Source: a virus. Taken from it: a stretch of 36,096 nucleotides of DNA. The notes under the pieces were generated by a model. It made no database searches and was not told the DNA's origin. It worked only from the letters and a program-made list of their open reading frames with translations. The position numbers and the translations under genes are program-made. The stretch lies in the IMG/VR virus record IMGVR_UViG_3300036785_000343, positions 1 to 36,096 of that record. One strand, given 5' to 3'. Shown piece after piece: positions 1 through 36,096 of the stretch. Position 1 is the stretch's first letter. Each line of letters opens with the position of its first letter.

Positions 1-179
1 CAACGCCGAACCTTATTCCTACCGGGACAATGGACCACCAGATAGGTGGAATTCTTAGCATCGTCCTACTTCTCTCACGGACCTCTTGGGGACTAAGCGG
101 CTACGTACCTTACTGGTCTCGCAGGTTTAGTTCTCCTTTCCTTTTCTTGTAACCATCATATAGTCTATTGGATGTTGGA
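1..179. other. Left-edge region without a recognised gene
   Basis: No open frame of useful length and no tRNA-like fold was seen. The stretch contains a CATATAGTC string near 157-165 that resembles the 3' strand of a group I intron P7 helix, but no convincing partner helices surround it. It may be the upstream part of the structured RNA that follows, or the end of an element that begins outside the window. Confidence 0.3.
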
Positions 180-440
180 TTGCAAGATGGGAACTCAAAT
201 TTCTTTCATGAAGGGAACTCGCCAGTGCCTGGGCTGTAGTCCGGGGGAGTCCGATCAGGCTAGATGGCCTCAGGGAGGCCCGTAGGAGCCTCACTGGTGA
301 GACTTTCCAGGGTCCCGGCTACCACCCTAGCTGGAAGGGGGTGGCTCTCGCCCACGGCCTTCATACGCCAGCCTGGAGGCATGACATCCTGGAGTTGAAA
401 CCTCGTCGAGGACATCTATTGGTTGGTCTCATTGATATCA
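180..440 (+). ncRNA. Candidate structured non-coding RNA
   Basis: This GC-rich stretch is free of protein genes and dense in inverted repeats, unlike its neighbours. A 10-bp stem with one G-U pair joins 218-227 to 292-301. It encloses two smaller hairpins, 228-231 with 256-259 and 266-270 with 276-280, giving a multibranch domain. Downstream, 305-310 pairs with 331-336, and 322-327 pairs with 339-344. These last two overlap, so they would be alternative folds. A short hairpin lies at 401-411. I do not recognise an RNA family: RNase P, tmRNA and group II domain V signatures were not seen. The strand is assumed from the direction of the genes downstream. Confidence 0.4.
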
Positions 441-482
441 TTAGGATTTTTCCTCCAGGTCAAAAATACATCTAACGGCTAC

Positions 483-511
483 TTGAAAAGACCGTATGCA
501 GTCACCATATC
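483..511 (+). promoter_or_regulatory. Repeated promoter motif, copy 1
   Basis: TTGAAA (483-488), a 17-base spacer ending in GTCAC, then CATATC (506-511). The same arrangement occurs at four other gene starts in the first 3 kb, which is the main support. The -35 box is close to the sigma-70 consensus and the -10 box is weaker. It would drive the two small genes that end at 851. Confidence 0.6.
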
Positions 512-548
512 TAGTTCATACAGAGACACTACATAGAAAGGTTACCAA

Positions 549-623
549 ATGTTCCCGGTTCTGATCGTTCTTGTCGCCGTCGCCTTTGCAGGCTACAATG
601 TCCTCATGGATGGCGCTGCCTAA
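549..623 (+). CDS. 24-residue single-span membrane peptide
   Basis: A very short frame encodes a 24-residue peptide that begins MFPVLIVLVAVAFAGYN and is mostly one hydrophobic helix (residues 2-17) with a short polar tail. AGAAAGG lies just upstream of the ATG at workable spacing. The frame follows the repeated promoter at 483-511 by about 38 bases and precedes the next gene by 30 bases, so the two would share a transcript ending at the terminator at 859-890. Phages often carry such single-span peptides, but no function can be read from this one. The main risk is that so short a frame is chance. Confidence 0.5.
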   Translation: MFPVLIVLVAVAFAGYNVLMDGAA

Positions 624-653
624 GCCCTTCACCCCTTTCAAGGAACCCTACTA

Positions 654-851
654 ATGAACCACATTGCAAAGCTCACTAAAGACCGGAACGACCTTCGTGA
701 TAAGCTGGCCGCCATCCGGGAAGAACTGGCAACCCTGGAAAGCTACTATACCAGCAGCAAGTTCTCTTGGCCAGACAATGACTACGCTCATGTCCGGACC
801 GATCTTCTCCCCCGACTGTCCACTTTGAAGTCCTTAGCAATCGAGGACTAA
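654..851 (+). CDS. Small coiled-coil hypothetical protein
   Basis: A 65-residue protein. Residues 5-32 are rich in Lys, Asp, Glu, Leu and Arg in a heptad-like pattern (KLTKDRNDLRDKLAAIREEL), predicting a coiled coil. The C-terminal half is mixed and ends in an acidic tail. AAGGA lies upstream of the ATG at normal spacing. A strong intrinsic terminator begins 8 bases after the stop, and the promoter motif at 483-511 lies upstream, so this is the last gene of a small self-contained unit. No family is recognised. The overlapping minus-strand frame is a shadow with no ribosome binding site. Confidence 0.75.
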   Translation: MNHIAKLTKDRNDLRDKLAAIREELATLESYYTSSKFSWPDNDYAHVRTDLLPRLSTLKSLAIED

Positions 852-858
852 TCCCCAG

Positions 859-890
859 GCCCTTGTGCAGTGCACAAGGGCTTTTCATTT
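859..890 (+). terminator. Intrinsic terminator
   Basis: A perfect 10-bp stem, GCCCTTGTGC with GCACAAGGGC, closes a 3-base loop and is followed by TTTTCATTT. It starts directly after the stop of the gene ending at 851. The sequence just after it (TTTAGACTAGAA) recurs after the next terminator. Confidence 0.9.
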
Positions 891-920
891 AGACTAGAAA
901 ATAAAGGTAGCCTTTACCTC

Positions 921-949
921 TTGCAAAGACCGTATCTAATCACTACATC
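921..949 (+). promoter_or_regulatory. Repeated promoter motif, copy 2
   Basis: TTGCAA (921-926), 17 bases, TACATC (944-949). The spacer AGACCGTAT...TCAC is nearly the same as in copy 1, beyond what the two hexamers alone need. An AT-rich tract precedes it (AGAAAATAAAGG). It lies between a terminator and the gene at 970. Confidence 0.65.
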
Positions 950-969
950 TAGAGCATAGGAGAAACGAT

Positions 970-1332
970 ATGAACCGGATCGAAATAAAATCGTGGCGTA
1001 AAGACCCCACCATTGTCAAGCTGGTCAAAGCCACTTTTCCCAACTATAACAAGCGGGCAGTCTACATCACGACCTCTGAAACTGTTACACTTTATGACCT
1101 CAACTGGTCTGGTGGAACTCGGAGCGAGTACAAGGTTAGCACCTTGGACGGCGAGCCTAGAGGCAACTCGGACAAATACAACGCAATCGCGCCATGGGAA
1201 AACCCCGCGGAAGGCAAGGAACTTCCCATCCCACCCGGCTTTGTAGTGGTCGAAGGTGGTTACTTCTGCGGTAAGGAACGTGCATTGACCATCCACGTCA
1301 ACCCGGCCGATATGCCCAAATACTTGACGTGA
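970..1332 (+). CDS. Conserved-looking phage hypothetical protein, 120 aa
   Basis: A 120-residue soluble protein preceded by TAGGAGAAACGAT, a good ribosome binding site. The middle has an aromatic and Gly-rich segment (TVTLYDLNWSGGTRSEYKV) of a kind I associate with small hypothetical proteins of phages of Gram-negative hosts, but I cannot assign a domain. It has no signal peptide or membrane helix. It is the only gene between the promoter motif at 921-949 and the terminator at 1338-1369, so it is probably a single-gene unit. Long frames on the minus strand across this stretch lack ribosome binding sites and are treated as shadows. Confidence 0.8.
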   Translation: MNRIEIKSWRKDPTIVKLVKATFPNYNKRAVYITTSETVTLYDLNWSGGTRSEYKVSTLDGEPRGNSDKYNAIAPWENPAEGKELPIPPGFVVVEGGYFCGKERALTIHVNPADMPKYLT

Positions 1333-1337
1333 ACTCC

Positions 1338-1369
1338 AGCCCTTGGCACTAGCCAAGGGCTTTTTTTCA
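1338..1369 (+). terminator. Intrinsic terminator
   Basis: A perfect 9-bp stem, AGCCCTTGG with CCAAGGGCT, 6-base loop CACTAG, followed by seven T. It begins 5 bases after the stop codon of the gene ending at 1332. The tail TTCATTAGACTAGAAG matches the sequence after the terminator at 859. Confidence 0.93.
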
Positions 1370-1400
1370 TTAGACTAGAAGAGAAATTTGAATTTCCATC

Positions 1401-1428
1401 TTGCGGTTAGATATAAAGTCACTATATC
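1401..1428 (+). promoter_or_regulatory. Repeated promoter motif, copy 3
   Basis: TTGCGG (1401-1406), 16 bases, TATATC (1423-1428). The spacer ends in GTCAC as in copies 1 and 2. It has the best -10 box of the set. It lies between the terminator at 1338 and the gene at 1452. Confidence 0.62.
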
Positions 1429-1451
1429 AGTTCTGTACAAGGAGACACGTT

Positions 1452-2063
1452 ATGGACAAGCTCTTAAACAACTCAGTTGACCTCGAAAGCCTTTTCGACC
1501 TCAGCTTCGACACTTCCACTACCGATACGACTACTACGATTGATTTGACGTGGAAGACCCTGAAATGCCACAAGTGCAATGGCACTGGCAACTTCATCGG
1601 CTACACTGGTCGAATTGTTGGCCCCTGCTTCACTTGTAACGGCAAGGGTATCAAAAAGGAAAAGCCCGCTCCGGTCGCTGGCAACACTGTGGACGTAAGC
1701 AAGATTGTCACAGCGCTCAACACGGCCTTTTCCAACGGCAAAAAACGGCCTAAGCTCTCCCTCGGAGCGTTCACGTTCTCCAGGGCACCTGACACCGGCA
1801 AAAACCCCGGAGCGATCTACGTGAAGAAAGGTATGAAGTATCTGGGAAAGGTTACGGAGGGTGAGTTCCATCCTGTTCGAGATTGTGATGACGACACCAC
1901 TAAGGCCGTCATCGAGGTTGCCTCTAAGCCGATGGAAGCGGCTATCGCCTTCGGACGGACCACCGGCAACTGTGCTTGTTGTGGCAAGGAGTTAACAAAC
2001 CCTGAGTCCATCAAGCGTAAGATCGGTCCGATTTGTGCCGAGAAGTTTGGCTTCATCTTCTAA
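1452..2063 (+). CDS. Zinc-finger protein with DnaJ-like and DUF6011-like motifs
   Basis: A 203-residue protein read from the ATG at 1452, which has GGAGACACGTT before it. A longer frame from 1401 would run through the promoter and is rejected. Near residues 37-64 are two CxxC pairs, CHKCNGTGN and CFTCNGKG, like half of a DnaJ zinc finger. The C terminus (about 175-200) carries CACCGKELTNPESIKRKIGP followed by a late Cys, matching the DUF6011 pattern found in many phage proteins. The middle section resembles no domain I can name. Two metal sites suggest nucleic-acid or protein binding, but the role is unknown. It forms its own unit between copy 3 of the promoter motif and the terminator at 2072. 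Confidence 0.85.
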   Translation: MDKLLNNSVDLESLFDLSFDTSTTDTTTTIDLTWKTLKCHKCNGTGNFIGYTGRIVGPCFTCNGKGIKKEKPAPVAGNTVDVSKIVTALNTAFSNGKKRPKLSLGAFTFSRAPDTGKNPGAIYVKKGMKYLGKVTEGEFHPVRDCDDDTTKAVIEVASKPMEAAIAFGRTTGNCACCGKELTNPESIKRKIGPICAEKFGFIF

Positions 2064-2071
2064 AGACCTTG

Positions 2072-2103
2072 GCCCCTGGAACTCCCCCAGGGGCTTTTTA
2101 TTT
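2072..2103 (+). terminator. Intrinsic terminator
   Basis: A perfect 8-bp stem, GCCCCTGG with CCAGGGGC, 7-base loop, then TTTTTATTT. It starts 8 bases after the stop at 2063. An AT-rich GTAGAAAATAAAATAG follows and leads into the next promoter copy. Confidence 0.92.
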
Positions 2104-2133
2104 GACCGTAGAAAATAAAATAGCTAAAGCCTC

Positions 2134-2161
2134 TTGTAAGACTACTAGCAATGACCATATT
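2134..2161 (+). promoter_or_regulatory. Repeated promoter motif, copy 4
   Basis: TTGTAA (2134-2139), 16 bases ending in GAC, CATATT (2156-2161). It would serve the run of small genes from 2199 or 2288 to 2941. Confidence 0.55.
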
Positions 2162-2198
2162 CAAGAGACCAGAAACGATACACAGCGAGTTGACTACA

Positions 2199-2264
2199 AT
2201 GTTAGGACTTCTTATAACCGTATCCCTTCTCTGCTTGATTTCAACATCTGCGATCGAGGCATAA
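2199..2264 (+). CDS. Possible 21-residue hydrophobic peptide
   Basis: A short frame encodes MLGLLITVSLLCLISTSAIEA, almost wholly hydrophobic and similar in style to the peptide at 549-623. It sits at the same place in its cassette, about 38 bases after the promoter motif and before a small soluble gene. The ribosome binding site is poor (GCGAG only), which keeps confidence low. If real it is a single-span membrane or leader-like peptide. Confidence 0.3.
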   Translation: MLGLLITVSLLCLISTSAIEA

Positions 2265-2287
2265 GGTCACAGGAAAAGGAAACATAC

Positions 2288-2539
2288 ATGAAAACGTACA
2301 GTGTCAGATCCCTTGATGAACTCGCCGAAGTGTTCGAAATGTTCGCAAAGAACGTTGAGAACTCCCCTCTACAAACCACGAAACGCACAAAGGAACTCGT
2401 GGCGATGGAAGCAGCGACATGGCGAAATGCTGCAGAGGTCATAAGGGATACCATCCTCGAAACAAACCCCTTACCGATCATAGAACTCAACGAAGGCAGC
2501 AAGAAATCTCTTGCCCGTGCCCTGAAAGGAAACCCATAA
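2288..2539 (+). CDS. Small helical hypothetical protein, 83 aa
   Basis: Read from ATG 2288, preceded by AGGAAAAGGAAAC. A frame extending upstream to 2033 would overlap the previous gene, its terminator and a promoter, and is rejected. The protein is rich in Ala, Glu, Leu and Lys, probably all-helical (for example SLDELAEVFEMFAKNVEN near the N terminus), with no membrane span and a basic C terminus. The next gene starts 1 base after the stop, so translation is probably coupled. Family and function unknown. Confidence 0.7.
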   Translation: MKTYSVRSLDELAEVFEMFAKNVENSPLQTTKRTKELVAMEAATWRNAAEVIRDTILETNPLPIIELNEGSKKSLARALKGNP

Positions 2540-2540
2540 A

Positions 2541-2720
2541 ATGGACCCCCAGGCTTGTTTGAACGACCTCTTGACCGCAGTCCACGACGGGGATTGCGAT
2601 CTCGCCAGCGACCTTCTCGACGGTTTGCTGAGTTGGTTTGCCAAGGATGGCTTCATGCCTAGTGTTGCCGTAGCACTCGACAAGGTACAGGATCGGATTA
2701 ACGAAAGGAGATGCGTGTGA
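2541..2720 (+). CDS. Small acidic hypothetical protein, 59 aa
   Basis: A 59-residue frame starts at ATG 2541, 1 base after the stop of the preceding gene, and ends in TGA at 2718-2720, overlapping the next start. It is acidic in its first half (LTAVHDGDCDLASDLLDGLL) and helical throughout, ending in a basic NERRCV. The upstream gene supplies AAAGGAAACCC as ribosome binding site. Its tight packing with both neighbours is the best evidence that it is translated. Function unknown. Confidence 0.65.
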   Translation: MDPQACLNDLLTAVHDGDCDLASDLLDGLLSWFAKDGFMPSVAVALDKVQDRINERRCV

Positions 2721-2941
2721 CATACCCTGTTATACCTTGGGAAGAGGCCCTAGCCTTGCTGAAGTCGATTCAGGATGCTCTAGGAACTGACGAGACTGGG
2801 GAAAACCTAGTTGCCGTCGCCAGTGACGCCCATAGGGCAGAGCAAGAGCTAGCTGCCTTGAGAAGTAGAACACGGTCCGATCCTAATAAATTACAGAAAG
2901 GACTAAAAAACTCAAACTTCCCTCTTGCAAAAACCAGCTAG
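2717..2941 (+). CDS. Small hypothetical protein, 74 aa, GTG start
   Basis: I place the start at GTG 2717 rather than ATG 2711. AAAGGAG (2704-2710) is then 6 bases upstream, whereas it would touch the ATG. The GTG also forms a GTGA overlap with the stop of the previous gene, a common coupling signal. The 74-residue product is helical (WEEALALLKSIQDALG, then HRAEQELAALRSR) with a basic tail. The 3' end overlaps copy 5 of the promoter motif, so the last 15 or so residues may be only loosely constrained. Function unknown. Confidence 0.6.
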   Translation: MTYPVIPWEEALALLKSIQDALGTDETGENLVAVASDAHRAEQELAALRSRTRSDPNKLQKGLKNSNFPLAKTS

Positions 2942-2953
2942 ATAGACTACATT
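2925..2953 (+). promoter_or_regulatory. Repeated promoter motif, copy 5
   Basis: TTGCAA (2925-2930), 17 bases ending in GAC, TACATT (2948-2953). The -35 box lies inside the end of the preceding gene. It would give a transcript with a leader of about 150 bases ahead of the DUF932 gene at 3108. Confidence 0.58.
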
Positions 2954-2980
2954 ACAAACACAGGACGGAGACATAGGAAG

Positions 2981-3068
2981 GTGACGCAGTTTATACCCAA
3001 ACGTGAACCTACCGATACTGCGGTAGTCCCATAGACGATTGGGTATAGCCAGCGACACCGCTGATCAC
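2981..3068 (+). ncRNA. Folded 5' leader of the DUF932 gene
   Basis: A perfect 9-bp stem pairs TATACCCAA (2992-3000) with TTGGGTATA (3039-3047). It encloses a 6-bp hairpin CTACCG (3009-3014) with CGGTAG (3021-3026), loop ATACTG. Flanking GTG..CAG (2981-2989) and CTG..CAC (3061-3068) can extend the outer stem imperfectly. No riboswitch family is recognised. It could be a cis-regulatory leader or a separate small RNA. Confidence 0.5.
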
Positions 3069-3107
3069 AACGAGCCAATATGTAGCTCAAAACGATAGGA
3101 GTAACAC

Positions 3108-4121
3108 ATGGACAATATTGATATGACCAATAATCGGGCTAATATGGCCTTTTTGGGGGACCGGAATAACATCTGGCACCGCATGGGCGAAGAGATGAAA
3201 GAGGGTATGACCACTAAGGAGTGGGCAAAGTCCTCCGGTTTGACCTGGACCGCCGAAAAGGTTCCTGCTTTCGCCCAGCTTGACGATCGGTTCCCTAATG
3301 CGGGACTGGTTAAGGCAGATGGCCGGTATTTCCTCTGTCGGAATGACAATGGTTATATCTTGTCACCTACCACGGTATCGAATGTCTATCAGGCCGTTCA
3401 GCCTGCGGACCTTCTCGCTTGGTTCGATCGGTACGTCTCAGTTGACAGTCGTTTCAAGCTTGACGTTTGTGGTAGCCTGAAAAAGGGCGAGATCATCTGG
3501 GCCACGGCAGTTTATCAGGAACCGGTGGAAGTAGCTGGAGATAAGCATGTCATGCGGCTTCTTATGACTACCACGTTTGACGGTAGTGGTGCTACGATCA
3601 ATAAGGGCTGTACAGAACGAGTGGTCTGCAATAATACTCTGGACGTGGCTCTTGGTGAAAAGCATACCCCCGTCATTCGGACTCGGCATAATACCAAGTT
3701 CGATCCGGCAAAGGTTGCCAAGGAATTGGCAGCTGTTGCACAGGGCTTCACCTACTATAAGAAAATGGGCGATGCTCTAGCTCAGAACGAAATGGCTAAG
3801 GAAGAGGTTTCCAGGTTCTTCAAAAGTCTCTTGGACATTCCTTTTGAAGCCAAACCCGATGATGTATCTACACGTAAGCTCAATCAGTTCGAAGCTTTGA
3901 GTGATGCTTACCGAACTAGCCGGGAGGAAGGTGCCACAGGTGCATGGGCTTCACTTCAGGCGGTGACCCGGTACTGCGATCATGATCGATCGGTCAAGGC
4001 GGTTGGTAGTGATGCTACTGAGTCTAGGTTTCTTAGTAGCCAATTCGGTTCGGGCCACCTACTAAAAGCAAAGGCGGTTGGCCTTCTCATGCCAAGGATA
4101 AAGGATAAGATCCTGGCCTGA
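3108..4121 (+). CDS. DUF932 family protein
   Basis: A 337-residue protein of the DUF932 / phage-plasmid-like family (TIGR03299-like), widespread in large phages and plasmids and of unknown biochemistry. Features seen are the N-terminal NIWHRMGEEMKEGMTTKEW, the central ATAVYQEP and MRLLMTTTFDGSGATINKG, ERVVCNNTLDVAL, and the C-terminal Thr/Ala-rich helix with WASLQAVTRYCDHDRSVK. The length is normal for the family. TAGGAGTAACAC gives a strong ribosome binding site before ATG 3108. It is preceded by a folded leader and its own promoter copy, so it seems to be separately and perhaps post-transcriptionally controlled. No intrinsic terminator follows. Confidence 0.92.
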   Translation: MDNIDMTNNRANMAFLGDRNNIWHRMGEEMKEGMTTKEWAKSSGLTWTAEKVPAFAQLDDRFPNAGLVKADGRYFLCRNDNGYILSPTTVSNVYQAVQPADLLAWFDRYVSVDSRFKLDVCGSLKKGEIIWATAVYQEPVEVAGDKHVMRLLMTTTFDGSGATINKGCTERVVCNNTLDVALGEKHTPVIRTRHNTKFDPAKVAKELAAVAQGFTYYKKMGDALAQNEMAKEEVSRFFKSLLDIPFEAKPDDVSTRKLNQFEALSDAYRTSREEGATGAWASLQAVTRYCDHDRSVKAVGSDATESRFLSSQFGSGHLLKAKAVGLLMPRIKDKILA

Positions 4122-4139
4122 TCCCAGAAATGAAAAACT

Positions 4140-4161
4140 GCCCCGGCACGTATGCCGAGGC
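4140..4161 (+). other. Hairpin after the DUF932 gene
   Basis: A 9-bp stem with one mismatch (GCCCCGGCA with TGCCGAGGC) closes a CGTA loop. No T-run follows, so it is not a standard terminator. It may stabilise the 3' end or be a processing site. Confidence 0.35.
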
Positions 4162-4184
4162 ATCTACACTAGGGAGGCGTTCAC

Positions 4185-4346
4185 ATGACTTGGCTTGTAG
4201 TAGGCTATTTTCCATCAGGTTTTAAGACAGTATGCCCTATAGAGTTCGATACCAAGGCAGAGCAAGCCCGTGATGTTTCAGAACAGTTAGAAGCACCAAG
4301 CTGTCGATTTGTAGTCGAAGAAAAGAAGGAACAATCACGTCATTAA
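4185..4346 (+). CDS. Small hypothetical protein, 53 aa
   Basis: A 53-residue frame preceded by AGGGAGG at 4171-4177, 7 bases before the ATG, the best ribosome binding site in this part of the window. The protein starts with a beta-like MTWLVVGYFPSGFKTVCP and continues with an acidic helix and a charged KK/EQSRH tail, suggesting a small alpha/beta fold. No family is recognised. The stop is followed after 18 bases by the next gene. Confidence 0.7.
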   Translation: MTWLVVGYFPSGFKTVCPIEFDTKAEQARDVSEQLEAPSCRFVVEEKKEQSRH

Positions 4347-4364
4347 AGGATAAGGTTGACGCCC

Positions 4365-5243
4365 ATGCTGTGTGATACAATGATAGGAGCGGATTACCTA
4401 CGCAAAGGATACCCTGGATTCGAGATCACCCAGAAAGCAATTGCCAGGGCCAACAAGTTTGTACTAGCACCAGATATTGCGGCAGGTACTGACGGACTCA
4501 CGAACAATCGCCCACAGCTAGCACGTATAGCGCCCTTCTGTCGATTACCATTCCCCTTCTGTTGGTTCGAATTGGCCCAAGCCGATCGGCCACACTTTAT
4601 GGCCGCTGGCGTACACCATCCTGGCTACCAGACTAAGCCAGTACGTATTGGATTCCTATGCATATCCTATGCAGATGATATACTATGGCGATGGCGTACT
4701 ACGCTATGTTGGTCGCTTCGTGACCCACGTAGTACATACGAAGCAAACGCAAGTATGCTAGGAATAGAGTTCAATACCAAAGACCCTATCAATGACCCAG
4801 CAACTTCAAACCTAGGCGAGATCGGTAAATACGTAAAACCACACTGGTCACCATTCTGCCCACTACTATTACGTAGTCTTGAGAAAATCACAGAACTAAA
4901 CGCTTCGGACTGGGGAGGTGAGATACAATACTTAATAGCTCTTCTCGGCTTGCTCAATAGCCGTAATGTCGCGGAACACCATGAAGTTGACAACAGTGCA
5001 TATAACAAGAAACGTACAAAACAAGGTAAGTCGCCACTATCGTCTCACACTCTTTTGAAGATCAGGGCAATCCATAGACACTCTTTCACACGTCCAGGTC
5101 GCCCGCCGTCAAGCTCTGAAGAAATCAGAAAACATTTCGTTGTTGGCCATTGGAAAACAAGAAAAACAGGATTATTCTGGTGGAACCCATTCATGCGAGG
5201 GAAGCGTGGTCTCGTTACACATGATTACCTGTTAACAGAGTAG
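4365..5243 (+). CDS. Phage hypothetical protein with C-terminal HxVxGHW motif
   Basis: About 292 residues from ATG 4365, with AAGG 9 bases upstream. A TTG at 4356 is an alternative start adding three residues. The N-terminal two thirds is aromatic-rich and unrecognised. The C-terminal segment, IRKHFVVGHWKTRKTGLFWW then RGKRGLVTHDYLL, matches a pattern I have seen in hypothetical proteins of phages and prophages of alphaproteobacteria (HxVRGHW...GxxxW...RG...H.Y.V). That resemblance is from memory, not a search. Before it is a basic stretch, AYNKKRTKQGKSPL, which might bind nucleic acid. No catalytic motif was identified, so function remains open. Confidence 0.75.
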   Translation: MLCDTMIGADYLRKGYPGFEITQKAIARANKFVLAPDIAAGTDGLTNNRPQLARIAPFCRLPFPFCWFELAQADRPHFMAAGVHHPGYQTKPVRIGFLCISYADDILWRWRTTLCWSLRDPRSTYEANASMLGIEFNTKDPINDPATSNLGEIGKYVKPHWSPFCPLLLRSLEKITELNASDWGGEIQYLIALLGLLNSRNVAEHHEVDNSAYNKKRTKQGKSPLSSHTLLKIRAIHRHSFTRPGRPPSSSEEIRKHFVVGHWKTRKTGLFWWNPFMRGKRGLVTHDYLLTE

Positions 5244-5249
5244 ACAACA

Positions 5250-5321
5250 ATGACTGAAATCTGGAAGGACATTGCAGACTGGCCCGCGAGGATTAATAAG
5301 AATGCTCGCAACCAAATATAA
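5250..5321 (+). pseudogene. Possible remnant of a NUMOD4 homing endonuclease
   Basis: A 23-residue frame begins MTEIWKDIADWP, closely resembling the N terminus of the NUMOD4/HNH gene at 27643 (EIWKDIIGWP) and the NUMOD4 consensus. It continues INKNARNQI and then stops. NUMOD4 proteins are normally over 100 residues and no HNH follows, so this looks like a decayed or truncated homing endonuclease. It could also be a tiny unrelated peptide. Confidence 0.4.
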
Positions 5322-5387
5322 CGTTAGCTCTCCTTGCATATCTATGATACGTAGTAACAAGCGATGGAATACATGACAGGAGTAGTA

Positions 5388-5630
5388 ATGACTAAAGCTG
5401 AATTGCACAACGCTCTTAGAATACTGCGATCAATAGACCTGTTCGAGCTACAGGAAGTTGGATTATGGGTTGATCCAGATGCACTAGCTACGAAACGATG
5501 GGAATCATTCCGAGATAACCCATACGAGTTCTTCATCAGGTGTGATGACGATACCGTGGACAAAATATGGTCTATAGTCCAACGCCGATCGGAGAAGAAA
5601 CCACCAGTACCCTCAATTCGGAGAAAGTAA
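5388..5630 (+). CDS. Small hypothetical protein, 80 aa
   Basis: The start is ATG 5388, with CAGGAG 5 bases upstream. A longer frame from 5364 lacks a good site. The product is a mixed helical protein with ALRILRSIDLFELQEVGLWV near the N terminus and a basic C terminus (QRRSEKKPPVPSIRRK). Its stop is followed without a gap by the next ATG, so the two are co-translated. No domain is recognised. Confidence 0.7.
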   Translation: MTKAELHNALRILRSIDLFELQEVGLWVDPDALATKRWESFRDNPYEFFIRCDDDTVDKIWSIVQRRSEKKPPVPSIRRK

Positions 5631-6080
5631 ATGCAATTCGCTGCAATCAAACCTAAACTACAAGTATTAGAATGGATCAACACCGACACGCTAAAAACCG
5701 CGGAATTAGCGTGTGGATTAACTAGTGTAGATCACGGTGTATTCTGGCGTAAGGATGACGGGCTAGGATTAGGCTATACGGTCTACGAATATGCACTATA
5801 TGAACCACGTCCAGAAGAACAGAGCTATGCAGCTGTGTTTGGAACGTTCATTGCAGGCAATGCCATAGTCTATGCTTTCGATGCCAGTGGAGAGACGATT
5901 CCAGTTACCTCGGAAATGATCTCATTAAAGGATATCAAATGGTTACCAGACCTACTTAGGGCTGAATTAGCAATCGCACATAGGATAGTAAAAAGGCCTA
6001 TGATTGCTGTTAATGGTAAGGTCTTGTGGAGATGGCCAGAACCCAAGCCGGATCTAGATCACATCGCTGAATTAATCTGA
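5631..6080 (+). CDS. Hypothetical protein, 149 aa
   Basis: The ATG directly follows the TAA of the upstream gene, and GGAG inside that gene's end serves as ribosome binding site. The 149-residue product is probably an alpha/beta protein without membrane spans. It has a strand-rich first half (GVFWRKDDGLGLGYTVYEYA) and a C-terminal segment with Trp and Pro (VLWRWPEPKPDLDH). It pairs with the 80-residue gene in one small operon. I cannot name a family. Confidence 0.75.
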   Translation: MQFAAIKPKLQVLEWINTDTLKTAELACGLTSVDHGVFWRKDDGLGLGYTVYEYALYEPRPEEQSYAAVFGTFIAGNAIVYAFDASGETIPVTSEMISLKDIKWLPDLLRAELAIAHRIVKRPMIAVNGKVLWRWPEPKPDLDHIAELI

Positions 6081-6146
6081 TGAGATTAAAAATGAGAAAG
6101 ATGGGACCAAAGCCAGAATAACTAAGTTGGACAAGGGAAAGGACAG

Positions 6147-6242
6147 ATGAAAACCGAGTACATTGTATCTCTCATTTTATTGTTGTTTGTAACTTGTTTA
6201 ATCCTTTCATTAGCATACGAAGTCTTACACTTACGACACTAG
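6147..6242 (+). CDS. 31-residue single-span membrane peptide
   Basis: A short frame encodes MKTEYIVSLILLLFVTCLIL plus a short C-terminal tail (31 residues), one clear membrane helix at about residues 6-25. AAGGGAAAGGA sits just before the ATG. It lies between the preceding operon and the double-hairpin leader of the 520-residue gene. Phage peptides of this shape can be accessory lysis or membrane-targeting proteins, but nothing here decides. Confidence 0.5.
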   Translation: MKTEYIVSLILLLFVTCLILSLAYEVLHLRH

Positions 6243-6249
6243 ACGCGAT

Positions 6250-6329
6250 CCATCTTCCTGAATATTGTAACTCCGACAGGAAGATGGCTAGGGGTTGGTG
6301 TGGAGGTCATCCCCCTGTGCGCCAACCCC
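6250..6329 (+). promoter_or_regulatory. Tandem hairpins in the leader of the gene at 6358
   Basis: A perfect 11-bp inverted repeat joins CCATCTTCCTG (6250-6260) to CAGGAAGATGG (6277-6287). Three bases later an 8-bp repeat joins GGGGTTGG (6291-6298) to CCAACCCC (6322-6329). There is no T-run. They end 28 bases before the start codon, so they may control or protect the mRNA. The first could also mark the end of the preceding transcript. Confidence 0.55.
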
Positions 6330-6357
6330 GACCCTAACAACCAAAGAGGAAAGACCT

Positions 6358-7920
6358 ATGAATGAGATGTTCGATATAGAATCGATCATGCTTAATAGAC
6401 AACGAGAAATTATCTCTGAAATAGAGAAACTACATATTGAGAGTACTGAGATTGATACTACTCTCCGAGTGATAAAACGATATAAGGTAATGAAGCCAAG
6501 ACAAGAGACGGAGAAAGGTCCCGATCCAAAACCAGATTCAGAACACAAAGAACCAGAAGAACCTGAACCAGAAATTACGCAACCTATCTATTCCAACCGT
6601 AAGGAACGTCGTAGGTATGAACGAGCTAGAAAATGTCTAGATAAGTTCGTTGAACCAAAAGGTCCACACCCAACAATAACCAGAAAACCACGTGAACCAC
6701 GTAAACCAAGATCACCAACAAAACCACAAGAGCCACAAATAGAAGTTGGCTCAGAGAAATTGATAGTTGATAAGATCAATGGCGAAGATGTTCTTTTTGA
6801 AATAGAAGAATTTTACGGCCAGTTCAATTTTAGAGACACGATCTTAGATCAGTTGGATAGATACTTCTTTTACTTGTCAAGAATGAAAAAATCAGATCCT
6901 GAAGCATTTGAACTGTATTCTAAAGTCGGAGGATCAATCCTTCCATATATAAGTACATGGATCGAGGGAGAAGACGAAAAAACAATTGATGTTGAGAAAC
7001 TGAAGAGTAGGATCAAAGTACCAGCTTGGTTTAATCAACAGAGACCAGCATTTGGCTGCATTGCTTGGGGTGCTGATCCAAGATCAGAACAGTTCGAAAA
7101 GAAACATACTGTTGGCAAATACCACATGTACGTGCCAAAGTTCTTTTACTTTACTAAATTTTCGAAGCCATCACCTTACGTACAAAAAGGCGATGGGGAT
7201 ATCTATGGTGCTACTATTTGGTGGGATGATGGTAAGAAAGGTTATGGAGTACAACAACAGTTCTATGTGGCCATCAGCACCGATGGTGCTACTATAGAAG
7301 TCCTGCGTGTCTTATCTACTGAAATGAAAGAAATCTATTCAAAGCGAAGGCATGAATGGTTCGATATTCCAGACAGACAATGGCGCATCCCTGATACCTA
7401 CCATCACTGGGCTAAACAATACGGTATAACACCAGAAATTCACCTCGCTGACGTGTTTTGCACAATCATGACTAGACACGAGTTTGCTCAGTCAGGAATG
7501 GCACGTGTTGCAGTAAAAAAGGATAACCTAACAGCTACATTCTGTATTAGTCCAAGACGTATGGGGTATTTTTTCCAGGATCGTGATGTTACTCTGACAA
7601 AGAATGGAGCTAAGCAACGAGTGTTTCATATGGTAAAACCATATTCCTACATCAGTAAAAAAGGAAAGACAGTCAATATAAATATGCACTTTCGCGGTCT
7701 ACGTCACTTTACCTGGGCCGGCTATGACGTATCAGTCACAGTTCCAGGACTAGATCATCTTCTATTTGATGAACTCAACATGCCTAGCAGTGATGAAGTC
7801 TGGATACCTAAGGATGAAAAAATAGTTACATCAAGAGGCCTGGGAGAGGCAGTTGCCGCTTTACCAAAAACGATTGAGGAATTTTGTGAAGAGTTAGACA
7901 AGAGATGGAAAAAACAATAG
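6358..7920 (+). CDS. Large hypothetical protein with basic Pro-rich linker, 520 aa
   Basis: The start is ATG 6358, preceded by AGAGGAAAGACCT. A frame extending to 6295 would run back through a hairpin and is rejected. Residues 1-40 are a charged coiled-coil-like helix. Residues about 45-130 form a low-complexity linker rich in Pro, Glu, Lys and Arg (for example KPREPRKPRSPTKPQEPQ). From about 145 to the end is a folded domain rich in aromatic residues, with KTVNINMHFRGLRHFTW and YDVSVTVPGLDHL near the C terminus. That tail recalls hypothetical proteins of phages of alphaproteobacteria, but I recognise no enzyme motif. It is the last + strand gene before the convergent tail operon and is bracketed by strong hairpins on both sides. 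Confidence 0.82.
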   Translation: MNEMFDIESIMLNRQREIISEIEKLHIESTEIDTTLRVIKRYKVMKPRQETEKGPDPKPDSEHKEPEEPEPEITQPIYSNRKERRRYERARKCLDKFVEPKGPHPTITRKPREPRKPRSPTKPQEPQIEVGSEKLIVDKINGEDVLFEIEEFYGQFNFRDTILDQLDRYFFYLSRMKKSDPEAFELYSKVGGSILPYISTWIEGEDEKTIDVEKLKSRIKVPAWFNQQRPAFGCIAWGADPRSEQFEKKHTVGKYHMYVPKFFYFTKFSKPSPYVQKGDGDIYGATIWWDDGKKGYGVQQQFYVAISTDGATIEVLRVLSTEMKEIYSKRRHEWFDIPDRQWRIPDTYHHWAKQYGITPEIHLADVFCTIMTRHEFAQSGMARVAVKKDNLTATFCISPRRMGYFFQDRDVTLTKNGAKQRVFHMVKPYSYISKKGKTVNINMHFRGLRHFTWAGYDVSVTVPGLDHLLFDELNMPSSDEVWIPKDEKIVTSRGLGEAVAALPKTIEEFCEELDKRWKKQ

Positions 7921-7921
7921 A

Positions 7922-8020
7922 GGGGAGAGGGCTTGGATTGGCGTGACCCTCTCCCCGGACAGCGACGTAGCCGAGTCGCATTATTGCGTCCTACCTCTGG
8001 ACTGGACAGTAGAGAGGTAG
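7922..8020. terminator. Three hairpins between converging operons
   Basis: Perfect inverted repeats follow one another: GGGGAGAGGG (7922-7931) with CCCTCTCCCC (7947-7956), GCGAC (7962-7966) with GTCGC (7975-7979), and CTACCTCT (7991-7998) with AGAGGTAG (8013-8020). A 7-bp repeat CTATAGT/ACTATAG (8036-8042, 8058-8064) runs into the end of the minus-strand gene. The position between convergent operons suggests termination or 3'-end protection for both strands, though none has a T-run. Confidence 0.5.
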
Positions 8021-8044
8021 AATCTACACCGCTGCCTATAGTAA

Positions 8045-8575
8045 CTAGAAAACCCTGACTATAGTAGCATACTGAGAATCAATCTGAGCATTTGTAGTAA
8101 TAGTTCCATTCTTAATATTCCCATTTACTGTACTTTCCATATTAAAACAAGACTGGACAAAACCATTCGTTACATCAAATACATGACTAATCTCAGCTGC
8201 CGTAAAAGAATGAAAGGTAAAATCTGGTAGTTTCCATTGAATAGTTATTCCTGTATGTATCTGGCAATAAGTATATACAGCATGTAATGCTTGCTGTGAC
8301 TGAAGATCTGTTTGGATAAATACCCCACCAATAGTTATCCCCGTTAGACACTCGGTATTGTACCTAACAGTTTCTGAGTAATCTAATAGCTTAGATGTTA
8401 CAGGATTATGTGCAAGATACACAGAATTAATCTGATTTTTCTGTGATTGTGTTATAGAAGGTCCGTAGGAAAAACTACCATCAGAAGCCCAAGAAAAATC
8501 CAAACCTCCTAATCCAGCTAAAACAAGTTCACCTCCGAAAGTAGGACCTATACTTGAATCTCCAGGTATAGTCAT
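8045..8575 (-). CDS. DUF4376-like tail fibre accessory protein
   Basis: A 176-residue protein, the last gene of the tail operon. The C-terminal half fits the DUF4376 pattern found at the ends of phage tail fibre operons: GVFIQTDLQSQQALHAVY, then IQWKLPDFTFHSFTAAEISH and a helix ending VQSCFNMESTVNG. The family is often a fibre tip, chaperone or assembly factor, and its exact role is unsettled. The N terminus is Gly-rich, which may help contact the fibres. AAAGGAAAAACG precedes the ATG. It lies 24 bases after the fibre gene, so it is probably co-transcribed with it. Confidence 0.75.
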   Translation of the reverse strand: MTIPGDSSIGPTFGGELVLAGLGGLDFSWASDGSFSYGPSITQSQKNQINSVYLAHNPVTSKLLDYSETVRYNTECLTGITIGGVFIQTDLQSQQALHAVYTYCQIHTGITIQWKLPDFTFHSFTAAEISHVFDVTNGFVQSCFNMESTVNGNIKNGTITTNAQIDSQYATIVRVF

Positions 8576-8599
8576 CGTTTTTCCTTTCCCTTTTTTTGT

Positions 8600-10462
8600 T
8601 TAACCATCCACTGAGATAGTTAATGAAACAGGACTTGGAGGAGCACCAGAGACAGTAGTAACATAATTACGCCACTGAGCCACGCCATTTCCACCAGAAG
8701 CAAATACTCCTATTATATTAGCCCAATGCGCAGCTTCAATAAGGCCTTTCTTGCAACCTTTTGTGGCTATAGCACCTCCGCTATACCCTCTGCCTGATTC
8801 AGGACCTGACTGTCCTACAGTACTACCCTCAGACTCATTAAGTAACCCTTGTCCTGCGAGTACTCCATCAAAGTTTATTGAAGTGGAAGAGCTATTACCA
8901 CCTGTACTCCCATGACTACCGCTTATACTGAAAAAAACCAGATTATTGCTCCACACTAAAAAATAATTATGACCTCCGACAGAAACCCATTGAGAGCCGC
9001 CAGTCCTAACTAAGGTTGGAACTATTGTTCTAGTTCTCTTTCTACGTCTGTTGAACCATGACAATACATATAACTGACCATCAGTATCAGACCAAGCAGG
9101 TCCAGCTACAGTGTAGGCCATACCGACCAATGTTTTAGATTGATCAGTATTCATGATTTCCACGCCATCAAATGTACTGGTAATATGGTTTATAGTAGAA
9201 GCTTGCAAGGACATAACCGCATCTTTCATAAAGGCATAGATATAGTACAAGGTAGATGGGTTTAATCCTGTAGGAGGTAAGGCAACCCCTTCTGCTGGTA
9301 TCCTCTGTTTCACGCTATTAATAAGGATACTGTTTCCATTGTATGGAATCAATATGAGATTACTCCCAACCTTTTTCAGGTAGCATTGTCCTGGATTAGA
9401 ATACCCTCCTCCACCAGTGCCTCCAGGCCCAGGAATACCCGGAGGACCAACAGGACCGGGAGGACCAGCTGTCGTAGAACCACCAAACCCTAGTGTGAAA
9501 TCAATCCAACATAGACACCCCACAGCGTTCTGAGTGCTAACTGACCCCAAAGCATAACCAACAGGCCATTGATTTGGTATAGTAGTTAACTTACCTGCAT
9601 TGGCACCTGTGTCTACGAAAAGCCTCTGCATCGGGCTATAGGTGTTAACAGGATCGACATACATCCCGTAATTGGTAATCTCTTCATCAGCTGACCGAAC
9701 ACCCAAAATCCACTTATTGGCAGTAGGCTCTCCCACAATAATCTTTTGGTTAGTATAATCCAACCCTACCACTGTTCCTACAATAGCGGATGTATCAAAA
9801 GCAGTTGAAACTACTGGGACAATACCTTCACCTTGACCTGGAATTAATCTTTCAGGACTCATGAGCCAAGCAGGAATTAGCCTGCCCTGAGTAAGCGTCT
9901 CTCTATAAGCTATAGACGGAACACGCATAACCGAATGTTTCATAACTTGGGAACTATTAAAAGCAACATGTAAAGGATCAGGCAAGTCCTGCTCAGAAGA
10001 CGCTTCTGGAACTGACAGAAGCGGTAGAAGCGGAATAGTAAAGTTAGTTATTTTCGACATATTAGAAATAGCTAAGTATATCGAGTATGTCAAACGGTCA
10101 CCAACTACATTTCCACTCGTCTTGAACTTATAATCAGGATTCGGACTATCCATAGATGTAATAGAAAACAAAGTAGATGTACCGTTACCATTATCCATAA
10201 ATAAACCGATACGTCCAACACTAAAATTACCTACTGATTCATCTAAAGTAACAATGTATTCGACTGTGTTATTATCAACAACTGCGTACTGAAGTTGCGA
10301 TCCTTTATAAACGGAATCAGTAATATCTATTGATGGATCATTTTCAGCAGGAGGGATAATAGTAGGTCCAACTTTGAAGGTTGTAATATTAATCAAGGGT
10401 CCCATAGCTTGAGTGGCACTTACCGCGGCTGTAACACCGCCGGAGGTAAGCTGCGTGGTCAT
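8600..10462 (-). CDS. Tail fibre protein with collagen-like segment (paralogue 2)
   Basis: A 620-residue fibre. Residues 1-155 match the phage tail-collar fibre N-terminal domain (DUF3751-like): a Thr/Ala start, a NITTFKVGPTIIPP segment, and NFSVGRIGLFMDNGNGTSTL. Residues about 333-350 are collagen-like Gly-X-Y repeats (GPPGPVGPPGIPGPGG), which would form a triple helix linking the baseplate-proximal domain to the receptor-binding part. The C-terminal 150 residues are Gly/Ser-rich and diverge most from the neighbouring copy, as expected for host-contacting tips. GGAG lies 9 bases before the ATG. It is a tandem duplicate of the gene at 10493-12367. Confidence 0.88.
   Translation of the reverse strand: MTTQLTSGGVTAAVSATQAMGPLINITTFKVGPTIIPPAENDPSIDITDSVYKGSQLQYAVVDNNTVEYIVTLDESVGNFSVGRIGLFMDNGNGTSTLFSITSMDSPNPDYKFKTSGNVVGDRLTYSIYLAISNMSKITNFTIPLLPLLSVPEASSEQDLPDPLHVAFNSSQVMKHSVMRVPSIAYRETLTQGRLIPAWLMSPERLIPGQGEGIVPVVSTAFDTSAIVGTVVGLDYTNQKIIVGEPTANKWILGVRSADEEITNYGMYVDPVNTYSPMQRLFVDTGANAGKLTTIPNQWPVGYALGSVSTQNAVGCLCWIDFTLGFGGSTTAGPPGPVGPPGIPGPGGTGGGGYSNPGQCYLKKVGSNLILIPYNGNSILINSVKQRIPAEGVALPPTGLNPSTLYYIYAFMKDAVMSLQASTINHITSTFDGVEIMNTDQSKTLVGMAYTVAGPAWSDTDGQLYVLSWFNRRRKRTRTIVPTLVRTGGSQWVSVGGHNYFLVWSNNLVFFSISGSHGSTGGNSSSTSINFDGVLAGQGLLNESEGSTVGQSGPESGRGYSGGAIATKGCKKGLIEAAHWANIIGVFASGGNGVAQWRNYVTTVSGAPPSPVSLTISVDG
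9060..9171 (-). repeat. 112-base segment identical in the two fibre genes (copy A)
   Basis: This stretch is identical, base for base, to 10959-11070 in the other fibre gene, while flanking sequence shows many substitutions including synonymous ones. It encodes about 37 residues just before the variable C-terminal tip (around residues 431-467). It could be a recombination or gene-conversion tract. Confidence 0.85.
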
Positions 10463-10492
10463 CTAAGTTACTCCACTTCTTTTTTCAATTTC

Positions 10493-12367
10493 CTAACCAT
10501 CTACAGACATTATTATACAGACAGGAGTCGCCTTATTATCTACGTTAGTAATAGTATAATTACGCCAGAAAGCTGTACCAGTTGCAGTACAAAGGATTCC
10601 TAGTACAGTGCTATAATGCAAACCTTCAGGAAGCCCTTGCTTGCAACCTGATATACCTATAGCACCTAGATTAGATGAATTACCTGTTGACATTCCAGCG
10701 GTAGAAGACTCTAGTTCAGGAAGTAGTTGAGTTCCTGAGGAATCAAAAATTCCATCAAAATTTATTGAAGTAGCACCAATAGCACCACCACCCTGTGTTA
10801 CTTGATGACCACCTACATCAAATAGAGCCAGATTATCTTTCCATACTAAAAAGTAATTTCTCATCCCAGTTGATACTTCAATCCATGTTGGAGATTTAGT
10901 CGAAACTAGCTTTACCGGAAGAAATGTTCTAGATTTCTTTTCTCGTCTATTAAACCACGACAATACATATAACTGACCATCAGTATCAGACCAAGCAGGT
11001 CCAGCTACAGTGTAGGCCATACCGACCAATGTTTTAGATTGATCAGTATTCATGATTTCCACGCCATCAACAGTGCTGGTAACATGGTTCGCGGTAGAGG
11101 CCATCAGCGACATAACCGCACCAGCCATATAGGCATAGATATAATACAAGGTAGATGGGTTTAATCCTGCAGGCGGTAAAGAAACTCCGCCTTGTGGTAT
11201 TTTTTGTATCACACTATTAATAAGAATGCTGTTTCCATTGTATGGAATCAATATAAGATTGCTCCCAATTTTCTGTAAATAACACTGTCCAGGATCAGAG
11301 AACCCTCCACCATCGCCTGATCCAGGCGGTCCCTGAGGTCCTTGAGGACCAGGAGGACCCGGTTGGCCTGAACCTGCACCTCCAAACCCCAGTGTAAAAT
11401 CAATCCAACACAGATACCCTACAGCATTCTGAGTATTAACTGGCCCTAGAGCATAACCAATAGGCCAGTTATTTGCAACGATAGTCAGTTTGCCTGCATT
11501 GACGCCTGTATCAACAAATAACCTTTGCATAGGAGTGTAAGTATTAACAGTATCTACATAAACCCCGTAATTGGTAATCTCTTCCTGACTCGATCGAATA
11601 CCAAGAATATATTTGTTAGTAGCAGGTTCCCCTACAATAATCTTTTGGTTTGTATAATCAAGTCCTACTACAGTTCCTACAGTTGCCAGCGTATCAAAAG
11701 ATGTTGAAGCAATAGGAACAACACCTTCACCTTGGCCTGGAATCAACCTTTCAGAACTCATGAGCCAAGCAGGATTTGTCCTACCTTGGGCAGGCGTCTC
11801 CCTATATCCTATAGCAGGAACACGAGTGACCGAATGCTTCATAACTTGATATGTATTAAAAGCAACGTGCAATGGGTCAGGTAAACTCAGTTCTGATGGA
11901 ACTTCTGGAATAGACAATAACTGAAGAAGCTGAATCGTAAAATTGGCAATACTCCCCGCGTTTGAAATAGCTAAGTATATATTATATGTCAGACGGTTTC
12001 CTACAACAGTGCCAGATGTAGCAAATTTATGATCAGGGTTTGTAGCATCAATAGATGTAATAGAAAATAGAGTAGACGTACCATCCCCATTATCCATAAA
12101 CAAACCAATACGTCCAATATCAAAAGGCCCAATCGATTCATCCAAAGTAACAATATACTGTACTGTATTATCGTTAACGATTGCATATTGCAACTGCGAT
12201 GGATAACCTGTATAAACAGAGTCAGTAATATCAATTGACGGATCATTTTGTGTAGGAGGAATAATGGTAGGTCCGATTTTGAAAGTCGTAATATTGATTT
12301 TAGGTCCTTGGTTATTAGCAGCACGTATAGAAGCAGTTACACCCGCTGCAGTAATATAAGTCGTCAT
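10493..12367 (-). CDS. Tail fibre protein with collagen-like segment (paralogue 1)
   Basis: A 624-residue paralogue of the fibre just downstream, with the same layout: tail-collar N-terminal domain (residues 1-155, including NITTFKIGPTIIPP and IGRIGLFMDNGDG), a middle beta-rich region, collagen-like repeats near residues 330-350 (GPPGPQGPQGPPG), a nearly unchanged block around 433-469, and a divergent C-terminal tip ending in IIMSVDG. GAAGGATAGTCATCT precedes the ATG. Two fibres in a row suggest either hetero-fibres or two adhesin choices. Both follow the gpI-like gene, the usual place for receptor-binding proteins. Confidence 0.88.
   Translation of the reverse strand: MTTYITAAGVTASIRAANNQGPKINITTFKIGPTIIPPTQNDPSIDITDSVYTGYPSQLQYAIVNDNTVQYIVTLDESIGPFDIGRIGLFMDNGDGTSTLFSITSIDATNPDHKFATSGTVVGNRLTYNIYLAISNAGSIANFTIQLLQLLSIPEVPSELSLPDPLHVAFNTYQVMKHSVTRVPAIGYRETPAQGRTNPAWLMSSERLIPGQGEGVVPIASTSFDTLATVGTVVGLDYTNQKIIVGEPATNKYILGIRSSQEEITNYGVYVDTVNTYTPMQRLFVDTGVNAGKLTIVANNWPIGYALGPVNTQNAVGYLCWIDFTLGFGGAGSGQPGPPGPQGPQGPPGSGDGGGFSDPGQCYLQKIGSNLILIPYNGNSILINSVIQKIPQGGVSLPPAGLNPSTLYYIYAYMAGAVMSLMASTANHVTSTVDGVEIMNTDQSKTLVGMAYTVAGPAWSDTDGQLYVLSWFNRREKKSRTFLPVKLVSTKSPTWIEVSTGMRNYFLVWKDNLALFDVGGHQVTQGGGAIGATSINFDGIFDSSGTQLLPELESSTAGMSTGNSSNLGAIGISGCKQGLPEGLHYSTVLGILCTATGTAFWRNYTITNVDNKATPVCIIMSVDG
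10959..11070 (-). repeat. 112-base segment identical in the two fibre genes (copy B)
   Basis: Identical to 9060-9171. The match breaks at both ends with single-base differences (CACG against CATG on one side, CATCAAC against CATCAAA on the other). Confidence 0.85.
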
Positions 12368-12396
12368 AGATGACTATCCTTCACGTGAGGGTTTGG

Positions 12397-13848
12397 TTAC
12401 CGTGCTAGCCAAGGTTGGAGGATCATCATTGGAGGTGGTCCACCTCTATCTACAAGAGATGATGTACCATCCGACGATATCTGCAACAGGTTAGTCCAGC
12501 TGGTGTATTCTTTGTGTTCATAATCAACCATTACCATGTAAAGCGTAGTAACGTTTATCTGAAGAGGTGGGCTACGGCTTGATCTCTTTATATGACGATG
12601 ATCCACCATCGTCATATAAAGCGTAGTAGACGCAATAACCAAGGCCGGAGACCAGCTAAAATAGTCATGACCAGCATGGTCAACCATAACCATGTACAAA
12701 TCTACATAGTCTCTCCTCTTGCCTGAAAGAGCTTCTAGCACCAACGGCACAGAGGCTAGTTTGTAAAATGTATCAATGAGCAGACTTTTTTGTTCATAAT
12801 CCGAGTCGATATTCCAATCATCTAAGCTATAATCAATAGCAACATGGTTTGTCGGATAGTAACCTGTTCCAACACCGCCATCATTGAGAGAACAAACTAA
12901 ATCCTTTGAGTTATCATCATCGTCAACAAATTTCAGTACACCCTGTCGTCCATCTAGATTACACGGATCACCAGGAGCGAGAAAGCTTCTGTAGTCGTTG
13001 GTCCAAAGAGCCGTTACATCAAAGTGAGTATCATAAATGTACCCAAGAAAATCAATAAAGTATCTAGTTCCAGCATACAACAGAAACCTGATCCATTCGT
13101 ATGCTAATCTACGTCTTCCTTCATCGTCTAACTTGTCTAATCTAAGGTAACATCCCAAAGTAAGTAGCAACTGGGGTATAAAATCAGCAGGTATCTTATT
13201 CCACTTCCTGAGATCAGCGGCTCTATGAGTAAGATATTGCGACTCTGAAGTGACATACTTCTGAATATCGTTAAAATAAGCAGTCAACAGATCAGAGCTT
13301 CTGAAGTAGTTAGGAGAGCACACACTCCGATTGAAATCAGTTCCTAATGGAATATACAAATTCCATTGATCAGGCAACATTTTCCATAAAGCGAAAGGAG
13401 AAACTATATCTACACCAACCGTTCTTACGTGATATTGTGGATCTTCAGTTATAATAGCCAATCCATCACCGCTGACAATTCTGAACCCAGGATATACACT
13501 TGTTTGACCCAGGTCAGACCAGAAGTATGTATCTAGCGTAGCAAACCAATCCCCGTTGTCGTCCACAGACAAAGTTAGATTGTCTTCTGGAGCGTAGTTC
13601 TGGGCAATTGCACTGATTTGTGTTTTAATAACCTTAATTGAAACATAACCTTGAGAGGCAATATATATTTCACCTTGGCAAACAAGCACAGCCTTAATAG
13701 TAGGACTTGTACCACCCTGAGCCGAGCTATTGTAATCAACGCCACCACCAATATCCCACGTATTACTAGAATCAACCTGATAAGGTACTGAAGCTGTACC
13801 AACAAAAGATACAGCATTAATTGATATACTAGCTTGGTATATTGCCAT
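12397..13848 (-). CDS. Baseplate/tail protein gpI-like with C-terminal 26-residue repeats
   Basis: A 483-residue protein next to baseplate J, the usual place of P2 gpI or Mu gp48 homologues, which link the baseplate wedge to the fibres. A central helical segment, near residues 210-270, fits gpI: KIPADFIPQLLLTLGCYLRL, then EGRRRLAYEWIRFLLYAGTR. The N-terminal 130 residues are beta-rich and not part of classical gpI. The C terminus has three copies of a 26-residue unit, at about 384-409, 410-435 and 436-459, each beginning LYMxMVD. ATG 13848 directly follows the TAA of baseplate J, so translation is coupled. The protein is larger than P2 gpI (under 200 residues). Confidence 0.75.
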   Translation of the reverse strand: MAIYQASISINAVSFVGTASVPYQVDSSNTWDIGGGVDYNSSAQGGTSPTIKAVLVCQGEIYIASQGYVSIKVIKTQISAIAQNYAPEDNLTLSVDDNGDWFATLDTYFWSDLGQTSVYPGFRIVSGDGLAIITEDPQYHVRTVGVDIVSPFALWKMLPDQWNLYIPLGTDFNRSVCSPNYFRSSDLLTAYFNDIQKYVTSESQYLTHRAADLRKWNKIPADFIPQLLLTLGCYLRLDKLDDEGRRRLAYEWIRFLLYAGTRYFIDFLGYIYDTHFDVTALWTNDYRSFLAPGDPCNLDGRQGVLKFVDDDDNSKDLVCSLNDGGVGTGYYPTNHVAIDYSLDDWNIDSDYEQKSLLIDTFYKLASVPLVLEALSGKRRDYVDLYMVMVDHAGHDYFSWSPALVIASTTLYMTMVDHRHIKRSSRSPPLQINVTTLYMVMVDYEHKEYTSWTNLLQISSDGTSSLVDRGGPPPMMILQPWLAR

Positions 13849-16119
13849 TTATGTCCTGAAAAATGTTCTATCGGTGATAATCATTTCAACCGTCAGACTT
13901 GTTAAATAAACATACTGATCAATTTCACAATCAATATTCGATCCATTAGGAGGATTGACAAAAACACAATAGTCAACACCCTGAACAGATGTAACTACTC
14001 CAGTTAGATCAGAGAATTTTATACTCCTGGAAATAGACCCTTTCTTAACTTGAAGCAAATTTTGCAGTGACTTTGATACATCATTTAATACAGTATTCCT
14101 ACTATAAGCTGGATTATAGTACACCTGCAAATTCAAATCAGCCCGTACCATCCTTACAGCAGAGTAAGTGAACTGAGTAGTAAAATGATTCGTGTCGAGT
14201 ATGAAACTTTGAACGATGGTCTGCTGATCAGGACTTAGATCATCCCCGTAAAATCCCGCAACGAAACTAGTTCCAGCAGCCGGAACAGCACTAGCACCTC
14301 TGTAATCAAGGTGCACTTGAGCCGTGTCATAATTGATACTAGAAGACACCGCAAGAATCTGAAGTTCAATTTCACTTAATTTGACATAGGACCTATTCCC
14401 CCATCTATCATTGATTTGAAATCGTAAGTATTGATAAGGTGTTAAATTATTCAAAGCAAACCAACGACTCTCGCCTTCAACTCCAGGCTCGTCTGGGTAA
14501 ACATTACCTCGAATTGGATACCATTGATCCGTGTTGGTTATCGAAGGATCTGAAGTATTTGATATTGATCCCCATACACTAATACTAGCTGGAAAAGCTC
14601 TGTCATTCATATTCAAATCATTCGAGGCTCTAAGCCTAAAAGCAACTGGAATCTGTACTGGTTGCGCTGGTGGTAGCGGGAGTGCTATCTTGATGAATAT
14701 AGGATGATCAATTGTAGGCAATGCACTTGATTGCCACGCAGTATCAGGAGAGTTGTCAATTATACTGCTTATTGTAGTACCTATATCAGATGTTGTAGTA
14801 ACAATTGTACCAGCAGAATTCAGATAATCATAAGACACCAGAGGCGAGGTCAGAACACTATAACCATCCAAATCTGAGAAAACAATATTCGCAATAGCAG
14901 GATCAGTAGAGTAAATCTGCACCGATCCTGGAATAGGTCGAGGTGCCGTACCAGTAGGATCATCCGTATGAAATAACGTGAAATCAAATATAGGTGTAGT
15001 TCCATTACCAGTCGCAAGCCCAGTATTAATGTATGGCTGCATTGTCGATAGGACGCCTCCCCAAAACGCCCTATTCATCATTTCAACAGTCCCAAGCCCG
15101 ACCAAGATGGCTTGCTCGTACTCTCCCCAGGCTCTTGCATCCGTCATACCAACGGGGCAATTAGCACTAAGCAATTGCCCAATATAGTCGTCTCTTCGTA
15201 CCGATCTCTCATTAGATGCATACAGCCTTGGAGTAACATATTTGATGCTGTCTAGATCCTCTTCATCTGTACCACCAGACGCAACAGTGGTAGTAGTTCC
15301 TAGCAGACTTAAAGCTACCCCAGGAGATATCTCAACAATATCTAGCAGCCCAACAGTATCACCAACTGAAGCCGAATTGCCTTGTGAGCCAACAGTCAAT
15401 GTATATAGTACTTTGATTATTGATCCGTTAGGTGGGACCACACCATAGATGCCATTACCAAATAGAATGAGAACTCTCCCATCAGGAGATGTAGTCGGAA
15501 TAAAGACCTTATCGGTAGCAAGGTACTTGACAAAAGTACCAGTTCCTGAAGTCCAATACTCATTATCAATAAGAACTCTGACAGTGTTCTGATCTACGTT
15601 GAACTGAGTCCCTATGAGCCAGCGTTGAAACTTTTCACCAGTGGAGGTAAAACTGACGGAATTTAGAATACCTTCGTACAACTCAAATTCAACAGAGAGA
15701 TCGGTCGGATTGACATTATAGTCCTCCCGTACATGGAAAACTTGCCCTCTACAAATAAATTGCGTGTATGCTGGAACTGTCAAAGGCACATTCAACTGAT
15801 TTGAAAAGTCGACCTTGCCATCGCCTGATATGAATTGAGCGGTCTGTTGTGCTCCACGTTTACGAGATGGAGAAACACCTAGTGTGCTAGCAATAGCATA
15901 TCCAGCTGATTTGAGAAAGGCAAAAGGAGTGAAGTTGTTTAAATCACGAGTAACTTGACTGTAATTGAGCATGCTTGTTATTCCCGCCAACATATTGGAC
16001 AAAAGTACAATAGTTTGGTCGGGATAGCCTGCTGAGAGCAGTGACGATTCTGTACTAATCTTTGCCTGGAGTTCCGCAGCAAGCGTATTATAATCAGTTG
16101 CGAGCCCCGATAATTCCAA
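13849..16119 (-). CDS. Baseplate J-like protein with inserted discoidin-like domain
   Basis: A 756-residue member of the Baseplate_J/gp47 family, which forms the wedge around the hub. Typical J features are seen: GVSPSRKRGAQQTA near 81-95, a beta-rich region with VLILFGNGIYGVVPPNG (about 216-232), and GTDEEDLDSIKYVTPRLYAS (283-302). At about 445-590 a segment looks like an F5/8-type-C (discoidin) carbohydrate-binding fold: IIDNSPDTAWQSS, later YQYLRFQINDRWGN, then KLSEIELQIL. J proteins are commonly 300-500 residues, so this insertion explains the size. The start is TTG 16119, with AGGAG 7 bases upstream. No ATG fits. Confidence 0.88.
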   Translation of the reverse strand: MELSGLATDYNTLAAELQAKISTESSLLSAGYPDQTIVLLSNMLAGITSMLNYSQVTRDLNNFTPFAFLKSAGYAIASTLGVSPSRKRGAQQTAQFISGDGKVDFSNQLNVPLTVPAYTQFICRGQVFHVREDYNVNPTDLSVEFELYEGILNSVSFTSTGEKFQRWLIGTQFNVDQNTVRVLIDNEYWTSGTGTFVKYLATDKVFIPTTSPDGRVLILFGNGIYGVVPPNGSIIKVLYTLTVGSQGNSASVGDTVGLLDIVEISPGVALSLLGTTTTVASGGTDEEDLDSIKYVTPRLYASNERSVRRDDYIGQLLSANCPVGMTDARAWGEYEQAILVGLGTVEMMNRAFWGGVLSTMQPYINTGLATGNGTTPIFDFTLFHTDDPTGTAPRPIPGSVQIYSTDPAIANIVFSDLDGYSVLTSPLVSYDYLNSAGTIVTTTSDIGTTISSIIDNSPDTAWQSSALPTIDHPIFIKIALPLPPAQPVQIPVAFRLRASNDLNMNDRAFPASISVWGSISNTSDPSITNTDQWYPIRGNVYPDEPGVEGESRWFALNNLTPYQYLRFQINDRWGNRSYVKLSEIELQILAVSSSINYDTAQVHLDYRGASAVPAAGTSFVAGFYGDDLSPDQQTIVQSFILDTNHFTTQFTYSAVRMVRADLNLQVYYNPAYSRNTVLNDVSKSLQNLLQVKKGSISRSIKFSDLTGVVTSVQGVDYCVFVNPPNGSNIDCEIDQYVYLTSLTVEMIITDRTFFRT

Positions 16120-16159
16120 GGTTAATCTCCTATGTTTTACTTAGTTGTTACGTAGGTGA

Positions 16160-17236
16160 TCAATCCCACAAGAGCACAGAACCGGGATCACTGATCTCTT
16201 TAATAAAATCTACACACGCGAGTTCTGGCCGATTGACTTCAGTCCACACAGAAAACTTAATTCCAGCATTCTCAGACCAAATCTCACCCGCTCTTAATTT
16301 AAACTGAATCTTCAGATCCCTTAAATAACACTCTGGTTTAACTTCTATTAGTTCTTTTGATCCATCAGTATACTCTACCAAAATGTCTGGATAATATCCT
16401 CTTTCCACTCCTTCTGAATCTAAATAAGAAATTCCAAATGGCTCCGGCTTATAAGACTTCACTAAAGGATTACTGTCCAAGCAAATATAAGCTCTTAACT
16501 CCCAAGATGACCTATAAAAACATCTACCAGATTTGGTAGACTCATGCCAACCTTGTTTAACATGACTAAATGTCGTCGGTAATTTACCTTCAAGAATTTG
16601 CTTAGTAATAGCTCTTGAATGAGTCTCTTGTCTCTTCTTATAGTCCTCAGGCGACATATTTTCCCAGTACCTCTTTTGCCCTTCCGACTTATTTTTAATC
16701 CAACTATTATATTGTTCATCAGTCAAATTATCATATCTAACTTTCGTAGTGATTTTAGCTCCACAGGAGCCAGAACAATACTTCCTATATCCTTTTGATG
16801 TCTTCTCAAAAGAGACTTCATTCTTACAGTCAGGATTCATACAATTTCTGCTAGTACGATGTCCCTCAACTTTTCCAAATAAAAATTCGTCATAAAATCT
16901 TTTAGAACGTCCAGTAGTGGACTGAGATATCTTTCTCTTAGTCTCGTCAGATACCTTGAATCCAATCCTAGCCTCAGATTGCTTCTTTCTAGTTTCTTCA
17001 CTAACTACAGTACCGATCTTAGCCTCGGACATCTTTTTCTTACTTTCTTCAGAGTGGATACGTCCAGTCAGAGACTTAGATATCTTTTTCTTAGTTTCTT
17101 CAGAATGAAGAATTCCAGTCCTGGCTATCTTTCTACGTAATTTATATCTTTCTGAAGTTGTGTAGCAAAGCTCACAACAAAATTCTTCATTAAAAGGAGA
17201 AACTATATAACCTTTACACCGTTTACACTGTTCCAT
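16160..17236 (-). CDS. Homing endonuclease with NUMOD3 repeats and PD-(D/E)xK-like domain
   Basis: A 358-residue protein read from ATG 17236, preceded by AGAGGAGGTAAG. A longer frame would overlap the gp25-like gene. Residues 1-35 carry a CxxC...CxxC zinc motif (CKRC, CELC). Four NUMOD3-type repeats follow (SEETKKKISKSLTGR and variants), a DNA-binding module of GIY-YIG and HNH homing enzymes. A second Cys cluster near 130-160 is followed by a charged linker. The C-terminal 120 residues contain RGYYPDILVEYTDGSKELIE then VK, a D...ExK arrangement like PD-(D/E)xK nucleases (TnsA/Vsr-like). No GIY-YIG or HNH motif was found. It interrupts the baseplate operon between gp25 and J, typical of a selfish free-standing homing gene. 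Confidence 0.82.
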   Translation of the reverse strand: MEQCKRCKGYIVSPFNEEFCCELCYTTSERYKLRRKIARTGILHSEETKKKISKSLTGRIHSEESKKKMSEAKIGTVVSEETRKKQSEARIGFKVSDETKRKISQSTTGRSKRFYDEFLFGKVEGHRTSRNCMNPDCKNEVSFEKTSKGYRKYCSGSCGAKITTKVRYDNLTDEQYNSWIKNKSEGQKRYWENMSPEDYKKRQETHSRAITKQILEGKLPTTFSHVKQGWHESTKSGRCFYRSSWELRAYICLDSNPLVKSYKPEPFGISYLDSEGVERGYYPDILVEYTDGSKELIEVKPECYLRDLKIQFKLRAGEIWSENAGIKFSVWTEVNRPELACVDFIKEISDPGSVLLWD

Positions 17237-17267
17237 TCTTACCTCCTCTAGTGTTACACCCAGTCTA

Positions 17268-17753
17268 TCACTGGCCGATCTGAGTTGGCAAGGCCCTAAC
17301 ATACAATGCAATCTGATTGTTAGAGAGTATCGTGTAAATAAGATAAGCTACATACTGATGTATATCAGGATACGGAACTACCACCGAGTTCTGGAAATCC
17401 AGTCTTACCCTAGGCTCCCAAGCCTGAATTGCTTCAATGAATAGGATCTTCAGCTTGTTTGCTGTAAGATCATTCATAGGTTCGAACAAAATAGACTTGA
17501 TCTGAGAACCAAAACCCCTATTAAACATGAAGCTCTTTTTCGGACACTCCAGGATATTATCAATATCCATATTCAAAGCATCAACACTAGTAATAACCAG
17601 CTGGTTAGAGGTCTGCTGAAACCTTCTGTTTAGATCATTGAAGTAAAATAACTGGGGAGGAAGTGCTGTCCTTGGTAGCCCCGGCCTTACGGCTCCGACT
17701 GTAAATGGCTTAGCTAGGTTAGATGGAGGTACCGGTACAACCCCATTTGTCAT
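17268..17753 (-). CDS. Baseplate wedge protein gp25-like (GPW/gp25 family)
   Basis: A 161-residue protein that fits T4 gp25 / P2 gpW, the small wedge subunit that contacts sheath and hub. Diagnostic parts are FMFNRGFGSQIKSILFEPMN (residues about 74-93) and the conserved EPRV in IQAWEPRVRLDF (about 110-121). The first 50 residues are an extra N-terminal extension with Pro-rich sequence. It begins 4 bases after the spike gene and is followed by the inserted homing endonuclease, beyond which the J gene resumes the standard gp25-J-I order. Confidence 0.88.
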   Translation of the reverse strand: MTNGVVPVPPSNLAKPFTVGAVRPGLPRTALPPQLFYFNDLNRRFQQTSNQLVITSVDALNMDIDNILECPKKSFMFNRGFGSQIKSILFEPMNDLTANKLKILFIEAIQAWEPRVRLDFQNSVVVPYPDIHQYVAYLIYTILSNNQIALYVRALPTQIGQ

Positions 17754-17757
17754 TACA

Positions 17758-18744
17758 TCACCCGCCTAGTATATTTCTGCTTGTCAGCCATGACCAAGCT
17801 GTATTCTTAGCCTGAGAGGCCCAGCTTAACGCGTAAGTATCTGATCGATCCCCTTGCTTTGTTATCTGAGTAAATCCAGCACCACCACCTCTTTCTAAAC
17901 CTGATCCCCCAACCGTACGAGTAAATGTATCCCCAAAGTTATCAGTATGAGTACTATTGTGGTTAAACGTCACGGCGCTTTGAACGTTCGATGTATGTGT
18001 ACTCTTATAGTTTTCAGTAACGGCTTTCTGGATCGTTGAATCGTGCTTGCCGTCTACATTCCAGATCACATCACCATCGACCGGAGTCGTCGAACCGCTG
18101 CCTGCATCGAACTGAGCGGTATGAGCGGTAGACGCTCCACCGCCTCCTCCCGGCATCCCTTGGATTTGGCTCGGGCTACCGTCTTCAAATGTACCTTGGT
18201 TTCTATTATGATTAGTATTCTTAACGTTGAAAGTTGTCTTAGGTAGATTGAATATTACTTCAGAAAACTGTGTCCAATCAATAGTCTTCGTCTTACTTTT
18301 CATATCACTATGTTCAACATTACCGAGAGGGTCCTTGTGACCATAATGATCTTTCTGATTGAAACCGTCTCCTGAATCTTTGCCCTTTCCAGTCCATTGC
18401 GAGATTTTAGTTAAAGCACCGTATAAGGCTCCAGAATACAGAGGGGAATACTTACTATCACCGTGATGACGTGCCTTTATCACACTATTTTTTTGGGGCA
18501 ATCCAAACGTAGACATTTCCTTTTGACCCCCAAAGCTATTCTCACGTTCATTCTGAGACCAAGGAATGTCGCTATCAGGAATAAACCCTGCTGATCCCGG
18601 ACCGTGTAGTTCCAATATTCTTGTCTTAACCCTTCCTTGTTGCTTAGGATCAATGTTTTTAAAAGGATCCATTATGGTACCATATTTGATACCTTCCGCC
18701 GCCCGTTTTAGTCCTGGTACATCAATTCCTGGCTGAAGAAACAT
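17758..18744 (-). CDS. Central tail spike / puncturing protein, gp5/gpV-like
   Basis: A 328-residue protein with an N-terminal OB-fold signature (residues about 36-115): GRVKTRILELHGPGSAG, SDIPWSQ, later KYSPLYSGALYGAL. This resembles the gp5/gpV OB domain that sits on the hub. The C-terminal part (about 225-290) has short Thr/His/Asn repeats such as STHTSNVQSAVTFNHNSTHT, fitting a triple-stranded beta-helix spike, and the middle contains a GGGGG linker. It has no lysozyme domain, unlike T4 gp5. AGGAGGGACGTAAG precedes the ATG. Its position between hub and gp25 supports the call. Confidence 0.83.
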   Translation of the reverse strand: MFLQPGIDVPGLKRAAEGIKYGTIMDPFKNIDPKQQGRVKTRILELHGPGSAGFIPDSDIPWSQNERENSFGGQKEMSTFGLPQKNSVIKARHHGDSKYSPLYSGALYGALTKISQWTGKGKDSGDGFNQKDHYGHKDPLGNVEHSDMKSKTKTIDWTQFSEVIFNLPKTTFNVKNTNHNRNQGTFEDGSPSQIQGMPGGGGGASTAHTAQFDAGSGSTTPVDGDVIWNVDGKHDSTIQKAVTENYKSTHTSNVQSAVTFNHNSTHTDNFGDTFTRTVGGSGLERGGGAGFTQITKQGDRSDTYALSWASQAKNTAWSWLTSRNILGG

Positions 18745-18762
18745 CTTACGTCCCTCCTAAAC

Positions 18763-19920
18763 TCAGATGAGACCTAGTCCACCTCCATAATCATTTCCCA
18801 TACGGATCAAGGTATACATCTTGCTAAGAGCCGTTGGCATAATCCTAGTGCTAACACCTGAGACGAAGTAACTCCCTGCCCAAGGTGTAATGATATCATC
18901 TGCAAGCGGAAGAGAGTGTGGCTCCAAGGTAACGCTATCCAAAAGCAAAGCGTTTCTAGGATAACGAGATGTTACTTTGACTATTGACGAGTACAAGGAC
19001 TTAAAGATAAGATTCTGTGCTCCAGCTAGATTATAGTTCTCATGTTGATTGTCAGACTTATATGGACAAGTAGTTGATCTTTGGTTGCCCATCATGTTCT
19101 TCGCTGCACTCATTGCTCCTGCTGGAAGCCAAGCCAAGTTCACTTTCAATTCGTGAAAACCACCGTCCAAATCATATTCTCCATAATCAACTCCATACCC
19201 AGCTATAGAATTCAGGGTTCCGGAAAGTGTCTCGAACGTACAATTCACATCATCGTACAAAATTTCAGTAGGTCCAGGATTATAGTTTTGCTGGTATTTA
19301 TTGACAAATGTCCATTGGCCTCCAAGACCGCTTCGCTGTGTCACGTTATATTCTCTGAGTTCTCCTTTAGCTAGTATTGCAGTAACAAAGCATGATGTAC
19401 TATTAGTCCAAGCATGGTGAGCAGTATCTGTAATAAAGTCTATACCCTTCTCATTGGTCCGTAACCAGACTTGCGTATCGGCAGAACCATCACACTCAGC
19501 GCCAAGTCCAGCATCACCAGCACAAGCAGCTATAGCTGATGAAGACGAAGTATTGCCATAAGATTTTATCTTGGCAATATACAAGTCAGGGGCGTCAAGC
19601 CTCATAGAAAGATGATATTGAAAAACACTACTACTGGAATACATTTGCGAATTAAAGACCCTCATTTTGAATAACTGAGGACCTGTAGCTGGAGGCATCT
19701 GAGTATCGTTTAATGAAATATACACCGTTGTTCCATCTACAGGAGGATTCTCTAATACATAATGCGGACCACAGGCAAACGACATCTCGCCAGTAGGGTA
19801 TTTCGTAGCCGCACTTTCAAATATTTGAATTTCAACCAAGGAAAACTGGTCCCAATCAACACTCTCACCGTTAATGACTACATCTAGTTCATAGCGGTTT
19901 TCTATTACTAGTGTAGAAAT
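18763..19920 (-). CDS. Baseplate hub protein (gp27/gpD-like) with apparent ATT start
   Basis: A 385-residue protein placed between LysM/gp53-like and spike genes, where gp27/gpD/Mu gp44 hubs lie. The C-terminal pattern (GSYFVSGVSTRIMP then LSKMYTLIRMGND) fits hub proteins that bear the spike. The only canonical start in frame is TTG 19839, but the sequence upstream still reads as protein (LVIENRYELDVVINGESVDW). AGGAG (19933-19929) lies 8 bases before ATT 19920, so I choose ATT, giving STLVIENRYEL as N terminus. Alternatives are a sequencing error in an ATG, or a +1 frameshift from the gene above. Function rests mainly on position. Confidence 0.72.
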   Translation of the reverse strand: MSTLVIENRYELDVVINGESVDWDQFSLVEIQIFESAATKYPTGEMSFACGPHYVLENPPVDGTTVYISLNDTQMPPATGPQLFKMRVFNSQMYSSSSVFQYHLSMRLDAPDLYIAKIKSYGNTSSSSAIAACAGDAGLGAECDGSADTQVWLRTNEKGIDFITDTAHHAWTNSTSCFVTAILAKGELREYNVTQRSGLGGQWTFVNKYQQNYNPGPTEILYDDVNCTFETLSGTLNSIAGYGVDYGEYDLDGGFHELKVNLAWLPAGAMSAAKNMMGNQRSTTCPYKSDNQHENYNLAGAQNLIFKSLYSSIVKVTSRYPRNALLLDSVTLEPHSLPLADDIITPWAGSYFVSGVSTRIMPTALSKMYTLIRMGNDYGGGLGLI

Positions 19921-19924
19921 TTCT

Positions 19925-20317
19925 TTAGCTCCTGATAAGTGTTCCAGGAAGCAGGGAGACCAGTCTCCCTTGCTGAGAACGAGCTATGATTTGCTGATAG
20001 AAGTTCGTTATGTCAGTAGTACTTGGTAAAAACAAGTTCATACCTGGAATGATCTCAGTGTCAGGCGTAACCATTTCATTAGCTATCGATATAACCCACC
20101 AAAAGTCATGAGTTCCATAATTATCCCAAGAGATTAAATCAGGAACTCCATCTAGCGATGCATCGATTCTTTGGACTGCACCATTAGAATTTCTTAGATA
20201 ATATGGAAAGTCTGTCCATAAAAATGTGTACGGGTCAAGTATATCTTTTCCATTAGGATCAGTAACCACTTTAAAGAAATTATCTATAGAGTATGGTCTG
20301 CTTACGTTAGTAGCCAT
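19925..20317 (-). CDS. LysM/gp53-like baseplate protein
   Basis: A 130-residue protein. The segment NYGTHDFWWVISIANEMVTP followed by EIIPGMNLFLPS matches the pattern of T4 gp53 and the LysM-like tail proteins (P2 gpX, Afp7): a YG...WW.IA.aN...dp..i..G..L.iP core. In contractile tails these proteins tie the hub to the wedge ring. AGATG follows the previous stop by 2 bases. The hub gene's apparent ATT start begins 4 bases after its stop, so the two are translated together. Confidence 0.82.
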   Translation of the reverse strand: MATNVSRPYSIDNFFKVVTDPNGKDILDPYTFLWTDFPYYLRNSNGAVQRIDASLDGVPDLISWDNYGTHDFWWVISIANEMVTPDTEIIPGMNLFLPSTTDITNFYQQIIARSQQGRLVSLLPGTLIRS

Positions 20318-20319
20318 CT

Positions 20320-21021
20320 TTAAAATCCAATAGTATTAGGACGGTTAAAGGCTGGATCGGTACCTGTATAAGTACCAAGATATTCATCCATATTCTCAGC
20401 AAGCGGTGAATAGAGTGTCCTAAATTGTATAGTAGTAACTGCTTCCATAGGAAAACCATTCTTATCTAATTTTGCTTTGAACTCTACATTTTGCATCAGT
20501 GAAATAAATACATTTGTTAACCTAAAATAATTACCAATATATACATTAATAAGATCTTGTGCTCCTTCAGCAGGACCAGTTGTAGTTTCACCTTTTCCAA
20601 AAAGAGAAGGTACCGGACCAGGAGCAATCAAAAATGAATCAGAATTCGAATTATTTCTTCTAGGCAAAGTCATCTTCATCAATCTCTTAATTGGTTCAAT
20701 TACTTCTATCTTCGAATCTTGGGTAGCGAAAAAATGTAAAGGCAATACTAATTCCAACGGTTCCGATCCTCTCCACTCTTGAGCCGTCTGTTTTTTCGAG
20801 ACAAGAGTGTGGCCCAATACAGCAGAAGTAAACCAATTAAACGCTGCTCCTAATTCAGTAGAAACTATAGACCCCCAATTCGAGCGTATCGAGATTTGTA
20901 TGCTGTCAGGCAACCACGCTTGAACATGCCCATGTATACTTGAGCTTATAATCACTATATAGTATTTGCTCTGTCCAGATGGATGAGTTACACCAGCGGT
21001 ATCAGTAGGTGGATCTGCCAT
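20320..21021 (-). CDS. Tail/baseplate junction protein candidate
   Basis: A 233-residue protein. The core QEWRGSEPLELVLPLHFFAT, then IEVIEPIKRLMKMTLP and a PGP motif, recalls tail proteins in which W.G.sp..l.l.l.f.A is followed by helices and a proline. Its place between tape-measure-like and LysM/gp53-like genes is where Mu gp43, P2 gpU or T4 gp48/gp54 functions occur, so a role in capping or joining the tube to the hub is likely but inferred from order. Its ATG overlaps the preceding stop as TAATG. Confidence 0.55.
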   Translation of the reverse strand: MADPPTDTAGVTHPSGQSKYYIVIISSSIHGHVQAWLPDSIQISIRSNWGSIVSTELGAAFNWFTSAVLGHTLVSKKQTAQEWRGSEPLELVLPLHFFATQDSKIEVIEPIKRLMKMTLPRRNNSNSDSFLIAPGPVPSLFGKGETTTGPAEGAQDLINVYIGNYFRLTNVFISLMQNVEFKAKLDKNGFPMEAVTTIQFRTLYSPLAENMDEYLGTYTGTDPAFNRPNTIGF

Positions 21022-24000
21022 TATGATAAGACCTGTGTTCCAGCAGCAGTCGCTAAGGCAATGTCTTTTGGATGCATGCTGTGAGGCTGTATTTGATGAT
21101 GTGGTTCTCTACGATGTCCCGGCGTTGGAGCTTTAGCTTTCTTCTTATGTTGTTGGCGAGCGGCCTGTCCTCTCAACATCTCAATTCCATGATGCATGTC
21201 AGACGCTCTAGCCCCTCCACCTTTAACTCCTAGATTAGTAGGCCTAGCTCTAGGCATTGGAACGTCAGGATGCATTTCTTCTTTAGACTTTTCAAGACCT
21301 TCCTCAATATCTTCATGAGTCACAGGCTCAGACTGATCATGGTGTATAGGAGTATATTGATGATGACTAAGCTGACGAAGACTCCGATCAATATGCCTAC
21401 GAGCTACGAACGTAGATTCACCAGGCCTTTCCCTCGGAAGAGGCATGGATTGATCAGGACTTGTTACACCTTCGATAACACCAGATTTAGCTCCACTAAT
21501 AACACGACTACGTTCACCAGTCATAAACCCAGGTTCATGGCGAATATGGTGTTGTTCCTCGTCTTTAGTCGTTTCACCTCTATGCAATTGAGCACTTTTC
21601 ATAAATCCAGGTTCACCATGAGTATGACCAAGTAGGTTCTTAGTGTATGGAAGATTAGCTTTACGAACTTCACCCTTTAACCACTCTTTGTAGTAAGGTT
21701 CCATCTCCTCTTCTCTTGGATCTCTTCCAAGCTTCTTACGAAGCATCTCTTGAGTTGGACCGTAATCCCAACCTGGGTCTTTCCAGACTGGACGACGAAG
21801 AGTTTCAAGATCTCTCCGCATTTCTGGAGAAGGGTTATGCTTGTCAAATATAGGACCAGCACCTTTACCAGCAGCTTGAGGAAGACTTTCACCTTGATCT
21901 TGATCAGGATGAAGTGCTCTCATAAACCCAGGTTCATGTCGAATATGACGTTGTTCTCGTAGATTCTGTCCATCAATAATACCAGATTTGGCCCCAGTTA
22001 TAGTTAGGTCTTCAGGTTGAGTAAACCCCTGATGATGCATATGAGAACGTTGCCTCTGAGATGCACCTGGACTAGGTGTATCACCCGGGCCTCCAGTATC
22101 ACCTGTACCTCCTGAAAGAGGACTAAGAACATCTCCAATAGGACGCTGGGGAGGCTGATCAGCAGGCTGAGTGCCTGGAGCCTGAGGAGGACCTGCTACA
22201 GCAATAGGACTAACACCTTTTACCGGATAATCTCCTCGACGATAGCCCTTTCCCATAGGCTTACTCTGTGCTATGTCCCAACCGTGAGGGATAGCTCTCT
22301 CTCCTTGCATAGTACCAGTAGCAGTTTTTCCTGTACCCCATCCTCCAGCTGCCATACCAGAATGAGCAAAATCACCATGCATTAAATCCGCTACTCCGTA
22401 ACCTCCAGGTCCATGTAAGAAATAACCTCCCCACCTATACTGTCCTGCTAGCTGAGGATTTTTCTCTTGCAATACAGAACGAATATCCTGATGAAGAGTC
22501 TCATACATTCGATAATTTTCAGGACTTTGATAGTTCGGGATCATCTTTCCATCAGGACCTATGATTCTAAAATCAACGGCAGCCCCAGTTGTATGGGCGG
22601 CACCACCTTGTCTTCCAACAGGACGCTGACCTGAATAAGCTTCTACACGATATCCTTCTGGAAGATGCTTAGAGGCTTCTCTAGCGGCATCAATAAGCAC
22701 TTGTCTTCTAGAATCACCCCCAAGCTGATAATTACCAACAGTTTTAAATCTTTCAGTTCCAGGAGAAGTTATTCTAGCATCAGTTTTTCCTGGTGGTTGG
22801 ACAGCAGGTTGAGTATCGCCAGTTCCAGCGGCAGCAGCAGGTTGACTACCAGGTGCCTGTGTAGCTGACACTGTGCCCGGAGCCGTAGGTTTTCCAGCTT
22901 GAGGTCGACTTCCTGGCGGATGCAACGCCCTATCACGAGCCACTCGCCATTCCGCATCAGTAAGATGATAAGGCTCCGACACCCTGGTTTCATACCGTGA
23001 CATGGCCTTAAGAAAGGCTAGCCCCTGGTCTGTTTTCAGAAACTCCGGAGTGATTTTTGTGTTGGTCGGAATTCCGGTCATCTTCGATATGATCGGCGCG
23101 TAACTTTCTCCGTGGCCAACCCATTGTTTGATCAAATCCTGCATAGTCTTGCCGGAATATAGGGGGCTCTCCGCCATTTTACGGATTGCTGCAGCCGCTC
23201 CAGCCATCTTGCTCGGGAAAATCGATGGCGTATCATATTGCGTAATCTTTCGACCCTCTAGGCCGCCCTCCCCCTTAGCGTACTTATCATACCACATATT
23301 AAACGGATTATTAAAGCGCTCACCAGCCGCACGAGATTTATCTCTAAGCTCAGCTTCGGTTGGATAGGTCCCACTAAAAGCTGGAGGTCCAACAGTACCA
23401 CCTCCTGTCCCTGGTACAGCAGTTGGGTTTGGTCCAGTCGGAGGACTTGTCCCCAAACTAGGAGCCTGAGTAAATCCTCCAGGTGTTCCTCCTATGTTAG
23501 TTGGTGGCGCAAACAGACCTGGATCAGGAGCACCTGTATTAGGTACTAATTTAGGAGTAGTTATCTTACTAGGATCAAACGGACCTTGTGTCGGAGTTGC
23601 TTGGGGAGAGAATAGTCCAGGGTCAGGCCGTGTAGTACTTCCAGGAGCAAACGCAGGATTTGGTCTAGTCGGAGCAATACGTTCTGTAAATGGTTGCGAC
23701 GATGGGGTAAATGCAGTAGTAGATGGACCTAAAGGACCTGTACCTGGAGGAGAGAGTGTCGGGTAAGTCGGACCTGATGGAGTTGTAGTTGTATCAGGTG
23801 TAGTCGTAGTCGTATCAGGAGGACCACCACCACTACCACCTCTCCTGCCCCCTCCGCCTCCACCAGGACGGCTTGGCATCCCTGCACCAAACCCACTCCC
23901 AGGAAATCCAGGTTGAGTACCTAACCCACCTGCGCCTATACCACCTCCAACTCCAGATAAATTACCAAGAGATGCTAACCCAAACCCACTACCACCGCCA

Positions 24001-25289
24001 CTGACTCCAATATTACCTCCTTGAAGTGCCTTCAGTATATCAGATAGTAACTGAGTTTGTTTCTCCATCAAACCTACAACAATATCACCTTTCTGTTGAT
24101 CAACTGGAATAAATCTTCTATCTTCAATATTTTCAGAAACTGGGAAATCTCGTGTCATGTCTCGTGTTATATCTCCAAAAAAGTTCTGTCTCGTATCAAA
24201 AGACCCCCTTGCTGAAGGATTTCGACGCTGCATTGGGGCGTTTGGTATAGAATCTATACCAGCTTCTTTACCAAGACTTCTTTTAGGCTGGGCTGGGGTT
24301 ATCTTAGGAATAACCCTAGGATTGGGTGTTCCTAACTTATCCAACTTCTCTTGTGTAGATGGCGATGTTCCTCCAAATATATTAGTAAATGGATCATACC
24401 AATGAGATCCAGAACCCAGCCCAGATTTAGGATCAAACCCTAAACGATGGTGTTCAAGCCACGGTGATTGACTAAGAGTCTTCTTCTGTTCTGGTGTAAG
24501 TCCTGGTAAATCTAAAAGTTTTCTACCAGGATGTTCCTTATCATACTCCTCACGAACTCTTTTTTCTCTTGGGTCACCAAATCGAGTTTTAAGATAGTCT
24601 CCAATCGCATACGCTATCCCAGCAGCTGAGGTTAGGAGTGCTGCCTCAACAGCTGCGGCTAACATCCTACCAATAATAGCTGATTCAATACCACTACCAG
24701 CCGACATAGATCCACGTTGTGGTACAGTGTGTGGAGAAAAATACTGACGAATACTTTTCATCAACTCAAAACCTTGTTTGAATAAAATAGCAGTTTCTTT
24801 AATCGCGTGGTAATTCTCTTGCATTGCCTTGACTACTAACCCAAGTCCAGGGTCAATAGCAGTAGCACCTGCCGTAGTACCGATACCTATAGCACCTTTA
24901 CCTGAAAAAGCTTGATCTCGTACTCCGGTTCCAAATTTCTTAAGGTGTGCAGTTAATTCCTTTAGCTCACCTATATTCTTAAGAGCTACAAGTGCTTCAG
25001 CGAGATTTCTTTGAAGCTCTGGAGATATCCCTTTCTGAGAAGGATCTCTTGCTGCTTGTTTGAAATCCTCTCGTAAAGTAGTCAAAATCTGAACTACTTT
25101 CTCGGTATTAGCTTTATCGCCCTTTAATAAATCAACAACCTTACTTAACTCGTTGTTGTTGTTTTGTGACAACTTGTCAATAGCTTTAGTCAGTTCACTT
25201 ATAGCACCTGCTGAAATGTCTGAAGTAGACATCCCTTGAGCAGGAGATGCAGGACCAGACATAAGAAACTGGCGAGACAGTTCAGCCAT
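21021..25289 (-). CDS. Giant tape-measure-like protein with two peptidoglycan hydrolase domains
   Basis: A 1422-residue protein paralogous to the 759-residue neighbour. Residues 1-190 are the shared helical domain, about 208-230 a hydrophobic span, and 420-620 Gly/Pro/Thr-rich low complexity. About 645-790 is a muramidase-like domain (FNNPFNMW...W...Y) seen in tail and hub proteins. About 835-985 is an M15-type peptidase: AAHTTGAAVDF supplies the H...D zinc ligands and LMHGDF the second His. The last 330 residues are His-rich with repeated HEPGFM and GAKSG motifs. I favour tail length determination plus wall digestion at entry. ATG overlaps the preceding stop (TAATG). Confidence 0.75.
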   Translation of the reverse strand: MAELSRQFLMSGPASPAQGMSTSDISAGAISELTKAIDKLSQNNNNELSKVVDLLKGDKANTEKVVQILTTLREDFKQAARDPSQKGISPELQRNLAEALVALKNIGELKELTAHLKKFGTGVRDQAFSGKGAIGIGTTAGATAIDPGLGLVVKAMQENYHAIKETAILFKQGFELMKSIRQYFSPHTVPQRGSMSAGSGIESAIIGRMLAAAVEAALLTSAAGIAYAIGDYLKTRFGDPREKRVREEYDKEHPGRKLLDLPGLTPEQKKTLSQSPWLEHHRLGFDPKSGLGSGSHWYDPFTNIFGGTSPSTQEKLDKLGTPNPRVIPKITPAQPKRSLGKEAGIDSIPNAPMQRRNPSARGSFDTRQNFFGDITRDMTRDFPVSENIEDRRFIPVDQQKGDIVVGLMEKQTQLLSDILKALQGGNIGVSGGGSGFGLASLGNLSGVGGGIGAGGLGTQPGFPGSGFGAGMPSRPGGGGGGRRGGSGGGPPDTTTTTPDTTTTPSGPTYPTLSPPGTGPLGPSTTAFTPSSQPFTERIAPTRPNPAFAPGSTTRPDPGLFSPQATPTQGPFDPSKITTPKLVPNTGAPDPGLFAPPTNIGGTPGGFTQAPSLGTSPPTGPNPTAVPGTGGGTVGPPAFSGTYPTEAELRDKSRAAGERFNNPFNMWYDKYAKGEGGLEGRKITQYDTPSIFPSKMAGAAAAIRKMAESPLYSGKTMQDLIKQWVGHGESYAPIISKMTGIPTNTKITPEFLKTDQGLAFLKAMSRYETRVSEPYHLTDAEWRVARDRALHPPGSRPQAGKPTAPGTVSATQAPGSQPAAAAGTGDTQPAVQPPGKTDARITSPGTERFKTVGNYQLGGDSRRQVLIDAAREASKHLPEGYRVEAYSGQRPVGRQGGAAHTTGAAVDFRIIGPDGKMIPNYQSPENYRMYETLHQDIRSVLQEKNPQLAGQYRWGGYFLHGPGGYGVADLMHGDFAHSGMAAGGWGTGKTATGTMQGERAIPHGWDIAQSKPMGKGYRRGDYPVKGVSPIAVAGPPQAPGTQPADQPPQRPIGDVLSPLSGGTGDTGGPGDTPSPGASQRQRSHMHHQGFTQPEDLTITGAKSGIIDGQNLREQRHIRHEPGFMRALHPDQDQGESLPQAAGKGAGPIFDKHNPSPEMRRDLETLRRPVWKDPGWDYGPTQEMLRKKLGRDPREEEMEPYYKEWLKGEVRKANLPYTKNLLGHTHGEPGFMKSAQLHRGETTKDEEQHHIRHEPGFMTGERSRVISGAKSGVIEGVTSPDQSMPLPRERPGESTFVARRHIDRSLRQLSHHQYTPIHHDQSEPVTHEDIEEGLEKSKEEMHPDVPMPRARPTNLGVKGGGARASDMHHGIEMLRGQAARQQHKKKAKAPTPGHRREPHHQIQPHSMHPKDIALATAAGTQVLS

Positions 25290-27568
25290 TAGCTAAATCC
25301 CTGACCTCCTAATGTCGCCATACCAACGTCAGAGAAGATTGGACCAGAAGGTGACTGGGATGGACTTATCATTGTAGGATGGGGCAGTGCCTGTGGTCTC
25401 TCTTCCTCATGGTCTTCAGTTTGAATACGATGTGCTGTATCATCTAACATCGCAATTCCATGATGCATATCAGATGCAGTAGGCATATCACCTCTAATAT
25501 CTAGACTAGCACGTGGTCCAGGAATATTGATATTCCCACCTTGCGGGGCTTGTGGTTCTCTTCTGCCCATATTAGGTTGAGGCCCAAGATAGGGAGAAGG
25601 CAAAGGAGACGGAGAAGATGACTGAGCAGCAACTGCAGAGTCTGGAGGAGAAACAGGTATTACATCTTTCCATTTTGGTGCTTTGCCCTTTCCAGGGTCC
25701 GGTACACGAGGCCATGGCATATCCTGATTTACACGGGATACGTTCTCCTGGTCTGTTCCGTATATCGCTCTTCGATAAGTTTCTTCAGTATATGGTAATG
25801 TACTTGATCCTCCTTCGTGCCCACTCTGAGCCGTTTGAAACGCATACTGAGTATCTTTATTAGTTAAATCCAATTTAGTATCAGGGCTTATACCTAAGTG
25901 CTTACTTAAGTTAGCGATGTATTCAGGCTGACCCCTATCTGCCCACCCACCAGTAATTATTTTACGTATAGTATCCTTTCCTTCTGAACTGTATTTTAGA
26001 AGAAGCTTAGTTTGAGCTTGAATACCTTCTTCAGGAGTATTATACCGAACATAACGCCCACCTTCACCAGGACTTCTAACATCCCCCGTAACTCCTCCCA
26101 TATAAGGATCACCCTGTTGAGCTTGCTTCCTCATATCACTTATAGCTCCCGGATTATTCATTCTAATAGAAGCATGTATATAACCTGGACCTTCAACTTG
26201 TTTTCTAAGAACTTCCTGATTGACATTAGGATTACCAATTGGAGATACATACTCAGAAGGCACAGTTTCTCGAAAACCCTTAGATTCAGCAAAGCTACCT
26301 GAAGCTCCAGCCCCACCAGCAGCACCTCCTTTTCCCTTGACAGGAGTAACAGTAACAGGTGAATCTTTTGCTTGAACCACGGAAGGTTTAGTTACAACTT
26401 CGGACCTATCACGAGAACGAACATGTTCAGGTCCTCTCTCACCAACAACAGCCTTCTTATGAGGAGGAACATTCCCACCTTCAGCTAAGAATTTAACACC
26501 ACCACCAACTACGATATTGCCTTTTTGAAGTGTTCGCAATATCTCAGCTAACAATTCAGTCTGCATCTGCATAAACTTTATAACTGTATCAGCTTTCTGT
26601 TGATCAGCCGAGACTGCGTCAAACCCTCCAAGAAGATGCACACCTCCTTCTATAGGACCAGTCGAAACAGAAGAGTTAGATTGCGATGCAGGAACAGTAT
26701 CGGAAGGAACTGTGTTTGGATTAGTGTCAAATGATGGAGTTGTCCTACTTAGTTTTTTCAATTCTTCTTCGTCGTCAGCAACAGTCGACTTACCAAAAAT
26801 TTTATTATAAAGCCAAAACAGACCCGCACCGATTAAGGCTCCGCCCAACCCAACAACCAATCCCATACCTAAAGCTTTACCAATACTAGGAAGTTTTTTC
26901 AATAGGGCTGTAGCTAAAGCAGTTTTCATAATAGCTTCATCAATGCCTTCACATCCTGCGTTACCGCCAACTATCGATCCACTAGCCGACATAAAACCAC
27001 GCTGCTTTACAGTGTGTGGAGAAAAGAACCGATGAATACCTTTAAAAACACTAATAGTTAGATGGAATCCTTCCTTAAGAACGTGGAAAGTTTCTTTGAT
27101 AGCGTGAGCGTTTTCTTGTGCTGCCTTTACTAGTAATCCAAGTCCAGGATCAATAGCAGTAGCACCTACTGTTACACCAGTACCTACAACCCCTTTACCT
27201 GTTAGAGCCTGATTTCCTGCACCAGTTACAAATTTCTTAAGATGTGCATTTAACTCCTTTAGTTCACCTATGCCTTTGAGAGCTACGAGTGCTTCAGCAA
27301 GCTGTCTTTGAAGTTCTGGGGTTATACCTTTCTGGGAAGGATCTTTTGCTGCTTGTATAAAATCTTGTCGTAAGGTAGTCAAGATCGCAACTACCTTCTC
27401 GGTATTAACCTTATCACCCTTCAATAAGTCAACGACCTTACTCAATTCATTCGTATTATTGTTTGACAATTTATCAATAGCCTTAGTCAACTCTGCTATA
27501 GCACCTGATGCAATATCTCCCATAGGGATAGGGCCAGCCGTAAGAAACTGGCGGGAGAGTTCAGCCAT
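25289..27568 (-). CDS. Tape-measure-like protein with muramidase-like domain
   Basis: A 759-residue protein. Residues 1-195 are helical and nearly match the downstream paralogue (for example NELSKVVDLLKGDK and SPHTVKQRG). About 233-255 is a membrane-like helix (GLVVGLGGALIGAGLFWLY). About 455-610 resembles the muramidase-like domain of phage tail lysins: IRMNNPGAIS, RYVRYNTPEEGIQAQ, then TIRKIITGGWADRG and a later HEGG. The C terminus shares SDMHHGIAML with the paralogue. It follows the gp26-like gene, the normal place of a tape measure. Which of the two paralogues measures the tail cannot be decided here. The ribosome binding site is weak. Confidence 0.7.
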   Translation of the reverse strand: MAELSRQFLTAGPIPMGDIASGAIAELTKAIDKLSNNNTNELSKVVDLLKGDKVNTEKVVAILTTLRQDFIQAAKDPSQKGITPELQRQLAEALVALKGIGELKELNAHLKKFVTGAGNQALTGKGVVGTGVTVGATAIDPGLGLLVKAAQENAHAIKETFHVLKEGFHLTISVFKGIHRFFSPHTVKQRGFMSASGSIVGGNAGCEGIDEAIMKTALATALLKKLPSIGKALGMGLVVGLGGALIGAGLFWLYNKIFGKSTVADDEEELKKLSRTTPSFDTNPNTVPSDTVPASQSNSSVSTGPIEGGVHLLGGFDAVSADQQKADTVIKFMQMQTELLAEILRTLQKGNIVVGGGVKFLAEGGNVPPHKKAVVGERGPEHVRSRDRSEVVTKPSVVQAKDSPVTVTPVKGKGGAAGGAGASGSFAESKGFRETVPSEYVSPIGNPNVNQEVLRKQVEGPGYIHASIRMNNPGAISDMRKQAQQGDPYMGGVTGDVRSPGEGGRYVRYNTPEEGIQAQTKLLLKYSSEGKDTIRKIITGGWADRGQPEYIANLSKHLGISPDTKLDLTNKDTQYAFQTAQSGHEGGSSTLPYTEETYRRAIYGTDQENVSRVNQDMPWPRVPDPGKGKAPKWKDVIPVSPPDSAVAAQSSSPSPLPSPYLGPQPNMGRREPQAPQGGNINIPGPRASLDIRGDMPTASDMHHGIAMLDDTAHRIQTEDHEEERPQALPHPTMISPSQSPSGPIFSDVGMATLGGQGFS

Positions 27569-27642
27569 TATTTCTTACCAAGACCATTGACTTAGAAAGA
27601 TAGGTCCAGTACAATGACACAGCTACATTTAGGAGGCATAAG

Positions 27643-28169
27643 ATGACCAAAGATCTGGACGGTGAGATATGGAAAGATATCATAGGCTGGCCCTTTCACC
27701 AAGTCTCAAATAAGGGTCGGGTTCGAGCACTACCTGGTGCTTTCGTAAGAAACAAACAGATTAATATAAGATCGAACTCAGAAAACAGTGGCGTGATCGG
27801 TCCAACAATGGGTACATGATAGTCAGCCAAGGAAAACAAAAACATCCGATCCATATACTTGTATTAAGTACATTTTATGGTCCATGTCCCCCTAGAAAAG
27901 AATGCTGCCGTCATTTAAATGGTGATTCAACTGATAATAGATGGCCTGAGAATCTTGAATGGGGGACTCAAAAAGAAAATGTAGATGATAAAGTTAGGCA
28001 TGGAGTCCACAATAAGAAGGAACGCAATGGTAGAGCTAAACTTACACAAACTGACATCAATAACATTAGAACACGTCCGTACCATTATGGTATCTATTCG
28101 GAACTAGCAAGAGAATACAATATATCAGATACCCAAATTCATAGAATACGCAATAAACTTCAATGGTAA
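27643..28169 (+). pseudogene. Frameshifted NUMOD4/HNH homing endonuclease
   Basis: ATG 27643 has AGGAGG 8 bases upstream. Frame 1 reads GEIWKDIIGWPFHQVSNKGR, a clear NUMOD4 motif, and then stops near 27820. A second frame, open from about 27765, continues RSNNGYMIVSQGKQKHPIHI, then CCRHLNGDSTDNRWPENLEW, an HNH core of the C.H.dg...NN...NL.W type. It ends with a helix-turn-helix-like segment (SELAREYNISDTQIHRIR). The two halves join if one base is missing (or two are extra) near 27757-27770, so the gene is probably inactivated, unless a sequencing error or frameshifting restores it. It lies antisense within the tail operon, its stop abutting the stop of the gp26-like gene. Confidence 0.8.
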
Positions 28170-29240
28170 TTATTTTCGGCCGACTATCGACTTAAAAGGA
28201 GCTTGTCCAGAAGATGATTCTTGTTCTATCTCTAGGTTAATTTCATGCTTCGCCTCCTCCAATATCTTAGCAGCTAGATTAGCAGGTACCTTAGGAACAA
28301 CCATGGTCCCTGATTGATATACGTCAGGCTTTACCGTTTGCTTTATCGTCTGTGGGGACTCATCGACGCTACTCTCGCTTCTAACTCTTGCTTCACGTTG
28401 GCCAGTTCCTCCAACTCCCGTTGGTGGCGTTTGTGGAGCCACAGCAATTTTTGAAAGGACATGCTCCTTTGCTCGCTTGGCATCAGCCTTAGATGCTTTA
28501 TGAGGAAGTATTCTAATTCGTACAGCTGCTGAGTCGGTATCAGTGGGAAAGAATTCAAAGATTGAAAATCGAAAGGAAACTTTCTGGTCAGCCCCACACT
28601 TGTCACACCTACAATCCATAATGTTATCTGGACCGTATTTGAAAGCTCTCTTGAACCCATCAATCACAAAGATGTCTTCTGGAGTGAATACTTTATTGAC
28701 AAAATCCCATTTTTCGAGAGGATCGTAGTTGCTGTCCAACTCCATCATGCAAAGAAGCTCAGCTTTCCTAAGCTGACCTTCATTCGGGTTTTCTATCTGG
28801 AGGGCTTTGATTTGATCAGCAGCACGCACGTCATCGGTCTCCTTTGGGAGACGGAAGACGATCGGTAGTCCACAGGGGAGGTCGAGTGTAGCACCATCGG
28901 CGGGATAGTCGTCTGGGATGGATGGTGACACTATCTTGGTGAGATCAAGCTTGGTCAGATTTGGACTGCTACAAGCTGGACAATTCCATGGGAGATTATA
29001 CGGGAAATTCATATAGGAGTTAACGCGATGCCAATACATTGTGAAAAGAAAATCAGGCTCATACATATCTTCAACAGTAATGCCTTTAATCGTATTACTG
29101 ACAAGATTACGAAGGGCAGTTAGAGATCCCGTCCTACGAACAATGTAATAGGACTCGACTTCCATCGGACCAAACTGCCTAATAGATATATCTGATGGAT
29201 AAAGTCTTGCACCGGGCAAAGTGATGGGAAAGTACTGCAC
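28170..29240 (-). CDS. T4 gp26-like baseplate hub assembly protein
   Basis: A 356-residue protein resembling the T4_baseplate (gp26) family: an N-terminal FPITLPGARLYPSD, then WHRVNSYMNFPYNLPWNCPA with CPAC, and a second CDKC pair near 230-235, suggesting a zinc-binding core. gp26 proteins assist hub and tape-measure assembly in T4-like phages. The C-terminal 90 residues are charged and low complexity and probably disordered. The start is GTG 29240, with GGAGG 6 bases upstream. It lies between the second tube-like gene and the tape-measure-like gene, as expected for a tail assembly factor. Confidence 0.68.
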   Translation of the reverse strand: MQYFPITLPGARLYPSDISIRQFGPMEVESYYIVRRTGSLTALRNLVSNTIKGITVEDMYEPDFLFTMYWHRVNSYMNFPYNLPWNCPACSSPNLTKLDLTKIVSPSIPDDYPADGATLDLPCGLPIVFRLPKETDDVRAADQIKALQIENPNEGQLRKAELLCMMELDSNYDPLEKWDFVNKVFTPEDIFVIDGFKRAFKYGPDNIMDCRCDKCGADQKVSFRFSIFEFFPTDTDSAAVRIRILPHKASKADAKRAKEHVLSKIAVAPQTPPTGVGGTGQREARVRSESSVDESPQTIKQTVKPDVYQSGTMVVPKVPANLAAKILEEAKHEINLEIEQESSSGQAPFKSIVGRK

Positions 29241-29285
29241 TGTAACCCTCCATTATTCTTACAGTTGATTTTTACGATGGTCCCC

Positions 29286-29327
29286 AACCTATCCGTGTAA
29301 GCACCTACGGAAGGCTTGGGATAGGTT
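29286..29327. other. Inverted repeat in the gap before the gp26-like gene
   Basis: AACCTATCC (29286-29294) pairs with GGATAGGTT (29319-29327) and, allowing one mismatch, the stem extends to 12 bp. A smaller CCGT/ACGG pairing fits inside. The gap 29241-29403 otherwise holds no gene. No T-run is seen on either strand, so it may be a processing or regulatory hairpin in the tail transcript. Confidence 0.4.
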
Positions 29328-29403
29328 CGGCTAGGAGCTTGGCTACCCTGCCGCTCGATCGATTTGACGCATCACAGGCTTCCCCTTGCAGGGAGAAGGG
29401 CTG

Positions 29404-29559
29404 TCAATGGATGACCTTGGACAAGCCACCTAGTAACTCTGAGGCAATCCAGAAGGCAACCGATAGGGCAAGGAAGTTCCAAGGTGGGAAAGCCCACCGC
29501 GTCGCGATACAAGCGAATACGAAAGAAAACACTAACAGAATTAAACCAACATTCTGCAT
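29404..29559 (-). CDS. Small two-span membrane protein, 51 aa
   Basis: A 51-residue frame starts at ATG 29559, with GAGAGG 8 bases upstream, and reads MQNVGLILLVFSFVFACIAT, then a WAFPPW turn and a second hydrophobic helix NFLALSVAFWIASELLGG. Two membrane helices in so short a frame, plus the ribosome binding site, argue that it is real. Longer frames on both strands here lack such features. It lies in the tail operon just after the second tube-like gene. It could be a holin-like or membrane-anchoring protein, but that is inference. Confidence 0.6.
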   Translation of the reverse strand: MQNVGLILLVFSFVFACIATRWAFPPWNFLALSVAFWIASELLGGLSKVIH

Positions 29560-29576
29560 AGTAGTAACCTCTCACT

Positions 29577-30323
29577 TTAGAGACTTAGTCTCTGAACGTT
29601 ATTAAACTTGAAGGCTGCACCACCAGGAGTTATCCTATTCTGCTGTGCTTTTATAAGATTCTGAGAAGCCCCTTCTTCTGTTGCTGAATTAGTAAGAACT
29701 CGATTCACTGCAAATGATTGAGCAATCGCTGTTCTACCTGAAGGTTCATAGTCCAGACGCAATGGCGCCATAGTAGTGGGGAAACACTGTTGATAAACAA
29801 TCCTATATGTAGTTTCATTCCCATAGCTTTGAAGGATAACTGTTATATCTTGTAGATAACCATCCTGTCCTTCAGGATAATTATAAGTACCATCGTCTAA
29901 ACCTGTATTGATATTATAGTTTCGTATTTTCTTCTTCCAAGCTAGTATGTAGTCTATTGGAGTCATGAACTCATCACCGTAAAATAGTAAACGTAATTCA
30001 GTCGCATCAAAAAAGTCTGCTTGGAAATGATGTCTACCGCCGATAGGATGTGCAACTGGTGACGTATTATCAAAACCAGGTTCTATAGACTGAACAATAG
30101 GAACTCTCACAGCACCAAACTTAGGCAGTTGGACTGTAAACTTCCAGACCCGATGTGGTTCTGGAACCGGCTCTCCATTGAAGGTGTATAAGGTTATTAT
30201 ACCGTCAGTACCAGGAGTACCGGAAAAGTTATTGGCAAAATTTGGAGATGGTGTTGGAGTCGGAGTAGAAACTATTACGTCAGAAGCAGCTACATTAGGC
30301 ATAGGAGGTAATGTATTAGCCAT
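29577..30323 (-). CDS. Second tail tube-like structural protein
   Basis: A 248-residue protein with a gp19/tube-like core: ELRLLFYGDEFMTPIDYILA then WKKKIRN, a QDITVILQSYGNETTYRIVY strand pair, and CFPT...PLRLDYEPSGR. Contractile systems often carry such tube paralogues (for example Afp5 beside Afp1) as tube initiators or adaptors on the hub. The first 45 residues are Pro/Thr-rich and likely flexible. AAGGA lies 9 bases before the ATG, and the gap to the tail tube gene is only 12 bases. The tube-adaptor role is inferred from fold resemblance and order. Confidence 0.7.
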   Translation of the reverse strand: MANTLPPMPNVAASDVIVSTPTPTPSPNFANNFSGTPGTDGIITLYTFNGEPVPEPHRVWKFTVQLPKFGAVRVPIVQSIEPGFDNTSPVAHPIGGRHHFQADFFDATELRLLFYGDEFMTPIDYILAWKKKIRNYNINTGLDDGTYNYPEGQDGYLQDITVILQSYGNETTYRIVYQQCFPTTMAPLRLDYEPSGRTAIAQSFAVNRVLTNSATEEGASQNLIKAQQNRITPGGAAFKFNNVQRLSL

Positions 30324-30335
30324 GATGTATAATCC

Positions 30336-31140
30336 TTACCCAGTCTGCAACCCTTGTCCAGAAATAGCGTCCATATCACAATAGTCAAAACTCCAGGTGA
30401 TATCCGGAGCTACAGCTGTACTTTGAGCCATCTGAAGAGCGATGGCAGGGTTGGCAATAGGAAATAGTCCATACAGGTAGTTGGCAACTATAGGATTGTT
30501 CGGGTTGTCGTACATCTGGATCTTGGCAGTAGATTGGATAGTAGTCTTGTTAGCACCTACCCCTGTAATCCAGTTGTATGCTGTCTTCATCCATGAGGCG
30601 ATTGCAATGCGTATTTCCGAGTTGGTACCCTCGACCAACGTCGTTCTCCAGGTGTGGCTAAACCTGACTCGTCCACCATAGACAAGAGTAAAGCCAGCCA
30701 AATCTATTGGCACTTGATCAAGAGCAATTCCAGGTAATTCAGTCGCAGTACATCGAAGACTGAGTAACTGGGAGGAGATGCCACCTCGTGCTGGACTAAT
30801 CGTCATTTGGAATTGGTACCTGATCTTCGCTAGAGTTCGCTAGGCTCTAACCGTTCCTCAGAGGAACTGCTCATAGTTACCTATGAGAGGAGACTATATC
30901 ATCAACCACTTGGGTTGTGTGGTACTTCGGACCGCTTGGTCCTACTCCCTTTCGGGATAGTCGTTACACGTTCCCTTTTTACAGGGCTCCGCTCGGTATT
31001 GTCCTAGCTTACGCGACTAGGAGTTCCACCGAATTCTCCACATTGTCATTAGCGAATTGCTTCACTACGGGGCTAAAAATTCAACCCTTTAACGGATCCA
31101 CCAATCCTTGCACGTCATTGATAGAAACTGGACCTGCCAT
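30336..31140 (-). CDS. Tail tube protein, gene split by a group I intron
   Basis: Exon 1 is 31140-31084 (19 codons, MAGPVSINDVQGLVDPLKG). Exon 2 is 30827-30336 (163 codons, beginning KIRYQFQMTISPARGG). Joined they give about 182 residues, near T4 gp19 (163). The joint restores the usual tube N terminus: a short lead, then RYxFxM and the LRCTATELPG loop. Exon 1 alone ends at TGA directly after GGT. Read alone, exon 2 would start only at an internal ATG, 30806, and lose the first strand. GGAG precedes the start, inside the endonuclease gene upstream, and the TAATG overlap couples the two. The product forms the inner tube of the contractile tail. Confidence 0.88.
30828..31083 (-). ncRNA. Group I intron (IA2-like, T4 nrdB type)
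   Basis: A 256-base intron with the full core on the minus strand. P1 pairs exon GGGT with GCCC, giving a U-G at the splice site. P2 is TAGTGAA/TTCGCTA with a GCAA loop. P3 is TGTGG/CCACA. P5 is CCTAG/CTAGG. P6 is CCCT/AGGG. P7 is GACTA (30962-30958) with TAGTC (30896-30892). P7.1 and P7.2 are CCC-GAAA-GGG and GGACC-AAGC-GGTCC. P8 is CAACC/GGTTG. P9 is CTCATA/TATGAG. The intron ends in G at 30828, in phase 0 with exon 2. The P7.1/P7.2 pair marks the IA group. The intron holds no ORF of its own. Confidence 0.92.
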
Positions 31141-31718
31141 TATCGTACTCCTCTCTGTTCTACCGTTTGACATGGTTTGGTGTCCATGTGACGCTTGCCC
31201 CAAGGACCTCCAATAGTACGACCACAAGAATCACACGTGTACCACTGCTGACTCAAATGGTTTCCATTAGCAATGGCTGCCTTAACCCGATTTCTTGCCA
31301 TTTTTGCAAGTTCCTCTGAACTCTTAATTTGGCTATTATGAGTACCTTTAGCCAACTGGCTATAGTTGATCTGTCTCATTATCTCCGGGTTCTTACTTGC
31401 ATGATTAGGACCAGCAAGAGCGGCCTCTCGCCCTCTAGCAGCACCCTCTAGATTATTATCCCGCCACTCCTCCCACCTAAAATTCCACCTGTTGTTCTCG
31501 TGATCAAAGACATAACCTTTCGAATGATCATATCGACCAACAGACGGACATTCCATAGCCGGTGGGACTGGCCCGATAACTTCCGTCCAAAGATAGAAGT
31601 TTTCTTCTTCAAGCTCAAAATCACAGCCTACGTCTTTACCTCTCTGTATCATATCGCAAAAACGTTGGTACAAAGGATGAGACGAGTATCCAGAATACTT
31701 TCCTGTTTTCCTTGACAT
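31140..31718 (-). CDS. HNH-like homing endonuclease ending at the tail tube start codon
   Basis: A 192-residue protein related to the one at 34444-35010. The shared core is SVGRYDHSKGYVF...NRWNFRW (residues about 60-83), like the xSxGRIDHxxGY...NxRW motif of a group of phage HNH endonucleases, with NUMOD3-like segments (SSEELAKMARNRVKAAIANG) after it. A C-terminal CDSCG...H...C zinc finger follows. AAGGGGAAACC precedes the ATG. Its stop overlaps the tube ATG (TAATG), so it lies just outside exon 1 and about 60 bases from the intron, a layout that suggests it mobilises the intron. That is inference. Confidence 0.78.
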   Translation of the reverse strand: MSRKTGKYSGYSSHPLYQRFCDMIQRGKDVGCDFELEEENFYLWTEVIGPVPPAMECPSVGRYDHSKGYVFDHENNRWNFRWEEWRDNNLEGAARGREAALAGPNHASKNPEIMRQINYSQLAKGTHNSQIKSSEELAKMARNRVKAAIANGNHLSQQWYTCDSCGRTIGGPWGKRHMDTKPCQTVEQRGVR

Positions 31719-31746
31719 GGTTTCCCCTTAGTGTTACAGCTATATC

Positions 31747-34158
31747 TTATTGCTGTGCTATAGAAAGATTGAAGCCACGTTGTATTACCTGAAAGTTCGC
31801 ACCAGTCGCTGTTATAATGTTTTGCAACTGAATGAATTCCGCATCCTTCTCTGGTTGTAGATACACATCCACATTCAATTGGTTCGCATCTATGATCTGT
31901 GGAGTATTGTTACTTTCATTACAGACCGTCTTGAATGTATAGACGCCGTTTTGAGCTTGCACTGTAGTAAGATATTGATTGATAGCAGTTTCAATATCCA
32001 ACCGAGTATATTGATTGTTCAACTCAAAGAGCTTGTACTTCAGAAACTGTTTTGCCGCACGCTCAAAAGTGATAATCAACCGCCTGACATTGATCCTATC
32101 CAAAGCAGAAGGCTTAGATTGCTGTGTCTTCTGACCAAAAATGACGATACCGTCCCCTGGAGAGAAGATGATCGGGTTGATGTTGACGGGATTACCGTAC
32201 AGCGCTTCGATCTCCCCCTGCTGATCATAACGAACGGTCACGTCCATAGGCGGTAGTGTCTCTGACCGCAATACCGCTCTATTGTAACCAGCAGGGGCAT
32301 ACCAAGGGTAAGTCACCCAGTCGGTACGGGCAAAGACCTGAGCAGCAAAACCGGATGGAGGAATTGGTAGATTTGGAATATCGTTATAACTATCGTAACA
32401 CTTTATCCAAGGCGAGTACAAAGCCGTGAAGCTGGACTCAATATTCTGGTAGTTCAGTCTCCAATCAGACGCATAAGTAATAGGAGATATCTCAGTACGG
32501 TCGAAAGGTATGTCAAAGATAGCAAAGCAGTCACGACGTTTCTCAGCAAGAGCTTGGATGGACTCTTGCACCGACCAGTCATCGTCAGAGACGTAGCCGC
32601 CATTTATCAGAATATTGATATCAACAACCGCTTGATTGGCATATAGCTGCCAAGCCTGGATGATATCGCCAGACGTAATAGCAGTACCATCGTCCCCTTG
32701 AGTAAAGTACACAGGATAAGTGGTAAAGGCAGGCATTACTGTATTGGGGATATCTACGTTATCTAGGACTCTTATATAGTTTGAGAGACCGTTAATCCTG
32801 GTCTCCAAATACATATTATTTCCATAACCATCTTTCTGGTTAGGTATTCGAGAGACTTCCCAGACCTCTTTGGTAATGTGTACTCCACTCGACGTTTCTT
32901 GAATGACGAGTCTGAAAGCGGTAGGGTCCCAGGCAACAGGCTGAACTTGGACACTAATATTATTGCCCCATTTGCCAGGATTTTCTGCGTAGATCATAAA
33001 GCAAGTATGAGTAGTGTCCGAACCGTTGAATTTAGCAGAGATAGGAACACCTGTCCCCGGAGCTACAGCAAAGGTAACTTCAAGAGCACCAACCTCAGGC
33101 TCCAAGATACCAGTTGTGATCCCCTGGCCAGTAACATTCCCTAAGCTATCTACTACGACAGGAATAACTGTCGTGCCTATATGAATCTCCTGAAGGGTGA
33201 CGATCGGTGTAGGAGACAATGTTGCAGCAAAAGTTGGATTACTATTGTCTCCAGTTCCAATCACCTGTGTCATATTGACTGGGAAGGCATCTGGTGCCTC
33301 ACTGAGAACGCCTTCACCTAATGGTGTAGTAGGATTGTCAGAGACATAGGTAGCCGAAATGGCTTGATGGTTAGGAGGAGGCGTATTAAAGGTAACGTTA
33401 ATCACACCAGAAACATAATTGATAGTGCCACTAGTAATACCAACACCGAAAATGTTACTATCGCCAGAAACTGACATATACCTAGCAGTGATGACGGTAT
33501 TAGACACAGGAGGCGATGCAAGCTGGATAGTAAGACTACCCGTTTGCTTATTGAGGAACCCGGAGGTTATTCCAACACCCGTGACATTGCCAAGAGAGTC
33601 GACTGTAACATTGATCTGAGTATTACCATTCATAATAGCAAATAAAGTACTGATAGGCGCACCAGACAAGAAACTGGTAAACGAAGACGTAGATCCGTCA
33701 CCTAGTCCAAGCTGCTGTTCCTTATAAACCTGAACGGGCACGTCTCCAGAGCCAAAGTTAAGGCTCGTAAGCGACACAAGAGGAACCATAGGCAATATAC
33801 CAGCAAAAATTCTGCTAGTACCATTCGCTGTAGAAAACTGGTTAATAACAGTTTCAGTAAGTCCTGCCTGATTAACCAAAACACCTGCATATCGACCTTC
33901 GACACAAATCCTTGTGAAATATAACTGAGTCATTTCCTCTAGAGCACAAATACCACAGTACATCGCGTAACCATAATCCGTATTAGGCTTACCATTAATC
34001 GTAGTAATCCCACCAACATTGGTAAAAAGCGCCCTCTTGTTGACAGGACCTCGCTCTGCCTGTCCAACAATAGCTCCTACAGAAGTAGCTTGGTTTTGAA
34101 CAATTGCTGATAAGTCAACATCTCGCGCATAAACTCCTGGAGCAATATAGACGGCCAT
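31747..34158 (-). CDS. Tail sheath protein with inserted beta-repeat domain
   Basis: An 803-residue sheath, longer than T4 gp18 (659). The N terminus (MAVYIAPGVYARDVDLSAIV, then GQAERGP) and the C-terminal segment (YLQPEKDAEFIQLQNIITAT, then RGFNL) are typical of phage sheath proteins, which contract to drive the tube through the host envelope. Between about residues 145 and 380 lie two to three copies of a beta-rich unit containing VDSLGNVTGxGIT and a DxxxG strand-turn pattern (about 151-228, a partial copy at 232-273, and 301-379). This would sit on the outer face of the sheath. Its ATG has TAGGAG 8 bases upstream. Confidence 0.94.
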   Translation of the reverse strand: MAVYIAPGVYARDVDLSAIVQNQATSVGAIVGQAERGPVNKRALFTNVGGITTINGKPNTDYGYAMYCGICALEEMTQLYFTRICVEGRYAGVLVNQAGLTETVINQFSTANGTSRIFAGILPMVPLVSLTSLNFGSGDVPVQVYKEQQLGLGDGSTSSFTSFLSGAPISTLFAIMNGNTQINVTVDSLGNVTGVGITSGFLNKQTGSLTIQLASPPVSNTVITARYMSVSGDSNIFGVGITSGTINYVSGVINVTFNTPPPNHQAISATYVSDNPTTPLGEGVLSEAPDAFPVNMTQVIGTGDNSNPTFAATLSPTPIVTLQEIHIGTTVIPVVVDSLGNVTGQGITTGILEPEVGALEVTFAVAPGTGVPISAKFNGSDTTHTCFMIYAENPGKWGNNISVQVQPVAWDPTAFRLVIQETSSGVHITKEVWEVSRIPNQKDGYGNNMYLETRINGLSNYIRVLDNVDIPNTVMPAFTTYPVYFTQGDDGTAITSGDIIQAWQLYANQAVVDINILINGGYVSDDDWSVQESIQALAEKRRDCFAIFDIPFDRTEISPITYASDWRLNYQNIESSFTALYSPWIKCYDSYNDIPNLPIPPSGFAAQVFARTDWVTYPWYAPAGYNRAVLRSETLPPMDVTVRYDQQGEIEALYGNPVNINPIIFSPGDGIVIFGQKTQQSKPSALDRINVRRLIITFERAAKQFLKYKLFELNNQYTRLDIETAINQYLTTVQAQNGVYTFKTVCNESNNTPQIIDANQLNVDVYLQPEKDAEFIQLQNIITATGANFQVIQRGFNLSIAQQ

Positions 34159-34239
34159 GTTTGTCTCCTAGTCCACAGAGAATTTGAATAGTATTATCTA
34201 TAGACCACTGTACTGTAATACTCGGGTAGCCCATTGGTG

Positions 34240-34419
34240 TTATCTGTTCGGAGGTTGGTCGACTAGTTTTCTCTGACTTAACCTGACACCTTTGGGAAGT
34301 TTATCAACAGGCGAAGGAATGGTTGTGTGTTTCTTTGGAGCAATCCAGTAGGTTTTCCCATCTCGACCTCGGATAGTCCTCTGCACTTCAGTTCTGTTGT
34401 AGAGAGTAGTAGTTGTCAT
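34240..34419 (-). CDS. Small conserved hypothetical protein, 59 aa
   Basis: The start is ATG 34419, with AGGAG 8 bases upstream. A longer frame from 34443 lacks a site. The protein is basic and without membrane spans (TLYNRTEVQRTIRGRDGKTY, then WIAPKKH). I recall similar short basic proteins beside sheath genes in large phages, but from memory only. It sits between an endonuclease gene and the sheath gene, so it may be an original tail gene displaced by the insertion. Function unknown. Confidence 0.6.
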   Translation of the reverse strand: MTTTTLYNRTEVQRTIRGRDGKTYWIAPKKHTTIPSPVDKLPKGVRLSQRKLVDQPPNR

Positions 34420-34443
34420 CGCATCATCTCCTAAAAGCTTCAC

Positions 34444-35010
34444 CTATTGACATAGAAGATTATTACAGTGAAACTTCCACATAGGTCCTCGCTTAGCCAC
34501 GCCACACCCCGGACAAGTAGTAAACCGTTTGCTAATATGATTTAAACTTTCAATTGCAGCCTTCTGAGCTACTCCAGTCTGACACCCAGCTTTACCAAGC
34601 TGATTGATATGAGTCCCAGCTTCCAACTGAACCATAGCACTTTTGCGACCTGCACTAGCGAGATTTTCCGGGGTCATCGTCTTGAACGGAGTCGTCCTAA
34701 GCGCAGCCTCTCTACTATTGTCACTCTTTGGTTGCCATCTAAAATTCCATCTATTCATTTCTATATCATAAACATAGCCTTTCTTGTGATCATATCTACC
34801 TACAGTAGGAATTTTCATTCCAACAGGGATCGAACCTATTACTTCCAGCCACTTGTTGAATAATTCTAAACATCCAGTGAAATCACACGGTATCCCCAGC
34901 TTCTTAGCTCTCTTTAGCATACTACGGAAGTACTCATAGTAAGGATGAGTTTTATATCCATCATTCGTTATTTCTAAAGGTAGTTCGTCAAGTACTTGAT
35001 AGCTTTCCAT
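34444..35010 (-). CDS. HNH-like homing endonuclease, paralogue of 31140-31718
   Basis: A 188-residue protein read from ATG 35010, which has AAGGA 8 bases upstream. ATG 35019 is closer than usual. The core TVGRYDHKKGYVY...NRWNFRWQ...SDNSREAAL parallels the other copy, as does the C-terminal zinc finger (CPGCGVAK...H...LLC). It has NUMOD-like repeats between the two. With its twin at 31140-31718 it brackets the sheath gene, which suggests two homing events in essential tail genes. Catalytic residues cannot be fixed without an alignment. Confidence 0.75.
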   Translation of the reverse strand: MESYQVLDELPLEITNDGYKTHPYYEYFRSMLKRAKKLGIPCDFTGCLELFNKWLEVIGSIPVGMKIPTVGRYDHKKGYVYDIEMNRWNFRWQPKSDNSREAALRTTPFKTMTPENLASAGRKSAMVQLEAGTHINQLGKAGCQTGVAQKAAIESLNHISKRFTTCPGCGVAKRGPMWKFHCNNLLCQ

Positions 35011-35032
35011 AGATACCATCCTTAGTTTATAG

Positions 35033-35974
35033 CTATTTTTGCGGTTCTAATGGAGTGTTACTGTCAATTATCATCTCATCAATCTTAATAGTAGGAGGAG
35101 TTGTGGGTTCGTTGTAAGTAAGATTAATCTTTTCAATACGTTTAGCCGGTTCAGATTCTCCAAGAATACACCTACACTCAAATGGGAGTAGAACCGAATA
35201 TAGCGGACCCTTACCGTTTATTTTATCAGCTATATTAGGCACTCTGTCGTATTTAGGATTACCCAATTCAATCCTATAAGGAGCAATGATCTTCAAAATA
35301 GCTGAGGGGTAATCGTAGCCTTTCGACTTGTCTCTAATACCTTTTCTATACAACCCGTCAAATAGAGATTCCATGACTTCCATATTAGAATCATATATTC
35401 TAAGAGTATAAAGCAAGATAGCTGGGACAACGAGAACCTGTATATCAGGATCACCAGTAGGCTCACCAGGGTGACTACTTAACCAAGGGTCCCATGGACG
35501 CAGTGCATGTTCGTAGGTACGATGAACGACTTCACCTGTATATCTATTGAAGAAGGCAAACGGTAATATCAAGTTAGGCGCTACATCCGAACCTAACTTC
35601 AATTTATACTGATAAACCGCCATTGCTAGATCATCAGACGGAGAATAAATAAGCTGATTAGGATCAGTCCAATAATTTGGCGCAATGTAGTTCAGTAGTT
35701 CAAAAATTCGAGCCTGAAGCTGTTTGTTTATTTCGGATAAGGTAGAGAGGCTTTGTTCTGGGATAGCGTCAACAGGCGTATTCGTATCAGGTTGAGAACG
35801 AAGAGGATCATTTTCACCCATCATCTTAATGGGCACAGTACTTGACGGCCATCTTCTTATATAAGGATCAGACGACATACTTAAAGGCGTAGTACCTGAA
35901 AACCATGGTCCAGTAGGGCTATACTTCGAAGGCTTATACGATCTTATCGAAGGCTTAGTTATCTTAGGGATCAT
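35033..35974 (-). CDS. Structural protein candidate upstream of the sheath, 313 aa
   Basis: A 313-residue protein with a Pro/Ser-rich N terminus, probably disordered in the first 60 residues, followed by a folded alpha/beta region (VHRTYEHALRPWDPWLSSHP). I do not recognise a family. The position just before the sheath is where T4-like phages put neck or tail completion proteins (gp13-gp15, gp3), so a connector role is possible. The ATG lies in an 11-base overlap with the incomplete gene upstream, so they are translated together. Confidence 0.65.
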   Translation of the reverse strand: MIPKITKPSIRSYKPSKYSPTGPWFSGTTPLSMSSDPYIRRWPSSTVPIKMMGENDPLRSQPDTNTPVDAIPEQSLSTLSEINKQLQARIFELLNYIAPNYWTDPNQLIYSPSDDLAMAVYQYKLKLGSDVAPNLILPFAFFNRYTGEVVHRTYEHALRPWDPWLSSHPGEPTGDPDIQVLVVPAILLYTLRIYDSNMEVMESLFDGLYRKGIRDKSKGYDYPSAILKIIAPYRIELGNPKYDRVPNIADKINGKGPLYSVLLPFECRCILGESEPAKRIEKINLTYNEPTTPPTIKIDEMIIDSNTPLEPQK

Positions 35975-36096
35975 TATTCATGACCACCCTTGACTGAGCA
36001 TTAATGGTAACAGACGCAGCTACACCAATCGGCTCACGTACAGGCGAGAGCTTGGCAACTCTGGCATAGACGTGTTCTATATGTTTAACTTCAGTA
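35964..36096 (-). CDS. Partial CDS, C terminus of a gene entering from the right
   Basis: The last 43 residues of a protein whose 5' part lies beyond the window, read as TEVKHIEHVYARVAKLSPVR to a TAA at 35964-35966. The frame is open to the edge, and the start of the next gene lies inside its last codons. Function cannot be told from the fragment. Confidence 0.6.
   Translation of the reverse strand, partial: TEVKHIEHVYARVAKLSPVREPIGVAASVTINAQSRVVMNNDP

Follow-up and report, generated by a model that had tools for sequence, protein, structure and literature searches.

The results of this analysis indicate that the tail tube gene in the window, i.e. the whole 36,096-nt stretch of DNA that was analysed, from an uncultured large phage, carries a splicing-competent group I intron, a reading to which we assign a probability of ca. 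90%. The intron (30819..31083, minus strand) is 265 nt long and has no internal ORF, and its assignment draws on an Rfam match, covariation, empty-site alleles and the ends of homologous introns. Judged by these features, the group I intron is genuine, though of an ordinary kind.

The product of the interrupted gene matched the tail tube profiles phrog_45 (E = 2e-14) and phrog_4542 (E = 1e-8), and the matches to PDB entries were weak ones to the tail tube proteins 9ev2 and T4 gp19 (best E = 0.018). The gene is located downstream of the tail sheath gene (31747..34158, minus strand; phrog_23, E = 9e-71), in sheath-tube order. Exon 1 (31084..31140, minus strand) consists of ATG and 18 codons (MAGPVSINDVQGLVDPLKG), and a strong-looking ribosome site, GAGAGGAG, precedes its ATG at 31140; exon 2 (30336..30818, minus strand) extends from YQFQMTISPARGG to the stop codon and matches the tail tube profiles phrog_45 and phrog_4542. 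The gene directly after the tube gene (29577-30323, minus strand) encodes a second tube-like protein, which also matched phrog_45 (E = 6e-10). Elsewhere in the window, two adjacent large proteins (21021-25289 and 25289-27568, minus strand) have closely similar N-termini (MAELSRQFL...), which suggests a duplication.

The tube locus was compared with alleles from IMG/VR (L001-L004) and with three further alleles with an intronless tube gene that were added by profile search (L012, L015 and L016). L001 is a second contig identical to the window, and an assembly error is therefore unlikely. The same intron is present in L002 (74.3 bits), whose exon 2 is 97% identical in protein; L003 and L004 (78-79%) carry the tube gene without the intron. 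Pattern scans of viral contigs found the intron only in the same three contigs, a sheath-based scan yielded no further contig, and bacterial and archaeal genomes, scanned for the exact pattern, contained no close copy.

The covariance model search, which the initial annotation had named as a check on its reading, was performed with the Rfam model Intron_gpI (RF00028; gathering cut-off, 50 bits) and gave a match above this threshold at 31092-30870 on the minus strand that covered the full model (75.4 bits, E = 1.4e-17). No second intron was found in the 36-kb window at the Rfam thresholds or in a permissive scan, and the only two sub-threshold matches were to unrelated small RNAs. The helices P1, P2, P3, P4, P5, P6a, P7, P7.1, P7.2, P8 and P9 are present together with two more hairpins; P7 is formed by GACTA/TAGTC, P7.1 by TCCC/GGGA and P7.2, which covaries, by GGACC/GGTCC. 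On the basis of the P7.1/P7.2 insertion between P7 and P3, the intron is assigned to the phage IA type (T4/Twort). A U.G pair occurs at the 5' splice site, where GGGU faces the guide GCCC, and the last intron base is G. The energy obtained by unconstrained folding was low (z = -3.67), and none of 200 shuffles was as low.

Covariation was evaluated on a structure drawn by hand (13 helices, 63 pairs) in three alleles, i.e. the window, L002 and the intron in the sheath gene of L016. All 63 drawn pairs form in all three alleles, a percentage that is flattered by the structure having been read off the same three sequences; eight pairs show two-sided compensatory changes (three in P4, two in P7.2, and one each in P5, P6a and P9), a count that is flattered less. 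As controls, 0 of 500 shuffles scored as high, and sliding the partners by 1-3 columns left no two-sided pairs. P1, P3, P7 and P8 are invariant in the three alleles, and covariation is thus neutral on these helices. The helices and the covariation bear out the initial annotation, which had recognised a T4-type group I intron with the core helices, P7 and P7.1/P7.2.

At the 5' junction, which falls between GGGT and TGAA, the 19 codons are followed at once by an in-frame TGA in the unspliced RNA. The protein start encoded by these codons is the same in the intronless relatives, in agreement with the earlier claim that a 19-codon exon joins the tube ORF in frame. The initial annotation had placed the intron at 31083-30828 (256 nt), and its 5' end stands. 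Its 3' end, however, is 9 bases off according to the intronless alleles, the homologous intron ends and the profile score. Comparison with intronless relatives, also suggested at that stage, yielded five alleles with a precise empty site (L003, L004, L012, L015 and L016), in which LKG or FKG runs directly into YQFQM (...DPLKG followed by YQFQM...), and placed the 3' splice site after 30819, between ATCAGG and TACC, with the intron-terminal G at 30819. Introns in other genes of Salmonella and Pectobacterium phages match up to exactly this base (query position 4182), though the query extended into the exon. The phrog_4542 score was 35.5 bits when 265 nt were removed, 32.3 bits when 256 nt were removed and 24.7 bits for exon 2 alone. 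Since the two removals differ by 9 nt and are both frame-compatible, the in-frame argument could not separate them, and since P10 is weak (ca. 2 bp by eye), the 3' site rests on this comparison. The intron thus most likely spans 31083-30819 (265 nt) and not 31083-30828 (256 nt), and on this placement KIR, which the earlier boundary kept in the protein, is intron sequence. A 3' splice site at 30828 would also preserve the frame and follow a G, and a P10 could form between AAGA and the guide UUUU, but residues equivalent to KIR occur in none of the intronless relatives, the homologous introns continue to 30819 and the tube profile score is lower, which makes this site very improbable.

Equally improbable is the alternative that splicing has been lost and that the tube protein starts from an internal ATG at 30806, which is in frame in exon 2, leaving exon 1 as a relic: exon 1 is intact, encodes residues conserved in the relatives and adds 10.8 bits to the phrog_4542 match, the strong-looking ribosome site lies before its ATG and not before the internal one, and all 63 pairs are retained, as are the terminal G and the U.G pair.

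A free-standing endonuclease-like ORF of 192 aa (31140..31718, minus strand), which the initial annotation had not mentioned, abuts the tube gene, its stop codon TAA overlapping the tube ATG. It has an HNH-like N-terminal part and a zinc-finger-like Cys/His C-terminus, and weakly matched phrog_374 (HNH endonuclease, E = 0.002) and phrog_12324 (intron-like endonuclease, E = 0.06); a search against Pfam gave no HNH match. A 45%-identical paralogue (34444..35019, minus strand) is located upstream of the sheath gene, and two further homing-endonuclease-type ORFs lie among the virion genes, one with NUMOD3 and a TnsA-like domain (16160-17311, minus strand) and one with HNH_3 (27816-28169, plus strand). 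With four endonuclease-like ORFs in 36 kb, about one gene in three is expected to adjoin one by chance (a rough estimate). In L002, the sheath-tube gap is occupied by a different ORF (2439-3206), likewise abutting the tube gene, the N-terminus of which looks like GIY-YIG by eye, without a family match, and the C-terminus of which is Cys/His-rich with weak zinc-ribbon matches. The AlphaFold models of the window ORF and the L002 ORF (mean pLDDT, 48.9 and 30.0, respectively) were of too low a quality to be used in searches for similar folds. No endonuclease-like ORF was found directly upstream of the tube gene in any of the five intronless alleles, and the association between intron and ORF (two intron alleles vs. 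five intronless ones) gave p = 0.048 in Fisher's test on loci that are few and related. A baseplate-wedge-like gene, which lies ca. 10 kb off in the window (19925-20317, minus strand), separates the sheath and tube genes in L003, L004 and L012. The idea that ORF 31140-31718 replaced this gene was dropped, as L015 and L016 lack the gene at that position and have no such ORF either.

The sheath gene of the window is intronless; its homologue in L016 (IMGVR_UViG_3300036832_001373, a 147.5-kb contig) carries a sibling intron of 268 nt (1283-1550; RF00028, 79.4 bits) after codon 8, where MAVYTAPG would be joined to VYARDVDLS and the 5' exon ends with GGGT as in the window. The two introns are 80.5% identical, as compared to 61.7% for the tube genes and 64-70% for the sheath stretches compared. 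An ORF for a TnsA-like endonuclease (490-1233; PF08722, E = 4e-10) ends 25 nt before the sheath ATG. The major head protein gene of the L016 contig (phrog_138, E = 2e-19) is also interrupted, close to its 3' end, by a second intron of 72.8 bits whose RF00028 match lies at 1751-1501 on the minus strand of L025 (G007:C1:119954-120204). Its joint was placed, without an intronless relative as a check, between ...GLMSM and YDMFVNNP.... Just downstream of this intron is a convergent GIY-YIG-looking ORF (L025 831-1349, plus strand) that is 57% identical to the L002 ORF. Between the head-gene intron and the window intron, blastn aligned no more than 18 nt, and the former was therefore treated as a separate lineage. 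In each of the intron-bearing genes (tube, sheath and head), a free-standing endonuclease-like ORF lies at most ca. 115 nt from the intron.

Group I introns splice by a two-step guanosine pathway. The fold and its covariation, the exact empty sites, the frame, and the position of the ORF beside the tube gene and its absence beside intronless alleles were observed, whereas the splicing, endonuclease activity, cut site and joint mobility described below are inferred. The 265-nt ribozyme intron would splice itself from the tube mRNA, most likely by the above pathway, and the joining of codon 19 (GGT) to TAC would give an uninterrupted tube protein of 179 residues. Because the intron has no ORF, its mobility would need outside help. 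The product of 31140-31718 would most likely cut the tube/sheath junction in intronless alleles of co-infecting relatives, and during repair the intron would be copied along with the endonuclease gene (collaborative homing). The layout for this is present, i.e. an ORF-less intron and an adjacent endonuclease-like ORF that are both absent from the empty alleles, in a small sample and with a weak HEG assignment. We favour this homing step, with the odds tilted slightly towards it.

The main competitor, to which we give an appreciable but less than even chance, is that the group I intron is immobile and inherited vertically and that the adjacent ORFs are unrelated HEGs favouring late-gene junctions. 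HEG-like ORFs are common in the window, so that chance adjacency is a live rival; those at 27816-28169, 16160-17311 and 34444-35019 sit at junctions without introns. Besides, the window and L002 are so close in their exon 2 proteins that they could share one inherited insertion. However, the neighbouring ORFs of these two alleles differ in type while the intron is the same, the five intronless alleles have no HEG-like ORF directly upstream, and L016 carries the sibling intron in another gene. Vertical inheritance also sits poorly with the nucleotide identity between the window and L002, which is higher in the intron (94.7%) and in exon 1 (55/57) than in exon 2 (ca. 86%; 13.8% of sites differ). 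The difference between exon 1 and exon 2 gave p = 0.03 in this pair, and no other allele pair showed a significant excess in exon 1. The higher identity of the intron and exon 1 fits co-conversion and is modest evidence for it.

The occurrence of different endonuclease types next to one and the same intron is also compatible with turnover of HEGs. A broader and rather doubtful proposal is that one small intron family jumped between the neighbouring sheath and tube genes, needing only a match of GGGU to the guide, and was moved by whichever endonuclease flanked it (HNH-like, GIY-YIG-like or TnsA-like). If true, this would be intron spread with swappable helpers whose targets are the structural genes of greatest abundance and not DNA-metabolism genes. 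The occurrence of the same intron family in two genes with different endonuclease-like neighbours provides natural material for tests of ectopic movement and collaborative homing. A 2025 survey of Bastillevirinae asks what makes DNA-metabolism genes the preferred hosts of phage introns (PMC11878797), a question on which the virion-gene introns described here bear. A T4-type tail tube gene and, via a relative, sheath and head genes are added to the few virion genes that are on record as hosts of group I introns. For the sheath-gene intron, no claim to be the first is made, the open-licence literature having been searched in part.

In collaborative homing as outlined in two reports, a free-standing endonuclease cuts the insertion site of the intron, and the intron and the endonuclease gene are copied together (PMC3984707, PMC10448857). 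The cases given there, cyanophage S-PM2 psbA/F-CphI, T3-like phages and the ICP1 terminase, resemble the window in that the interrupted gene has an ORF-less intron and is flanked by a gene for a free-standing endonuclease. In the founding cases, the endonuclease target and the intron site were demonstrated to converge; in the window such convergence is a prediction, and the host is a tail tube gene. The ICP1 terminase intron has an adjacent T5orf172 HEG, and HEG turnover was offered as an alternative origin (PMC10448857). In named phages, the top blastn relatives include the introns of Seunavirus and Certrevirus (SSE121, GEC_vB_MG, phiTE and CB7), which are ca. 74% identical over the 3' half and end at the same base; unlike the ORF-less intron in the tube gene, they sit in DNA-metabolism genes (DNA polymerase in GEC_vB_MG) and carry HNH genes.

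Introns in tail and capsid genes of mycobacteriophages have been published, and that of BAKA/Optimus is likewise a 265-bp virion-gene intron without an endonuclease, preceded by U, ending with G and accompanied by empty-site relatives (PMC3706429). It differs in that its host is a minor tail gene of a siphovirus, splicing was demonstrated by RT-PCR and the available part of that report mentions no adjacent HEG. A parallel in location is the Staphylococcus phage Twort, whose orf142, known for exon skipping, is stated to encode a tail tube protein (PMC11878797, 2025, NAR). Three RF00028 matches lie immediately past the sheath gene of Twort, the tube assignment being that of the paper; in Twort, as in the window, group I introns thus follow the sheath gene, in a gene that the paper identifies as tail tube. 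Twort has three introns with skipping of exons, and a gene annotated close by codes for an intron-encoded nuclease, whereas the window has one small intron without an ORF. The initial annotation had called a tail tube gene a less usual intron host, which is a fair description, but given Twort orf142 the window is not the first such case. With the introns of Twort orf142 and the mycobacteriophages known, the intron in the window is thus not new in kind, and it is its host gene that is less usual.
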